Source: Limimaricola variabilis (GTDB lineage: Bacteria; Pseudomonadota; Alphaproteobacteria; Rhodobacterales; Rhodobacteraceae). From it: DNA of 64,000 nt. Positions 1 to 64,000 of this stretch are shown here, in pieces; within the stretch, counting starts at the first letter, position 1; each line of letters begins with the position of its first letter. Under the pieces are notes generated by a model. It was not told the DNA's origin. It was given only the letters and a program-made list of their open reading frames with translations, and searched no databases. The translations under genes and the position numbers were made by a program. The stretch lies in NCBI RefSeq assembly GCF_014195545.1, contig NZ_JACIBX010000005.1:124001-188000 (forward strand), read 5' to 3'.

Positions 1-354
1 ATCGAGGCGAGCCACGACGAGAAGGGCATCATCTGGCCCGAGGGCGTGACGCCGTTCCATGTCGGCATCGTCAACCTGCGTCAGGGCGACGCCGAGACCG
101 ACGCCGCCTGTGCCGGCATCTATGCGGGCCTGCGGACGCTGGGTCTCGATCCGCTCTACGACGACCGCGACGAGCGGGCGGGCGCGAAGTTCGCCACCAT
201 GGACCTGATCGGCCTGCCCTGGCGGATCACCGTCGGACCCAAGGGGCTCAAGAACGGGGTTGTGGAGCTGGTTTCGCGCCGTACCGGTGAGAGCGAGGAG
301 CTGCCGCCCGAGCAGGCGGTCGAGAAGATCGCCCGGATCTACGCCTATCTCTGA
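1..354 (+). CDS. proS: Proline--tRNA ligase, C-terminal part (5' truncated by window edge)
   Basis: The frame is open from the first base with no start codon, so this is the 3' end of a gene that begins outside the window. The visible 117 residues are the anticodon-binding domain of bacterial prolyl-tRNA synthetase: a [10 protein letters not shown] segment, then a [11 protein letters not shown] stretch and the [13 protein letters not shown] segment, which are typical of the class II ProS C-terminus. The enzyme charges tRNA-Pro in the cytoplasm. It ends shortly before the convergent MDR oxidoreductase gene (3 bp between stop codons). The assignment relies on recognising the C-terminal domain only. 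Confidence 0.93.
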
Positions 355-357
355 GGC

Positions 358-1335
358 CTAGGCCTCGTCGGGCAGCAGCACCACGGCGCCGCGCTTGCGG
401 CGCGTGGCGACCCGATCATAGGCGGCGGCGATCTCCGACAGCCGGTAGCGGCTGTCGATCACCGCGCGCAGGTCGCCCGCCTCGACGAGACGGGCGATCT
501 CTTCCATGTCGGCGCGGCTTTCATTCGCCATGCCGCTCCGGGCGCGGCGGCCGCCCCGACCCGCGAAACGGGCGGCGATCTCGGTGCCGAGACCGGCATA
601 GACCAGCAGCAGCCGCCCACGCCGCCGCAGGGCCCGCATCCGCCGCTTGAGCGGCGCGGCGCCGACCGTGTCGAAGATCACGTCGAAGCGGTTCTCATCG
701 GCGAAGGGGTCCTCCTCGTCATGCGCGATCACCTCGCGCGCCCCCAGATCGCGCACCAGATCCGAATTGGCGGCCGAACAGACCGCGGTCACATGCGCGC
801 CCATGGCCCGGCCGATCTGTACCGCCGCCGCGCCGACCTCGCCCGAAGCGCCGACCACGCAGAGGCGGTGCTTGGCCTTGAGCCGCCCCTTGTCGCGCAG
901 GAACTGCAGCGCCGTGGTCGCGCCGAAGGGCAGCGCGGCGGCCTGGCTGTGGATCAGCACATGTGGCTTGTGGACCACCGCACCCTCCGCGGCGATCACC
1001 ACCGCCTCGGCATGGGCACCCAGCTTCATCCCGGTCGAGCCGAACACCTCGTCGCCCGGCCCGAAACGGGTGACGTCCTCGCCCACCGCCTCCACGACCC
1101 CGGAGAAGGCGGAGCCCAGCACCGGCTGGCGCGGCCCGGTCCAGCCCATCGCGGCGCGCAGAACCAGCCCGTAGCCCGCCGGCACGGTCAGCGAGCGGAT
1201 GCGCCAGTCGCCGGCGCTCACCGTGCTGGCGCAAAGCCCGACGCGGATCTCGCCCGGCCCCGGCTCGGGCAGGGGGCGTTCGACGATCTCGAGATGCTCG
1301 GTCCCGCCATAGGCGCGGCAGATCACGGCGCGCAT
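358..1335 (-). CDS. Zinc-type alcohol dehydrogenase-like MDR oxidoreductase, NAD(P)-dependent
   Basis: 325-residue medium-chain dehydrogenase/reductase. The N-terminal GroES-like fold (AYGGTEHLEIVERPLPEPGPGE) is followed by a Rossmann nucleotide-binding motif written VVGASGEVGAAAVQIG. The cysteine/histidine ligands of true zinc alcohol dehydrogenases are not evident, which fits the quinone-oxidoreductase-like branch. I chose the ATG at 1335 because GGAGGAG lies just upstream of it; a longer frame runs upstream but reads as non-coding. The gene is convergent with proS and divergent from lolC/E. The substrate cannot be told from sequence. Confidence 0.85.
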   Translation of the reverse strand: MRAVICRAYGGTEHLEIVERPLPEPGPGEIRVGLCASTVSAGDWRIRSLTVPAGYGLVLRAAMGWTGPRQPVLGSAFSGVVEAVGEDVTRFGPGDEVFGSTGMKLGAHAEAVVIAAEGAVVHKPHVLIHSQAAALPFGATTALQFLRDKGRLKAKHRLCVVGASGEVGAAAVQIGRAMGAHVTAVCSAANSDLVRDLGAREVIAHDEEDPFADENRFDVIFDTVGAAPLKRRMRALRRRGRLLLVYAGLGTEIAARFAGRGGRRARSGMANESRADMEEIARLVEAGDLRAVIDSRYRLSEIAAAYDRVATRRKRGAVVLLPDEA

Positions 1336-1516
1336 CGGCGCTTCTCCTCCAACTGCGGCCATGGGCGCGCCCGGCGCGCATGACATCCCCGCAACTAGCT
1401 GGCCCGCGCGCGACGCCTGCGTCAAGCGCCGACACCGTGGCGTGAGCGGGCGTGGCTGCGGCTTGACCATGACCGCGCGCCCCCCCAAGGTCCGCGCGCA
1501 TTTGACAGGACTTCGC

Positions 1517-2795
1517 ATGGCCAACCGCACCGCACCGTTTTCCGCCTTCGAGTGGATGATCGCCTGGCGCTACATCCGCGCCCGCCGCGCCGAGGGCGGG
1601 GTCAGCGTCATGACCTGGATCAGCCTGGTCGGGGTGACGCTCGCCGTCTTCGCGCTGATCGCGACACTGGCGGTGCGGGCGGGCTTCCGCGAGGAGTTCA
1701 TCGACACGATCCTCGGCGCCAATGCCCATGTCACCGTCTACCAGGACAGCGTCATCCCCAATACCGACATCACCCGCCGGGTGATCGAGGATTACGACGG
1801 CCTGTCCGAGCGGCTGATGCAGATCGACGGCGTCACCCGCGCCGCGCCGGTGGTGCGCGGGCAGGTGATGGCGAGCTTCGGCAACGGCAATGCCGGTGTC
1901 GAGGTCTACGGCCTCTCGGCGGAGGACCTGTCGAGCCTGCCGCGCATCGCCGATCCCGAAACCGGCGTTGGCGACATCGCCCGCTACGGGGAGGGGATCG
2001 CGCTGGGCTCGGGCGTGGCGCGCGAGCTGGGGGTCGGGATCGGCGACAAGGTCCGGCTGATCTCGCCTAACGGCGCGCAGACCCCGATGGGGCAGAGCCC
2101 GCGCGTTTCGGCCTATGAGGTCACCTACATCTTCACCGCCGGGCGCTACGACATCGATCGCACCCGGGCCTATCTGCCGCTGGCCGAGGCCCAGCTGTTC
2201 TTCAACCGCGACAACGTGGTCGACGAGATCGAGGTAATGGTCGAGGACCCCGACAACGTGCAGGAGTTGCTGCCCGAGATCCTCGAGGCGGCGGGGCCGA
2301 CAGCTTTCCTGTGGACCTGGCGCGACAGCGCGGGCGCCTTCCTGCGCGCGCTCACCGTCGAGGACAACGTGATGTTCGTGATCCTCTCGATCCTGGTGCT
2401 GATCGCGAGCATGAACATCATCTCGGGGCTGATCATGCTGGTGAAGAACAAGGGCCGCGACATCGGCATCCTGCGCACGATGGGGCTCACCGAGGGCTCG
2501 GTGCTGCGGGTGTTCTTCATCTGCGGTGCCGGGATCGGCACGTTGGGCACGATCCTCGGCGTGGTCCTCGGCTGCGCCTTCGCGATTTGGATCGACCCGA
2601 TCTTCTCGGCGGTGAACTACTTCTCCGGCGGCGGCGTCTGGGACCCGTCGATCCGCGGCATCTACGCGCTGCCCGCCAAACTTGAGCTGGGCGACGTGCT
2701 GTCGGCCGTGGCCCTGTCGCTGACCCTGTCCTGGGTTGTCACCCTCTTTCCCGCCCGCCGCGCGGCGCGGATGAACCCGGTCGAGGCGCTGCGCT

Positions 2796-2803
<8 letters not shown>
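1517..2803 (+). CDS. lolC: Lipoprotein-releasing ABC transporter permease LolC/LolE family
   Basis: 428-residue inner-membrane permease that extracts mature lipoproteins from the inner membrane for delivery to LolA. It has one N-terminal transmembrane helix (about residues 30-52), a long periplasmic domain (about 55-275) and three C-terminal helices, the FtsX/MacB topology. The [15 protein letters not shown] ending is characteristic of the family. Only one permease gene sits beside lolD, the arrangement seen in alphaproteobacteria that use a single LolC/E-type (LolF-like) subunit. The stop overlaps the lolD start by 8 bp (ATGAATGA), implying translational coupling. The start at 1517 is preceded by CAGGA; an in-frame ATG at 1469 is possible. 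Confidence 0.92.
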
Positions 2804-3473
<670 letters not shown>

Positions 3474-3482
3474 ACGGCTGGA

Positions 3483-4010
3483 TCAGTCCCTTTCTATGAC
3501 GTCATCGTCCGAGGCGGTGCCGCTGGGTTTGGTAAAGGAGCTCCGAGGTCGTCGACGCCGGGGCGGATTGCGGTCAATCGAATCCCTTGGTGGGGTTTGA
3601 ACGCGCGGAGCGGTATCGGCGAGGTCGCACGCCCTGAGGATGACAGGGAGATCGTTCAGGATCGCCGGGTGACGCCAGGCGGAATCCGGAGATAGCGGTT
3701 TGCCGGTAACCGGATGTCGGCCCATCAGCACACGGCGTAGCGGGTGCTCGGTTCTCGACCGTTCGGCCGCCCGCCCATGACCGTCGGGGTCAAGCAACTG
3801 CCTTAGACGGTAGCGGATCGAACCGGGGGGACGGGCAAGATGCCGTGAGATGCCCTCGTCCGATAGGCGCTGTTCGCGGTGCAGTTGCAAAAGCACCTGC
3901 TCCTCGGCCTTGCTCCAGGGCTCGCTTGCTCGAAAATACCCGTCCCGCGTCAGGTCGTGGAACGGATAGGCACCTGTTTCGTCTATGAAATCATCAGGAT
4001 CATCGGCCAT
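3483..4010 (-). CDS. Hypothetical protein with HTH/Myb-like N-terminal segment, downstream of parE
   Basis: 175-residue protein of unknown function. Residues about 31-72 (PWSKAEEQVLL, then LSDEGISRHLARPPGSIRYRL) look like a helix-turn-helix or Myb/SANT-type DNA-binding segment; the rest is Arg/Pro-rich and probably disordered at the C-terminus. The start at 4010 has GGAGG 2-6 bases upstream, and this ribosome site lies just beyond the parE stop, so it is the second gene of a parE transcript. Codon usage is less biased than in neighbouring genes, with more AT at third positions, which may mean a lineage-restricted or acquired gene. No function is claimed. Confidence 0.6.
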   Translation of the reverse strand: MADDPDDFIDETGAYPFHDLTRDGYFRASEPWSKAEEQVLLQLHREQRLSDEGISRHLARPPGSIRYRLRQLLDPDGHGRAAERSRTEHPLRRVLMGRHPVTGKPLSPDSAWRHPAILNDLPVILRACDLADTAPRVQTPPRDSIDRNPPRRRRPRSSFTKPSGTASDDDVIERD

Positions 4011-4019
4011 AGCCTCCGA

Positions 4020-5975
4020 TCAGACATCCAATTCCTCAACAAAACGTGCATTCTCCTGAATGTACTGAAACCGCAGCTCCGGCTTCTTGCCCATCAGCCG
4101 CTCGACCAGATCCGCCGTCTCGCCCGGCTCCTCGTCGTTGATCGATACCCGGATCAGCTTGCGCGAGGCGGGATCCATGGTCGTCTCCTTGAGGTCCTTG
4201 GCGTCCATCTCGCCCAGACCCTTGAAGCGCTGCACGTCGATCTTGCCTTTGCCGCCGAGGCCCTTGGCCATCATCCGCTCCTTCTCCGCGTCGTCGGAGA
4301 CGTAGAGACGCCTGGCGCCTTGGGTCAGCCGGTAGAGCGGCGGGCAGGCGAGGTAGAGGTGGCCGTGGTCGATCATCGGCCGCATCTGGCTGAAGAAGAA
4401 GGTCATCAGCAGCGCCGCGATATGCGCGCCGTCGACGTCGGCGTCGGTCATGATGATGACCTTCTCGTAACGCAGATCGTCGACGTTGAACTTGGTGCCC
4501 AGGCCCACGCCAAGCGCCTGCGTCAGATCGTTGATTTCCTGGTTCGAGCCGAGCTTCGACGAGGCCGCGCCCAGCACGTTGAGGATCTTGCCTCGCAGCG
4601 GCAACAGCGCCTGCGTCTTGCGATCGCGCGCCATCTTGGCCGAACCGCCCGCCGAGTCGCCCTCGACGATGAAGAGCTCGGTCCCCTCGCGCGCGTTGGT
4701 CGAGCAGTCGACCAGCTTGCCGGGAAGCCGCAGCTTCTTGGTGGCGGATTTGCGGGCCGTCTCCTTCTCCTGCTTGCGCCGGAGCCGTTCCTCGGCGCGC
4801 AGCACGAGGAAATCGAGGATCGCGCCCGCCGATTTGGTGTCGGAGGCCAGCCAGTTGTCGAAGTGGTCGCGCACCGAGTTCTCGACGAGGCGCTGCGCCT
4901 CGGTGGTGGCGAGGCGGTCCTTAGTCTGGCCCACGAATTCCGGCTCGCGGATGAAGCAAGAGACCAGCGCGCAGCCGCCCGTCGTCAGGTCCTCGCGGGT
5001 GATCTGGCTGGCTTTCTTGTTGTTGACCAGCTCGCCATAGGCCCGGATGCCCTTGAGGATCGCGGCCCAGAAGCCCGCCTCATGCGTGCCGCCCTCGGGC
5101 GTGGGCACCGTGTTGCAGTAGGACTGGGTGAAGCCGTCTCGCGAGGGCGTCCAGTTCACCGCCCATTCGACCTTGCCGGGCACGTTGAACTTCTCGCGGA
5201 ACTCGACCGTGCCGGCGAAGGGCTTGTCGGCATAGGTCGAGGATTTGCCGAGCGTCTCGGCGAGGTAGTCGGCAAGGCCGCCGGGGAAGTGGAAGGTCGC
5301 CTCGCGCGGCGTCTCGCCGTCGTCGATCTCGGTCTTCCAGCGGATCTCGACACCCGAAAAGAGATAGGCCTTGGACCGCACCATCTTCAGCAGCCGCGCC
5401 GGCTTGAAACGGTGGTGGCCGAAGATCTCCTCGTCGGCATGGAAGGTGACGGTGGTGCCGCGCCGGTTCGGGGCGGCGCCGATCTTGGCGACCGGCCCCT
5501 GCGGCACGCCACGCGAGAAGCTCTGCTCGTAGAGCTCGCGGTTGCGCGCGACCTGCACGACCATCGAATCCGACAGCGCGTTCACGACCGACGCGCCGAC
5601 GCCATGCAGACCGCCGGAGGTCTGGTAGGCCTTGCCCGAGAACTTGCCGCCCGCGTGCAGCGTGCAGAGGATGACCTCCAGCGCGGATTTGCCGGGAAAC
5701 TTGGGGTGCGGGTCGATCGGGATTCCGCGGCCGTTGTCGCGGATCACCACGGAGTAGTCGGCCAGAAGCTCGACCTCGATCCGGTTGGCGTGGCCCGCGA
5801 CGGCCTCGTCCATGGAGTTGTCGAGCACCTCGGCGACGAGGTGGTGCAGCGCGCGCTCATCCGTGCCGCCGATATACATGCCGGGCCGCTTGCGGACCGG
5901 CTCCAGCCCCTCGAGGACTTCGATGGAGGAGGCGTCGTAGGCGGGCTCGGCGCCGGAGAGAAGATCGTCGGGCAT
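4020..5975 (-). CDS. parE: DNA topoisomerase IV subunit B
   Basis: 651-residue ATPase subunit of topoisomerase IV, which decatenates daughter chromosomes with ParC. The GHKL ATPase domain shows EVLDNSMDEA, DNGRGIP and GGLHGVGASVVNALS; the TOPRIM domain shows FIVEGDSAGGSA and MTDADVDGAHI; the C-terminus has QRFKGLGEM. The motif RKRPGMYIGGTDERALHHLV and a length near 650 fit ParE better than GyrB (about 800). I prefer ATG at 5975; an in-frame GTG lies two codons earlier at 5981. parC is not in the window. Confidence 0.93.
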   Translation of the reverse strand: MPDDLLSGAEPAYDASSIEVLEGLEPVRKRPGMYIGGTDERALHHLVAEVLDNSMDEAVAGHANRIEVELLADYSVVIRDNGRGIPIDPHPKFPGKSALEVILCTLHAGGKFSGKAYQTSGGLHGVGASVVNALSDSMVVQVARNRELYEQSFSRGVPQGPVAKIGAAPNRRGTTVTFHADEEIFGHHRFKPARLLKMVRSKAYLFSGVEIRWKTEIDDGETPREATFHFPGGLADYLAETLGKSSTYADKPFAGTVEFREKFNVPGKVEWAVNWTPSRDGFTQSYCNTVPTPEGGTHEAGFWAAILKGIRAYGELVNNKKASQITREDLTTGGCALVSCFIREPEFVGQTKDRLATTEAQRLVENSVRDHFDNWLASDTKSAGAILDFLVLRAEERLRRKQEKETARKSATKKLRLPGKLVDCSTNAREGTELFIVEGDSAGGSAKMARDRKTQALLPLRGKILNVLGAASSKLGSNQEINDLTQALGVGLGTKFNVDDLRYEKVIIMTDADVDGAHIAALLMTFFFSQMRPMIDHGHLYLACPPLYRLTQGARRLYVSDDAEKERMMAKGLGGKGKIDVQRFKGLGEMDAKDLKETTMDPASRKLIRVSINDEEPGETADLVERLMGKKPELRFQYIQENARFVEELDV

Positions 5976-6110
5976 GGGCACTGCTCTTGTTCTGGGGTGC
6001 CGGCCATATAACCCGGAGGTGGGGGCAGGGGCAACGCCATGCTTGATGCGGACGTTCTTATTTTGTGCCGGGTGCGGGGTCCGGGGCCGCGCGGGCGGCC
6101 CCGGCGCGGG

Positions 6111-7394
6111 TCACTCGCCCGCCACGCGGGTCTCGAAGCGCAGGCCCTTGGCGGTGCGGTTCGGGAAGCCGGCCCAGTAGTTGTCCGCCGAGTTCGGCGT
6201 GCCGTCCTCGGCCCGGTCCCAGACCGCATCGGCGCTGTCCGGCACGAGGTCGAGATAGTCGGCCTTGGCCGCGTCGCCTTTGAGGTGCAGGTCGAGGAAG
6301 GCGGTGACGAAGTGCTGGGTGACGTTGTTCATCCGCACCGTATCCCAGACCGGATCGGCGTAATGGTCGAAGGGGGCGTAGCCCAGGCTCTCGGAAACGG
6401 TCCAGCTTTCCTCCGGCGCGGGCATCGGCGCGGCGGCGTTGTGGTTGGCGTCGTCGAAGGTCAGCAGGTGCCGCTCGGTGCCGGTGGTCTCCTCGAAGAT
6501 CGAACGGATCGCGTCGTAACCGGACACGTCATCCACCCCGCCTGCGATCAGCATCAGGGGCTTGTCGATGGCCGACAGCCCTTCGGCATCCCAGGCGTCG
6601 CGGTTGCGGCCCCAGGGCCCGATCGCCACCACCGCCTTGACCCGCGCGTCGGGCAGATCGGCCATGGTCTCGGCGCCATGCGCGTTGATCTCCAGAAGAT
6701 CCTGCGGCGGCGCGTAGCGCGAGGTGCGGAAATCTTCGGTCAGCCCGGCGCCGGAGAAGATCAGCGCGCCGTAGCCGCCCATCGAGTAGCCGATGACCGC
6801 CGCCGTGTCGCCGTCGGTGATCGCGCCGATGCCGTCCTCCAGCTCGGCCATGCGCTCCAGCACGAAGGCCTGATCGCGGGGGCGGTTAACCAGCGTCGAG
6901 CCGAAGGCCCCCATGTCGTCATAGGTCGAATCCGGGTGGTCGACCGAGGCCACGACATAGCCCTTGGTGGCGATGTTCTCGGCAAGATGGCTCATCAGGA
7001 ACCGGTTGCCGGGATAGCCGTGCGAGACGAGGACGAGCGGATATTCGCCCTCGGCGGCGGGGGCGGCGTCGCGCGCAGCACGGCCCGCAAGCTGTACCTC
7101 CGTCACGCCGTCGCGCAGCAGCGCCGTGTAGCTGCCGACCGGCTCGGTGCCCTCGGCGGCCGGGTACCAGACCTCGACGGTGATCTCGCGGTCGTAGTCT
7201 TCGACGCCATCCTCGGTGGCACGGGCCACGTCCGGCACGCTTTCGCGGGTAAAGGTCATGGTGGTGACGCCGACAACATGCGCGCCATGCGCGGCCAACT
7301 CGGGCGCGTCGGGGCGGATGCGGTCGATCCGGTTTTCCGCCATCGCAGGCGCGGCCAGCAGCGCCGCCGAAGCGGCCAGCAGGAACTTGGTCAT
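6111..7394 (-). CDS. Secreted alpha/beta hydrolase, dienelactone hydrolase / PAF-acetylhydrolase-like
   Basis: 427-residue exported hydrolase. A Sec signal peptide occupies residues 1-20 (hydrophobic core, then APAMA before ENR). The nucleophile elbow VIGYSMGG places the catalytic Ser near residue 204; an upstream LVLVSHGYPGNRF provides the oxyanion-hole HG motif, and DDANHN near residue 319 may carry the catalytic His. The start has GGAGGAGAG upstream. It is divergently transcribed from the epimerase gene across about 70 bp, so both promoters must lie there. It probably acts on an ester in the periplasm; the natural substrate is unknown. Confidence 0.8.
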   Translation of the reverse strand: MTKFLLAASAALLAAPAMAENRIDRIRPDAPELAAHGAHVVGVTTMTFTRESVPDVARATEDGVEDYDREITVEVWYPAAEGTEPVGSYTALLRDGVTEVQLAGRAARDAAPAAEGEYPLVLVSHGYPGNRFLMSHLAENIATKGYVVASVDHPDSTYDDMGAFGSTLVNRPRDQAFVLERMAELEDGIGAITDGDTAAVIGYSMGGYGALIFSGAGLTEDFRTSRYAPPQDLLEINAHGAETMADLPDARVKAVVAIGPWGRNRDAWDAEGLSAIDKPLMLIAGGVDDVSGYDAIRSIFEETTGTERHLLTFDDANHNAAAPMPAPEESWTVSESLGYAPFDHYADPVWDTVRMNNVTQHFVTAFLDLHLKGDAAKADYLDLVPDSADAVWDRAEDGTPNSADNYWAGFPNRTAKGLRFETRVAGE

Positions 7395-7466
7395 TCTCTC
7401 TCCTCCGGGTTGCGCCGGGATGGGGCCACACTATGACAAGCGGTACAAGACGCGAGGGAGGACACC

Positions 7467-8357
7467 ATGCGCATCCTGTTCACCGGCGGCGCGGGCAAGG
7501 CCGGCCGCCATGCGATCCCCTATCTGCTGGAGCGCGGCCACCGCGTCACTAATCTGGATCTCGTGCCGCTCGATCATCCGGGCGTCGACAACCTGATCTG
7601 CGACCTCACCGATGCCGGGCAGGTCTTCAACGCGGCCCATGCCTATGCCGGCTTCGACGAGCTCGAGCCGGGGACGGGCGTGCCGCGCTACGACGCGATC
7701 GTGCATTTCGCCGCCGTGCCGCGGATCTTGCTCAAACCCGACAACGAGACCTACCGCGTCAACGTGATGAGCACCTACAACGTGCTGGACGCGGCGGCGA
7801 AGCTCGGCATCCGCAAGGTGATCTTCGCCTCCTCCGAGACGACCTACGGCGTCTGTTTCCACGATGGCGAGGTCAAGCCCGCCTACCTGCCGGTCGACGA
7901 GGAGCACCCGACCGTGCCGCAGGACAGCTACGCCATGTCCAAGGTCGTCAACGAGGCGACGGCGAAGAGCTTCCAGGCGCGCACCGGCTTCGACATCTAC
8001 GGGCTGCGGATCAACAACGTGATCGAGCCGCATGAATACGCAGAGCAGTTCCCGGCCTACATGGCCAACCCCGCGCTCAGGCGACGCAACATCTTCGCCT
8101 ATATCGACGCGCGCGATCTCGGGCAGATGGTGGATCGCTGCCTCGCCACCGACGGGCTCGGCTACGAGGTGTTCAACGTCGCGAATGACGATCTGTCGGT
8201 CGGGTTGAGCAACGCGGAGGTCCGCGCGCAATTCTACGAAGGGGTCGAGCTGCGGCGCGAGATGGGGCTGCAGGAGAGCTTCTATTCCAACGAGAAGGCC
8301 AAGCGGATGCTGGGTTTTGCACCCGTGCATGGCTGGCGCGGGACGCTCGGGGGCTGA
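7467..8357 (+). CDS. NAD(P)-dependent epimerase/dehydratase family protein (extended SDR)
   Basis: 296-residue extended short-chain dehydrogenase. The Rossmann motif is TGGAGKAGRH near residues 5-14, with an Asp at the end of beta-2 (NLDLV) that favours NAD. The catalytic Ser/Thr lies in ASSETTYG and the YxxxK pair in SYAMSK. Such proteins act on nucleotide sugars or related polyols; substrate is not assignable. GAGGGAGGA precedes the ATG. It starts a rightward run with the MATE and DedA genes, although the 69 bp before the MATE gene leaves room for a separate promoter. Confidence 0.86.
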   Translation: MRILFTGGAGKAGRHAIPYLLERGHRVTNLDLVPLDHPGVDNLICDLTDAGQVFNAAHAYAGFDELEPGTGVPRYDAIVHFAAVPRILLKPDNETYRVNVMSTYNVLDAAAKLGIRKVIFASSETTYGVCFHDGEVKPAYLPVDEEHPTVPQDSYAMSKVVNEATAKSFQARTGFDIYGLRINNVIEPHEYAEQFPAYMANPALRRRNIFAYIDARDLGQMVDRCLATDGLGYEVFNVANDDLSVGLSNAEVRAQFYEGVELRREMGLQESFYSNEKAKRMLGFAPVHGWRGTLGG

Positions 8358-8426
8358 GCCCGCCCCGACGTCAGGGGTACAATCGCGAACTGGACGCGGG
8401 CGCGACGGGCGGCGTAGGAAATTTGC

Positions 8427-9818
8427 ATGACGCAGGCAGTTATTTCTCCCGAGCAGCCCTTCGAGGCGCGGACCCGCGGCCAGCATGCGCGCAAGCTGTT
8501 CACGCTGGCGCTGCCGCTGATCGGCTCGAACCTCGCGCAGATGGCGATGAACGTCACCGACACGGTGATGCTGGGCTGGTACGACGTGACGGCCCTGGCG
8601 GCGGCGACGATCGCGACCTCGCTCTATTTCCTGCTCTATATCGTCGGCTCCGGCTTCGCCTGGGCGGTGATGCCGGTGGTCGCCGCGGCGGCCGAGGCCG
8701 GCGACAGCGTGCTGGTGCGGCGTGTGACCCGCATGGGGATCTGGATCGGCCTGATCTATGCCGCGATCTTGGTGCCGCCGTTAATGTGGGCCGAGACGAT
8801 GCTGCTTGCGCTGGGCCAGGAGCCCGAGGTGGCACGGGCTGGCGAGGCCTATCTGCGGATCGCGGCCTGGGCGATGGTGCCGGGCCTAGTGGCGATGGTC
8901 ATGCGGTCCTTCCTGTCGGCGCTCGAACACACCTCGGTGCTGCTGTGGTCGACGCTCTTGATGGCGGTCTGCAACGCGGTGCTGAACTACGCCCTGATCT
9001 TCGGCAATTGGGGCGCGCCTGAGCTGGGCATCCAGGGCGCGGCGATCGCCTCGCTGTCGATGGCGATCCTGCAGGCGGTCATCCTCGTGGTCTACGCGCT
9101 GCGGCGGCTGCCGCAATACGACCTAATGCGGCGGATCTGGCGGCCCGATCTCGAGGTGCTGGGCCGGGTGGTCCGGCTCGGCGTGCCGATCGGCCTGACC
9201 AGCCTCGCCGAGGGCGGACTCTTCGTCGCCACCGGCATCATGATCGGCTGGATCGGAGCGGTGCCGCTCGCGGCGCATGGCATCGCGCTGCAGATCACTT
9301 CGGTCGCCTTCATGGTCCAGGTCGGCCTGAGCCAGTCCGCCACCGTGCGCGCGGGCCGGGCGCTGGGCCGGCGCGACGAAACGGCGCTGCGGCTAATCGG
9401 CCAGTCCGGCATGGTGCTGTCGACCGTCTCGGCGGGGCTGGTCGGCCTGGTCTTCGTCCTGATCCCCGAAATCTTCGTCGCGGCTTTCGTCGATCCGGGC
9501 GACCCGGCGCGCGACGCGGTGGTCGCGACCGGTGTGACGCTGTTGATGCTGGCGGCGCTTTTCCAAGTGGTCGATGCACTGCAGGTGATGGCGCTAGGGC
9601 TGCTGAGGGGCGTGCAGGATACCGGCGTGCCGATGGTGATGGCGGCGATCAGCTACTGGGTGATCGGCATGCCGGTGGGCTATCTGCTGGGCTTTCCGCT
9701 CGGTCTCGGCGCGGCGGGGGTCTGGCTCGGGCTGGTGACCGGGCTGGGGCTGGCGGCGGCGCTGCTGCTGTGGCGGTTCTGGTCTCGCTCGGCGCGGATC
9801 ACGGATCAGGAACCCTGA
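8427..9818 (+). CDS. MATE family efflux transporter
   Basis: 463-residue polytopic inner-membrane protein with about 12 hydrophobic helices arranged as two related six-helix halves, the usual MATE/DinF topology and length. Typical family segments include LPLIGSNLAQMAMNVTDTVM near the N-terminus and GLSQSATVRAGRALG at the start of the second half. MATE proteins export cationic drugs or metabolites in exchange for Na+ or H+. TAGGA lies upstream of the ATG. The ligand and the coupling ion cannot be told from the sequence. Confidence 0.9.
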   Translation: MTQAVISPEQPFEARTRGQHARKLFTLALPLIGSNLAQMAMNVTDTVMLGWYDVTALAAATIATSLYFLLYIVGSGFAWAVMPVVAAAAEAGDSVLVRRVTRMGIWIGLIYAAILVPPLMWAETMLLALGQEPEVARAGEAYLRIAAWAMVPGLVAMVMRSFLSALEHTSVLLWSTLLMAVCNAVLNYALIFGNWGAPELGIQGAAIASLSMAILQAVILVVYALRRLPQYDLMRRIWRPDLEVLGRVVRLGVPIGLTSLAEGGLFVATGIMIGWIGAVPLAAHGIALQITSVAFMVQVGLSQSATVRAGRALGRRDETALRLIGQSGMVLSTVSAGLVGLVFVLIPEIFVAAFVDPGDPARDAVVATGVTLLMLAALFQVVDALQVMALGLLRGVQDTGVPMVMAAISYWVIGMPVGYLLGFPLGLGAAGVWLGLVTGLGLAAALLLWRFWSRSARITDQEP

Positions 9819-9841
9819 CGCCGCCCGCTGGTTGACCGGCC

Positions 9842-10447
9842 ATGTTCGATTTCATCACCAGTTGGATCGCCGCCGGCGGCGCTTTCGCCGTCGCGTTCCT
9901 GATGTTCCTCGAGAACGTCTTTCCTCCGATCCCCTCGGAGCTGGTGATGCCGCTCGCCGGCTACAACGCCGCCACCGGCGAGACGAACCCGATCCTGACG
10001 CTTCTGGGTGGCCTGATCGGGACGGTTGCGGGAGCGTGGCTCTGGTACGAGCTGGGCCGCAGGCTCGGCCGCGAGCGGCTGATGCGCTGGATCGATCGGC
10101 ACGGGCGCTGGCTGACCCTGACGCGCGAAGACGTGGAGCGGGCGCTGGGTTGGTTCGACCGGCACGGGACGGCCGCGATCTTCTTCGGCCGGATGATCCC
10201 CACTGTGCGGACGTTGATCTCGGTGCCGGCCGGGCTGCAGCGCATGGGGCGGATCCGATTCCTACTCTACACGACCGCCGGATCGCTGGTCTGGGTCGGC
10301 GCCCTGTTCGGCGCGGGCTACCTGCTCGAGAGCCAGTACGAGCGGGTGCAGGGCTGGCTCAATCCGGTGACCAACGGCATCATCATGGTGATCGTCGCGC
10401 TCTATCTGTGGCGGGTGATCCGCGGCAAGGGTCGGCGCGACTGCTAG
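9842..10447 (+). CDS. DedA family inner-membrane protein
   Basis: 201-residue membrane protein of the DedA/SNARE-associated (VTT domain) superfamily. Diagnostic features are the acidic re-entrant motif LENVFPPIPSE near residue 23 and the FFGRMIPTVRTLISVPAG motif with its conserved arginines. DedA proteins are implicated in undecaprenyl phosphate and phospholipid recycling and in membrane homeostasis. It follows the MATE gene by 23 bp, with a poor ribosome site, so co-transcription is likely. Its stop codon overlaps that of the convergent gene by three bases. Confidence 0.9.
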   Translation: MFDFITSWIAAGGAFAVAFLMFLENVFPPIPSELVMPLAGYNAATGETNPILTLLGGLIGTVAGAWLWYELGRRLGRERLMRWIDRHGRWLTLTREDVERALGWFDRHGTAAIFFGRMIPTVRTLISVPAGLQRMGRIRFLLYTTAGSLVWVGALFGAGYLLESQYERVQGWLNPVTNGIIMVIVALYLWRVIRGKGRRDC

Positions 10448-10854
10448 TCCTGCCGCCGCGCCGCCTCGACCCGATCGGCCTTCTTGCGCACTAGGATCGT
10501 CCGCAGGTCGTGCATGGCCAGCAGCAGCGGCTCGGTCACGGCCTCCAGATCGGCCTCGCTGGCCTGGCTCTGCACCCATTGCGCGGTGAGGTTCATGTGG
10601 TCGATGGCGCGATGGATATCGTCGATCTGCCGGGCCGCGAGGATCGCACGACGCTGTTCCAGCCAAGCTTCGGCCGCGGCCCGGTCCTCGGGAGCCATCT
10701 CGCGGTTGCCGGGGGCGCGGATCTCGCCGTTGCGGGTGTTGATCACCGCGATCTGCTCAAGGTCGACCCGGCGGTGCCGGGTCTCATCGCCGATGCGGTA
10801 CATGGTGCCGCCGGTCTCGCGCACCCTGAAATAATAGCCCGACAGGTCGGTCAT
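10444..10854 (-). CDS. Conserved hypothetical protein downstream of aatA
   Basis: 136-residue soluble protein with no family I recognise. It is charged and predicted mostly helical in its second half, with no signal peptide or membrane segment. The chosen ATG at 10854 is preceded by TAGGAGGAG, which includes the stop codon of the upstream aminotransferase gene; this strongly supports the start and shows the two genes are co-transcribed. The longer open frame upstream runs through aatA in another frame and is not real. It may be a small Rhodobacterales-specific protein. Confidence 0.72.
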   Translation of the reverse strand: MTDLSGYYFRVRETGGTMYRIGDETRHRRVDLEQIAVINTRNGEIRAPGNREMAPEDRAAAEAWLEQRRAILAARQIDDIHRAIDHMNLTAQWVQSQASEADLEAVTEPLLLAMHDLRTILVRKKADRVEAARRQD

Positions 10855-10867
10855 CGCGTCTCTCCTC

Positions 10868-12121
<1,254 letters not shown>

Positions 12122-12194
12122 TCAACGGCGCCCCGCCCATGTCATATGGCTGGGACGGGCCGCCATCAAGCGGCCGCCGGGCAGGAGGGATGCG

Positions 12195-12578
12195 ATGCAG
12201 GACGAAGGCTATTACAGCGAGGCGGCCGCCACCTTCGGTGACAGGCTCGCGGGTGCGCGCGAAGCGGCGGGGCTGAGCCAGACGGCGCTGGCGACGCGGA
12301 TCGGCGTCGAGACCGCGACACTTCAGGCCTGGGAAGACGACATGGACGAGCCGCGCGCCAACCGGCTGCAGATGCTGGCGGGGATGCTCAACGTGTCGCT
12401 GAGCTGGCTGCTTACCGGGCGTGGCGACGGCCCGGAGGCACCGGCCGAAGGCACACCCCCGGCGCTGGGCGAGATCCTGTCCGAGATGCGGGTGCTGCGC
12501 GCCGAGATGCTGCAGGCGGCCGAACGCATGGCGACCCTGGAGAAGCGGCTGAAGCGGACCGCGGAGGCGGCCTCGTGA
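12195..12578 (+). CDS. XRE family transcriptional regulator
   Basis: 127-residue DNA-binding protein. Residues about 15-68 form a Cro/CI-type helix-turn-helix (LAGAREAAGLSQTALATRIG, then ATLQAWEDD and NRLQMLAGMLNVS); the C-terminus (about 90-127) is a charged helix with heptad-like spacing that could be a dimerising coiled coil. The ATG at 12195 follows GGAGGG. Its stop overlaps the GTG start of sdhE (GTGA), so the pair is translationally coupled. Whether it regulates its own unit is unknown. Confidence 0.85.
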   Translation: MQDEGYYSEAAATFGDRLAGAREAAGLSQTALATRIGVETATLQAWEDDMDEPRANRLQMLAGMLNVSLSWLLTGRGDGPEAPAEGTPPALGEILSEMRVLRAEMLQAAERMATLEKRLKRTAEAAS

Positions 12579-12880
12579 GTGGGCTGCCGATCGAGCCCGC
12601 GGCGCCCATCGACGAGCCGCGCGACACGCGCGAGCGGCGGCTCGCGATGCGTTCGATGCGGCGGGGGATCAAGGAGATGGACCTGATCCTGCAGGACTTT
12701 GCCACGCGTCGGCTGGCGGCGATGAGCGACGCGGAACTGGCCCTCTACGACCGGCTTCTGTCCGAGAACGACCACGACATCTATGCTTGGATCGCCGGCA
12801 CGCAGCCGGTGCCCGAGACCTACGCGGCATTGGTTGCCGAGATCGCCCAGGGCGCGCGCGGCGTGACCCGGCCGCGATGA
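12575..12880 (+). CDS. sdhE: FAD assembly factor SdhE (succinate dehydrogenase assembly factor 2 family)
   Basis: 101-residue protein of the SdhE/Sdh5 family, which promotes covalent flavinylation of the succinate dehydrogenase flavoprotein. The diagnostic RxxRRGxKE motif appears as RSMRRGIKEMDLIL, followed by the expected helical bundle residues ending DIYAWIAG. The start is GTG at 12575, overlapping the upstream regulator stop by 4 bp. An N-terminal extension of about 25 residues precedes the core. No sdh genes lie in the window, which is common for this gene. Confidence 0.87.
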   Translation: MSGLPIEPAAPIDEPRDTRERRLAMRSMRRGIKEMDLILQDFATRRLAAMSDAELALYDRLLSENDHDIYAWIAGTQPVPETYAALVAEIAQGARGVTRPR

Positions 12881-12922
12881 AGCGTCCCGCCGTTTAACCG
12901 TTTATTCGTCATTCTTCTGCAT

Positions 12923-12944
12923 TTCTGCCTACGGGCGGGCAGAA
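12923..12944. promoter_or_regulatory. Inverted repeat next to the ribosome site of the MarR-type gene
   Basis: A perfect 7-bp inverted repeat, TTCTGCC and GGCAGAA, separated by 8 bp, ends just before the GGAG ribosome site at 12946. A direct copy of TTCTGC lies 8 bp upstream at 12915-12920. The 76-bp gap is AT-richer than its surroundings. It could be an autoregulatory operator of the downstream MarR-type protein or an RNA hairpin near its start. Confidence 0.4.
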
Positions 12945-12957
12945 TGGAGAAGTGACG

Positions 12958-13467
12958 ATGAGCGTGCATTCCACCCTCGAGCCGACGCTGCGCGGTGCCC
13001 GCGACACGGCTTTCATGGCGAGCTATCTCGACAGCCTGACCTTGGTGGAACGGCTGCACCGGCTGCTGCTCGACGTCATCAAGGACGAGTTCGAGCGCGT
13101 CGGCGTGATCGAGATCAACGCGGTTCAGGCGCTCCTGCTGTTCAATGTGGGCGACAACGAGGTGACGGCCGGCGAACTGAAGTCGCGCGGCTACTACCAG
13201 GGCAGCAACGTCAGCTACAATCTCAAGAAATTGGTCGAGGCGGGCTACATGCACCACCAGCGCTGCCACGTCGATCGCCGCTCGGTCCGGGTGCGCCTGA
13301 CCGAAAAGGGCAGCCGCATCCGCGATATCGTCGACAAGCTGTTCGCGAGCCACGCGGCGGGCATGCTGTCACGCGGCGTGCTCGACCAGTCGGGCATCGA
13401 TGACATCACCATGTCGCTGCGGCGGATCGAGCGCTACTGGAGCGATCAGATCCGCTACATCTACTGA
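12958..13467 (+). CDS. MarR family winged helix regulator, LdtR-like
   Basis: 169-residue winged helix regulator. A helical N-terminus is followed by the recognition region (VTAGELKSRGYYQGSNVSYNLKKLV) and a wing with DRRSVRVRLTEKG, then a C-terminal dimerisation helix. The GYYQGSNVSYN segment resembles LdtR-type regulators of alphaproteobacteria, which control an L,D-transpeptidase and osmotic tolerance in Liberibacter; that target is inference here. ATG at 12958 has GGAGAAG upstream; an in-frame GTG at 12952 is less well placed. An inverted repeat lies directly upstream. It converges with gloA. Confidence 0.83.
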   Translation: MSVHSTLEPTLRGARDTAFMASYLDSLTLVERLHRLLLDVIKDEFERVGVIEINAVQALLLFNVGDNEVTAGELKSRGYYQGSNVSYNLKKLVEAGYMHHQRCHVDRRSVRVRLTEKGSRIRDIVDKLFASHAAGMLSRGVLDQSGIDDITMSLRRIERYWSDQIRYIY

Positions 13468-13486
13468 CCCCCACGGGGGCGGGGCC

Positions 13487-13915
13487 TCACCAGTGGCCGG
13501 TGTTTTCCATGCTGGCCCAAGGCTCCTTGGCGGGCAGAGCCTGGCCCGCTTGCAGCAGCTCGATCGAGATATTGTCGGGCGAGCGGACGAAGGCCATGTG
13601 CCCATCGCGCGGCGGCCGGTTGATGGTGACGCCGTTGGCCTGCAGATGCGCGCAGGTCGCGTAGATGTCGTCGACCTCGTAGGCGAGATGGCCGAAATGC
13701 CGGCTGTCCGAGGGCAGGCCCTCGTCGCCATCCCAGTTCCAGGTCAGCTCGACCGGGCAGTCCTCCTGCCCCGGGGGGGCCATGAAGACCAGCGTGAAGC
13801 GCCCGCCCTCGCTCTCCTTGCGGCGGGTTTCGCGCAGGCCGAGCAGTTCATAGAAGGCCATGCTCTTCTCGAGATCCTTCACCCGGACCATGGTGTGCAG
13901 GTATTTCAACGCCAT
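13487..13915 (-). CDS. gloA: Lactoylglutathione lyase (glyoxalase I)
   Basis: 142-residue glyoxalase I, which converts the methylglyoxal-glutathione hemithioacetal to S-lactoylglutathione. The four metal ligands are recognisable: His in YLHTMVRV, Glu in PVELTWNW, His in RHFGHLAYEV and Glu in NISIELLQ. Two beta-alpha-beta-beta-beta repeats of the VOC fold fill the protein and length matches the bacterial Ni-type enzyme. It lies alone, convergent with the MarR-type regulator and upstream of the Slam gene on the opposite side of a 68-bp gap. Confidence 0.93.
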   Translation of the reverse strand: MALKYLHTMVRVKDLEKSMAFYELLGLRETRRKESEGGRFTLVFMAPPGQEDCPVELTWNWDGDEGLPSDSRHFGHLAYEVDDIYATCAHLQANGVTINRPPRDGHMAFVRSPDNISIELLQAGQALPAKEPWASMENTGHW

Positions 13916-13983
13916 TCCGGCTCTCCGCTGTCTGGTTGCGCGGCTGAACCTAGCAGGCTGGGAGCCGGGGGCCAGTGCCCGGA

Positions 13984-15333
13984 TCAGAAGGAGGAGCGCA
14001 GGCCCAGCTCGAGCGTCAGTGCCTGCTCCTCGAAAAGCGGCACGCTCGACCAGCTGCGCCGGGCAGTAAGCCCAAGCTCGGGGTAGAAGCTCCAGCGCGC
14101 GGTCTGGGGCAGGCCGACGCGAAGCTCGGCCTGCAACTCCCGATCCTGACGGCCACCCATATCGTAGCGCGTGGCGGCATAGTCACGCCATTGCGCCTCG
14201 ATTCCCATGCCGATCCGTGCCGGTCCCACCGGGCGCGCCAGATCATGGTCGAGGTTCAGTGTCACGGCATCATGCGACAGATCCGGACGCTCCCCCGACA
14301 CGTGCCGCAGCCCGAGCAACATCCGGAGCCGGTCGCCCCCGGCCAGCTCCCTCGAAAAGCCGAGTTGCCCCACCGGCGCCCACCAGCCCGCGTCGAGGTC
14401 GTGGCGATAGCTGTATTCCCCCGCAAGGCTGACCTCCACGATGGCCCTTTGCGTCTGCGCAAGCGGCCGGGCGACGCCGAGGCGCAGGGTGTCGACCAGG
14501 GGATCGCCGCCATACCAGTGCCGCGCAACCTCGGCCGAGAGGTCGATCGGCGCCTCGGCGGCGATCCGTTGATTGGCCGCCGCTCTTACCGTAGCCCGCG
14601 CGTAATCCGCGCCCTTCGCCTCCGGTGCCTGTCGCCGTGCCGAGGCGCTCAGCCGGGGCAGGCGCGCCTCGGCGGCAAGGTCGATCCAGGCCGGGCCGGG
14701 CAGGGCGGGGTTCGCGATCGACCGACGGACGCCGAAGCGGGCGTCGAACACGGTGCCGGAGAGCGCCTTCGCGTCGCCGGTCAGTTCGAACACGAAGGGC
14801 AGGCCGGGCAGGCGCAGCTCCTCGGCGCGGCTGCCGCCATTGACGTTGGAGGAAGGCGCGACGCCGAAACCCAGCCGGAACGCCAGCGGGTTGCGCGCCG
14901 CAACGGCGCGGTAGTCGCGGGCAAGGCCCTCCAGGGCGGCCGCGTCCGGCGCGTCGGGGCTGGCGCGGCGCAGCCAGAACTGCGCCTGGGTGAAGCGGCC
15001 TTGGCGCATCCGCGCATGGGCGGCGAGCCGGGCCGCGCGGAACCGGGCCGGTCCCTCGACCAGCCGATGCGCCCGCCCGGCATAATCGGCGACCCCCGGC
15101 CAGTCGCCGGTCAGCGTCGCGGCCTCGGCCGCCAGCATCAATGCGGTCGGATCGTTCGGATCGCGCAGCAGCAAAGCGCGGCTCAGCTCGAGCGCGGCCG
15201 GTGCATTTTCGGCGGCCAGCGCGCCGGCCGCGAGGCGGCGCATCGCGTCGGGGCCGATCTCGACCGGCGCGGCCGCCGCGCCCATGGCCAGGCCAAGCGC
15301 AAGGGCAAGCCCGAAAGCCAGGCGTCGGATCAT
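13984..15333 (-). CDS. Slam-type outer-membrane translocator (surface lipoprotein assembly modifier, DUF560)
   Basis: 449-residue predicted outer-membrane protein. A signal peptide (residues 1-21, ending AAA) is followed by an N-terminal helical TPR-like region (about 30-150: alternating Ala/Leu/Arg helices) and a C-terminal beta barrel (about 160-449) of alternating strands ending in LRSSF, the terminal Phe typical of Bam substrates. TPR plus barrel is the Slam architecture; Slams move lipoproteins such as TbpB to the cell surface. Its ATG overlaps the stop of an upstream lipoprotein gene by 4 bp, matching the usual Slam-substrate pairing. Family assignment is by architecture, not alignment. 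Confidence 0.78.
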   Translation of the reverse strand: MIRRLAFGLALALGLAMGAAAAPVEIGPDAMRRLAAGALAAENAPAALELSRALLLRDPNDPTALMLAAEAATLTGDWPGVADYAGRAHRLVEGPARFRAARLAAHARMRQGRFTQAQFWLRRASPDAPDAAALEGLARDYRAVAARNPLAFRLGFGVAPSSNVNGGSRAEELRLPGLPFVFELTGDAKALSGTVFDARFGVRRSIANPALPGPAWIDLAAEARLPRLSASARRQAPEAKGADYARATVRAAANQRIAAEAPIDLSAEVARHWYGGDPLVDTLRLGVARPLAQTQRAIVEVSLAGEYSYRHDLDAGWWAPVGQLGFSRELAGGDRLRMLLGLRHVSGERPDLSHDAVTLNLDHDLARPVGPARIGMGIEAQWRDYAATRYDMGGRQDRELQAELRVGLPQTARWSFYPELGLTARRSWSSVPLFEEQALTLELGLRSSF

Positions 15334-16328
15334 CGGTAGACGATGAAGCCGCCGGTCTCGCGCACCTTGATCCGGCCCTCGTAGCGCGGATCGGTGCTGT
15401 CGATCACGACGATGCCGACGATCTCCTGCGCCTCGCCGCCGATGATCCCCATGAACGTGCCTTCCTCGAAGACCTCGGTCCCGCCATCCTCGAGTTCACG
15501 CGTGCTCGATGCCGTGCCGGAGATCTCGCCATTGCTCTGCACCACGCCGGGGCCGACGTCGAAGGTCAGCGGCGGCGCGACCAGCGCCTCGTCGTTGAGC
15601 GGGTCGTTCGGCCCGAGCACCGCAAGCTCGCGGCCGCCGGAACTAAAGATCCGGCGGTTGTAGACCACCCCGCGCAGCCCGTCATCCTCGGTGAAATCCT
15701 CGAAATCCACGGCGATCTCCACGTCGCCGGAGCTGTATTCCAGCCCGGTCCCGCCGTCGAAGACCCGGATCCCGGCATAGTCGCCGCTGAACACGGCCTG
15801 GCCGTCCTTGGGGATCTCGACGCCGCCGTTGCGCTCGTAGAGGAACCCGCCGAAGCCGTAGCTGCGATAATCGCCGGTGCGGATGATGGCAAAGCGCGAG
15901 CGCGGCTGCAGTTGACCGTCGACACGGGTGGTGTCGCGGCTCTCGCCATAGATGGCGCGGTAGTCGAACTGCCGGATCCGGGCCCCGGTCTCGGGGTCGA
16001 GCACCACCGAATCGTCGCCGAAGCTGCCGACGCTGTCATAGAGCGCAAAGCCGTTCAGGCTGTCGAAGCGCGCTTGCCGCTCATAGGGGCGGTCCCCATC
16101 GAAGGGGATGTTGTCGACGCTGAAGCTGTCGCTGGCGGCGTCGTATTGCACGGCCGTGACAAAGCCGCCCTCATCCGCGTCGCGCTCCTCGCTGCGCCGG
16201 ATCGAGTCGCCCGGGCCTTCCCCGCTGTCCTCTTCCGTCGTCTCCTCCTCTTCGGGGAACACGAAGGGCTGGCCGTCGCCACAGGCGGCCAGAAGGAGCA
16301 GGGCTGCGGCGGAAAGGGGTAGGAACAT
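15330..16328 (-). CDS. Surface lipoprotein, TbpB/factor H-binding-protein-like, putative Slam substrate
   Basis: 332-residue lipoprotein. The signal peptide ends in the lipobox LLAAC, so Cys16 would be lipidated. An acidic, Glu/Thr-rich linker (about residues 24-55) tethers a beta-rich body. Near the C-terminus, [16 protein letters not shown] matches the G-x-F-x-G...A-x-E-x-x-G pattern of the C-terminal barrel of transferrin-binding protein B-like lipoproteins. The gene overlaps the Slam gene by 4 bp (ATGA). The ATG at 16328 was chosen because it starts the signal peptide; the much longer open frame upstream crosses thyX. Ligand unknown; iron or haem capture is only one possibility. Confidence 0.78.
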
Positions 16329-16472
16329 CGGGGGCCTCGGCCTCGGGGGATGACGCGACCATTCCCGGGCGGGGTGGCGGGTGTCAACGCGGGGTGGAAC
16401 GGCACCGGGCGATTGTTCCAATCCGGCCACGCGGCTATGCAGGCCCCAGACCCGGATCAAGGAGACCAACCC

Positions 16473-17381
16473 ATGCCGCTGACGCCCGAGCAGGAAGCCG
16501 AGATCGAGGATCTTCGCGCCACCCCCCGACAGACGCTGCGCGCCGTCTCCGAAGGCGCCGAGAAGCATCTCTACAAGGCCCACCCGGTGCTCGACCACGG
16601 CTTCGTGCGGATGATCGACTACATGGGCGACGACGCGGCGATCTGCCAGGCCGCTAGGGTGAGCTACGGGCGCGGCACCAAGTCGGTGCAGAACGACGAG
16701 GGGCTGATCCGCTACCTGATGCGGCACTGGCACTCGACGCCGTTCGAGATGTGCGAGCTGAAGCTGCACGTGAAGCTGCCGGTCTTCGTCGCGCGCCAGT
16801 GGATCCGCCACCGCACCGCCAACGTCAACGAATACTCCGCCCGCTACTCGATCCTCGACCGGGAGTTCTACATACCCCGCGCCGAAGACCTCGCCGCGCA
16901 GTCGGCGCAGAACAACCAGGGCCGGGGCGACGTACTGGGACCGGAGGAATCGGCCCGCGTGCTCGACTGGCTGCGCGAGGACGCGCACCGCGCCTATGAC
17001 CATTACGAGCAGATGATCTCGGATGACGGCCAGCAGGGCCTCGCCCGCGAACTGGCGCGGATGAACCTGCCCGCCAACATCTACACGCAGTGGTACTGGA
17101 AGGTGGACCTGCACAACCTGTTCCACTTCCTGCGGCTACGCGCCGACAGCCACGCGCAATACGAGATCCGGGTCTATGCGGACGCGATCTGCGAGATGGT
17201 CAGGGACTGGGTGCCTGCCGCCTACCGCGCCTTCGAGGAGTATCGCCTCGGGGGGGTGACGCTTTCAGCCTCGGGTGTAGAGTGCCTGCGTCGAATGCTC
17301 GCTGGGGAGGAAGTGACCCAAGCGACGTCGGGGATGAGTGCGCGCGAGTGGCGGGAGTTCTCGGACATTGTCCGAAAATAG
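16473..17381 (+). CDS. thyX: FAD-dependent thymidylate synthase
   Basis: 302-residue ThyX, which makes dTMP from dUMP using methylenetetrahydrofolate, NADPH and FAD. The ThyX signature RHRx7S is present as [11 protein letters not shown] at residues 112-122. Length and the [18 protein letters not shown] segment fit the alphaproteobacterial form. AAGGAGA precedes the ATG; the upstream extension of the frame is not supported. It is divergent from the surface lipoprotein gene, leaving about 145 bp for both promoters. It links to the folate genes elsewhere in the window functionally, not by position. Confidence 0.95.
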
Positions 17382-17451
17382 GGTCACGGAGCTCCACGCT
17401 GATGAGCCTAGGCCATTCAGGGAGTAATGCCGTTGAAATTGAGGAAGCGCC

Positions 17452-18183
17452 GTGTCTAAGGTTGTCGTTGCTTGCGTTAAATGGGGCAACAAGTACCCTT
17501 CGTCCTATGTAACAAGGTTGCGGAATATGGTCAGGCGGAACCTAAACGTTCCGCATGAATTTTTTTGCCTGACCGATGATGGAACGAATTTGCCCGATGA
17601 CGTCCACGTCGTGCCGCTTACGGAAAACTGGACCGGCTGGTGGAACAAAATTTGTTTGTTCAATCCTGATTTGTTCCCTGAGGGCGCGCGGATACTATAC
17701 TTGGACCTTGATGTCGTCATTACAGGGAGCATCGATTTTCTACTCGATGAGGAGCTGTCGTTTTCCGCCTGTAGGCCTTTTTCTGGAAAGCAGAATGTTC
17801 GCTGCAACAGCTCGATCCTGTGCTTTCCCTCCGGGCCCTATAGATATCTGTATGATGGATTGAAAGTCGACGGAAGCATCGTCGAAAGATATCCCGGGGA
17901 TCAGGATTATATCTCGGATCTTGTTAAAGAGATTGACTGGTTTCAGAGTGATAAGGTGGTTTCTTACAAATTCGATCTGGGGTCTACATTCTGGGGCACA
18001 GCGCTTCCTGAGAAGATAAGGCGCGGATTGCCGCGCATTGCGCCCCTGCCAGCTATGGAAACCGTTCTTCCGAAAGAGGTGTCCGTGGTGGTCTTTCACG
18101 GAAAGCCGGACCCTGAGGATGTGGCGAAAAAGAGCTACAAAGGTTATCGCAAAGCACCTTTCGTCAGCCAGCATTGGCAATAG
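17452..18183 (+). CDS. Glycosyltransferase-like protein (GT8-like DXD), AT-richer than surroundings
   Basis: 243-residue cytoplasmic protein starting at a GTG. Residues 82-90 read LYLDLDVVI, a DXD-type metal/nucleotide-sugar site typical of GT-A glycosyltransferases, followed by a region with NSSILCFPSG and a late FHGKPDPED, the arrangement of GT8-like transferases. No membrane segment is visible. Codon use is strikingly different: many A/T third positions, Leu TTG/CTA and Ile ATA, against strong GC3 in all neighbours. That suggests recent acquisition, although no transposase or flanking repeat is present. Acceptor and sugar are unknown. Confidence 0.72.
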   Translation: MSKVVVACVKWGNKYPSSYVTRLRNMVRRNLNVPHEFFCLTDDGTNLPDDVHVVPLTENWTGWWNKICLFNPDLFPEGARILYLDLDVVITGSIDFLLDEELSFSACRPFSGKQNVRCNSSILCFPSGPYRYLYDGLKVDGSIVERYPGDQDYISDLVKEIDWFQSDKVVSYKFDLGSTFWGTALPEKIRRGLPRIAPLPAMETVLPKEVSVVVFHGKPDPEDVAKKSYKGYRKAPFVSQHWQ

Positions 18184-18227
18184 CTGTCTGATAGGTTCGA
18201 TGCCTTGCATCTGTTAGCGGCAGACAA

Positions 18228-18434
18228 TCAAACCTTCCGCAAATTCCCCGCCATCTCGCGTCCATCCCGGCCTTCGATCAGCTCGAACTCCACCGGCTCG
18301 TCATCGGCGAGGCCGGTGAGGCCGGAGCGCTCCACCGCCGAGATGTGGACGAAGATGTCCTTGCCGCCATCCTCCGGCGCGATGAAGCCGTATCCCTTGG
18401 TGGTGTTGAACCATTTCACGGTGCCCTTCGGCAT
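18228..18434 (-). CDS. Cold-shock protein, CspA family
   Basis: 68-residue single cold-shock domain that binds single-stranded nucleic acid and acts as an RNA chaperone. RNP1 is KGYGFIAP and RNP2 is DIFVHIS; it begins PKGTVKWFN, as the family does. The ATG at 18434 is used because GGGAGAG precedes it; a longer frame to 18491 lacks conservation. It is divergent from the ArsC-like gene and converges with the AT-rich glycosyltransferase-like gene. Confidence 0.94.
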   Translation of the reverse strand: MPKGTVKWFNTTKGYGFIAPEDGGKDIFVHISAVERSGLTGLADDEPVEFELIEGRDGREMAGNLRKV

Positions 18435-18533
18435 GGCACGCTCTCCCGTATCTTGATCACACACCGCACGCCTTGCGGTTGCCAAGGACATTAGGGCGCG
18501 CCACTGAAAGGCAAATCACAACTGGAGGCAAAG

Positions 18534-18830
18534 ATGCGGGTTTTGGGGCTGAAGAATTGCGACAAGACGCGCGCCGCGATGAAGGCGCTGAAAGAGCGGG
18601 GGCACGACCCCGTTCTGGTCGATATCCGGGCCGAGCCGCTGGGCGCCGACGAGCGCGCGGCGATCCTCGCGGCCTTTGGCGACAAGGCGGTCAACCGGTC
18701 CTCGACCACGTGGCGCGGGCTCTCGGATGACGAAAAAGCCCGGCCAGTGGCCGGGCTTCTGCAGGATCACCCGGCGCTGTTGAAGCGCCCGGTGATCGAA
18801 GTGGGCGGCAGCTACCGCCAGGGGCTCTAG
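18534..18830 (+). CDS. ArsC/Spx family protein (arsenate reductase-like)
   Basis: 98-residue thioredoxin-fold protein. The N-terminal NCDKT holds a single Cys (Cys9) in a C-x-x-T arrangement, as in the ArsC/YffB family rather than the CxxC of Spx; the C-terminal LLKRPVIEVGG loop matches the family. Family members include glutaredoxin-coupled arsenate reductases and YffB-like proteins of unknown role; without ars genes nearby, arsenate reduction is not a safe call. CTGGAGG precedes the ATG. The coding sequence contains a hairpin that appears to be the terminator of the convergent thrS gene. Confidence 0.82.
   Translation: MRVLGLKNCDKTRAAMKALKERGHDPVLVDIRAEPLGADERAAILAAFGDKAVNRSSTTWRGLSDDEKARPVAGLLQDHPALLKRPVIEVGGSYRQGL
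18733..18757 (-). terminator. Rho-independent terminator of thrS, lying inside the convergent ArsC-like gene
   Basis: A perfect 9-bp stem, AGCCCGGCC with GGCCGGGCT and a 3-nt loop, is followed on the minus strand by TTTTT (plus-strand bases 18733-18737). It lies about 75 bases past the thrS stop codon. On the plus strand the same hairpin is followed by TCTGC, so it should act only for leftward transcription. Confidence 0.75.
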
Positions 18831-18832
18831 CC

Positions 18833-20788
18833 TCAGGCGTCGCGGCGCAGGTCCGGGGGCGTCGCCTCGTCCTTGAGCCGCGCCAGCACCTCGTCCAAGC
18901 TGAGCACCTCGGAGCGGTTCTCGCCGAGGCGGCGCAGGCTCACGGTGCGCTCCTCGACCTCGCGGCCGCCGATGGCGAGGATCACCGGCACCTTGCCGAC
19001 CGAGTGCTCGCGCACCTTGTAGTTAATCTTCTCGTTGCGGGTGTCGGCCTCGGCGCGGATGCCCGCCTTCTTCAGCGCGGCGACCACCTCGTGGACGTAG
19101 TCGTCGGCATCCGAGACGATCGAGGCCACCACGACCTGACGCGGCGCCAGCCAGAGCGGCAGGCGGCCGGCGTGGTTCTCGATGAGAATGCCCAGGAACC
19201 GCTCGAACGAGCCGAGGATCGCGCGGTGCAGCATCACGGGGCGGGCCTTGTCGCCCTTCTCGTTGACGAACTCCGCATCGAGCCGGTCGGGCAGGTTGAA
19301 GTCGGCCTGGAAGGTGCCGCACTGCCACTCGCGTCCGATCGCGTCCGTCAGTTTGAAGTCGAGCTTGGGCCCGTAGAACGCGCCTTCGCCCGGATCGATG
19401 GTGTAGTCGGCCCCGGCCTTCTGGATCGCCTTTTCCAGAGCGGTTTCGGCCTTGTCCCAGATCTCGTCCGATCCGACGCGGGTCTCGGGCCGGGTCGAGA
19501 GCTTGATGTCGAACTTCTCGAAGCCGAGGTCGTGGTAGACCGAGGCGAGCAGCGCGATGAAGTCCGCGCATTCCTGCTCGAGCTGGTCCTCGGTGCAGAA
19601 GATATGCGCGTCGTCCTGCACGAAGCCGCGCACCCGCATCAGACCATGCATGGAGCCCGAGGATTCGTAGCGATGGCAGGAGCCGAACTCCGCGAGCCGC
19701 AGCGGCAGGTCGCGGTATGATTTGAGGCCCTGGTTATACACCTGCACGTGGCAGGGGCAGTTCATCGGCTTGAGCGCGTTCGTGCGCTTTTCCTTGGCGC
19801 CTTCCTCGTCCACCTCGACGATGAACATGTTCTCGCGATAGGCCTCCCAGTGGCCCGAACGCTCCCACAGCACGCGGTCGACGACCTGCGGGGTGCGGAT
19901 CTCGCGGTAGCCGGCAGCGTTCTGGCGGCGGCGCATGTAGTCTTCGAGCGCGCGGTAGACGGTCCAGCCATTGGGGTGCCAGAACACCATGCCCGGCGCT
20001 TCCTCCTGCAGGTGATACAGGTCCATCTCGCGGCCAAGCTTGCGGTGGTCGCGCTTGGCGGCCTCCTCCAGCATGGTCAGATGCGCCTTGAGCTCGTCGC
20101 GGTTGCGGAAGCCCACGCCCGAGATCCGCTGCAGCTGCGGGCGGCTCACGTCGCCGAACCAGTAGGCGCCGGAGACGCCCATCAGCTTGAAGGCGTCGGC
20201 CGGGAGCTGGCCCAGATGCTGCAGATGCGGGCCGCGGCAGAGATCCTGCCAGTCGCCGTGCCAGTACATGCGGATCGGCGCGTCCTCGGGGATGCGGTCG
20301 AGAAGCTCGATCTTGAAGGTCTCGCCGCGCTCCTGGTAATAGGCGCGCGCCTGCGCCCGGTCCCACACCTCGTTGCGGATCGGCTCGGACTTGGCGATGA
20401 TTTCCTTCATCTTCTTCTCGATCGCGCCGAGATCCTCGGGGGTGAAGGGCTCCGAGCGGTCGAAGTCGTAGAACCAGCCGTTCTCGGTCACCGGGCCGAT
20501 GGTGACCTTCACGTCGGGCCAGATTTCCTGCACCGCGCGGGCCATCACATGGGCAAAGGCGTGGCGGATCAGCTCCAGCGACGGCTCGGCGTCCTTGGTC
20601 GAGTGGATCGCGATCTTGCTGTCATGCTGGATCGGCCAGCTGAGATCCCAGTGGTTGCCGTTCACGTCGGCGGAGATGGCCTTCTTGGCGAGGCTCGGCG
20701 AGATCGACTGCGCCACTTCGGCGGCGGTCACCCCGGCGGGATACTCGCGGCTGTTGCCATCGGGAAAGGTGAGGGAGATCTGGGCCAT
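18833..20788 (-). CDS. thrS: Threonine--tRNA ligase
   Basis: 651-residue class II synthetase. An N-terminal TGS domain (about residues 1-62), the editing domain with the HAFAHVMAR zinc-hydrolase-like motif and the catalytic core with [10 protein letters not shown] (zinc Cys) and the motif 2 region [13 protein letters not shown] are all in order; the C-terminal anticodon-binding domain follows. I chose ATG at 20788, preceded by GAGGAGG, which gives the standard length; the frame upstream to 20980 is not supported. Its terminator is probably inside the convergent ArsC-like gene. Confidence 0.96.
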
Positions 20789-20945
20789 GTCGGCCTCCTC
20801 GTCGGTTTGGCGCCCACGGAACGCCCGGTTGCGGGTTATGTGTGTCGGGGCTTGATGATCGGGTGGGGCCGGGCTGTCAAGCGCGGGGCTTGCCATCGCG
20901 GCCCAGCGCTTCGATGCTGCGCGCCGACCAAGAACGGAGAGGATC

Positions 20946-21683
20946 ATGCCCGATTTCACCAGCCCGCAGGGCCGCCGCATCGCCTATGATCTCACCCCAG
21001 GGACGGGGCCGGGCGTGGTATTCCTGGGGGGCTTTCGCTCCGATAGGGAGGGGACCAAGGCGCTGCATCTCGAGGACTGGGCAAAGCGGGAAGGCCGCGC
21101 CTTCCTGCGTTTCGACTATTCCGGCCATGGCAGCAGCGGCGGCCGCTTCGAGGAGGGCGCGATCGGCGACTGGGCGGAGGACGCGGCGGCGGCGCTGGAG
21201 CTGACCGACGGGCCGCAGATCCTCGTCGGCTCGTCGATGGGGGGCTGGATCTCGCTGCTGCTGGCGCGCGCCATGCCCGCCAAGGTGGCGGGTCTCGTGA
21301 CCATCGCCGCCGCCCCCGATTTCACCGAGGACGGGTTCTGGGTGGAGATGACGGAGGAGATGCGCGCTGCTCTCGCGGCCGAGGGCCATCTCGATTACCC
21401 GTCCGATTATGGCGAGCCGCTGCGGATCACCCGTCGTCTGATCGAGGAGGGGCGCAAGCAGCTGGTACTGCGCACGCCGCTGAAACTGCCCTTCCCGGTG
21501 CGCTTCCTGCAGGGCACGGCGGATGAGGACGTGTCGGTTTCCACTGCGCTGCGGCTTTTGGAACATGCGGAAGGGCCGGACATGCGGCTGACGCTGGTCG
21601 ACGGGGCCGATCACCGTTTCTCGACGCCCGATTGCCTCAAGCTGATCGAAACCAGCGTCGCGGAGGTGTCGGCCCGGCCCTAA
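20946..21683 (+). CDS. Alpha/beta hydrolase, ABHD10/palmitoyl thioesterase-like
   Basis: 245-residue cytoplasmic alpha/beta hydrolase without a signal peptide. The oxyanion-hole region is [10 protein letters not shown], the nucleophile elbow LVGSSMGG (Ser97), the acidic residue probably in GTADEDVS and the His in DGADHRFS. The FLGGFRSD plus DYSGHG combination resembles bacterial relatives of mitochondrial ABHD10. Substrate unknown. It is divergent from thrS over about 157 bp, with GGAGAGG before the ATG, and its stop overlaps that of the convergent small gene. Confidence 0.82.
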
Positions 21684-21859
21684 CGCCGCACGTGGCGGGC
21701 GCGGCGGGCGATGGGGCGGGCGAGCTTGTCGAAGCCCAGCGCGCCCAACAGCACGCCGACCCAGCCCCAGAGCGCGGCCACGGTCAGCAAGCCCATGAAC
21801 AGCAGCACGCCCAGGGTGGCGAGAAAGGCAGAGGTGTAGTCCGGGGCGGGTGGGCGCAT
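21680..21859 (-). CDS. Small membrane protein, 59 residues
   Basis: 59-residue protein with a hydrophobic stretch of about 28 residues (about 12-40, one long or two short helices) and a very basic C-terminus ending RRARHVRR that would sit in the cytoplasm. ATG at 21859 is preceded by AGGAGG, a strong site that fixes this start within a longer spurious frame. It follows the HisC-like gene by 25 bp and may be co-transcribed with it. No family recognised. Confidence 0.6.
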   Translation of the reverse strand: MRPPAPDYTSAFLATLGVLLFMGLLTVAALWGWVGVLLGALGFDKLARPIARRARHVRR

Positions 21860-21884
21860 GGCGACCTCCTTTGCCCGGCGAGAC

Positions 21885-22997
21885 CTAGTTCGCGGCGCGT
21901 GCCGCTTCCAGCGCGGCCGGTAACGCCTGCGCGAGGGCGTCGAGATCGGCCTCGCTGCCGGCGCTGATGCGGATGCAGCGGTCAAGCGGTGCGACGCCAG
22001 GCATCCGTACGAAGACGTCGCGGGCCGCCAGCTCCTGCATGACCCGGCGCGCCAACGCGCCGTCGCCGCCGCAATCGATCGCCACGAAATTGGTCGAGGA
22101 GGGCAGCGGTACCAGACCGGCATCATGCGCGATGGCGGCGATCCGGGCCCGCGCGGCGGCGACCTGGGTCACCACATGCGTCAGGTGATCGCCATCGCCC
22201 AAGGCCGCGACCGCCGCAACCTGCGACAGGCGGCCCAAGCCGAAATGGTTGCGCACCCGGTCGAAGGCCGCGATCAGCGGCGCGGGGCCGATCGCGTACC
22301 CCACCCGCGCGCCCGCAAGGCCATAGGCCTTGGAAAAGGTGCGCAGCCGGATCACCCGAGAATCGGCGGGGGCGATCTCGGGCAACTCCTCCGCTGGCGC
22401 GAACTCGGCATAAGCCTCGTCGAGCACCAGCAACGCGTCGGCAGGCAGGGCCTCGATCATCTGGCGGATCGCCTCCGCGCCGTGCATCCCGCCCATCGGG
22501 TTGTCCGGGTTAGCGATGTAGACCAGCTTCGCGCCGGTCCAGTCGGCCCGATCGATCAGGCCGCGCGCGTCGACCCGGTCATCGGCATAGGGCACCCGTT
22601 CGATCCGACCGCCGAAGCCTTCGACGTGGAAGTCGAAGGTCGGGTAGCCGCCCTCGGAGGTCACGACCCAGTCGCCGGGGCCGACGGTCAACCGCACCAG
22701 CAGCCCGAGAAGGCCATCGATGCCCTCGCCGACGCGGACATGTTTCGGGTCGACGCCATGATGCGCGGCGATCGCCTGCCGCAGCTCATGCGCCTCGGGG
22801 TCGCCATACATCCAGACGTCCGGCGCCGCCTTGCGGATCGCTTCGAGCACGCGCGGGCTGGGGCCGAAGACGTTCTCGTTGGCGCCGAGACGGGCGCGGA
22901 AGGCACGGCCGCGGCGGCGTTCCTGCGTTTCCGGGCCGACGAAGGGAACGACGTCGGGAAGGGCTGCGGCGAGCGGGGTGAGGCGTGGATCGGTCAT
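21885..22997 (-). CDS. HisC-like pyridoxal phosphate-dependent aminotransferase
   Basis: 370-residue fold-type I aminotransferase related to histidinol-phosphate aminotransferase. Motifs: LGANENVFGPSP near the N-terminus, the DNPMGG segment where HisC has NPNNPTG, DEAYAEFA, and the PLP lysine in TFSKAYGLAGARVGY. The change from NPT to NPM in the substrate loop and absence of other his genes suggest a side-branch enzyme rather than HisC itself. An alternative ATG sits four codons upstream at 23009; neither has a strong ribosome site. Downstream, a small membrane protein gene follows closely. Confidence 0.82.
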   Translation of the reverse strand: MTDPRLTPLAAALPDVVPFVGPETQERRRGRAFRARLGANENVFGPSPRVLEAIRKAAPDVWMYGDPEAHELRQAIAAHHGVDPKHVRVGEGIDGLLGLLVRLTVGPGDWVVTSEGGYPTFDFHVEGFGGRIERVPYADDRVDARGLIDRADWTGAKLVYIANPDNPMGGMHGAEAIRQMIEALPADALLVLDEAYAEFAPAEELPEIAPADSRVIRLRTFSKAYGLAGARVGYAIGPAPLIAAFDRVRNHFGLGRLSQVAAVAALGDGDHLTHVVTQVAAARARIAAIAHDAGLVPLPSSTNFVAIDCGGDGALARRVMQELAARDVFVRMPGVAPLDRCIRISAGSEADLDALAQALPAALEAARAAN

Positions 22998-23106
22998 GTC
23001 GGGAAGCATGCCGCGCGGCGATAACCATCACAAGCATCAAACACTTGCATGGTGGGTTCGGCTCGCCTAGCGTGCAGTGACAACTTTAAGGCGATTTTTA
23101 TTTTTT

Positions 23107-23262
23107 ATGAGACGAATGCTTAAAGCCTTTCGCGCCGGGCTCGATGCCCCGGGGAGCGACGAACGCTCAGCCTTCGACTATGTCTGGCTGATCCTTTTGG
23201 GGACGGGCAGCTTCGTCGTCGTCGCCCTGCTGTTCCGTATCCTGTTCATGGACTCGTTCTGA
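23107..23262 (+). CDS. Small membrane protein, 51 residues
   Basis: 51-residue protein with a basic amphipathic start (RRMLKAFRAG), a short acidic loop and one transmembrane helix (about residues 25-46, LILLGTGSFVVVALLFRILF). Starts at 23107 or 23116 are possible; a GTG at 23077 would add ten residues. The upstream 40 bp are unusually T-rich. A strong hairpin follows the stop, which supports a real transcript. Function unknown; orientation is away from the HisC-like gene and convergent with valS. Confidence 0.5.
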   Translation: MRRMLKAFRAGLDAPGSDERSAFDYVWLILLGTGSFVVVALLFRILFMDSF

Positions 23263-23265
23263 CGG

Positions 23266-23299
23266 GCGGCGGCCCGGCTACCGGACCGCCGCTCCTTAT
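23266..23299 (+). terminator. Terminator hairpin between the small membrane protein gene and valS
   Basis: A 12-position stem with one C-A mismatch (23266-23277 against 23281-23292, loop CTA) begins four bases after the stop codon and is followed by TCCTTATT. It best serves rightward transcription but may also slow leftward transcripts leaving valS. Confidence 0.6.
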
Positions 23300-26200
23300 T
23301 CACGCGATTTCGGCCAACCGCTCCAGCGCGGCGGCGAGCTGCGCCGCCTCGGCCTCGCGCGCGGCGAGGTTGTCGCGGGTCTCCTCGACCACGTCCTCCG
23401 GGGCACTGGCGGCGAATTTCGGGTTGTTCAGACGGCCCTTCAGCCCGCCGATCTCCTTGGCCAGCTTGCCCGCCACCTTCTCGAGCCGTGCCTTCTCGGC
23501 CGCGACGTCGATGATGTCGGCCAGCGGCAGTGCCAGCGTCGCGCCGCTCAGGGGAACGCTGATCGCGCCCTTGGGGGCCTCGGTCGCCTCGGTCAGGCTG
23601 TCGATTCGCGCAAGCCGCGAGATCATCGCGGCGTTGCGGTCCCACGCCTTGCGAACGGCCTCGTCGGCGTTCACCAGCACCACCGGCACCTGCAGCCCGG
23701 CCGGCACGTTCATCTGCGCCCGGGCCGAGCGCACGCCCTCGACCATGGCGATGGCGATGCTCATTTCGGCCTCGGCCTCGGGGTCCGCGAGCTCGGCGGT
23801 GCCGTATTCGGGCCATTCGGCATGGACCAGCATGGTGTCGCGCTTGGCGGTGTTGCCCCACAGCTCTTCGGTGATGAAGGGCATGATCGGGTGCAGCAGG
23901 ATCATGCACTGGTCCAGCACCCAAGCCATCACCGCCTGCGTCTCGGCCTTGGCCGCGTTGTCATCGCCCTGCAGCAGCGGCTTGGAGAACTCGACATACC
24001 AGTCGCAGACCTTGCCCCAGACGAAGGCATAGAGCCCGTTCGCGGCGTCGTTGAAGCGATAGGCCGCGAGCGCCGCGTCGGTCTCTTCGCGGATCTTCGC
24101 GGTTTCGGCGACGATCCAGCGGTTGACGGTTGCGGTCGCCTTGGGCGGTACCGCCGGCGCGGCGTGGCGCTCGGGCGCCAGCGCGCCGTTCATCTCCGCG
24201 AAGCGGCAGGCGTTCCACAGCTTGGTGGTGAAGTTGCGGTAGCCCTGGATGCGCTGCGTCGAGAGCTTCAGGTCGCGGCCCATCGCCGCCATCGCGGTGA
24301 GGGTGAAGCGCACCGCGTCGGCGCCGAACTCGTCGATCAGGTCGAGCGGGTCCATGACGTTGCCCAGCGACTTCGACATCTTCTTGCCCTTCTCGTCGCG
24401 GACGAGGGCGTGGACATAGACGGTGTCGAAGGGCTTCTGGCCGACCACGGCGTATTGCATCATCATCATCCGGGCGACCCAGAAGAAGATGATGTCGAAG
24501 CCGGTCACCAGCGTGTTGGTCGGGAAGTACTTCTCCAACTCCGGCGTTTGCTCGGGCCAGCCCAGCGTGCCGATCGGCCAGAGGCCGGAGGAGAACCAGG
24601 TGTCGAGGACGTCGGGATCGCGCCAGACCGGGATCGCGGTCGGGGCTTGGGGGCTGCGGATCGCGCCCTCGTCGGTGGTGTTGCCCACCGCCGCCTCGAA
24701 CAGCGCCATCGCCTCTTGGCGATCCTCGACGAAGCGGATCTCGTCATGGCCGTAATAGGCGGCCATCTTGGCGAGCGCCTCCTCGCGGGTGGCGGCGCAG
24801 AACGGCGTCCACTCGGCCTCGAGATCGACATGGCCGTCGGTCAGGGTCGGCCCGTACCAGACCGGGATCTGGTGGCCCCACCAAAGCTGGCGCGAGATGC
24901 ACCAGGGTTCGATGTTCTCAAGCCAGTGGAAATAGACCTTGGCGTCGCGCTCGGGCAGGATCTTCGTCTCGCCCGACCGCACCGCGTCGAGCGCCGGGCC
25001 GACGATCTTCGAGGTATCGACGAACCACTGGTCGGTCAGCATCGGCTCGATCACCACCTTGGAGCGGTCGCCGAAGGGCTGCATGATCGGCTTGTGCTCG
25101 ACCAGCGGCACCAGCCGGGTCTCGGGCGGGGTGCCGCCTTCCTCCGCGGCTTCGCGCTTGGCGGCCTTGGGCCCGAGGCGCGGGTCCCATTCGGGCACCA
25201 TCACGGCGAGGCCCTGCTCGGTGATGTCGGCGATCACCCGCTCGCGCGCCTCCAAGCGGTCGAGGCCGCGATACTCGTCCGGCACGAGGTTGAGGGCGTC
25301 GACCTCCATCACGGAAATCTCGGCGCCGCGGGCCACTTCCTGCGCCCGGGCGGCGGCCTCGGCATAGGGGGCGCCGTCGGAGCGCATCGCGCCCTTGGTG
25401 TCCATCAGGCGGTACATCGGGATGCCGCCGCGCTTTGCGACCTCGTAGTCGTTGAAGTCGTGTGCACCGGTGATCTTCACCGCGCCCGAGCCGAAATCCA
25501 TCTCCGGATATTCGTCGGTGATGATCGGGATCAGGCGGCGATGTTCCTTGGGCCCGACCGGGATCTCGCAGAGCTTGCCGACGATCGGGGCGTAGCGCGC
25601 GTCATCGGGGTGAACGGCCACCGCGCCGTCGCCGAGCATCGTCTCGGGACGCGTGGTGGCGATGGCGATGTAGTCGCGCTCCTCCTCGAAGACGACGTTG
25701 CCGTCCTCGTCGCGCTCCACATAGGTGTAGGTTTCGCCGCCGGCCAACGGGTACTTGAAGTGCCACATGTTGCCGGGCTGCTCGATGTTCTCGACCTCAA
25801 GATCCGAGATCGCCGTCTCGAAATGCGGGTCCCAGTTCACCAGCCGCTTGCCGCGATAGATCAGCCCCTTGTCGTACATGTCGACGAAGACCTTGATCAC
25901 CGCGTCGTGGAAGTTGCCCTGCTCGCCCTCGGGCGCGCCGGGCGCGCCGGACATGGTGAAGGCGTTGCGCTCCCAGTCGCAGGAGGCGCCGAGACGCTTG
26001 AGCTGGTCGATGATGGTGCCGCCGGACTGCGCCTTCCACTCCCAGACCTTTTCGAGGAACTTCTCGCGGCCCATCTCGCGGCGGCTCTCATTGCCCGCCT
26101 TGGCCATCTCGCGCTCCACGACCATCTGCGTGGCGATGCCCGCATGGTCCTGCCCGGGCTGCCAGAGCGTGTCGAAGCCGCGCATCCGGTGCCAGCGCGC

Positions 26201-26395
26201 GAGGATGTCCTGCAGCGTGTTGTTGAAGGCATGGCCCATGTGCAGAGAGCCGGTGACGTTCGGCGGCGGGATCATCATCGAGAAGGTCTCGCTGCGGCGC
26301 GCGCCGGCGCCGGCGCGGAACGCGCCCGCCTTTTCCCACGCCGCGTAGAGCCGGGCCTCGGCCTCGGCCGCGTCGAATGTCTTTTCCATCGCCAT
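23300..26395 (-). CDS. valS: Valine--tRNA ligase
   Basis: 1031-residue class I synthetase. The HIGH-type motif is [12 protein letters not shown], the editing (CP1) domain includes [11 protein letters not shown], the KMSKS motif is [10 protein letters not shown], and the C-terminal coiled coil (about residues 955-1030, rich in Glu/Lys/Arg) is the tRNA-binding arm specific to ValS. The ATG at 26395 lies 8 bases from GAGGAG; a second ATG is two codons in. The length is somewhat above the usual 880-950 owing to an insertion around residues 330-460. Confidence 0.96.
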
Positions 26396-26458
26396 GTCCC
26401 GGGCTCCTCGTGCAGATCGGCCTTGTCTGTAGCGCGCGGGGGAGGGGAGGAAAAGGGA

Positions 26459-26887
26459 TCAGCCCCGGTCGATCCGGGTGGAAAGATGGATCAGCGCCTC
26501 GGTCGCCTTCACCCCGTCCAGGGCGCCGATCCGGTCGAGCGCCGCGTCGAGCGCCTCCGTCGTCGCCGCGCGCAGCCGACAGGCGAGGTCGAAGCGCCCG
26601 GAGGTGGTGTGCACGGTCTCGACCTCGGGCAGGCGCTTGAGCCCGGCCAGCACGGCGGCCTGCCGCACCGGCACCATCTGCACAAGCACCGTGGCGCAGA
26701 TCCCGCCGCGCGCCCGCTCCGCCAGCCGGACGGTGTAGCCGGCGATCAGGCCCGCGCGTTCGAGCCGGTCGAGCCGGGCCTGCACCGTGGAACGCGCGAG
26801 GCCGAGCTGCTGCGCCAGCTGTGCCACTGGCGCGCGGGCGTTTTCGGTCAACAGGGCGAGCAGGCGGGCATCGGTGGCATCGGTCAT
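26459..26887 (-). CDS. Lrp/AsnC family transcriptional regulator
   Basis: 142-residue feast/famine regulator. An N-terminal winged HTH (PVAQLAQQLGLARSTVQARLDRLE, residues about 21-44) is followed by the AsnC-type ligand-binding RAM domain with the GRFDLACRLRA segment. The ATG at 26887 begins the conserved region; a longer frame upstream is unsupported. It is divergent from an ornithine-decarboxylase-like gene across 106 bp, a layout typical of an Lrp-type regulator controlling its neighbour in response to an amino acid. That link is inference. Confidence 0.87.
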   Translation of the reverse strand: MTDATDARLLALLTENARAPVAQLAQQLGLARSTVQARLDRLERAGLIAGYTVRLAERARGGICATVLVQMVPVRQAAVLAGLKRLPEVETVHTTSGRFDLACRLRAATTEALDAALDRIGALDGVKATEALIHLSTRIDRG

Positions 26888-26993
26888 ATCGGCGATCCTG
26901 TCGGCGATTCGCCGATCCGTCGAGGCATTTCGCGCGGAATGCCGCTTCGATCCGGCGGCGCATGGCCGCAACATCGCAGCAGGAGGGCCCCGA

Positions 26994-28151
26994 ATGCTGC
27001 AAACCCCGATAGTGGCCGATACCGCCGACACGCCTGCGACCTGGCTCGCCCGTCATGCCGGCGAGGCGCCGGTATTGTTCCATTGCCCGGCGGCGCTCGA
27101 CGCGCGGCATGCGCGGTTCCGGGCGGGATTCGCGGGCGAGGTCACCTATGCGGTGAAGGCCAATCCCGACCCCGGCGTGATCGCACGACTCGTAGCGGGT
27201 GGGATGCGCGGCTTCGACGTCGCCTCGCCGGCCGAGATGGCGCTGGTGCGCGGCGTCTGCCCCGAGGCACGGCTGCATTACCACAACCCGGTGCGCTCGC
27301 GCGCGGAGATCCGCGCCGGGATCGAGGCCGGGGTGGTGTCCTGGTCGGTGGACGAGATGGGCGAACTCGACAAGCTGGCCGCCGAGGGGGTGGGGCGCGG
27401 CGCCGAGATCGCGGTGCGGATCAAGCTTCCGGTGCAGGGCGCCGCCTATGATTTCGGGGCCAAGTTCGGCGCCTCGCCCGAACTAGCGCTGGCGCTGCTG
27501 CGGCGCGCGGCCGAGCAGGGCTATCTGGTGTCGATGACCTTCCATGTCGGCACGCAATGCGCCGACCCGCGCGCTTGGACGCGCTACATCACCGCCTGCG
27601 CCGAACTGGCGCGCGAGGCGGGCGTGACGCTCGCCCGGCTCAATGTCGGTGGCGGGTTCCCCTCGGGCCGCGATGGCATCGACCCCCCGCTGGAGCCGAT
27701 CTTCGCGGCCATCGTCGAGGCCTGCGCCGCCTTCGACACGCCGCCGCCGCTGGTCTGCGAGCCGGGGCGCGGTCTGATCGCGGACGCGATGGCCTATGCG
27801 GTCCCGATCAAGGCCCGGCGCGGCGACGCGCTCTACCTCGCCGATGGAATTTATGGCGGATTGTCTGAATGCCCCTCGATCGGTGTGTCCCGCGTCGAAC
27901 TGCTGCCGGGCGATGGCAGGGCGCCGGCGCCAACGCTCCCCTTCGCGCTGTGGGGGCCCACCTGCGACAGCCTCGATCGGCTGCCCGGAGAGACCGCGCT
28001 GCCGGGCTGCGCCAGCGAGGGCGACTGGCTGCTCTTCCGCTCGATGGGCGCCTATCTCGTCGGGGTAACGACCTGTTTTAACGGATATGGCACATATGAA
28101 CGGGCTGAGTTGGCTCGGCTCTGGACAGACCCGTCCCGGCCTCTAGGGTAA
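26994..28151 (+). CDS. Fold-type III PLP decarboxylase, ornithine decarboxylase-like
   Basis: 385-residue alanine-racemase-fold decarboxylase. The PLP lysine is in TYAVKANPDP; the glycine-rich phosphate loop is NVGGGFPSG; CEPGRGL binds PLP; and WGPTCDSLDRL carries the catalytic Cys of ornithine/diaminopimelate decarboxylases, in the GPTCDSLD form usual for ornithine decarboxylases. It would make putrescine or a related diamine in the cytoplasm. ATG at 26994 follows GGAGGG. The divergent Lrp-type gene suggests amino-acid-responsive control. Lysine or mixed specificity cannot be excluded. Confidence 0.85.
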   Translation: MLQTPIVADTADTPATWLARHAGEAPVLFHCPAALDARHARFRAGFAGEVTYAVKANPDPGVIARLVAGGMRGFDVASPAEMALVRGVCPEARLHYHNPVRSRAEIRAGIEAGVVSWSVDEMGELDKLAAEGVGRGAEIAVRIKLPVQGAAYDFGAKFGASPELALALLRRAAEQGYLVSMTFHVGTQCADPRAWTRYITACAELAREAGVTLARLNVGGGFPSGRDGIDPPLEPIFAAIVEACAAFDTPPPLVCEPGRGLIADAMAYAVPIKARRGDALYLADGIYGGLSECPSIGVSRVELLPGDGRAPAPTLPFALWGPTCDSLDRLPGETALPGCASEGDWLLFRSMGAYLVGVTTCFNGYGTYERAELARLWTDPSRPLG

Positions 28152-28217
28152 AGGTTAACTGCGGAAGGAGCGGGATGCGGCGGGCGGTCACAGCGCAGGC
28201 AGGAAACAGGGGCCCCG

Positions 28218-29315
28218 ATGAGCGTCCGTGACTGGCTGCTGGGTCTCGTCGGGCGGCGACCGCGTCAGGCGGAAGGCCAGCCCCGGGCCCGTGGTCCGGC
28301 CACCCATGTCATCATCCTCGACGGCACGATGTCGACCCTGAAGCGCGGCTTCGAGACCAATGCCGGGCTGACCTACAAGCTGCTGCGCGAAAGCGGTCGG
28401 CACGCCAACCTGACCGTGCATTACGAAGCCGGGATCCAGTGGACCTCGTGGCGCGAGACGCTCGACGTGCTCATGGGGCGCGGCATCAACCGGCTCATTC
28501 AGCGCGCCTATGGGGTGCTCGCCTCGCGGTTTCGGCCCGGCGACACGATCATCCTCGTCGGCTATTCGCGCGGCGCCTACGCGGTGCGTTCGCTGGCGGG
28601 GGTGATCAGCCGGGTCGGCCTGCTGCGCGCCGACGAGGCGACCGAGCGCAACGTGCGCGACGCCTATCGCCACTACCGTCATCGCGGGGCCGGACCGAGC
28701 CCGGCGGCGCAGGCTTTTTCGCGGCTGCATTGCCACGACCATGTGGAGATCGAGGCGGTCGCCGTCTGGGACACGGTGGCCTCGCTCGGCTTGCGGCTGC
28801 CGGTCGCCCGGCGCTGGTCGGCGCCGAACCACATGTTCCACGATCACCGGCTCGGCGCGCATGTGCGGCACGGCTATCATGCTCTGGCACTGGATGAGAC
28901 CCGCAACGCCTATGCGCCGGTGTTGTGGGTGACGCCCGAGGGGTTTCAGGGACGGGTGGAGCAGGTCTGGTTCCGGGGCACCCATGGCGACATAGGCGGT
29001 CAGCTCGGCGGCGCGCTGGAAAGCCGCCCACTGGCCAATATTCCTCTGGTCTGGATGCTGGAGCAGCTGGAAGGGCGCGGGCTCGCGCTGCCCGATGGCT
29101 GGCGCGCCAAGTTCGACTGCGACCCCGAGGCCCCTTCGGTCAGCACATGGCGCGGCTGGAACAAGCTGTTCCTGTCACGCAGCCGCCGCATCGTCGGCCG
29201 CGACCCGTCGGAGCGGCTGCACGAGACCGTGGCGGGGGGGCATCCGGCGCGGGCGCGGCTGCCCGCCCCGGGCGAGACGCCGCCCCGGATCGGTCATCTC
29301 GGCGCGGCGGAGTGA
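28218..29315 (+). CDS. DUF2235 domain protein, phospholipase-like alpha/beta hydrolase
   Basis: 365-residue protein of the DUF2235 family, which includes type VI secretion phospholipase effectors of the Tle1 group. The nucleophile elbow is ILVGYSRGAYAVRSLAG (Ser117), preceded by a VIILDGT segment typical of the family, and FRGTHGDIGG later supplies a likely catalytic Asp/His region. No signal peptide is seen. No vgrG, PAAR or immunity gene lies nearby, so an effector role is doubtful. Its stop is immediately adjacent to that of the convergent lysophospholipase-like gene. Confidence 0.83.
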   Translation: MSVRDWLLGLVGRRPRQAEGQPRARGPATHVIILDGTMSTLKRGFETNAGLTYKLLRESGRHANLTVHYEAGIQWTSWRETLDVLMGRGINRLIQRAYGVLASRFRPGDTIILVGYSRGAYAVRSLAGVISRVGLLRADEATERNVRDAYRHYRHRGAGPSPAAQAFSRLHCHDHVEIEAVAVWDTVASLGLRLPVARRWSAPNHMFHDHRLGAHVRHGYHALALDETRNAYAPVLWVTPEGFQGRVEQVWFRGTHGDIGGQLGGALESRPLANIPLVWMLEQLEGRGLALPDGWRAKFDCDPEAPSVSTWRGWNKLFLSRSRRIVGRDPSERLHETVAGGHPARARLPAPGETPPRIGHLGAAE

Positions 29316-30257
29316 TCAGCCCGCGAAATGCGCGGCGATCCGGTCGATGCGTGCGCCGCGCGTGGCCGCATCCTCAATCAGCAGCTCGTGGCGGCCGCCT
29401 TTGATCACCTCGAAATCGGCATCCGGCCAACGCGCCATCCGGTCATGGATCCGGGCCGAATCCACGACCCATTCCTCGTCCCCCAGAAGCGTCAAGCAGG
29501 GCGCGTCGGGTGAGGGCAGGCGGGCCAGCGCCCGGGTCTCGCGCAGCGCCTCGTTGAGCCAGTGCAGCGACGGCGCGGCGAGGCCCAGCTCGGGATGCGC
29601 GGTGACCTGCGCCCGAACCCAGTCGAAGCTCTCCTGATCGCGGGTCAGCATGTTGGCCTCCGCGGCTTCGGCCGCGTCCTCGAGCGTTGCCGAGCGGCCG
29701 GGCGAGGGCAGGTGGCTCAGACCGACCAGGCGCGAGGCGCTGCTCAGCCCCCAGGCCGCGAACCGCAGCGTCGGGCGCATCAGGACCCCCCACATCGGCG
29801 CGGTGAAGCAGACCCGCGCGAACGGCACGCCGCGCGTCAGCGCCCGCAGCCCGATGCAGCCACCCATCGAATGCGCCAGCATGAAGTAGGGGCCTGGTAG
29901 ATCCGACGCTGCGATGTGCTCGCGCAGCGCGTCGAGATCGGTCTGGTATTCGGCGAAGCTGTCGACATGGCCCCGGGCCGCATCGCGATGCCCGCGCGCC
30001 GACAGCCCCTGGCCGCGCCAGTCGAGCGTCGCGCAGCCGAAGCCGCGCGCCGCCAGCTCGGTCGCGACGCGGCCGTACTTCTCGGCGTATTCGGTGCGAC
30101 CGGTAAGGATCAGCACCGTGCCGCGTGGCGCCGGGCCGGGCCAATGCACGGCCCTGAGCCTGACGCCGTCACGCGCGCTGATCCAATGCGCGCATGCCGG
30201 GCCGTCCGCCACCTCCGCGAAGAACGGCGCGGCCGGTGCCCCGGTGCCGTCAGCCAA
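29316..30257 (-). CDS. Alpha/beta hydrolase, lysophospholipase (PldB)-like
   Basis: 313-residue hydrolase. TGRTEYAEKYGRV near residue 52 is the conserved block of bacterial PldB/monoacylglycerol-lipase-like proteins, DWRGQGLS follows, and the nucleophile elbow is LAHSMGG (Ser130). The start appears to be TTG at 30257, overlapping the SCP2 gene stop by 8 bp; no better ATG is available near the conserved N-terminus, although an in-frame GTG at codon 16 is possible. The coupling to an SCP2-type lipid carrier protein is consistent with lipid turnover, by inference. Confidence 0.82.
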   Translation of the reverse strand: MADGTGAPAAPFFAEVADGPACAHWISARDGVRLRAVHWPGPAPRGTVLILTGRTEYAEKYGRVATELAARGFGCATLDWRGQGLSARGHRDAARGHVDSFAEYQTDLDALREHIAASDLPGPYFMLAHSMGGCIGLRALTRGVPFARVCFTAPMWGVLMRPTLRFAAWGLSSASRLVGLSHLPSPGRSATLEDAAEAAEANMLTRDQESFDWVRAQVTAHPELGLAAPSLHWLNEALRETRALARLPSPDAPCLTLLGDEEWVVDSARIHDRMARWPDADFEVIKGGRHELLIEDAATRGARIDRIAAHFAG

Positions 30258-30546
30258 GAACCGCCGCCAGCTTCATGGCGAGCCCCATGTCGCCATCGAC
30301 CGACAGCTTTCCCTGCATGAAGGCGGCGGTCGGATCGAGATCGCCCTCGAGGATCGCCTGGAACGTGTCGGCATCGGCGCTGAGCGTGACCTCGGCCGGC
30401 TCGTCGCCGGCGCGCGCGCCGGTCTCGTCGATCATCACCGCGCCCTCATCCGCGATCACGAACTTGGCCGGGCCACCCTCGAGGCCTTGCCCGTTCATCT
30501 TGGCGTTGAGCGCGGTCACCGCGTGGCTCACCAGTTCACTCATCAT
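30250..30546 (-). CDS. SCP2 sterol-binding domain protein
   Basis: About 98-residue single SCP2-like domain, a small hydrophobic-ligand carrier fold. The characteristic second half is DADTFQAILEGDLDPTAAFMQGKLSVDGDM with the ending MGLAMKLAAVL; the GKLKVxGD core is preserved as GKLSVDGD. Two adjacent ATGs (30546 and 30543) follow AAGGA; either could be used. It overlaps the lysophospholipase-like gene and is divergent from the TPR protein gene by about 100 bp. The ligand is unknown. Confidence 0.9.
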   Translation of the reverse strand: MMSELVSHAVTALNAKMNGQGLEGGPAKFVIADEGAVMIDETGARAGDEPAEVTLSADADTFQAILEGDLDPTAAFMQGKLSVDGDMGLAMKLAAVLG

Positions 30547-30646
30547 GTCGTCCTTCGCGTTCGCGGAAGCCGGGATGGCCACCGATCTGGTCCTTGTGAT
30601 GGGGCGCCTCTGGTCTCGGCCATGCCGCGCACCTACACTGGGGACT

Positions 30647-31207
30647 ATGGGCGCAAGATTTCCTTCCATCAAACCTGTCCTCGCGGCATTGCTGCTCGGG
30701 CTCGCGGCCACCCCGGCCATCGCGCAGGACGACGAGCGGGTTGCGCGCCTGTTCGAGGAGCTGCAGGCGGCGGGGCCGGCGCAGACCGACGGTCTTTCGG
30801 CGGAGATCCGCGAGGCCTGGTCGCGCAGTGGCTCGCCGGCGATCGACCTGCTGCTGACTCGCGGTCGCGAGGCGCTGGGCATGGGCGATGTCGAGGCGGC
30901 GGTCGAGCATCTGACCGCCGCGATCGATCATACGCCCGGCCTCGCCGAGGCGCATGTGCTGCGCGCCAACGCCTATTACCTCGACGGGCTGACCGGCCCG
31001 GCGATCGACGATTTGCGCGTGGCGCTGGCGATCGAGCCGCGCCATTTCGGCGCGCTTGAAGGCTTCGCCGCGCTGCTCGAGGAGATGGGCCGCCCCGAAG
31101 CCGCGCGCGAGGTCTGGGGTCGGGTGCTCGCGCTCAAGCCGCAGGATGCGCAGGCCGGCGAGGCCGCCCATCGCCTCGACATCATGCTCGGCGGCCGCAC
31201 GCTCTGA
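30647..31207 (+). CDS. Periplasmic tetratricopeptide repeat protein
   Basis: 186-residue exported protein. The signal peptide is residues 1-25, with a cleavage site after AIA and before QDD. Three TPR-like units follow (about residues 70-170), for example ALGMGDVEAAVEHLTAAIDH and LEEMGRPEAAREVWGRVLAL. TPR proteins of this kind scaffold other envelope proteins; the partner is unknown. The ATG at 30647 was chosen because it opens the signal peptide. It precedes the helicase gene by 36 bp and may share its transcript. Confidence 0.84.
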   Translation: MGARFPSIKPVLAALLLGLAATPAIAQDDERVARLFEELQAAGPAQTDGLSAEIREAWSRSGSPAIDLLLTRGREALGMGDVEAAVEHLTAAIDHTPGLAEAHVLRANAYYLDGLTGPAIDDLRVALAIEPRHFGALEGFAALLEEMGRPEAAREVWGRVLALKPQDAQAGEAAHRLDIMLGGRTL

Positions 31208-31243
31208 TCTTTCCGCCGCCTCGGCGCGACCACAGGACCTTCC

Positions 31244-34200
31244 ATGACCCCCTCCCGCATCGCGGCCGTGCTCGGCCCTACAAACACCGGCAAGACGCAT
31301 TACGCGATCGAGCGGATGCTGGCCTACCGGACGGGCGTGATCGGCCTGCCGCTCAGGCTGCTCGCGCGCGAGGTCTATGACCGCATCGTCAAGGCGCGCG
31401 GCCCCTCGGTGGTGGCGCTGGTCACCGGCGAGGAACGGATCGTGCCGCCGCGTGCCGCCTACTGGGTCTGCACCGTCGAGGCGATGCCCGAACTGGATGC
31501 CGATTTCCTCGCGGTGGACGAGATCCAGCTCTGTGCCGATCCCGAACGCGGCCATGTCTTCACCGACCGGCTGCTGCGCGCACGCGGCCGGCACGAGACG
31601 CTGTTCCTCGGCTCCGAGACCATGGCGCCGGCGATCCGGGCGCTGGTGCCCGAGGCCGACATGATGCGGCGCGACCGGCTCTCGACGCTGAGCTATTCGG
31701 GCTCCAAGAAGCTCAGCCGCATGCCCGAGAGGTCGGCCATCGTCGGCTTCTCGGTCGACAGCGTCTATGCCATCGCCGAACTGATCCGCCGCCAGAAGGG
31801 CGGGGCGGCGGTGGTGATGGGGGCGCTGTCGCCGCGCACCCGCAATGCGCAGGTCGAGATGTACCAGAACGGCGATGTCGACTACCTCGTCGCCACCGAT
31901 GCGATCGGCATGGGGCTCAACCTCGATATCGGCCATGTCGCCTTCTCGTCGTTGATCAAGTTCGACGGCCATAAGATGCGCCACCTCGCCCCCGACGAGC
32001 TGGCGCAGATCGCCGGACGTGCCGGGCGGCACCGCACCAATGGCAGCTTCGGCGTCACCGGCGAGGCGCCGCCATTGGACGACGATGTGGTCGAGGCCAT
32101 CGAAAACCACCAGTTCCGGCCCGTCACGCGGCTGTTCTGGCGCAACTCGGACCTGCAGTTCGGCTCGCTCAAGCGGTTGATCCAGACGCTGGAGAGCCGC
32201 ACCAACAACCCATGGCTCGGTCGGGTGCGCGAGAGCGACGACCTCGCTGCGCTGAAATCCCTCGCCGCCGACCCGCTGATCCAGGCCCGGACCCGCGACG
32301 GCACGGCGGTGAGGCTGCTGTGGGAGGTTTGCCGCCTGCCGGATTTCCGCGGCATCGGCCGAGGCGAGCATGCCGAGATGGTCGGGCAGATTTTCGCCCA
32401 TCTGCAGGACCGCGGCCGCATCCCCGACGACTGGTTCGCCAAGCGCATCGAACGGATCGACCGGCCCGAGGGGGACATCGATGCATTGTCCAAGCGGTTG
32501 GCCTATATCCGCACCTGGACCTACGTGGCCCAGCGCAGCGGCTGGGTCGGGGACGAAAGCCATTGGCGCGGGGTGACGCGCGCTGTAGAAGATCGCCTGT
32601 CGGATGCGCTGCATGGCGCGCTGACTCAAAGATTCGTGGACCGGCGGACCAGTGTTCTGGCCCGGCGGCTCAAGCAGAAGGAGGTCATGGTGGCCGAAGT
32701 GAAAGACAGCGGCGACGTGACGGTCGAGGGTGAATTCGTCGGGCGGCTGGAAGGGTTCCGGTTCCGCGCCGACAAGTCGGGCAGCCCCGACGAGGCGAGA
32801 ACGCTGCGCCAGGCGGCGGACAAGGCGCTCGCGCCCCAGTTCCATCTGCGCGCCGACCGGTTCTACAACGCGCCCGATACCGAAATCGACGTGACCGAGC
32901 AGGGCGGCCTGATGTGGGGCTCCTCGGCGGTGGGCAAGCTGGTCTCCGGCGCCGACCCGTTCAAGCCGCAAGTCGTGGCCTATGTCGATGACGAAGCCGG
33001 TCTCGAGATCGCCGAGAAGGTGAAGCGGCGGCTGCAGCATTTCATCGACCGCAAGATCGCCGCCACCCAGGAGCCGCTGCTGGCGCTGGGCAATGACGAG
33101 ACGCTGACCGGTCAGGCCAAGGGCTTCGCCTATCGCATGGTCGAGAATTTCGGCATCATCCCGCGCGGCGAGATCGCCGACGAGGTGCGCGGTCTGGATC
33201 AGGAAGCGCGCGGCGCGCTGCGCAAGCACGGCATCCGCTTCGGGCAGTTCACGGTCTTCATGCCGGCGCTGCTGAAGCCCGCGCCGACTCGCATCCGCCT
33301 CGTGCTCTGGGCCCTGTCCAAGGGTTTGCAGGAATTCCCCGAGACGCCGCCTCCGGGCCTCGTGACCGTGCCCGCGACGCGCGGTGCCGCGCCGGGCTAC
33401 TATGCCATGGCAGGCTACCGGGCCGCCGGCGAGCGGGCGATCCGCATCGACATGCTCGAGCGGCTGGCCGACATGCTGCGCGATCGCGACAGCAAGCGCG
33501 GCTTCGAGGCGGTGCCCGACATGCTGTCGATCACCGGCCTGACGCTCGAGCAGTTCGCCGAGCTGATGACCGGTCTGGGTTACAAGGCGGAGAAGGGCGA
33601 GCGGCCCAAGGCCAAGCCTGTGAAGGCCGCCGGTCCGCAGGAAGTGCCCGGCGAAACCCCCGATACCACGCCGCCGGCCCCCGAAGGGCCGGACGTCCCG
33701 GGCAACACGCCGCAGGAGGCCCCCGACCAGCCCAACGCGCCGGGCATCACCCCGCCCGACGCGCCCGAGCAGCCGGACCTGCCGAACGAGACCCCGGATG
33801 CGCCGGAGCGTCCCGACAACGCGCCCGCCAGCCCCACCGACGTGCCGGGCACCGAGCCGGATCTGCCGCCCTCGGAGCTTCCGGGCGAGTCGCCCGATCG
33901 TGGCCCCGCGCCGCAGCCCGACGAGATGCCCGACAGCGATCCGCCGGTCGGCATTCCGGCCGGCAATCCGACCGAGATCCCGCCGGGCACCATCGCCGTG
34001 GGCGAGACCGCGCCGCAGGCCGCGCATGAGGATGCCGGCGCCGAGATGGAGACCTACTATACCTTCACCTGGGCCGGGCGCGGTCAGCGCCGGGGCGGTG
34101 AGGGTGCGAAGGGCCGGCGTCAGGGCGGCAAGCCCGATAATGCCCGTGGCGACGCGCCGCGCGGTGCCAAGGGCAAGCCGGGCGGCAAGGGCGAGGGCCG

Positions 34201-34336
34201 GGGCGACAAGCGCCGCGGTCCCAAGCCCGAGCGGGACGATCGGCCGCGCAACTTCTCCTCGCAGCCGCCGCGCGAGAAGAAGATCGACCCCGACAACCCC
34301 TTCGCCGCCGCGCTCGCGGGCTTCAAGCGCGATTGA
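31244..34336 (+). CDS. SUV3-like DEAD/DEAH-type helicase with disordered Pro-rich and basic tail
   Basis: 1030-residue helicase related to mitochondrial SUV3 RNA helicases. Walker A is GPTNTGKT (residues about 11-18), motif II is DEIQ, and the second RecA-like domain shows ATDAIGMGLNLDI and QIAGRAGRH (motif VI). Helical SUV3-type C-terminal elements follow. From about residue 800 to 935 the protein is a repetitive Pro/Asp/Glu/Thr-rich segment, and the last 90 residues are Gly/Lys/Arg-rich, likely RNA-binding. The stop overlaps the S4 gene (TTGA). A role in RNA turnover or ribosome assembly is inferred from the family. Confidence 0.88.
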   Translation: MTPSRIAAVLGPTNTGKTHYAIERMLAYRTGVIGLPLRLLAREVYDRIVKARGPSVVALVTGEERIVPPRAAYWVCTVEAMPELDADFLAVDEIQLCADPERGHVFTDRLLRARGRHETLFLGSETMAPAIRALVPEADMMRRDRLSTLSYSGSKKLSRMPERSAIVGFSVDSVYAIAELIRRQKGGAAVVMGALSPRTRNAQVEMYQNGDVDYLVATDAIGMGLNLDIGHVAFSSLIKFDGHKMRHLAPDELAQIAGRAGRHRTNGSFGVTGEAPPLDDDVVEAIENHQFRPVTRLFWRNSDLQFGSLKRLIQTLESRTNNPWLGRVRESDDLAALKSLAADPLIQARTRDGTAVRLLWEVCRLPDFRGIGRGEHAEMVGQIFAHLQDRGRIPDDWFAKRIERIDRPEGDIDALSKRLAYIRTWTYVAQRSGWVGDESHWRGVTRAVEDRLSDALHGALTQRFVDRRTSVLARRLKQKEVMVAEVKDSGDVTVEGEFVGRLEGFRFRADKSGSPDEARTLRQAADKALAPQFHLRADRFYNAPDTEIDVTEQGGLMWGSSAVGKLVSGADPFKPQVVAYVDDEAGLEIAEKVKRRLQHFIDRKIAATQEPLLALGNDETLTGQAKGFAYRMVENFGIIPRGEIADEVRGLDQEARGALRKHGIRFGQFTVFMPALLKPAPTRIRLVLWALSKGLQEFPETPPPGLVTVPATRGAAPGYYAMAGYRAAGERAIRIDMLERLADMLRDRDSKRGFEAVPDMLSITGLTLEQFAELMTGLGYKAEKGERPKAKPVKAAGPQEVPGETPDTTPPAPEGPDVPGNTPQEAPDQPNAPGITPPDAPEQPDLPNETPDAPERPDNAPASPTDVPGTEPDLPPSELPGESPDRGPAPQPDEMPDSDPPVGIPAGNPTEIPPGTIAVGETAPQAAHEDAGAEMETYYTFTWAGRGQRRGGEGAKGRRQGGKPDNARGDAPRGAKGKPGGKGEGRGDKRRGPKPERDDRPRNFSSQPPREKKIDPDNPFAAALAGFKRD

Positions 34337-34671
34337 GCCGGGGCGGGACGAACCCTGCCGAGGCGCCGCGCGAGACGCTGCGCCTCGACAAGTGGCTCTG
34401 GCAGGCCAGGTTCTTCAAGACCCGCGGCCTCGCCGCCGCGCTGGTCACCAAGGGCCGGGTCCGGGTCAACGGCCAGCCCGCCGCGCGCGCCTCGCGCGGG
34501 GTAGGGGCCGGGGACGTGCTGACCTTTCCGCAGGGCAATGCGATTCGCGTGGTCCGGATCGTGGCCTTGGGGGATCGGCGGGGCCCGGCGCCCGAAGCGC
34601 ACGGCCTCTATGACGATCTTGATCCGCCGGCGCAGGCCGGGTCCGGCGAGGGGTCGCCGACGCTTGAATGA
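34333..34671 (+). CDS. S4 domain RNA-binding protein, Hsp15-like
   Basis: 112-residue protein whose S4 RNA-binding domain spans about residues 16-75: LRLDKWLWQARFFKTR, then GRVRVNG and GDVLTFP. This matches the Hsp15/YbcJ-like group; Hsp15 binds stalled 50S subunits. The start is a TTG overlapping the helicase stop by 4 bp; there is no closer ATG, so translation is probably coupled to the helicase. The two RNA-binding proteins presumably act in related RNA processes. Confidence 0.87.
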   Translation: MSRGGTNPAEAPRETLRLDKWLWQARFFKTRGLAAALVTKGRVRVNGQPAARASRGVGAGDVLTFPQGNAIRVVRIVALGDRRGPAPEAHGLYDDLDPPAQAGSGEGSPTLE

Positions 34672-34720
34672 CCTCGCGCTCTGCTCTAGCTAGGCCGCAA
34701 CAAGCATCGAGGGCCCGCCA

Positions 34721-35056
34721 ATGACCTATGTCGTCAAGGACAACTGCATCGCCTGCAAGTACACGGATTGCGTCGAGGTCTGCCCCGTCGACTGCTTCTA
34801 CGAGGGCGAGAACATGCTCGTCATCCATCCGGACGAATGCATCGATTGCGGCGTGTGCGAGCCCGAATGCCCGGCCGACGCGATCCGTCCCGACACCGAG
34901 CCGGATGTCGAGAAATGGGTCGAGTTCAACCGGAAATATTCCGAGATCTGGCCGGTGATCGTCACCAAGAAGGATCCGCTGCCGGGGGCCGCCGAAATGG
35001 ACGGCAAGCCGGGCAAGATGGAACTGTTCTCGGAGAAGCCCGGCGAGGGCGGCTGA
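34721..35056 (+). CDS. fdxA: Ferredoxin FdxA (7Fe, [3Fe-4S][4Fe-4S])
   Basis: 111-residue seven-iron ferredoxin, a cytoplasmic electron carrier. The N-terminal [15 protein letters not shown] pattern with CPVDCF, and then [12 protein letters not shown], provide the cysteines for one [3Fe-4S] and one [4Fe-4S] cluster. The C-terminal 50 residues ([14 protein letters not shown]) are the extension typical of FdxA. The position between the S4 protein and CarD is conserved in Rhodobacterales. A clear terminator follows. Confidence 0.95.
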
Positions 35057-35088
35057 CGCCGCTGCGCGGCATTCGTAGGCAGATTTCG

Positions 35089-35116
35089 CGTCCCCGCTTC
35101 CGTCGGGGGCGTTTTT
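35089..35116 (+). terminator. Rho-independent terminator after fdxA
   Basis: An 8-bp stem with one G-T pair (CGTCCCCG with CGGGGGCG, 7-nt loop) is followed by TTTTT, 33 bases past the fdxA stop codon. It separates the helicase-S4-fdxA unit from carD, so carD should have its own promoter between here and 35247. Confidence 0.8.
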
Positions 35117-35179
35117 GTGGTATGCTGTCTCGGTAATGCTGCTGAAAACCTGATCCTGTCCGGTCGTTATTGCACCTGA

Positions 35180-35195
35180 CGAACCATGCGGTTCG
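35180..35195 (+). promoter_or_regulatory. Hairpin in the carD leader
   Basis: A perfect 6-bp stem, CGAACC with GGTTCG and loop ATGC, lies about 50 bases before the carD start and is followed by a C/T-rich run ending TTCTTTT. It could be a leader hairpin or weak attenuator in the carD mRNA; nothing else in the leader supports a known riboregulator. Confidence 0.35.
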
Positions 35196-35247
35196 CCGGG
35201 TTCTTTTCGTGTCATCCCCACCGGACTCGATCTCCAGGAAGGACATC

Positions 35248-35760
35248 ATGAGCAAGAAGAAGAACGAATTCCGTCCCGATGATTTCGTCGTCTACCCGGC
35301 GCATGGCGTCGGCAAGATCGTCTCGATCGAGGAGCAGGAAGTGGCGGGCATGTCGCTCGAACTCTTCGTGATCTCCTTCGAGAAGGACAAGATGACCCTG
35401 CGGGTGCCGACCCACAAGGCGACCGAGGCCGGGCTGCGCTCGCTGTCCTCGCCCGACGTGGTGGCACATGCCCTCAAGACCCTGAAGGGCAAGGCCAAGG
35501 TCAAGAAGGCGATGTGGTCACGCCGGGCTCAGGAATACGAGCAGAAGATCAATTCCGGCGACCTGATCGCCATCGCCGAGGTGGTGCGCGACCTGCACCG
35601 TGCCGACGACCAGCGCGAGCAGTCCTATTCCGAGCGTCAGCTCTACGAGGCCGCGCTCGAGCGGCTGATCCGCGAGATCGCCGCCGTGTCCGGCAATGAC
35701 GAAGCCGCCGCCGCGCGCGAGATCGACGGCGTTCTGGTCGGCCGCGCCGCCGCCGCCTGA
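35248..35760 (+). CDS. carD: CarD family transcriptional regulator
   Basis: 170-residue CarD protein, which binds RNA polymerase beta and stabilises open complexes at many promoters, including rRNA promoters. The N-terminal RNAP-interaction (Tudor-like) domain shows FVVYPAHGVGKI, and the C-terminal helical DNA-binding domain includes MWSRRAQEYEQKINSGDL, both diagnostic. AGGAAGGA precedes the ATG. It has its own transcription unit, bounded by the fdxA terminator upstream and a hairpin downstream. Confidence 0.95.
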   Translation: MSKKKNEFRPDDFVVYPAHGVGKIVSIEEQEVAGMSLELFVISFEKDKMTLRVPTHKATEAGLRSLSSPDVVAHALKTLKGKAKVKKAMWSRRAQEYEQKINSGDLIAIAEVVRDLHRADDQREQSYSERQLYEAALERLIREIAAVSGNDEAAAAREIDGVLVGRAAAA

Positions 35761-35780
35761 TCGCGCTACAGCGAATGTAG

Positions 35781-35808
35781 AAGGGCCGCGCCGAAAGGCG
35801 CGGCCCTT
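35781..35808 (+). terminator. Terminator hairpin after carD
   Basis: A perfect 12-bp stem, AAGGGCCGCGCC with GGCGCGGCCCTT, is closed by a GAAA tetraloop and lies 20 bases past the carD stop. The following sequence GCTGTTTGCG has only a short T-run. The hairpin is strong enough to act in either direction between carD and purD. Confidence 0.75.
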
Positions 35809-35846
35809 GCTGTTTGCGCTCGTCGATGCGGCCTCCGGTTCTTCGA

Positions 35847-35878
35847 AATGGCGACGCCGAGGGTCCGCCGTCGCCATT
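35847..35878 (-). terminator. Second hairpin between carD and purD, probable purD terminator
   Basis: A perfect 10-bp stem (AATGGCGACG at 35847-35856 with CGTCGCCATT at 35869-35878, 12-nt loop) lies 31 bases past the purD stop on the minus strand and is followed by TTCG. The T-tract is short, so it may protect the 3' end rather than terminate by itself. Confidence 0.5.
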
Positions 35879-35908
35879 CCCTTGCTGACGCCACCACAGA
35901 CGCCGTGT

Positions 35909-37183
35909 TCAGCCCTTCTGAGGCAGGGCTCGCCAGCCGATGTCGCTGCGGCAGAACCCTTCCGGCCAATCGATCGCCTCGACCATCGCGTAGGCGGCAT
36001 CGCGGGCCTCGGCCAATGTCGCGCCGCGCGTGGTGAAGTTGAGAACCCGGCCGCCATTGGCGACGATGCCGCCTTCCCTGGCCTTCGTGCCAGCATGGAA
36101 CACCATCGCCGAAGAGCTTGCCTCGAGCGCGTCGAGCCCGCGAATCTCCGACCCCTTCTCGTAGCTGCCCGGATAGCCCTTGGCCGCCATCACCACGGTC
36201 AGCGCGTGGTCATCGGCCCATTGCGCCTCGACCGCGCCAAGTCGCCCCTCGGCGCAGGCCTGGATCAGGTCGAGCGCCTGGCCGCCAAGCCGCATCATCA
36301 GCACCTGGCACTCCGGATCGCCGAAGCGGACGTTGTATTCCACGAGGCGCGGCTGGCCGTGATGGATCATCAGCCCGGCATAGAGCACGCCGCGATAGGG
36401 AGTGCCGCGCTTCGCCATCTCGCGCATGGTGGGGCGGATGATCTCGTCGAGCGCCTTCCGCGCCACCTGCGAATCGAGGATCGGCGCCGGGGAGTAGGCG
36501 CCCATGCCGCCGGTATTGGGGCCGGTGTCGCCGTCGCCGACGCGCTTGTGGTCTTGCGCGGTGCCGATCGGCAGCACTTCCTCGCCATCCACGAGCACGA
36601 AGTAGCTGGCTTCCTCGCCCTCCATGAACTCCTCGATCACCACCTCGGAGCCGGCGGCCCCGAACTCGCCGCCGAACATGTGCTCGAGCGCGCGCACCGC
36701 CTCGTCGCGCTCGGTCGCCACCACAACGCCCTTGCCCGCGGCCAAGCCGTCGGCCTTGATCACGATCGGCATCGGCTGGCGGGCGAGATAGGCCCGCGCC
36801 GCCTCCAGATCGGTGAAATGGGCGTAGCCGGCAGTGGGCGCTCCGGCGGCGTCGCAGATCGCCTTGGTGAAGCTTTTGGAGCTTTCGAGCCGGGCGGCCT
36901 CGGCGGAGGGGCCGAACACGGTCAGCCCGGCGGCGCGGCAGGTATCGGCGACACCGGCGGCCAGCGGCGCCTCGGGGCCGATGATGATCAGGTCGATCGC
37001 TTGCTCGGCCGCGAAACCCGCCACGGCGTCGCCGTCGAGAATGTCGAGATCGGCGCATTCCGCGATGGACGCGATGCCGGCATTGCCCGGGGCCACGATC
37101 AGTCGGTCGCATTTCGGGTTCTGCATCACCGCCCAGGCGATGGCATGTTCGCGTCCGCCGGACCCGAGGATGAGGATGTTCAT
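35909..37183 (-). CDS. purD: Phosphoribosylamine--glycine ligase
   Basis: 424-residue ATP-grasp enzyme that makes glycinamide ribonucleotide in purine synthesis. The N-terminal LILGSGGREHAIAW, the ATP-grasp core (IKADGLAAGKGVVVA, EEFMEGEEAS) and the signature FGDPECQVLMMRL are present. ATG at 37183 has GGGAG upstream; the longer frame to 37306 is unsupported. It is alone on the minus strand, convergent with carD and divergent from the peptidoglycan-binding-like gene. Confidence 0.96.
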   Translation of the reverse strand: MNILILGSGGREHAIAWAVMQNPKCDRLIVAPGNAGIASIAECADLDILDGDAVAGFAAEQAIDLIIIGPEAPLAAGVADTCRAAGLTVFGPSAEAARLESSKSFTKAICDAAGAPTAGYAHFTDLEAARAYLARQPMPIVIKADGLAAGKGVVVATERDEAVRALEHMFGGEFGAAGSEVVIEEFMEGEEASYFVLVDGEEVLPIGTAQDHKRVGDGDTGPNTGGMGAYSPAPILDSQVARKALDEIIRPTMREMAKRGTPYRGVLYAGLMIHHGQPRLVEYNVRFGDPECQVLMMRLGGQALDLIQACAEGRLGAVEAQWADDHALTVVMAAKGYPGSYEKGSEIRGLDALEASSSAMVFHAGTKAREGGIVANGGRVLNFTTRGATLAEARDAAYAMVEAIDWPEGFCRSDIGWRALPQKG

Positions 37184-37362
37184 GTCGCGTCTCCCGCAGA
37201 GCTTGCCGTTGCGGCCGCTTCTAAGCGGGCGCGCCCCGGGGGGCAATGATGTGGCCCATCTGCCATGGCCGGCGGCGTCTCCTTGGCCCGATTGCCCCGA
37301 ACCCACTGGCCGGGTGAGATCTCACATGTCATGCAACCCGAGGTTTAATTGGAGTTAACATT

Positions 37363-37728
37363 ATGCAACGACGTCATTTTCTCGCCGCAATTCCGTTCGC
37401 CCTGGGCTTCGGTGCCAAGGGCGCGCTGGCGCAGGACGACCCGCTCGGTGCGATCTTCATGCAGCTGCCCGCCCAGATCCGCCGCGACCTGCAGGAGGAG
37501 CTGAGCTGGGGTGGCTTCTACGAGGGGGCGCTCGACGCCGCCTGGGGGCCGGGCACGCGCCGCGGCGCGATCGAGGCCGCGCAGTTCCTGCCGCAGAATT
37601 CGCGCGGCCGCATCCAGCCCGATCTGAGCAGCGTCGCCGGGGCGCAGCGCTTCATGACCGGCCTGGCCCGCAAGGAGTATTCCGCCTGGCTCTATGGTGA
37701 GGGCGAGGAGAACGACACCGGCCTCTGA
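37363..37728 (+). CDS. Exported peptidoglycan-binding-domain-like protein
   Basis: 121-residue exported protein. The signal peptide (MQRRHFLAAIPFALGFGAKGALA) has a twin-arginine-like RRHFL start, though not a full Tat consensus. The mature part resembles a peptidoglycan_binding_1 helix bundle: IRRDLQEELSWGGFYEGALDAAWGPGTRRGAIEAAQ, where GxYxGxxDGxxGPxTRxA is the usual pattern. It lacks a catalytic domain. TGGAG lies 8 bases before the ATG. The xseA gene follows 40 bp downstream and may be co-transcribed. Confidence 0.75.
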   Translation: MQRRHFLAAIPFALGFGAKGALAQDDPLGAIFMQLPAQIRRDLQEELSWGGFYEGALDAAWGPGTRRGAIEAAQFLPQNSRGRIQPDLSSVAGAQRFMTGLARKEYSAWLYGEGEENDTGL

Positions 37729-37768
37729 CCCCGTTGCCCCGTCGCGCGGCGTGGTGCAGTTAGGGGGC

Positions 37769-39313
37769 ATGGACCTCTTCGAAGACGACGCGCCCGAGCG
37801 GGGCGGCAACGCGCATGAGTTCACCGTCTCCGAGATCTCGGGGGCGGTGAAGAAGACCATCGAGGGCGAGTTCGGCCATGTCCGCGTGCGCGGTGAGGTC
37901 GGTCGCGTCACCGTGGCACGCACCGGCCACATGTATTTCGACCTCAAGGATGACCGTTCGGTGCTCGCCAGCGTGAGCTGGAAGGGCCAGGTCGCCAAGC
38001 TCACCCACCGCCCCGAGGAGGGCATGGAGGTCATCGCCACCGGCCGGATGACGACCTTCGGACCGCAGTCACGATATCAGCTCAATGTTGAGGACGTGGT
38101 GCCGGCGGGGGCCGGCGCGTTGATGGCGATGCTGGAAAAGCGGCGGCAGGCGCTCGCCGCCGAGGGGCTCTTCGACGCGGGGCGCAAGCAGCCCATTCCC
38201 TACCTGCCGGAGATCATCGGTGTCGTGACCTCGCCCACCGGCGCGGTGATCCGCGATATCCTGCACCGGCTGCGCGACCGCTTTCCGCGCAAGGTGCTGG
38301 TCTGGCCGGTGGCGGTGCAGGGCAAATCCTCGGCGGCCGAGGTGGCCGCCGCCATCCGCGGCTTCAACGCGATGACCCCGGGCGGCGCGCTGCCGCGCCC
38401 CGACCTGCTGATCGTCGCGCGTGGCGGCGGTTCGATCGAGGATCTGTGGGGCTTCAACGAGGAGATCGTGGTCCGCGCCGCCGCCGAAAGCGCGATCCCT
38501 CTGATCTCGGCGGTGGGGCACGAAACCGATACCACGCTGATCGACCATGCGAGCGACCGGCGCGCGCCGACCCCCACCGCCGCCGCCGAGATGGCGGTTC
38601 CGGTGCGTTCCGAGCTTCAGGCCACGGTCGCCCAGTTCGGCGCGCGGCTGGGCCAGTGCTCGCGTGCGGGGCTCGACCGGCGCGCGGAACGGCTGCGCGA
38701 TCTTGCCCGCGGGCTGCCGCGCATGGATGCGCTGCTCGCGCCGTATCAGCAGCGGTTCGACGCGGTCGAAACCCGGTTGCCGGGCGCGCTTCGCGGCGCG
38801 ATCTCGGCCAAGCGGATCGAACTCTCCGAGCACCCGCTGCGCCCCGGTCTCGTCATGCGGCCCTTGGAGCGGAGCCGCGACCGTCTGGCCGCTGTGGCAG
38901 CGCGGCTGCCCGGCGCGCATCAATCGGGCCTCGCGCAGAAACGGCTGCGGCTGACCGGGCTGCGGCTCAATCCGGGCGCACTCGACGCAGCATTGAAGCG
39001 GGAGCGGCGCGATTTCGACCGGTTGGCGGCGCGGCTGCGCCCGGAGCTGGTGCTCGACCGGGTGGGCCGGCTGCGCGAGCGGCTCGCCGCGCTGGAGCGG
39101 CTGCGCGGCACGCTGGGCTACGAGGCGACGCTGGCGCGTGGATATGCGGTGGTGCGCGGCGACGGCCATGTCGTGACCGACCGCGCTTCGGCGCAGGCCG
39201 CGACCTCGCTGGAGATCGAGTTCAGAGACGGGCGGATGCAGGTCGGCCCGGCCTCTGCCAAGCCGCGCCGCGCCACGGTGACCACCCCACCCGAACAGGG
39301 GACGTTGCTCTAG
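37769..39313 (+). CDS. xseA: Exodeoxyribonuclease VII large subunit
   Basis: 514-residue large subunit of exonuclease VII, which degrades single-stranded DNA with XseB. An N-terminal OB fold (HEFTVSEISGAVKKTIEGEFGHVRVRGEV) precedes the catalytic core with IPYLPEIIGVVTSPTGAVIRDI, LIVARGGGSIEDLW and AVGHETDTTLIDHASDRRAPTPTAAAE; a long Arg/Leu-rich coiled-coil region follows. The ATG at 37769 is preceded by AGGGGG. The stop overlaps that of the convergent exported protein by 4 bp. xseB is not in the window. Confidence 0.96.
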   Translation: MDLFEDDAPERGGNAHEFTVSEISGAVKKTIEGEFGHVRVRGEVGRVTVARTGHMYFDLKDDRSVLASVSWKGQVAKLTHRPEEGMEVIATGRMTTFGPQSRYQLNVEDVVPAGAGALMAMLEKRRQALAAEGLFDAGRKQPIPYLPEIIGVVTSPTGAVIRDILHRLRDRFPRKVLVWPVAVQGKSSAAEVAAAIRGFNAMTPGGALPRPDLLIVARGGGSIEDLWGFNEEIVVRAAAESAIPLISAVGHETDTTLIDHASDRRAPTPTAAAEMAVPVRSELQATVAQFGARLGQCSRAGLDRRAERLRDLARGLPRMDALLAPYQQRFDAVETRLPGALRGAISAKRIELSEHPLRPGLVMRPLERSRDRLAAVAARLPGAHQSGLAQKRLRLTGLRLNPGALDAALKRERRDFDRLAARLRPELVLDRVGRLRERLAALERLRGTLGYEATLARGYAVVRGDGHVVTDRASAQAATSLEIEFRDGRMQVGPASAKPRRATVTTPPEQGTLL

Positions 39314-39723
39314 ACGCCGACCTCGGGCTGGCAGGAAAGCGGCGTCTCGCTGTCGCCGGTCTCGTAGATCTGCGGCTGCGCGGGATCGTTGAGGAACTCG
39401 GCCACGATCCGCCCTGCCTCGTCGTAGAAGCGCCAGCATTCCGGGCCGGTGCCATCCTCGTAGGCAAAGCAGATCGCCCCGGCATTGGGATACCATTCGC
39501 CGTCGAGACAACGCCCGTCGAGGAACGACCAAGTCACCTGCCGGTCTGGACCGTAATGCTCCATGCCATAGGGGGCGCCGCCGCTGCGGTAGGTGAGCGT
39601 GCGGCCGGTCACCCGCTCCGCGAATGCCTCGGCGTCGAGCGGCACGCGCTCCTGCGCGGCGGCGGGCAGGGCGATCAGCAGCGTGAGGGCGAGGCGGAGC
39701 AAAACCATGTCCCAGCCTTTCAT
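39310..39723 (-). CDS. Exported hypothetical protein coupled to the AlkB-like gene
   Basis: 137-residue secreted protein with a signal peptide (residues about 1-23, ending PAAA before QERV). The mature domain contains four Cys (CLD, AICF, ECWRF, LSCQ) and aromatic-rich beta-type sequence, for example GMEHYGPDRQVTWSFLDGRC. I do not recognise the family. ATG at 39723 overlaps the upstream AlkB-like stop (ATGA), which supports this start over the ATG at 39708. It is likely folded with disulfides in the periplasm. Confidence 0.72.
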   Translation of the reverse strand: MKGWDMVLLRLALTLLIALPAAAQERVPLDAEAFAERVTGRTLTYRSGGAPYGMEHYGPDRQVTWSFLDGRCLDGEWYPNAGAICFAYEDGTGPECWRFYDEAGRIVAEFLNDPAQPQIYETGDSETPLSCQPEVGV

Positions 39724-40766
39724 TCCGCAGCCTGTCCCGCCAGCCCTTCCATGCGCCCTGCGCGCCATTCCGCCACGCGCGGGTCCATGACGCGTCGCCA
39801 CATCCGTGGCCAGAGTGCCAGGCAGGCCATTACCGGCAGCGACCGCGGCAGCATGGGCGCCGCCTCGGGCAGTTCGAGCGCCGGGTAGGGCCGCATCGGC
39901 CGCGCGTGGTGGTCCGAGTGGCGCGGCGCGTTCAGCATCATCCAGGACGAAACCGGATGCGGACTGTTCCAGCTATGGCGCGCGCCCACCGGTTCGAGTC
40001 TACCGTCGGGGCGCCGGACGCGCTCCAGCCCGTAATGCTGCACGTAATCGGACAGCAGAAGCTGGACCTGCGCGAAGCTCGCCAGGGCCAGATGCGCGGC
40101 GATCCCGCGCCCACCCCCGATCAACGCCGATACTGCCAGCGCCAGCGCGGTGCCACCTGCATAGGCGGCGTAGGGATGGAGGCCTTGTCCCTTCCGCCGC
40201 ACGCGCTCGGCCATGAAACCCTCGCGAAAACCGCCGCGCCAGGCCCTCAGCGCGTAGCGCCAGAACCCCTCACCGCGCCTGGCGGTGGCGGGGTCCTCGC
40301 GGGTCGCCACCCGAACGTGATGGACCAGCGGATGGGCCGAGGCGTGATGGCCGAACAACAGCGAGGCGTAGACGGCGACGCCGAGCCGGCGCGCGCCGCG
40401 CCCGCTGCGATGGATCAGTTCATGGGCATTGGCGTTGCTCACCTGCCCGAGCCAGAGACCGGCGGCGGCGAAGAGGCCTGCCTTTTCCGCCGGGCCGAGC
40501 CAGCCATGCGAGAGGGCCGCCACCGTCGCCGCGAGCAGCGCGAAATGGGCGAGGCCGATGATGCCTGACAGGAGGCCGGAGGCGGGAAACTCGACCCCCA
40601 ACCGGGGCGGCGCGAGCCGTGCCCCGATCTCGTCAAGCAGGGCGGTGAGCAGCGTCATCGCCAGCACCGCGGCCAAGGCCCAGGCACCACCCCAGATGGT
40701 CGCCGCACCGGTCAGCAGCAGGGGCGACAGCGTGGCCGTGGCAAAGGCGAGCGAGGCAGGCGACAT
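39720..40766 (-). CDS. AlkB-like integral-membrane non-haem di-iron oxygenase (alkane monooxygenase / fatty acid desaturase family)
   Basis: 348-residue membrane protein with about six hydrophobic helices and the histidine boxes of membrane di-iron oxygenases: HELIHR, HPLVHHVRVATREDPA and PRHSDHHA. In AlkB the middle box is EHxxGHH; here Glu and Gly are replaced while the histidines remain. The NSPHPVSSWMMLNAPRHSDHH block is strongly AlkB-like. ATG at 40766 follows GGGAA. No rubredoxin gene is adjacent. The substrate (alkane, fatty acyl chain or other lipid) is not determinable. It is coupled to an exported small protein. Confidence 0.83.
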   Translation of the reverse strand: MSPASLAFATATLSPLLLTGAATIWGGAWALAAVLAMTLLTALLDEIGARLAPPRLGVEFPASGLLSGIIGLAHFALLAATVAALSHGWLGPAEKAGLFAAAGLWLGQVSNANAHELIHRSGRGARRLGVAVYASLLFGHHASAHPLVHHVRVATREDPATARRGEGFWRYALRAWRGGFREGFMAERVRRKGQGLHPYAAYAGGTALALAVSALIGGGRGIAAHLALASFAQVQLLLSDYVQHYGLERVRRPDGRLEPVGARHSWNSPHPVSSWMMLNAPRHSDHHARPMRPYPALELPEAAPMLPRSLPVMACLALWPRMWRRVMDPRVAEWRAGRMEGLAGQAAE

Positions 40767-40884
40767 GGGCGATTCCCGGGGCAGGGCACTGGCGCCATCC
40801 TCGCGCGGCCCGCCCTCCCTTTCCAAGACCCCCTGCAAGGGTTAGGTGAAAGGGACCAGACGCGACAGCAGGACCGGACGGCGC

Positions 40885-42108
40885 ATGTCCTTTTTCGGAA
40901 AACTCAAGGATCGGCTCTTCACCTCCTCCTCCAAGCTCGATCGTGGGCTCGAGGAGATCGTCGAGGAGGGGGCGGAGGCCACAGGGCCCGCCGAGACGGC
41001 AGCCGAGCCGTCCCCCGAACCGGTTTCCGAGCCAGCGCCCGAGGCCCGGCCAGAGCCCAGCGCCCCGGCCGGACCCCGTCCAGCAACGCCCGATGCCGAA
41101 CCGCCGGTCGCGCCGCCGGTCACTCCGGGCATGCCCGCCGCGCCGGTGACGCCGCCCGCGCCGCCGGTGCGCGAGCAGCCCGCGCCCGAACCCGTGCCAG
41201 AGCCGGCACCGCAGAAGCCCGGCCTGATCGGTCGCCTGTTCGGCCGGGGTGAGACGGCGGCACCGCGCCGCGAGCTTGACGACGCGATGCTCGAGCGGCT
41301 CGAGGAGCTGTTGATCCAGTCCGACATGGGGGTGGAGACGGCGCTGCGCGTCACCGCCAACATCGCCGAGGGGCGGATGGGCCGGAAGCTGTCGGTGCCC
41401 GAGATCAAGGACCTGCTCGCCGCCGAGATCGCCCGGATCATGGAGCCGGTGGCCAAGCCGATGCCGATTTATGCCAAGACGCCGCAGGTGGTGCTGGTGG
41501 TGGGCGTCAACGGTTCGGGAAAGACCACGACCATCGGCAAGCTCGCGAGCCAGTTCCGCGAGGCCGGCAAGTCGGTGGTGATCGCCGCGGGTGACACCTT
41601 CCGCGCCGCCGCCGTCGAGCAGCTGCAGATCTGGGGCGACCGCGCCGGCGTGCCGGTGATGACCGCGCCGCAGGGCACCGATCCGGCGAGCCTCGCTTTC
41701 GATGCTATGACCAAGGCGCAGGCGGAGGGTGCGGACCTCTTGCTGATCGACACCGCTGGACGGCTGCAGAACCGGCAGGACCTAATGGAGGAACTGTCGA
41801 AGATCGTCCGTGTCATCCGCAAAAAGGACCCCGATGCGCCGCACAACACGCTTCTCGTGCTCGACGCCACAACGGGCCAGAACGCGTTGAGCCAGGTCGA
41901 GATCTTCCGCAATATTGCCGATGTCTCGGGTCTCGTGATGACCAAGCTCGACGGCACGGCCCGTGGCGGCGTGCTGGTGGCGCTGGCGGACCGTTTCGGC
42001 CTGCCGATCCATGCGATCGGCGTGGGCGAGCAGATCGACGATCTCGCGCCGTTCGATCCCGAGGATTTCGCGCGCGCGCTGACCGGGGCGGAAGGCGAGC
42101 TCGCCTAA
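40885..42108 (+). CDS. ftsY: Signal recognition particle receptor FtsY
   Basis: 407-residue SRP receptor GTPase, docking ribosome-nascent chain-SRP complexes at the inner membrane. The N-terminal Pro/Glu-rich acidic A domain (about residues 20-120) precedes the NG domain: GVNGSGKTTTIGKLA (G1), DTFRAAAVEQL, DTAGRLQN (G3) and TKLDGTARGG (G4). The ATG at 40885 gives MSFFGKLKDRL, a typical membrane-targeting start; an in-frame GTG at 40846 is possible. It is divergent from the AlkB-like gene and its stop overlaps the convergent MgtC-family gene. Confidence 0.95.
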   Translation: MSFFGKLKDRLFTSSSKLDRGLEEIVEEGAEATGPAETAAEPSPEPVSEPAPEARPEPSAPAGPRPATPDAEPPVAPPVTPGMPAAPVTPPAPPVREQPAPEPVPEPAPQKPGLIGRLFGRGETAAPRRELDDAMLERLEELLIQSDMGVETALRVTANIAEGRMGRKLSVPEIKDLLAAEIARIMEPVAKPMPIYAKTPQVVLVVGVNGSGKTTTIGKLASQFREAGKSVVIAAGDTFRAAAVEQLQIWGDRAGVPVMTAPQGTDPASLAFDAMTKAQAEGADLLLIDTAGRLQNRQDLMEELSKIVRVIRKKDPDAPHNTLLVLDATTGQNALSQVEIFRNIADVSGLVMTKLDGTARGGVLVALADRFGLPIHAIGVGEQIDDLAPFDPEDFARALTGAEGELA

Positions 42109-42590
42109 TCGTGCCAGCCGAGCATCCGCTCGACTTCGCGCAGCAGCATCAGCACCACCACCACCATCAGGCTCGCCATCGCCGCGAGAGGGATCTGACC
42201 CGCGCCGCATCCGAGGCCCACGGCCCCGGCGAGCCATAGCGACGCGCCGGTGGTGATGTTGCGCACCTCGCCGCGCGCCGTGAAGATGATCCCGGCGGCG
42301 AGGAAGGCCACCCCCGAGGTCACCGCCTCGATCAGGCGCAGCGGGTCGATCCGCTTGTCGTCAGTGCCGCCGAAATCGAGCTGCGTGACCTCCTGCCCCA
42401 GCATCACGAAGAGCGAGGCTGCCAGCCCGACGAGGATATGGGTGCGCAGGCCCGCGGGCTTGCCTCGCCATTCGCGCTCCACCCCGATCAGCCCGGCCAG
42501 AACGATGGCCGCCATCAGCCGCATCGCCGCGACCCATGGGCCGGTGGCGCGGAACCCGGTGGAGAGATCGGCCTGCAGGGCTTCGAGCAT
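42105..42590 (-). CDS. MgtC/SapB family membrane protein
   Basis: 161-residue inner-membrane protein with four to five helices. The MgtC family signature is GLIGVEREWRGKPAGLRTHILVGLAASLFVML near residues 33-64, followed by SGVAFLAAGIIF. In pathogens MgtC adjusts ATP synthase and Mg2+ homeostasis; the role here is unknown and the C-terminal regulatory domain of virulence MgtC is missing. GGGAGA precedes the ATG. Convergent with ftsY, divergent from ispZ. Confidence 0.88.
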   Translation of the reverse strand: MLEALQADLSTGFRATGPWVAAMRLMAAIVLAGLIGVEREWRGKPAGLRTHILVGLAASLFVMLGQEVTQLDFGGTDDKRIDPLRLIEAVTSGVAFLAAGIIFTARGEVRNITTGASLWLAGAVGLGCGAGQIPLAAMASLMVVVVLMLLREVERMLGWHD

Positions 42591-42742
42591 GGGTTTCGGG
42601 TCTCCCTGACGTTTTCGTGACAACGGCGAGGGCGGCTCGACTGTTCCTGCATCGGCGAGACTGGCTTCGCGGCCTCCGAACACCTATGTCTGGCCCCGAC
42701 CGGCTCTGATGCGCCGGGCAGCCGGACGAGGGGACCGCAGGC

Positions 42743-43354
42743 ATGGCGAAACGCGACATCAATCCTTGGCTCAAGCAGGCGCTCGAGCTGGGCCCGACGC
42801 TGGCCTTCTTCCTTGTCTATCTCAGGCTCAAGGACGGCAGCTTCGTGATTGCGGGGACCGAGTATTCGGGCTTCATCCTCGCCACGCTGATCTTCATCCC
42901 GATCCTGCTCGCCGCGATGGGGGCGCTCTGGGCGCTGACCGGGGCATTGAGCCGGATGCAGGTGTTCACCGCCTTCATGGTGATCTTCTTCGGCGGGCTG
43001 ACCGCCTGGTTCAACGACGAGCGGTTCTTCATGATGAAGACCACCATCGTCTACGGCCTGTTCGCGGCAATCCTCGTGACCGGGCTGGTGCTGAAGAAGA
43101 GCTGGCTCGAATGGGTGATGGGCGAGGCACTGCCGATGCGCCACGAGGGCTGGATGCTGCTCACCCGCCGGCTCGCCGCGATGTTCGCGCTTCTGGCCGT
43201 CGCCAACGAGATCGTCTGGCGCACCCAATCCGAAGAGCTTTGGGTCAAGATCGAGACCTTCGCCTTCCCCGCGGCGCTGTTCCTGTTCCTCTGGCTGCAG
43301 ATCGCGAGCCTGCAGCGCTACATGATCGAGCCCGAGGGCAAGGCCGAGGGCTGA
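42743..43354 (+). CDS. ispZ: Septation protein IspZ/YciB family
   Basis: 203-residue polytopic inner-membrane protein of the YciB (intracellular septation protein A) family, associated with the cell-elongation and division machinery. Family blocks include LELGPTLAFFLVYLRL at the start, TALSRMQVFTAF-like GALSRMQVFTAFMV, and the NDERFFMMKTTIVYGLFA segment with FIKMKPT replaced by MMKTT. The C-terminus has NEIVWRTQSEELWV. It has its own promoter region opposite the MgtC gene. It converges with the GST gene (5 bp apart). Confidence 0.9.
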   Translation: MAKRDINPWLKQALELGPTLAFFLVYLRLKDGSFVIAGTEYSGFILATLIFIPILLAAMGALWALTGALSRMQVFTAFMVIFFGGLTAWFNDERFFMMKTTIVYGLFAAILVTGLVLKKSWLEWVMGEALPMRHEGWMLLTRRLAAMFALLAVANEIVWRTQSEELWVKIETFAFPAALFLFLWLQIASLQRYMIEPEGKAEG

Positions 43355-43359
43355 GGCCC

Positions 43360-44061
<702 letters not shown>

Positions 44062-44221
44062 GTCTGCGGTCCTCCTGTGGCGACGGGCGGAGCCTGACCG
44101 CGCACCGCGCCCGATGCAAGCGTGGCCCGCGCTTGACCGAAACCGGGCCGGGGGCTATCGCGGCAGGGAACTGCGGCGCCGGTCACCGCCGGCCAAGACA
44201 ATTAGGCCCGGAGGCCCCGAC

Positions 44222-45397
44222 ATGACCGAGTATCGCAAGCGCACCCGCGCCGTCCACGCCGGCTCCCGCCGCAGCCAGTATGGCGAGGTGAGCGAGGCGA
44301 TCTATATGACGCAGGGCTTCGTCTACGAGACCGCTGAAGCCGCCGAGCAGCGCTTCGTCAAGATCGAGGGCGACGAGTTCATCTACGCCCGCTACGGCAA
44401 CCCGACCGTCAAGATGTTCGAGGACCGGCTCGCCTCGCTGGAGGGCGCCGAGGCCGCCTTCGCCTGCGCCTCCGGCATGGCCGCCGTCAACGGCGCGCTG
44501 ACCTCGATGCTCCGGGCGGGCGACCACGTGGTGTCGAGCCGGGCGCTGTTCGGCTCCTGCCTCTATATCCTTGAGGAGATCCTGCCGCGCTACGGTGTCG
44601 AGGTGAGCTTCGTCGACGGCAAGAACCTCGAAGAATGGAAGGCGGCGATCCGCGCCGACACCAAGGCCGTTTTCTTCGAAAGCGTGTCGAACCCCGCGCT
44701 CGAGGTGGTCGACATCGCCGCCGTGTCCGAGCTGGCCCACGCGGTCGGCGCCAAGGTGGTCTGCGACAACGTTTTTGCCACGCCGGTCTATTCGGATGCG
44801 ATCGCCCAAGGGGCCGATGTCGTCGTCTATTCCGCGACCAAGCATATCGACGGGCAGGGCCGGGCGCTGGGCGGCGTGATCCTGGGCACCGAGGAGCATA
44901 TTCGCGGCGTGGTCGAGCCCTACATGAAGCATACCGGCGGCTCGCTCTCGCCCTTCAGCGCATGGCTGATGCTCAAGGGGCTGGAGACGATCGAGCTGCG
45001 GGTGAAGGCGCAGGCGGAAAGCGCGCAACGCATCGCCGAGGCGCTGTCGCGCGAAGACAAGCTGGCGCATGTCGCCTATCCGGGCCTGCCCGCGCATCCC
45101 CAGCATGATCTGGCAATGCGGCAGATGGGGGCTGGCGGCACCGTCGTGGTGTTCGACGCGGGAAGCCGCGAAGCGGCCTTCCGGCTCTTGAACGCGCTCG
45201 ACATCGTCATCATCTCCAATAACCTCGGCGACGCGAAATCGATCGCGACGCATCCCGCCTCGACCACGCATCAGAGGCTGCCAGAGGCCCAAAAGGCGGC
45301 GCTCGGTATCACGCCGGGGCTGATCCGGCTTTCGGTCGGGCTCGAGGATGCCGAGGATCTGATCGAGGATCTGCGGCAAGCTATTGGTGAAATGTGA
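44222..45397 (+). CDS. metZ: O-succinylhomoserine sulfhydrylase
   Basis: 391-residue Cys/Met metabolism PLP enzyme that forms homocysteine directly from O-succinylhomoserine and sulfide. The PLP lysine is in YSATKHIDGQGR; YARYGNPTVKMFEDRLASLEGAE is the family N-terminal block. The short YGNPT and the TKHIDGQGR motif are the form found in MetZ rather than MetB (TKYLNGHSD). CCGGAGG precedes the ATG at 44222. The leader contains a GC-rich hairpin but no riboswitch I recognise. Confidence 0.92.
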   Translation: MTEYRKRTRAVHAGSRRSQYGEVSEAIYMTQGFVYETAEAAEQRFVKIEGDEFIYARYGNPTVKMFEDRLASLEGAEAAFACASGMAAVNGALTSMLRAGDHVVSSRALFGSCLYILEEILPRYGVEVSFVDGKNLEEWKAAIRADTKAVFFESVSNPALEVVDIAAVSELAHAVGAKVVCDNVFATPVYSDAIAQGADVVVYSATKHIDGQGRALGGVILGTEEHIRGVVEPYMKHTGGSLSPFSAWLMLKGLETIELRVKAQAESAQRIAEALSREDKLAHVAYPGLPAHPQHDLAMRQMGAGGTVVVFDAGSREAAFRLLNALDIVIISNNLGDAKSIATHPASTTHQRLPEAQKAALGITPGLIRLSVGLEDAEDLIEDLRQAIGEM

Positions 45398-45458
45398 ATT
45401 TTGTCTGAAACTGGGCGAAAATGGCTTGACGAAAAGGCTAAGTCTCCCCTCACTATAG

Positions 45459-45474
45459 GTATAGAAAACTATAC
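45459..45474. promoter_or_regulatory. Palindrome upstream of folE2, candidate operator
   Basis: GTATAG and CTATAC form perfect 6-bp arms separated by AAAA, in a markedly AT-rich 110-bp gap, 31 bases before the folE2 start. TTGACG at 45426 could be a -35 element, but the spacing to ACTATA (20 bp) is long. The dyad overlaps or lies just downstream of the expected promoter, a repressor-like position. It is not the Zur-type consensus I know. Confidence 0.5.
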
Positions 45475-45505
45475 TTAAGTAACAGCGCCGCCGGAGGACC
45501 CCATC

Positions 45506-46630
<1,125 letters not shown>

Positions 46631-46717
46631 AGCGGCGGCGCGGCGCGGAAACCACGACGTGGTACCGGGCTGCGCCGCTCGCTTGACAGGGGCGGGGGGC
46701 TGGGCCAACGCTCCCGC

Positions 46718-48166
46718 ATGATCGACCTGCGTCCCGTCGGATACGTCAACGGCCTGCTGCTCTCGGTGCTTGGGCTGACCATGCTGGGCCCGATGCTGGC
46801 GGATCTCGCGGCTGGCAACGGGCATTGGCCGGTCTTCCTCGAGAGCGCCGTGCTGACGCTGCTGACCGGGATGCTGATGGCGCTGTCGTGCCATAACGGC
46901 GTGAAGCCCAAGCTGTCTCTGCGACAGACCTTCCTGCTGACTTCCTCTGTCTGGATCGCGCTGCCGGCCTTCGGCGCGCTGCCTTTCGTGCTCGGCGCCA
47001 CCGACTCGAGCTTCACCGACGCCTTCTTCGAGGCGATGTCGGGCATCACCACAACCGGGGCGACGGTGCTGACCGGGCTCGAGGAGCTGCCGCGTGGCCT
47101 GCTGCTGTGGCGCGGCATCCTGCAGTGGCTGGGCGGCATCGGCATCATCGTCGTCGCGATGGTGTTCCTGCCTGAGCTCAAGGTCGGCGGCATGCAGGTG
47201 TTCCGCTCGGAGGCGTTCGAGACGATGGGCAAGATCCTGCCCCGCGCCGCCGAGATCGCCGCCGGCATCGCGGTGATCTATGTCGGGATGACCCTCGCCT
47301 GCGCGCTGGCCTACATCGCCACCGGGATGGAGCCATTCGATGCGATGGTGCACGCGATGACCACGCTGTCCACCGGCGGGTTCGCGAATACCGATGCCTC
47401 CTTCGGGGCGTATGGGGCGGGACCGCACTATGTCGGCACCCTGTTCATGTTCCTATCGGCGCTGCCCTATGTCCGTTACGTGCAGTTCGCCGCAGGCCAG
47501 CCCCGGCCGCTGTTGCGCGACAGTCAGGTGCGGGACTTCTTTCTAACCATCATGGTCTGCGTACTGCTGATCGCGCTGTCGCTGGCCAATTACAGCCACG
47601 GCTTCACCGAGATCGCGTTCCGCGAGTCGCTGTTCAACGTGGTCTCGATCATGTCCGGCACCGGCTATGCCAGCGCCGACTACATGACCTGGGGCCCGTT
47701 CCCGGTGGCGATGTTCTTCTTCATCGGGCTGATCGGCGGCTGCGCCGGATCGACGGCCTGCTCGGTCAAGATCTTCCGCTACCAGATCCTCTTCGCCTCG
47801 ATCGCCGCGCAGATCCGCAAGATCCACCAGCCGCATGGCGTCTTCACCCCGCGCTATGACGGGCGGCCGGTGCCGCCGGACGTGCTGTCCTCGGTAATGA
47901 GTTTCTTTGTGGTCTTCGTGGTGTCGATCGGCATCACCTCGGTGCTGCTGTCGCTCGCCGGTCTCGACTTCATCACCAGCGTTTCCGGCGCGGCGACGGC
48001 GATCGCCAATGTGGGCCCGGGTCTCGGCCCGATCATCGGCCCCGCGGGCAATTTCCAGCCGCTGCCGGATCCTGCCAAGTGGACGCTTACGCTGGCGATG
48101 TTCGTGGGACGGCTCGAACTTCTGGTTGTGCTGGTCGTCGTCACCCGCGAGTTCTGGCGTCCATGA
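46718..48166 (+). CDS. trkH: TrkH family potassium uptake protein
   Basis: 482-residue K+ channel-like subunit of the Trk system. Four pore loops with the selectivity glycine can be traced, for example MSGITTTGATVLTGL, TLSTGGFANTDAS, MSGTGYASADY and ATAIANVGPGLG. It needs the cytoplasmic NAD-binding TrkA, absent here. The stop overlaps the next gene by 4 bp (ATGA). The ATG has no obvious ribosome site; a TTGACA lies 30 bases upstream, so the leader may be very short. Confidence 0.93.
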   Translation: MIDLRPVGYVNGLLLSVLGLTMLGPMLADLAAGNGHWPVFLESAVLTLLTGMLMALSCHNGVKPKLSLRQTFLLTSSVWIALPAFGALPFVLGATDSSFTDAFFEAMSGITTTGATVLTGLEELPRGLLLWRGILQWLGGIGIIVVAMVFLPELKVGGMQVFRSEAFETMGKILPRAAEIAAGIAVIYVGMTLACALAYIATGMEPFDAMVHAMTTLSTGGFANTDASFGAYGAGPHYVGTLFMFLSALPYVRYVQFAAGQPRPLLRDSQVRDFFLTIMVCVLLIALSLANYSHGFTEIAFRESLFNVVSIMSGTGYASADYMTWGPFPVAMFFFIGLIGGCAGSTACSVKIFRYQILFASIAAQIRKIHQPHGVFTPRYDGRPVPPDVLSSVMSFFVVFVVSIGITSVLLSLAGLDFITSVSGAATAIANVGPGLGPIIGPAGNFQPLPDPAKWTLTLAMFVGRLELLVVLVVVTREFWRP

Positions 48167-49791
48167 GCAGGGCTGGGGCAGGGGCGCCGCCGAGCGCGGG
48201 GGAAGACCGGCGGCCGTTGGGCGCGCGGATCGCGCAGGCGCTGGCGGCGCGCGGCGCCGAGGTGCTGTTCGGGATCCCCGGCGTTCACAACCAGGAACTC
48301 TATCGCGGTATCGAGGAGGCGGGGCTGCGCCATGTGCTGGCGCGGCACGAGCAGGGCGCGGGCTTCATGGCCGATGGCTATGCGCGCGCCACCGGTCGGC
48401 CCGGCATCGCCTGTGTGATCACCGGGCCGGGGCTGTGCAACCTGATGACGCCGCTGGGCCAAAGCTGGTCCGACAGCGTCGCGATACTGGCGCTGTCCTC
48501 ATGCCTGCCCAATGGCGGCCCGCCGGATCACCGGCTGCACGAGATGCGCGACCAGCGGGGCGCGGCGGCCGCCGTCACCGCCTGGTCCGAGGAGGCGCGC
48601 GACGCCGAGCATGCCTATGGTCTGCTCGATCGGGCCTTCGCGGGTTTCGCCGCGCGGCGGCCGCGTCCGGTGCACCTGCAGCTGCCGGTGCCGCTGCTCA
48701 AGGCGATGGCGCCGCCACCGCCGCCGCCATCCCGGCCGCAACCGCCCGGGCCGCCCGATGCCGGGCTGGTTTCCCGCGCGGCGCGCATCCTGGGCGAGGC
48801 ACGTCGTCCGCTGTTGATCCTGGGCGGCGGCGCGCGCCATGCCGCGCCGCAGGCGCGGGCGCTGGCCAAGCGGCTCGGCGCGGCCAGCTTCACCACCATC
48901 GCCGGGCGCGGGGTGATCGCACCGGGCGATCCGCTGCATTACGGCTGCTTCCTCGGCCGCCCGGACAGCGCGCGTGAGATCGCCCGTGCAGATGCGGTGC
49001 TGGTCGCCGGCTGTACCCTGTCCGAGACCGATCTGTGGCGCGCCGAATGCGGTTTCGACCCGGCGGCGCGGGTGATCCGGCTCGACATCGATCCCGCGAT
49101 CCTCGCAGCCGACCGCCGCTCTGAGTTGCGGCTGACCGGCGACGCCGCAGCGGGGCTGGGGGCGATGACGGCGGTGCTGGGGGCTGGCGCGCCGCATGGC
49201 GACTGGTCGCCGGAGCGGATCGACGCCGCCCGCCGTCGCTGGTTTGCGCAGATCGACGCCGAACGGCCCGGCCTGCTGGCGGTGATCGACGCGCTGCGCG
49301 CGGGGCTGCCCTCTGACGCGATGGTCTTTTCGGACATGACGCAGATCGCCTATGCGGCGGTCGAGACATGGCCCGCCGTCGAACCGGGGCTGTGGCACCA
49401 CCCTTCTGGCTTCGGCACGCTGGGCTATGCGCTGCCCGCCGCGATCGGTGCGAAGATCGGGCGTCCGGACGCACCGGTGGTGGCGCTCGCCGGCGATCAC
49501 GGGCTGCAATACACGATCTCCGAACTGGGCACGGCGGTCGAGCTGGGCCTGCCGCTGCCGCTGCTGGTCTGGGACAACGCGGCGCTGGGCGAGATCGAGG
49601 ACAGCATGCGCGCGGCGCAGATCGCGCCCTTCGCCACCCGGGCCCGCAACCCCGACTTCGCGGCGCTGGCCCGCGCATGGGGCGCGCGTGCCGAAACGCC
49701 CGACAGCCTCGACGCGATCGGCCCCGCGCTGGAGCGGGCGCTGGCCGCGGACGGGCCAACGCTGATCCGGCTTACCCCCGAGTTGATCTGA
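48163..49791 (+). CDS. Thiamine diphosphate-dependent decarboxylase, 5-guanidino-2-oxopentanoate decarboxylase/acetolactate synthase-like
   Basis: 542-residue three-domain ThDP enzyme. The N-terminal PYR domain has GIPGVHNQELYRGI and the catalytic Glu63 in RHEQGAGFMADGYAR; the central FAD-like domain lacks clear FAD motifs; the C-terminal PP domain has GDHGLQYTISEL with NAALGEI completing the metal/ThDP site (GDH replacing GDG). The GIPGVHxxELYRG block recalls AruI-type 2-ketoarginine decarboxylases, which is my best guess; a generic acetolactate synthase-like annotation is safer. A Pro-rich linker lies near residue 185. Coupled to trkH by an ATGA overlap. Confidence 0.82.
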   Translation: MSRAGAGAPPSAGEDRRPLGARIAQALAARGAEVLFGIPGVHNQELYRGIEEAGLRHVLARHEQGAGFMADGYARATGRPGIACVITGPGLCNLMTPLGQSWSDSVAILALSSCLPNGGPPDHRLHEMRDQRGAAAAVTAWSEEARDAEHAYGLLDRAFAGFAARRPRPVHLQLPVPLLKAMAPPPPPPSRPQPPGPPDAGLVSRAARILGEARRPLLILGGGARHAAPQARALAKRLGAASFTTIAGRGVIAPGDPLHYGCFLGRPDSAREIARADAVLVAGCTLSETDLWRAECGFDPAARVIRLDIDPAILAADRRSELRLTGDAAAGLGAMTAVLGAGAPHGDWSPERIDAARRRWFAQIDAERPGLLAVIDALRAGLPSDAMVFSDMTQIAYAAVETWPAVEPGLWHHPSGFGTLGYALPAAIGAKIGRPDAPVVALAGDHGLQYTISELGTAVELGLPLPLLVWDNAALGEIEDSMRAAQIAPFATRARNPDFAALARAWGARAETPDSLDAIGPALERALAADGPTLIRLTPELI

Positions 49792-49794
49792 GGC

Positions 49795-51543
49795 TCAGTC
49801 CCAGCAGCTGACCAGCGCGGTGATTTCGCCGGCGCGACGGGCCACCGTCTGCACCGTCTGGTCGTCGCGCACCTCGCTGCGCTGCGCCGTGATGCCCTGT
49901 GCTTCGAGCGCTGCGACCAGCGTCTCGGCGTCGAGCGCCAGCGCCACGCCTTCGGGCAATACCCGGTCGGCCTGCCGGTCGCCGGGCAGCGTCAGCCCCA
50001 GCACCGCGCCGCCCATGTCGAGCACAGGACCACCGGCATCGCCGGGCTGGACGCGCATGTCGAGCCGTCGCAGATCCGCCTCGCCGCCGGGGCCGCGCGT
50101 GTCCGCCAGCCGTCCGAAGGTGGCCGCCGCACGCGGCAGCGCACCGCCATAGGGGAAGCCCGCAACCGCCACCTTGTCGCCGATCCGCGGCGCGCCGGTG
50201 CGGAAGCTGGCGACGTCGCGCGGCGCGAGTTTCCCGGCCGGGGCCAGCAGCGCGAGCCCGGTGGCCTCGTCCTCAACCAGAACGGTAGCGCCCGACTGCC
50301 CGTCGATCGACAGCTCGCCACAACCCTCGACGGTGGCGGCCGCCGTCGCAACGTGGCCCTGTGCATCCACGAAAATGCCTGCTGCCTCGCGCAACGGCCT
50401 GCGAACGCGGAGCCCGGCGACCAGATCGACGGAGGGGGCGTCATCGGCGGGCAGGACGGCGGGCTCCAGCGCGCCGGGCAGGGCGCGGAAGCTCGACGCC
50501 ATCTCGGCCAGCACCCGGCCGCGCCGGCCCTCGTCGCCAGCCGGCCAGATCAGGGCGAAGCCCTTGATTGCGTCGTCGATCAGCGTTGCCTCGACATGGG
50601 CGACACGGCTGTCATCGGTGCCCTCGATGACGAAGCTGCGGGATTCGAGGCCGCGCAGCCCATCGGTCGGCACGATCTCGAGCGTCTGAATGATCTCATA
50701 GAGCCCAGCCAGCCGCCGCGAGTCCCCCGGCTGCGAGATCAGCAAGACCCGCGCCGCGACGTCGCCCTTGGCGTCGTAATGCACGAAGGGCGGCTCGACG
50801 TCGCCGCGTCCGACCAGGGCGGTCGGCATCACCATCTCGATCCCGGCCTCCTCGTCGCGCACCGCCTCAAGGCCGAGCCCTTCGAGCACCGCGTCATAGG
50901 CGCCGAGGAGGGCCGCCCGCTGCGAGCTGGTCAGCACGCCGGTCGCCTCGAAGCCGTTCCGCTGCTGCCAATCGGCCATGGCCGAACGGGTGCCGGCCCC
51001 GAAGGCGCCGTCGATCGCCGCGTCGTAGACACCGGCCCAGCGCAGTGCCGTCTGAAGCCGCTCGCGCGCCGCCTGATCGAGCGCGGCCTCGGCGGCGCGG
51101 GCCTGGGCCAGCGTCTCGCGCGGAGGCTCTGACGTCTCCTCGGCAATTTCCGGCGCTGGCTGCGCCGCCTGTTGCGGGGCGGGGGAGGTGGCTGTTCCTG
51201 CACCCGGCGCATCGCCGCGCGCGCCCACCGGCCAGAACCGGCTGCGGTACTGCCCGCCATCGGCGATAAAGGCGTCGCCGGGAATGGCGCCGCTCGACTT
51301 GAGCTCCTCGAGCAGGCGCCGCGCCTCGCTCGGGTCATAGGGGCCGAGCGCGATGCCGTACCAGCCCGAGCCGAGCGCGTAGCCCGACACAGCGTCGAAG
51401 CGCCCGGCATAGGCGCGGGCGCGGGCCTGCGCCTGGTTCAGGGTCGGGCGCGCCTCGACCTGCAGCCAGACGCCGCCGTCCTGGGCCCAGCCGGCGCCGC
51501 TGAAGAAGCCGGAGGCGAGCAGGGCTGCAAGCAGTCGTTTCAT
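49795..51543 (-). CDS. Exported SPOR/peptidoglycan-binding protein with catalytically dead trypsin-like domain
   Basis: 582-residue exported protein. Signal peptide residues 1-20 (ends GWA before QDG). A SPOR-like or repeat segment (about 25-105, LEARPTLNQAQARARAYA), a Pro/Ala linker, a peptidoglycan_binding_1 domain (about 150-205, VYDAAIDGAFGAGTRSAM) and a middle domain precede a C-terminal chymotrypsin-like domain (about 385-560). At the three catalytic positions it has Ala403 (GHVATAAATV for GHVxTNAHVV), Gly429 (TGLALL for xDLALL) and Ala503 (PGDAGGP for PGDSGGP). A serine protease activity is therefore not expected. It ends 3 bp from the convergent decarboxylase. Confidence 0.83.
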   Translation of the reverse strand: MKRLLAALLASGFFSGAGWAQDGGVWLQVEARPTLNQAQARARAYAGRFDAVSGYALGSGWYGIALGPYDPSEARRLLEELKSSGAIPGDAFIADGGQYRSRFWPVGARGDAPGAGTATSPAPQQAAQPAPEIAEETSEPPRETLAQARAAEAALDQAARERLQTALRWAGVYDAAIDGAFGAGTRSAMADWQQRNGFEATGVLTSSQRAALLGAYDAVLEGLGLEAVRDEEAGIEMVMPTALVGRGDVEPPFVHYDAKGDVAARVLLISQPGDSRRLAGLYEIIQTLEIVPTDGLRGLESRSFVIEGTDDSRVAHVEATLIDDAIKGFALIWPAGDEGRRGRVLAEMASSFRALPGALEPAVLPADDAPSVDLVAGLRVRRPLREAAGIFVDAQGHVATAAATVEGCGELSIDGQSGATVLVEDEATGLALLAPAGKLAPRDVASFRTGAPRIGDKVAVAGFPYGGALPRAAATFGRLADTRGPGGEADLRRLDMRVQPGDAGGPVLDMGGAVLGLTLPGDRQADRVLPEGVALALDAETLVAALEAQGITAQRSEVRDDQTVQTVARRAGEITALVSCWD

Positions 51544-51718
51544 GTGAATCGCGCGTCCCGTGGTTCTGGATGTGGCGGGAGAGCATAGCATCCCCACCGC
51601 CGGGGGCCACGCCGAACCGGCCGCCTCGGCCCGGCCTGTTGCGCCGCCGCGCCATGATTGACCGTCACGGCGGCGCGCCGTAAGCAGGCCCGCGATCCGC
51701 CAACCCGCGAGAGGCCCC

Positions 51719-52639
51719 ATGACCGACGCTCCCCGTTCCTTCCAGGAGATCATCCTGCGGCTGCAGTCCTACTGGGCCTCCAAGGGCTGTGCCGTGCTGC
51801 AGCCCTACGACATGGAGGTCGGCGCCGGCACCTTCCACCCGGCGACGACGCTGCGGGCGCTGGGCTCCAACCCCTGGGCTGCGGCCTATGTGCAGCCCTC
51901 GCGTCGCCCCACGGACGGCCGCTACGGCGAGAACCCGAACCGGTTGCAGCACTACTACCAGTACCAGGTCATCATCAAACCCTCGCCGCCGGACCTGCAG
52001 GCGCTCTATCTCGGCTCGCTCGACGCGATCGGCATCGACACCTCGCTGCACGACATCCGTTTCGTCGAGGATGACTGGGAAAGCCCGACGCTGGGGGCCT
52101 GGGGGCTGGGCTGGGAGGTCTGGTGCGACGGCATGGAAGTGTCGCAGTTCACCTATTTCCAGCAGGTCGGCGGGCATGACTGCCGCCCCGTCTCGGGCGA
52201 GCTGACCTATGGTCTGGAGCGCCTGGCGATGTACGTGCTCGGCGTCGATCACGTCATGGATATGCCGTTCAACGACCCTGACGCGCCGATCGCGCTGAAA
52301 TACGGCGACGTGTTCCGCCAGACCGAAGAGGAATATTCGCGCCACAACTTCGACACCGCGACCACCGAGATGCTGCTGCGGCATTTCGAGGATGCCGAAG
52401 CCGAATGCGCGAAGATCCTCGCGGCCCCGGCCGAGGACCCGCGCAGCGGCAAGCGTATCGTCATGGCGCACCCCGCCTATGACCAGGCGATCAAGGCGTC
52501 GCATCTTTTCAACCTGCTCGATGCGCGCGGCGTAATCTCGGTGACCGAGCGGCAGGCCTATATCGGCCGCGTGCGCGCGCTGGCCAAGGCCTGCGCCGAC
52601 GCCTTCGTCACCACCCGCGCCGGCGGGGCCGAGGCGTGA
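51719..52639 (+). CDS. glyQ: Glycine--tRNA ligase alpha subunit
   Basis: 306-residue alpha subunit of the heterotetrameric bacterial glycyl-tRNA synthetase, carrying the class II active site. [42 protein letters not shown] at the N-terminus is unmistakable; [35 protein letters not shown] provides motif 2 and the glycine site. It starts the unit glyQ-DUF6446-like-glyS, overlapping the second gene by 4 bp. It is divergent from the pseudoprotease gene over 175 bp. Confidence 0.97.
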
Positions 52640-53157
52640 TCACCCGCATCGTCATCTCGGCGCTGCTGGCCTTCGCGCTGCTGTCTGGCGTGCTGATGTG
52701 GTACCTGCAGGTCTATGCCTATTACGAGGAACTGACCCCGGCGCAGGTCGGCGAGGTCGTGGTGCTCGACGACCGGGCGGCGCCGATCCCGGTCGCGGTG
52801 AGCGAACTGCGGGCCATCGATGCCGACAGCTCGCCGATCCGCTTTCGCGCCTGCATGACCGTCCAGGATGTCACGCCTTTCGAACACGCCGTGGAGCATG
52901 AACGCGCCGAGCCGCTGGTCGCGCCCGGCTGGTTCGACTGCTTCGACGCGCGCGAGGTGGGCGAGGCGCTCGAGAGCGGGCAGGCCAAGGCCTATGTCTG
53001 GAAGCTCAACGAGCCCTACGGCATCGACCGCGTGCTGGCCGTGATGCCCGACGGGCGCGGCCTCGCCTGGAACCAGATCAACGCCTGCGGCGAGATCGTC
53101 TTCGACGGCGATCCGGTACCGCCGGGCTGTCCGACCCCACCCGAAGGGACCAATTGA
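52636..53157 (+). CDS. Conserved membrane-anchored protein between glyQ and glyS, DUF6446-like
   Basis: 173-residue protein with an N-terminal membrane anchor (about residues 5-24, [20 protein letters not shown]) and a periplasmic domain with Cys pairs (FRACMT, DCFDA, NACGEI, PGCPTP). It matches in length and position the protein annotated DUF6446 in Rhodobacterales, placed between the two glyRS genes; I assign this from memory of synteny. It starts at GTG within the glyQ stop (GTGA) and its stop TGA shares a base with the glyS ATG, so all three are translationally linked. Role unknown. Confidence 0.78.
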
Positions 53158-55217
53158 TGCCCGACCTGCTGATCGAACTGTTTTCCGAGGAAATCCCCGC
53201 CCGCATGCAGGCGCGTGCCGCGGAGGACCTCAAGCGCATGGTGACCGACGGGCTGGTCGAAGCCGGTCTCACCTATGCTTCCGCCGGGGCCTTCCATACG
53301 CCGCGCCGCCTCGCGCTGTCGGTGGAGGGGCTCTCCGAGGCCAGCCGCGACACCGTCGAGGAGCGCAAGGGCCCGCGCACCGATGCGCCCGAAAAGGCGC
53401 TCGAAGGCTTCCTGCGCTCGACCGGGCTGACCCGCGAGCAGCTCGAGATTCGCGACGAGAAGAAGGGCCAGGCCTATTTCGCGCGGATCACCCACAAGGG
53501 GCGGCCCGCCGAGGCGATCGTCGCCGAGGTGCTCGAGGGCGCGATCCGCGATTTCCCCTGGCCCAAATCCATGCGCTGGGGCGCGGGCGACCTGCGCTGG
53601 GTGCGGCCGTTGCACTCGATCCTGTGCATCCTGTCGGACGAGCAGGGCGCCCGCGTCGTGCCGATGGGCGTCGGCGGCATTGAGGCGGGCGCGCAGACGC
53701 GCGGTCACCGCTTCATGGGGCCTGACGCCTTCACCGTCACGGGCTTCGAGGATTACGAGGCGAAGCTCAAGCGCGCCAACGTGGTGCTGCGCGCCGAGGA
53801 GCGGGCCGAAACGATCTGGTCCGAAGCCTCGTCGCAGGCCTTTGCGCAAGGCCTCGAACTGGTCGAGGATCGCGGCCTGCTCGACGAGGTGGCCGGGCTC
53901 GTGGAATGGCCCGTGGTGCTGATGGGCGAGATCGGCGAGGATTTCCTCGACCTGCCGCCAGAGGTGCTGCAGACCTCGATGAAGGAGCACCAGAAGTTCT
54001 TCTCGGTGCGTGATCCGAAATGCGGCAAGATCACCCGCTTCGTCACCGTCGCCAACATCGAGACCCGCGATCACGGCGCAACGATTCTCGCCGGCAATGG
54101 CAAGGTGCTCGCCGCGCGGCTCTCGGATGCCAAGTTCTTCTGGGAGAACGACCTGCGCGTAGTCCGCGAGCAGGGGCTCGAAGGCATGGCGGCGGGGCTG
54201 TCCAACGTCACCTTCCACAACAAGCTCGGCAGCCAGTCCGACCGCATCGCCCGCGTCGCGGCGCTGGCGCGCGCGATCGCGCCGCAGGTCTCGGCCGATG
54301 CCGATGATGCCGAACGCGCGGCCAAGGTCGCCAAGGCCGACCTGCGCTCCGAGATGGTGGGCGAATTCCCCGAGCTTCAAGGCCTGATGGGTCGCTACTA
54401 CGCGGACGCTCAGGGTCTCAGCCCGGAAATTGCCGCCGCCGTGCAGGAACATTACCAGCCGCTTGGCCCCTCGGACGCGGTGCCGTCCGCGCCGATCTCG
54501 GTCGCCTTGGCGCTCGCCGACAAGCTCGACACGCTGGCGGGGTTCTGGGCGATCGACGAGAAGCCCACCGGCTCCAAGGACCCGTTCGCGCTGCGCCGCG
54601 CTGCGCTGGGCGTGATCCGTCTCATCCTGTCGAACGGGTTGCGGCTGCAGCTGCGCGAATTGATCGGCAAGGCGGATGCGCGTGCCGATGCGGACGACCT
54701 GCTCTCCTTTTTCCATGACCGGCTCAAGGTCCATCTGCGCGCCGAGGGCATTCCGCATGACGTCATTGACGCCTGTATTGCCATGCCCGGCAATGATGAC
54801 CTCGCGCTGCTGGTCGCGCGGGCCGAGGCGCTGGCAGCCTTTCTCAAGACCGAGGATGGCGAGAACCTCGTGCAGGGCTTCAAGCGCGCCAACAACATCC
54901 TGACGCAGGCCGAGGCGCGCGACGGGGTGGAGTATTCCTACGGTGCCGACGCGAAATTCGCCGAGGATCCCGAGGAGAAGGCGCTCTTCGCCGCGCTCGG
55001 CGCGGCGCAGCCGAAGATCGACGCGGCGATGGCCGCCGAAGATTTCGGCGCGGCGATGGCGGCGATGGCGGGGCTGCGGGCCCCGATCGATGCCTTCTTC
55101 GAGGCGGTGCAGGTCAACAGCGAGAACCAGGTGCTGCGGCGCAACCGGCTCAACCTGCTGTCGCGGATTCGCGGCATCTGCGGCGCCGTCGCCGACCTGT
55201 CGAAGATCGAAGGCTGA
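53157..55217 (+). CDS. glyS: Glycine--tRNA ligase beta subunit
   Basis: 686-residue beta subunit, which recognises tRNA-Gly and supports GlyQ. The N-terminal PDLLIELFSEEIPARMQ, MRWG (KSMRWG) core, the MKEHQKFF block and the ALADKLDTLAGFW HD-like segment are all present, with the anticodon-binding helices at the end. The ATG at 53157 overlaps the previous gene stop; a TTG one codon upstream is possible. A large hairpin follows the stop and precedes the PPDK-like gene. Confidence 0.96.
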   Translation: MPDLLIELFSEEIPARMQARAAEDLKRMVTDGLVEAGLTYASAGAFHTPRRLALSVEGLSEASRDTVEERKGPRTDAPEKALEGFLRSTGLTREQLEIRDEKKGQAYFARITHKGRPAEAIVAEVLEGAIRDFPWPKSMRWGAGDLRWVRPLHSILCILSDEQGARVVPMGVGGIEAGAQTRGHRFMGPDAFTVTGFEDYEAKLKRANVVLRAEERAETIWSEASSQAFAQGLELVEDRGLLDEVAGLVEWPVVLMGEIGEDFLDLPPEVLQTSMKEHQKFFSVRDPKCGKITRFVTVANIETRDHGATILAGNGKVLAARLSDAKFFWENDLRVVREQGLEGMAAGLSNVTFHNKLGSQSDRIARVAALARAIAPQVSADADDAERAAKVAKADLRSEMVGEFPELQGLMGRYYADAQGLSPEIAAAVQEHYQPLGPSDAVPSAPISVALALADKLDTLAGFWAIDEKPTGSKDPFALRRAALGVIRLILSNGLRLQLRELIGKADARADADDLLSFFHDRLKVHLRAEGIPHDVIDACIAMPGNDDLALLVARAEALAAFLKTEDGENLVQGFKRANNILTQAEARDGVEYSYGADAKFAEDPEEKALFAALGAAQPKIDAAMAAEDFGAAMAAMAGLRAPIDAFFEAVQVNSENQVLRRNRLNLLSRIRGICGAVADLSKIEG

Positions 55218-55228
55218 GATCGATACGA

Positions 55229-55261
55229 AGGCCGTGCTTGGCGGATCGCCCGGCACGGCCT
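55229..55261 (+). terminator. Long hairpin between glyS and the PPDK-like gene
   Basis: A 9-bp outer stem (AGGCCGTGC with GCACGGCCT) encloses a small internal loop and a 4-bp inner stem (GGCG-GAT-CGCC). It starts 12 bases past the glyS stop and is followed by ATCTTGCGG, without a real T-tract. It may attenuate or protect the glyS end; transcription may read through into the next gene, whose AAAGGAG site lies 13 bases on. Confidence 0.5.
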
Positions 55262-55287
55262 ATCTTGCGGTCCAAAGGAGTGCCGCA

Positions 55288-57846
55288 GTGCAGCAATTTC
55301 CGCGCGACCCAAAGATCCTGCTGATCACCGACGAGGCCGACATGTCGGCGGCGCGTCATGGCGGCCGAGCGAAATGCCTGCAGCGGCTGGTGCGGATGGG
55401 GCTGCCGGTGCCGACCACCGTGGCGCTGTCTTTCTCCTGCGTGCACGGCATCGCGAATGGCCGCATGCCCGACATGGACGAGATCATGCGCCATTTCGGC
55501 GAGTCTCCTCTCCTGTCGGTGCGCCCGTCGAGCCAGGATCCCGATTGGGGTGGACCCGGCGCGATCCTCAACATCGGCATGACCGATCACAGCCATGCCC
55601 GGCTGTGCGAGGAGATCGGCGAAGAGGCGGCGACCTCGCTCTATATGCGCTTCATCCAGTCCTGGGCAGTGCATGTGGCGCGGCTCGATCCGGACAGTTT
55701 CGACCTTTCCGGCCCGCCGGGACCGGAGACCCTGCGCAGCCTGCTCTCGGCCTATGAGGCCGAGGCTGACGAGCCCTTTCCGCAGGACCCGGGCGTGCAG
55801 CTTTGCGAGGTGCTCCGCTCCATGGCCCGCGCCTGGGAGGGGACGACCGCGCGGCTGTTGCGCCAGGCAAAAGGCGCGCCCGCCGATGCAGGGCTGGGGC
55901 TCGTGGTCCAGCAGATGGCGCTCGGCGTCGGCCAGGGCGAATGCGGCTCTGGAGTGATCCAGTTCGTCGACAGCCAGACCGGAAAGCCGCAGGTGACCGG
56001 CCGCTATCTCAGCCAGAGCCAGGGGCGCGACGCGCTCAAGGCCGGGGCAGGGGCGATCTATCTTACCCGCGACGATCGCGGCCCCTCCTTCGAGGAACTC
56101 TGCCCCGACGCCTTCGCGCGGCTCCTGCGGATGGGAGATCTGTGCCGCGAACGCCTGCGCGAGGAAATGCAGATCGAGTTCACCCTGCAGGAGGGCAAGC
56201 TGCACGTGCTCGACGCGGTGCGGGTGCAACGCTCCTCCCGGGCCTCGGTGCGCATCGCCGTGGCGCTGGCCGAGGATGGGATGATCCCGCGCGAAGAGGC
56301 GGTGCTCCGGGTCGAGCCGCAGGCGCTGTCCGAGCTGCTGCACCGCCATGTCGATCCTTCGGCACCGCGTGATCTCGTGGTATCGGGCATCGCCGCCTCG
56401 CCCGGCGCCGCCACGGGCCGGATCGTGTTCTCGGCCAACGCGGCGCAGGCTTCGGCGGCGCGCGGCGAGCCCTGTATCCTAGTGCGGCGCGAGACCACGC
56501 CAGAGGACATCCGTGGCATGCATGCGGCCGAAGGCGTGCTGACGATCCGCGGCGGCATCACCAGCCACGCAGCGGTGATCGGCCGCGGTCTCGGCCTGCC
56601 CTGCGTGGTGGGGGCCTCCGACCTAACCATCGACCGCAAGAAGCGGCAGATCGTGGCGCCTGGCGGACGTCGGCTGTCGGAGGGCGAGATCATCACCCTT
56701 GACGGTACCTCTGGAGAGGTGCTGGCCGGTGAGCCCGCGATGTTCGAGGCGGTGCTCGACGGCGCCTTCCGGACGCTTCTCGATTGGGCCGACGATTTCC
56801 GCGACATCGGCGTGCGCGCCAATGCCGACACCCCTGCCGACGCGCAGACCGCGCGTAACTTCCAGGCCCAGGGCATCGGGCTGTGCCGGACCGAGCACAT
56901 GTTCTTCGAGGAGGGGCGCATCGGCATGATGCGCGAGATGATCTTCGCCAAGGACGAAGGCGCGCGTCGCGCCGTGCTGGAGCGTCTGCTGCCGATGCAG
57001 CGGGCCGATTTCGCGAGGCTGTTCGAGATCATGCAGGGCCAGCCGGTCTGTATCCGGCTGTTCGACCCGCCGCTGCACGAGTTCCTGCCGTCGGATCGCG
57101 CCGGCATGCGGGACCTAGCCGACGGCCTCGCCGTGTCGCTGTCGGATGTCGAGGCGCGGGTCACGGCCCTGACAGAATACAACCCGATGCTGGGCATGCG
57201 GGGCGTGCGTCTCGGGATCACCGTGCCCGAGATCTATGAAATGCAGGCGCGCGCCATTTTCGAGGCGACGGTGCAGGCCAGCCGCGACGGCGATCCGGTG
57301 GTGCCTGAAGTGATGATCCCGCTGGTTTCGGCGATGCGCGAGGTCGAACTGGTCAAGGCCCGCATCGACGCGATCGCGGCGCAGGTCCGCACCCATTCAG
57401 GGGTGGAGTTCGACTATCGCCTCGGCGTGATGGTCGAGACGCCGCGCGCCGCGCTGCGTGCCGCCGACATCGCCCAGCATGCGGCGTTCCTGTCCTTCGG
57501 CACCAATGACCTCACCCAGATGACTTACGGGCTGTCGCGCGATGACGCGGGTCGTTTCATGTCGATCTACGTCAAGAACGGTGTCTATGAAGAGGACCCG
57601 TTCCACAGCCTCGACCTCGAAGGCGTGGGCGAGTTGCTGAAGATCGGCGCGGAGCGCGGGCGGGCCGGACGGCCTGATGTGACGCTGTCGATCTGCGGCG
57701 AGCATGGGGGATCACGCTCGGCGATCGAGTTCTGTCGCAAGCAGGGCTTTGATTACGTGTCCTGTTCGCCGTTCCGCGTGCCTGTCGCGCGGCTCGGCGC
57801 GGCGCAGCTTGCGCTGCGCGACCGGGAGGCCAAGCCCAATACATGA
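55288..57846 (+). CDS. Pyruvate phosphate dikinase-like PEP-utilising enzyme with altered ATP-grasp half
   Basis: 852-residue multidomain protein. The central phosphohistidine domain keeps the mobile His (His427 in GGITSHAAV), and the C-terminal TIM barrel keeps the PPDK active-site blocks RLFDPPLHEFLP, NPMLGMRGVRL, SFGTNDLTQMTYG and the catalytic Cys803 in ICGEHGG. The N-terminal nucleotide-binding half is shorter and divergent: the segment corresponding to LQTRNGKR reads LDAVRVQR, changing residues that bind ATP in PPDK. Starts at GTG 55288 with AAAGGAG upstream. It may be a paralogue with another phosphate donor or regulatory use; canonical PPDK is not certain. Confidence 0.8.
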   Translation: MQQFPRDPKILLITDEADMSAARHGGRAKCLQRLVRMGLPVPTTVALSFSCVHGIANGRMPDMDEIMRHFGESPLLSVRPSSQDPDWGGPGAILNIGMTDHSHARLCEEIGEEAATSLYMRFIQSWAVHVARLDPDSFDLSGPPGPETLRSLLSAYEAEADEPFPQDPGVQLCEVLRSMARAWEGTTARLLRQAKGAPADAGLGLVVQQMALGVGQGECGSGVIQFVDSQTGKPQVTGRYLSQSQGRDALKAGAGAIYLTRDDRGPSFEELCPDAFARLLRMGDLCRERLREEMQIEFTLQEGKLHVLDAVRVQRSSRASVRIAVALAEDGMIPREEAVLRVEPQALSELLHRHVDPSAPRDLVVSGIAASPGAATGRIVFSANAAQASAARGEPCILVRRETTPEDIRGMHAAEGVLTIRGGITSHAAVIGRGLGLPCVVGASDLTIDRKKRQIVAPGGRRLSEGEIITLDGTSGEVLAGEPAMFEAVLDGAFRTLLDWADDFRDIGVRANADTPADAQTARNFQAQGIGLCRTEHMFFEEGRIGMMREMIFAKDEGARRAVLERLLPMQRADFARLFEIMQGQPVCIRLFDPPLHEFLPSDRAGMRDLADGLAVSLSDVEARVTALTEYNPMLGMRGVRLGITVPEIYEMQARAIFEATVQASRDGDPVVPEVMIPLVSAMREVELVKARIDAIAAQVRTHSGVEFDYRLGVMVETPRAALRAADIAQHAAFLSFGTNDLTQMTYGLSRDDAGRFMSIYVKNGVYEEDPFHSLDLEGVGELLKIGAERGRAGRPDVTLSICGEHGGSRSAIEFCRKQGFDYVSCSPFRVPVARLGAAQLALRDREAKPNT

Positions 57847-58037
57847 CCTTTGGGCATGGCAGGAATACCACCAACGTATATCGATTTTCGGGAAATGGCG
57901 ATTTTCTGCTTGCAACTGTGGCATAGAATCGCCGGTTCCATACCGATTGCCTGACCCGAAGGTAGACACTTCGGAAGCGATCCCATACCTCCCCACTGCC
58001 AGCGCGGGGCCGACCGCGAGGAACCGGGGATACTGCA

Positions 58038-58763
58038 ATGAAGCGATTGAACTTTCTGCGCCTGCCGATGTTCGGCGCGATGGCTTGTCTTGCGGCGGTT
58101 GCGGCCGCAGCACCAGCCACCGCCAGCGGGGAAGCCCCCGCAGCGGCGCGAATCTCGAAGATCTCCGCCCCGGCGGCGGATACCCGGCTCTCTCTGCTTC
58201 TGGGCCAACAACGCGACGACGTGGAAATTGTTCCCGCCGTTGCGACGACCGAGGTGGAGCCGCTGCCGGCCGCCGCGGAGCGCGGGCTGAGCATCGCTTC
58301 GGGCAGCAGCCAGGATTACGACGTGCTTCTCGCCTCGCTGCCGCAGGCCAAGGGCAACGCGCAGTGGGAATGCCTGACCGAGGCGCTGTACTTCGAGGCC
58401 CGCGGCGAGAGCGTGAAGGGCCAGTTCGCTGTGGCCGAGGTAATCCTCAATCGCGTCGACAGCCCCGACTACCCCGATGACATCTGCGGCGTGGTCAACC
58501 AAGGCACCGGTCGCAAATATGCCTGCCAGTTCTCTTATACCTGCGACGGTATTCCCGACACCGTCAACGATCGGCGCTCCTGGACCAAGCTGGGCCGGAT
58601 CGCGGCGATCATGATGGATGACGGCCCGCGCGAGCTGACCGCCGGGGCGACGCATTACCACACCACCGCGGTTAACCCCTCCTGGTCGAAGCGGATTCCG
58701 CGCACCGCCGCGATCGGCGCCCATCTGTTCTATCGCGAGGCGACGCGCACCGCGTCGAACTGA
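58038..58763 (+). CDS. SleB/CwlJ-type cell wall hydrolase
   Basis: 241-residue exported hydrolase. The signal peptide is residues 1-30 (ending ATASG). After a low-complexity region, the SleB-like domain (about residues 110-235) has LTEALYFEARGES, with the catalytic Glu of this lytic transglycosylase-like fold, then FAVAEVILNRVDSP and CQFSYTCDG. It would cleave peptidoglycan in the periplasm. A 190-bp gap separates it from the PPDK-like gene. It is a conserved neighbour of that gene in Rhodobacterales, by my recollection. Confidence 0.9.
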   Translation: MKRLNFLRLPMFGAMACLAAVAAAAPATASGEAPAAARISKISAPAADTRLSLLLGQQRDDVEIVPAVATTEVEPLPAAAERGLSIASGSSQDYDVLLASLPQAKGNAQWECLTEALYFEARGESVKGQFAVAEVILNRVDSPDYPDDICGVVNQGTGRKYACQFSYTCDGIPDTVNDRRSWTKLGRIAAIMMDDGPRELTAGATHYHTTAVNPSWSKRIPRTAAIGAHLFYREATRTASN

Positions 58764-58845
58764 TCGACGCGGTAACGCGCCGGGCGCTTGCCGGGCGGGC
58801 GGAGGGCGGTTAGATGCCCCATGCCCGCAAGCCCGGAGGGGCCCG

Positions 58846-59730
58846 ATGACCGACGAGACTCGCCACGCCTTTGCCCATCCGCAGGCCCGTGCCGCCGCCA
58901 CCCCCCACGGCGACAGCCCCCGCGATCGCATCCTGCTCGAGGATCATGTGGTCGAGGTCGAGATCGGTGCGTTCCGGGCCGAACGTGGCGCGACCCAGCG
59001 CCTTGCCTTCGACATCGTGGCCGAACTGGCCCCCGCGCCGCCCGCCGGGGACGATGTCGACCGCATCCTCTCCTATGACCGGCTGACCGAAGCGGTGGCC
59101 GACGCGCTCGCGACCGAGCGTCTCGACCTGCTGGAGACACTCGCGGAGCGCATCGCCGACCGCATCCTCGCGGAGCCGCAGGCCGAACGCGTCTTCGTGC
59201 GGATCCGCAAGCTCGATCGCGGCCCCGGCGCGTTGGGGGTGGAGATTGTGCGCGCGGGACCGAGCAGCCTCGCCCCCTCGGCCGCGCCGCGCCCGGTGCT
59301 GGCGCTGATCTCGGTCGATGCCGCCGCGTGGCCCGAAAGCTGGCGCGCGGAACTGCTGGCCATGCCGGGCCCGCTCATCCTGTGCGTCGAGGCCGGATCG
59401 GTGGCGGGCGACGTCGCGGATCCCGCTGCGCGCGACCGGATCGAGCTTTTGGCCCATGACCAGGCCGCCTGGCGGCTGGCGCCGGCGCTGCCCGAGGTGG
59501 AAGTCCGAGACAATCGCACCGAGATCGACTGGGCCCAGCGCCGCGGGGCGCCGACCCTCTGGGCGCCCGCGAGGATGGCCGTTTCGGCGGTGTCGGGGCC
59601 CAACGGCACGCGTGGCGTCGATCTGGCCCTGTGGCTGGCCGATGCACTCGACGCTTCCGAGATCGTGCTGGTCGGGGCCGACGCCCCGGAGACCACCCGC
59701 CCGCTGCGACGACTGGAGACCGGGACGTGA
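58846..59730 (+). CDS. folB: Dihydroneopterin aldolase FolB with a C-terminal extension
   Basis: 294-residue protein. Residues about 28-135 are a FolB/DHNA tunnelling fold: ILLEDHVVEVEIGAF, then DRILSYDRLTEAVADAL and LLETLAERIADRIL, ending with VFVRIRKLDRG; the Tyr and Glu used in catalysis are in SYDRL and LETLAE. A further 160 residues without a domain I recognise follow, about twice the usual length of 120. It converts dihydroneopterin to 6-hydroxymethyl-dihydropterin. Its stop overlaps the folP GTG (GTGA). The extension might substitute for HppK, but it shows no HPPK motif. Confidence 0.85.
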   Translation: MTDETRHAFAHPQARAAATPHGDSPRDRILLEDHVVEVEIGAFRAERGATQRLAFDIVAELAPAPPAGDDVDRILSYDRLTEAVADALATERLDLLETLAERIADRILAEPQAERVFVRIRKLDRGPGALGVEIVRAGPSSLAPSAAPRPVLALISVDAAAWPESWRAELLAMPGPLILCVEAGSVAGDVADPAARDRIELLAHDQAAWRLAPALPEVEVRDNRTEIDWAQRRGAPTLWAPARMAVSAVSGPNGTRGVDLALWLADALDASEIVLVGADAPETTRPLRRLETGT

Positions 59731-60725
59731 GACCGGTCGTCCCGCTGCCGCTCTGGCCGCTGGGCGAGGCGCGCGCCACCACCCTCGCGGGGGTGGAGGG
59801 GCTGCATTTCGCCGAGGCGCTCGACGCGACCGGGCGGGTCGTCCCGTTTGACAGCCTTGATCCGGATCTGCGCGAACGTCTGGGCCGGGCGCGCGCTCCC
59901 ATCGCCGGGCTGTCGCTCGATCAGCCGCGGCTGATGGGTATTCTTAACGTTACGCCGGACAGCTTCTCGGATGGTGGCGATCATGCCGATCGCGCCGCTG
60001 CCGTGGCGCATGCGCAGGCGCTGCTGGCCGAAGGCGCCGAGATCCTCGACATCGGTGGCGAATCGACGCGTCCCGGCGCCACGCCTGTCCCGGTGGAGGC
60101 GGAGATCGCCCGTGTCGTCCCCGTGGTGGCAGCATTGCGGGCGGCCGGGGTCGCGGCACCGATATCCGTCGATACGCGCAACGCCGCCTGCGCCAAGGCC
60201 GCGCTGGCCGAGGGCGCCGACATGATCAACGACGTCTCGGCGCTGACCCACGACCCCGGCATGGCCGAGGTGGTCGCCGAGGCCGGGGTGCCGCTGTGCC
60301 TGATGCATGCCCAAGGCAGCCCCGCCGAAATGCAGCAGGCGCCGCGCTATGACGATGTGCTCGCCGAGGTGTATGAGGCCTTGGAGCGGCGCATCGCTGC
60401 TGCCGAGGCGGCGGGCATCTACCGGTCGCGGCTGATCGTCGATCCCGGTATTGGCTTCGGCAAGGATCTGGATCACAACCTGACGCTGCTTCGCGGTTTG
60501 ACGGCGTTCCACGGTTTCGGGCTGCCGCTTCTGGTGGGCGTTTCGCGTAAGCGCTTCATCGGCACGATCGGCGGCGCCGAGGCGCCAAAGGACCGGATGC
60601 CGGGCTCGATTGCGGTTGCGCTGTGGGCCGCGCGGCAGGGCGCGCAGGTGATCCGTGTGCATGATGTGAAGGAAACGCGGCAGGCGCTGGCGCTGCAGGC
60701 CGCCTTGATGGGGAATGAGGGATGA
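59727..60725 (+). CDS. folP: Dihydropteroate synthase
   Basis: 332-residue DHPS, which joins p-aminobenzoate to hydroxymethyl-dihydropterin. [27 protein letters not shown] and the C-terminal [11 protein letters not shown] with VIRVHDVKE are the three sulfonamide-target motifs. About 60 extra N-terminal residues precede the core. The start is GTG within the folB stop and the stop overlaps glmM by 4 bp, so folB-folP-glmM is a tightly coupled unit. Acts in the cytoplasm. Confidence 0.95.
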
Positions 60726-62065
60726 CTCGCAAGCTGTTCGGCACCGACGGGGTGCGCGGCACCGCAAATACCTGGCCGATGACGGCCGAGATCGCGCTCC
60801 GGATCGGCGCCGCCGCCGGGCGGTATTTCCGCAATGACGGCTCGAACGGCCACCGGGTGGTGATCGGCAAGGACACGCGGCTCTCGGGCTACATGTTCGA
60901 GAACGCGCTGACCGCCGGCTTGACCTCCACGGGGATGAACGCCCTGCTGCTCGGCCCGGTGCCGACGCCGGCGGTGGGCCTGCTCACCCATTCGATGCGC
61001 GCCGACATGGGCATCATGATCTCGGCCAGCCACAACCCGCATCATGACAACGGCATCAAATTCTTCGGACCCGACGGCTTCAAGCTCTCGGACGAGGCCG
61101 AAGCCGAGATCGAGGCGATCGTCGCCGGCCAGATCGAACCGGCCAAGGCTGCCAATATCGGCCGCGCCCGGCGGATCGACGATGGCCGCTTTCGCTATGC
61201 CGAACGGCTGAAATCGACCTTCCCGCAGGGCAAGCGGCTCGACGGCCTGAAGGTGGTGATCGATTGCGCCAATGGCGCCGCCTACAAGGTCGCGCCCGAG
61301 GTGCTGTGGGAACTGGGCGCCACGGTGATCCCGGTCGGGGTCACGCCGGACGGCACCAACATCAATCAGAACTGCGGCTCGACCGCACCGCGCCACGCCG
61401 CCGCGCGGGTGCTGGAGGAGGGGGCCGATCTCGGGATCTGCCTCGATGGCGACGCCGATCGGGTGATGATCATCGACGAGACCGGCCAGATCGCCGATGG
61501 CGACCAGCTGATGGCGCTTATGGCGGGCCGCTGGGCCGCCGAGAACCGGCTGCGCGGCGGCACGCTCGTGGCCACCGTGATGAGCAATCTCGGACTCGAG
61601 CGCTTCATGACCGCGCAGGGCCTCAAGCTGGAGCGGACCAAGGTCGGCGACCGTTACGTGGTTGAGGCGATGCGACGCGGCGGCTGGAACCTCGGTGGTG
61701 AGCAGTCGGGCCATATCGTCATGACCGACTATGCCACCACCGGCGACGGCCTGCTCGCCGGCCTGCAGTTCCTCGCGGCGATGATCGAGACCGGGCGGCC
61801 CGCCAGCGCGCTGGTGCGGCAGTTCGAGCGGGTGCCGCAGCTTCTCAAGAACGTGCGCTATGCGCCCGGTCAGGACCCGCTCGGTGCGGCGGCGGTCAAG
61901 GCCGCGATCGCCCAGGCCGAAGGTCTGCTCGAAGGCAAGGGGCGGTTGCTGATCCGCAAGTCGGGCACCGAGCCGCTGATCCGCGTCATGGCGGAGTGCG
62001 AGGACGACTCGCTGCTCAACCAGGTGGTCGAGGGCATCGTCGCCGAGGTGCAGTCGGTCGCCTGA
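60722..62065 (+). CDS. glmM: Phosphoglucosamine mutase
   Basis: 447-residue mutase converting glucosamine-6-phosphate to glucosamine-1-phosphate for UDP-GlcNAc, hence peptidoglycan and [11 protein letters not shown] opens the protein; the phosphoserine is Ser103 in ISASHNP; the metal loop is DGDADR and the substrate loop GGEQSGH; C-terminal [12 protein letters not shown] binds phosphate. The folP-glmM coupling is widespread in bacteria. It ends 2 bp from the convergent DMT transporter gene. Confidence 0.96.
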
Positions 62066-62067
62066 CC

Positions 62068-62985
62068 TCAGGCGGGCCTGGAGCCTGCGCGCGCGAACAG
62101 CGCCTGCAGGTTCCGGCCCTGGCTGATCCCGAGGCCCGTGAGGATCAACGCCAGCGCCGCGAAGAAGCGCCAGGGCAGCGCCTCGCCGAGCGCCAGCGCC
62201 CCGATCGCCATCGACCAGACCGGGACTTGGTAATTCACCAGCGTCATGAAGACCGATCCGGCCGAACGGATCACCGTCACCCGGATCAGCGCCGCGAGCG
62301 CAGTCGGCAAAAGACCGAGGAAGATGAGCGCCGCGCCGGTGGCAGGGCTGTCCCAGCCCGGCACGCCTTCGGTCAACAGCATCATCGGCAGCAGGATCAC
62401 CGCCCCTACTGCGAGGCTGAGGGCGGTCAGCACGATCCCGTCCACCGGCGGGCAACGCCGGGTCAGGATCGAAGCCACCGCATAGGACAGCGCCGCGGCG
62501 AGACAGGCCATCTGGCCCCAGGCCGCGAGGCCCGCGCCCGGCGCCAGCACGCCCGGCCCGATCAGGACCAGCGCGCCGGCAAAGCCGGCGCCGACCCCGG
62601 TGGCGGCGCGTGCGCTGAACGGCTCGTCGGAGAAGAGGGCGGCCAATGGCAGGACGAAGAGCGGAAGTGCCGCCATCGAGATCCCCGCGAAGGCGGAAGG
62701 CACGTATTGCTGGCCCCAGGCCAGCAGCAAAAAGGGCAATGCCGTCGAGAGCGCGCCGATCGCGGCGAGATAGCCCGCGAGACGCCGATCCAGTCGCGGC
62801 ACCCGCCGGCCCATGGCCTGCATCAGCCCCAGCATCGCCAGAGCGCCGAGCGTGGTACGGGCACAGGCTACAGTGATCGGCCCGTAGCCATCCAGCGCGA
62901 CCCGCACGACGGCGAAGGTGCCGCCCCAGATCAGGCCGAGAAGCAGGATGGAGAGCCAGTTGGCGGTGGTCGGGCGCGCGGTCAT
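62068..62985 (-). CDS. EamA/DMT family transporter
   Basis: 305-residue inner-membrane protein with ten predicted helices in two five-helix EamA repeats, the drug/metabolite transporter fold. IWGGTFAVVRVAL in helix 1 and the second-repeat block NYQVPVWSMAIGALALGE are characteristic. ATG at 62985 was used because the first helix starts 10 residues later; upstream in-frame ATGs at 63021 and beyond would add non-hydrophobic residues. Substrate unknown. It is divergent from the regulated small-protein gene at the window end. Confidence 0.88.
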   Translation of the reverse strand: MTARPTTANWLSILLLGLIWGGTFAVVRVALDGYGPITVACARTTLGALAMLGLMQAMGRRVPRLDRRLAGYLAAIGALSTALPFLLLAWGQQYVPSAFAGISMAALPLFVLPLAALFSDEPFSARAATGVGAGFAGALVLIGPGVLAPGAGLAAWGQMACLAAALSYAVASILTRRCPPVDGIVLTALSLAVGAVILLPMMLLTEGVPGWDSPATGAALIFLGLLPTALAALIRVTVIRSAGSVFMTLVNYQVPVWSMAIGALALGEALPWRFFAALALILTGLGISQGRNLQALFARAGSRPA

Positions 62986-63409
62986 GGCACCGCTTGAGCA
63001 CGCCTGACGGGTAAAGTCCATGCGTGTAGCACGGATCCGCGACTCGCCTTGCACGGCGAATTGCCCCATCGATGCACAATCTGTGAGCAACATAGCTCAC
63101 GCATGCTCACCGGTCCTCACATCCGCCAAGGCAGATCTTCGTGATCCTCACGAAACGATCACGAGATCGCGAGCTAATATAGGCAGGGGTGATACGCTCT
63201 AGGTTGAAACCGGTGCGCCACGGAAAACTCGGTTGTTTTCTGCCGCGCCGAATCCCCCCTCTGCTCGCGCTGAGCCTCGGCGCAAGTGGTCACGCTCTTC
63301 AAATCTGCGGTACGGTTTCGTGATGTTACAGCGCTCGCGCTGTGAATGAACGAGGCGCAGCCTGTTCCTGCGGGTCGCGGACCCGGTGAGTCACAGGAAG
63401 GTCCATACC
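62986..63409. promoter_or_regulatory. 424-bp intergenic region with phased TCAC repeats and dyads
   Basis: No convincing gene is present. GTGAGC (63083-63088) and GCTCAC (63095-63100) form a dyad with 6-bp spacing. Copies of GCTCAC/CCTCAC recur at 63095, 63105 and 63115, about one helical turn apart. TCGTGATC (63139-63146) pairs with GATCACGA (63157-63164) and also partly with TCACGA at 63148; the two TCACGA copies are 11 bp apart. TAATAT at 63175 is a good -10 candidate without a matching -35, as in activator-dependent promoters. The remaining 200 bp to the next gene form a long leader. Confidence 0.5.
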
Positions 63410-63751
63410 ATGTATGCAAAGCTTCTCATGGCGGCGGTTCTCGCCACCACGGTCACCGGAGCGCAGGCGATGATCGGCCATAACGGTTTCACCTCGCTCC
63501 ATCGTTTCCAAGAAGAGCAATCGGTTGTTGATATCGGCCGGGTTCTGATCGAGCGAGATGGCACTGTCGAACTCTACGTCAAGGGACCGGACGGCACCCA
63601 GACCCTGATCGGCACCCAGCGTCTCCATGCGGGCGCCAACAGCAATGTCAGAGTCCCGCTTAGCCAGCCCATGCGGCGGGATGTCACGGCGGTGCTACGG
63701 GTCGACGGACAGATCGTCGCGACGCGGCAGTTCGAAGTCATCAACCGTTGA
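63410..63751 (+). CDS. Small secreted hypothetical protein
   Basis: 113-residue exported protein. The signal peptide is residues 1-20 (MYAKLLMAAVLATTVTGAQA, cleaved before MIGHNG). The mature part is beta-rich: VVDIGRVLIERDGTVELYV, then VPLSQPMRRDVTAVLRVDGQ. It has no Cys and no membrane segment. AGGAAGG precedes the ATG at 63410. A long leader with phased repeats suggests regulated expression, and a terminator follows. No family recognised. Confidence 0.72.
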   Translation: MYAKLLMAAVLATTVTGAQAMIGHNGFTSLHRFQEEQSVVDIGRVLIERDGTVELYVKGPDGTQTLIGTQRLHAGANSNVRVPLSQPMRRDVTAVLRVDGQIVATRQFEVINR

Positions 63752-63772
63752 TGCGCGTCATCTGGCGTGGAA

Positions 63773-63796
63773 GGGGCCGGTCAAGGAGCCGGCCCC
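63773..63796. terminator. Bidirectional terminator hairpin between two convergent genes
   Basis: A perfect 8-bp stem, GGGGCCGG with CCGGCCCC and loop TCAAGGAG, lies 21 bases past the small secreted protein stop and 7 bases past the stop of the leftward partial gene. Flanking T-tracts are short on both sides. Confidence 0.65.
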
Positions 63797-63803
63797 AATT
63801 CGT

Positions 63804-64000
63804 TCAGGCACGCAGTTCGGCCGTGGCCTTGGCCGTATCGGTCGGCGCGGCCGAGCTGTTGGCGGCATAGGAATTCGCCGCGGACTTGGCCGCCTTCGCG
63901 GATTCGATCGGGGCGATGTTCGGTGCCTTGGCGCCGCCTTCCGACACCGAGGCCACGAGCGAGGCCGTCTTCATCTTGTTCTGTGCGGCAATCGCTTCGG
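63804..64000 (-). CDS. C-terminal part of an Ala/Lys-rich hypothetical protein (5' end beyond window)
   Basis: On the minus strand a frame is open from the window edge to a TGA at 63804-63806, encoding at least 65 residues rich in Ala, Ser, Lys and Thr (for example NKMKTASLVASVSEGGAKAP and ending TAKATAELRA). Low complexity prevents family assignment. The frame is favoured by GC3 codon bias and by the hairpin just beyond the stop. The start lies outside the window. Confidence 0.5.
   Translation of the reverse strand, partial: EAIAAQNKMKTASLVASVSEGGAKAPNIAPIESAKAAKSAANSYAANSSAAPTDTAKATAELRA

Follow-up and report, generated by a model that had tools for sequence, protein, structure and literature searches.

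The locus described here raises two questions: whether Limimaricola variabilis, a member of the Rhodobacteraceae, encodes a Slam-type outer-membrane translocon together with the lipoprotein that it displays, and what such a pair would do in a genome where no TonB-dependent receptor is detectable. Slam1 has been found to act as a translocon that takes unfolded TbpB, with Skp assisting (PMC9090332), and Slam is described as a 14-strand barrel combined with a TPR domain, PgaA homologues having 16 strands rather than 14 (PMC8406197). A sequence-only reading of the window, by which is meant the whole analysed stretch of 64,000 nucleotides, had proposed a Slam-type partner of a TbpB-like lipoprotein, and the predicted folds and the SlipAM matches of the homologues largely bear this out. 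It is highly likely that the two genes form a Slam pair (type 11 secretion, T11SS) dedicated to a single cargo and that the lipoprotein is displayed on the cell surface.

The Gene Pair and its Neighborhood

The features of the locus are collected in Table 1. Long plus-strand ORFs overlap both genes of the pair, while homology favors the minus-strand reading. The overlap of 4 bp between stop and start that had been pointed out earlier is present, and the lipoprotein and the outer-membrane protein (OMP) may be translationally coupled through it. A search of positions 13300-16600 of the window for promoters and terminators gave no match.

Table 1. Features of the locus, with positions in the window.
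Feature	Position	Strand	Basis or remark
Putative cargo surface lipoprotein, 332 aa	15330..16328	-	ORF, alignment, predicted model, Foldseek
Putative Slam/T11SS-type outer-membrane translocon (OMP), 449 aa	13984..15333	-	ORF, SlipAM matches of homologues, predicted model
ATGA overlap, lipoprotein stop/translocon start	15330..15333	-	ORF reading
Glyoxalase/VOC protein GloA	13487..13915	-	Directly downstream of the OMP, same strand; ORF and homologues
Flavin-dependent thymidylate synthase ThyX	16473..17381	+	Divergent from the pair; ORF and homologues

A GloA homologue is found downstream of the OMP at 34 of the 39 named loci, and GloA is probably a conserved flank rather than a part of the mechanism. 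ThyX, with a divergent upstream homologue at 27/39 of these loci, is a conserved flank that marks the locus. Further flanks recognized by eye in the window are AspC, CptB, an Xre-like regulator, a cold-shock protein, topoisomerase IV B and ThrRS; the names of the flank genes were given by eye or taken from PMC12282271, and were read from ORFs alone. An ORF lying between ThyX and the cold-shock gene (17452..18183, plus strand) looks by eye like a small glycosyltransferase.

The assembly that holds the window comprises 3.65 Mb in 37 contigs and is 99.55% complete. Profile searches of this genome gave one match to the OMP (all 25 candidates scored) and one to the lipoprotein (11 of 17 candidates scored), that is, one detectable copy of each.

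The Outer-Membrane Protein

The OMP has a hydrophobic, signal-like start and ends in ...LGLRSSF, the terminal Phe being invariant in 21/21 aligned OMPs. Its predicted model (pLDDT 91.8, pTM 0.79) displays seven helices at residues 28-147 followed by 14 long strands at residues 150-447, and is thus predicted to hold a TPR-like domain and then a 14-strand barrel, the barrel being judged by strand count in the model and not by closure. Of the features that had been ascribed to this protein, the signal peptide appears as a signal-like start, the barrel is predicted and the final Phe is present; the TPR part is present as helices in the model, but by sequence the TPR matches of the window OMP alone are weak (best E 0.0046, below the curated cut-off in Pfam). 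Since the direct Pfam and NCBIfam scans otherwise gave only weak matches of PgaA/PrsT type (the PgaA model at E 0.033), the homologues and the structure were used for assignment.

The Pfam family SlipAM (PF04575, DUF560), to which the protein had been expected to belong, is reached through the homologues. The model matches 15 of the 21 aligned full-length OMPs (window protein included in the alignment) at E up to 1, with a best E of 1.9e-10, but gives no match to the window OMP at E up to 10 and none elsewhere in the genome; 0/14 control genomes matched. At the strong OMP places defined below it is found in 48/103 at E 1e-3 and in 40/103 over the curated cut-off. Another 31 SlipAM places, in 28 genomes of the family, lie outside the strong set. 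Some of these reach up to 117 bits, clearly more than the locus family, and seem to form a second SlipAM lineage, while others, such as G232:C1016 and G095:C36, are fragments or low-scoring members of the locus family. One of the 31 (L024, at G008:C12) also has a lipoprotein directly upstream.

When the OMP model was compared with the PDB using Foldseek, BcsC and PelB came first, followed by OmpG and other porins, and no Slam was named among the best 50 structure matches. BcsC and PelB are TPR-barrel exopolysaccharide exporters, and OmpG has 14 strands. In a profile search of PDB sequences, which was less informative than the structure comparison, the helical part retrieved TPR proteins and designed repeat proteins.

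The nearest named relatives of the window OMP are from Limimaricola, and a homologue at E 1e-3 was found in 24 of 61 genomes searched, its own included. The Pseudoroseicyclus OMP (L016/L048) carries an acidic, proline-rich insertion of ~35 residues between predicted barrel strands 3 and 4. A diversification driven by the loops was considered but is not borne out by region averages, in which the outer loops do not stand out as most variable within the OMP.

The Lipoprotein

The lipoprotein has a lipobox LAAC at residues 13-16 with the presumed lipidation site at Cys16, an acidic tether at ~17-42, a handle at ~43-176 and eight strands at ~177-331, with ETGGF near its C-terminal end. The lipobox, the tether and the late motif block reported from the letters alone are accordingly all found in ORF 16328..15330 on the minus strand. 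The type II signal peptide and the lipobox were called by eye and pattern; the column of Cys16 is at least 90% conserved in the lipoprotein alignment (A2). The n-region MFLP is without the Arg found in relatives of the same genus.

In the predicted model (pLDDT 80.8, pTM 0.80, residues 1-36 under 50) an N-terminal handle precedes eight strands in the C-terminal part, of which one spans just 4 residues; here too the barrel is a matter of strand count and not of closure. The 15 best Foldseek matches in the PDB are all TbpB, hemophilin/HphA, fHbp or NHBA, which agrees with the TbpB-like barrel that had been anticipated. TbpB and HphA are described as Slam cargo, and fHbp and NHBA are counted as such too. 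The best E values are 2.4e-6 for TbpB, 5.3e-6 to 1e-4 for hemophilin/HphA, 3.3e-4 and 6.9e-4 for fHbp and 4e-3 for the C-terminal domain of NHBA. Fourteen matches are better than E 1e-3; among the matches listed, those ranked 16 or lower are other proteins, with lower probability. The fits are loose, with query TM-scores of 0.23-0.38, target TM-scores up to 0.60 and an rmsd of at least 6.8 A among the 15 best.

By sequence this kinship appears in some homologues but not in the window protein: at E up to 1, TbpB_B_D is found in 2/20 lipoprotein homologues (best 6.2e-7) and FHBP_C in 4/20 (best 0.0047), and neither matches the window lipoprotein. Pfam and NCBIfam scans of the latter assigned no family, and a profile search of PDB sequences gave nothing significant (best E 0.18). 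The window lipoprotein contains no His, against 0-7 in the other 19 sequences of A2.

The Rubellimicrobium mesophilum cargo (L035:6295-7920) is ~520 aa long with 29% Asp+Glu in the mature part, which suggests a much longer acidic tether. In L. cinnabarinus XM1 (L005/L030) the frame of the cargo gene is broken in a single assembly, either through assembly error or through decay.

Pairing Across the Family

For a survey of the pair, 199 genomes of the host's family, each at least 95% complete, were searched with profiles of both proteins. The OMP profile (A1) was built from 26 places, leaving out L006 (cut by a contig end), L023, L024 and L026 (weak) and L025 (second piece of L016); the lipoprotein profile (A2) left out the same places and in addition L005 (broken frame). 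The OMP was matched in 132 genomes and the lipoprotein in 99.

When a strong OMP place is defined as one of at least 230 bits, there are 103 such places in 100 genomes, and in 95 of them a lipoprotein match lies directly upstream on the same strand. The adjacency is thus near-obligate in this sample and exceeds chance. As the rows of A1 had been picked with the upstream lipoprotein known, their pairing is not counted as evidence; without the 14 sample genomes that supply profile rows, 81/89 places are paired. The gap between paired matches has a median of 46 bases and ranges from -1 to 424.

The upstream DNA of the eight unpaired places was inspected by eye for ORFs of at least 90 aa. Two are at contig ends (G181, G140:C58), two are extra copies in genomes where the other copy is paired (G166:C9:114936, G140:C65), and four seem to be alone, with no such gene upstream (G089, G150, G209, G218). 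Conversely, eight lipoprotein matches are not beside a strong OMP.

The 39 named loci, several of which belong to the same genomes as the profile rows, give a similar picture. The profile finds the lipoprotein in 31 of them, counting L030, where the frame is in two pieces, and L038, which is cut by a contig end. Where it finds none, contig ends cut off L031 and L047, the usual flanks are not seen at L042 and L059, and L050 has the flanks but no lipoprotein. L051 and L064 have a different lipoprotein directly upstream, missed by the A2 profile; these other lipoproteins in the cargo position (L051:7241-7927 and L064:6615-7763, stop to stop) are of 196 and 343 aa, respectively, by a script-chosen start. 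In L065, from a Boseongicola MAG, it is the OMP frame (L065:4463-5949) that is broken in a single assembly, by assembly error or decay.

Co-Divergence and Rate of Change

The OMP and the lipoprotein co-diverge beyond their flanks. In a mirror-tree comparison of 23 of the 39 loci, the distances of the two proteins correlate with r 0.65, and the partial correlation, also 0.65, was reached by 0/2000 permutations. For the same loci r is -0.01 between OMP and ThyX, 0.21 between OMP and GloA (partial 0.22, reached by 62/2000), 0.09 between lipoprotein and ThyX and 0.13 between lipoprotein and GloA. Left out of this single-flank analysis were L030, L065, L038 and L055, as well as loci without a lipoprotein, ThyX or GloA match. 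The analysis was repeated with five concatenated flank genes as background, additionally omitting L037, L035 and loci missing a flank gene. For the resulting 14 loci r between OMP and lipoprotein is again 0.65 and the partial correlation 0.59, reached by 1/2000 permutations, while the flanks correlate with the OMP at 0.40 and with the lipoprotein at 0.37.

Both proteins have also changed more than their neighbors. Five of the seven Limimaricola loci could be compared with the window, omitting L030 (broken) and L031 (cut), and identity to these relatives is 44-62% for the OMP and 48-69% for the lipoprotein against 80-99% for six flanking proteins (ThyX, GloA, LdtR-like, CptB, AspC, ThrRS); as the comparison is with flanking proteins only, rapid divergence may be common to outer-membrane proteins at large.

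Proposed Mechanism and Alternatives

By analogy with Neisseria and its relatives, from which the translocation step, its direction and the roles of the domains are taken, the OMP very probably places the lipoprotein on the cell surface. The lipoprotein would carry a type II signal peptide, leave the cytoplasm through Sec and receive its lipid at Cys16, after which it would cross the periplasm. LolA is found in the genome, and LolB is not, although the E. coli control matches; LolB is known only from some proteobacterial classes. The lipoprotein would then be threaded in an unfolded state through the 14-stranded barrel of the OMP, which would be translated together with it and whose periplasmic TPR domain may help to receive it. 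The eight-stranded C-terminal barrel is likely to be the domain for targeting and refolding of the cargo, which would remain lipid-anchored on the outer face.

Since TPR-barrel proteins are also used for polysaccharide export, the OMP might instead be a porin of the BcsC/PelB/PgaA kind with the lipoprotein as an accessory factor, as its first PDB matches and the weak PgaA match would fit. This is extremely unlikely, given that its model has 14 long strands and not the 16 reported for PgaA homologues (PMC8406197), that no synthase was recognized by eye among the flanking ORFs in positions 1-22000 of the window, and that the partner has the fold of a Slam cargo while OMP homologues match SlipAM. 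A lipoprotein that stays in the periplasm beside an unrelated porin, the two being adjacent merely because the neighborhood is conserved, is very unlikely as well. Homologues of ThyX and GloA are indeed conserved neighbors too, but the pair co-diverges beyond these flanks, its genes lie close together, and the two proteins are predicted to fold as a translocon and a cargo do.

The alternative that touches function accepts the translocation step and holds that the pair serves nutrition in the manner of TbpB or hemophilin, the lipoprotein taking haem, iron or another metal to a receptor elsewhere in the genome. TbpB and hemophilin are its closest solved folds, and a TonB receptor (PF00593) is found in 52 of the 95 genomes that carry the pair. 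This role is nevertheless improbable here. The absence of an adjacent TonB receptor, noted at the outset, turns out to extend further than was claimed, as neither PF00593 nor PF07715 detects one anywhere in the genome, while the E. coli, Caulobacter and Bacteroides controls match. PF00593 likewise has no match in 43/95 pair-bearing genomes and matches in 63 of the 104 others, so that no association between pair and receptor is seen in the 199-genome sample (Fisher p 0.47). In HphA, haem is bound by two His and passed on to a TonB receptor (PMC8560813); neither is found here, the window cargo having no His at all, and a hemophilin-like fold is therefore unlikely to mean a hemophilin-like job. 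Taken together, the lack of a detectable receptor and the lack of His make it most likely that the cargo has a task different from receptor-coupled uptake of iron or haem.

For the dedicated Slam pair preferred here, the best guess, held tentatively, is that the cargo is a variable surface-binding or shielding protein. Somewhat more speculative is the wider idea that a Slam system has here left nutrient uptake to become a single-cargo, TonB-independent display unit, inherited and replaced as a cassette in a static neighborhood, with a cargo that diversifies quickly and a slot that can be refilled by other lipoproteins, as at L051 and L064. If so, the quick diversification of the cargo is what would be expected of a surface layer facing phages, grazers and neighbors. 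The pair-bearing genomes without a detectable TonB receptor provide a clean setting for studying a role of Slam cargo outside iron piracy, and raise the question of why marine bacteria keep a paired, fast-diverging Slam system.

Comparison with Known Systems

The window pair shares with the Neisseria pairs Slam1/TbpB and Slam2/HpuA a TPR domain followed by a predicted 14-strand barrel, adjacent genes, and a cargo with a handle and an eight-strand barrel. It differs from them in that the genome has no detectable TonB-dependent receptor and that the sequence-level match to the family is through homologues only, and the cargo is a single handle-barrel unit, whereas TbpB has two lobes. The single handle and barrel are shared with HsmA/HphA of Acinetobacter (Foldseek E 5.3e-6 to A. 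baumannii hemophilin). The window cargo, however, bears a lipobox and is devoid of His, and no receptor for it is detectable, while HphA is described as a secreted haemophore that binds haem through two His and has a TonB receptor (PMC8560813). In an earlier survey 353 Slam-related genes were examined, 185 of which (~52%) were apparently those with a lipoprotein neighbor (PMC5449769).

The closest relative is the marine "cluster 3" T11SS locus described from 11 strains of Rhodobacteraceae/Roseobacteriaceae (Grossman et al., 2025; PMC12282271, Fig. 8), and the window locus is of this already published kind, now extended to Limimaricola. A literature search for prior work did not find the word Limimaricola among the papers listed. 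In the published locus the cargo lipoprotein is present in 10/11 strains and has 282-375 aa, an SPII signal and an eight-strand barrel. Both loci contain ThyX, the cargo lipoprotein, the T11SS OMP and lactoylglutathione lyase (GloA), and the window flanks named by eye fit the published co-occurrence list. The window OMP differs in scoring below the Pfam model of the family. DUF1194, reported near 102/145 cluster 3 OMPs (PMC12282271), is not beside the window pair, the genome having one such gene on another contig. A single-query search placed DUF1194 at most 3 kb downstream at 21/39 named loci and at 1/7 Limimaricola loci, and it was rejected as an obligate third part.

For the 145 OMPs of cluster 3 the same source counts 31 putative cargoes, or 0.21 per OMP, with TbpBBD at 8/145, and offers as reasons for this dearth that cargoes are encoded elsewhere, fall below the similarity threshold or have been lost (PMC12282271). 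Pairing is by contrast near-universal in the present sample, although this was defined by a locus-centered profile and the ratios are not strictly comparable. The sample favors the second of the three reasons. As the SlipAM cut-off is passed at only 40/103 places and TbpB_B_D is found in 2/20 lipoproteins, yet 95/103 places are paired, the low number of barrel cargoes reported next to marine T11SS proteins appears to be due in part to limited detection.
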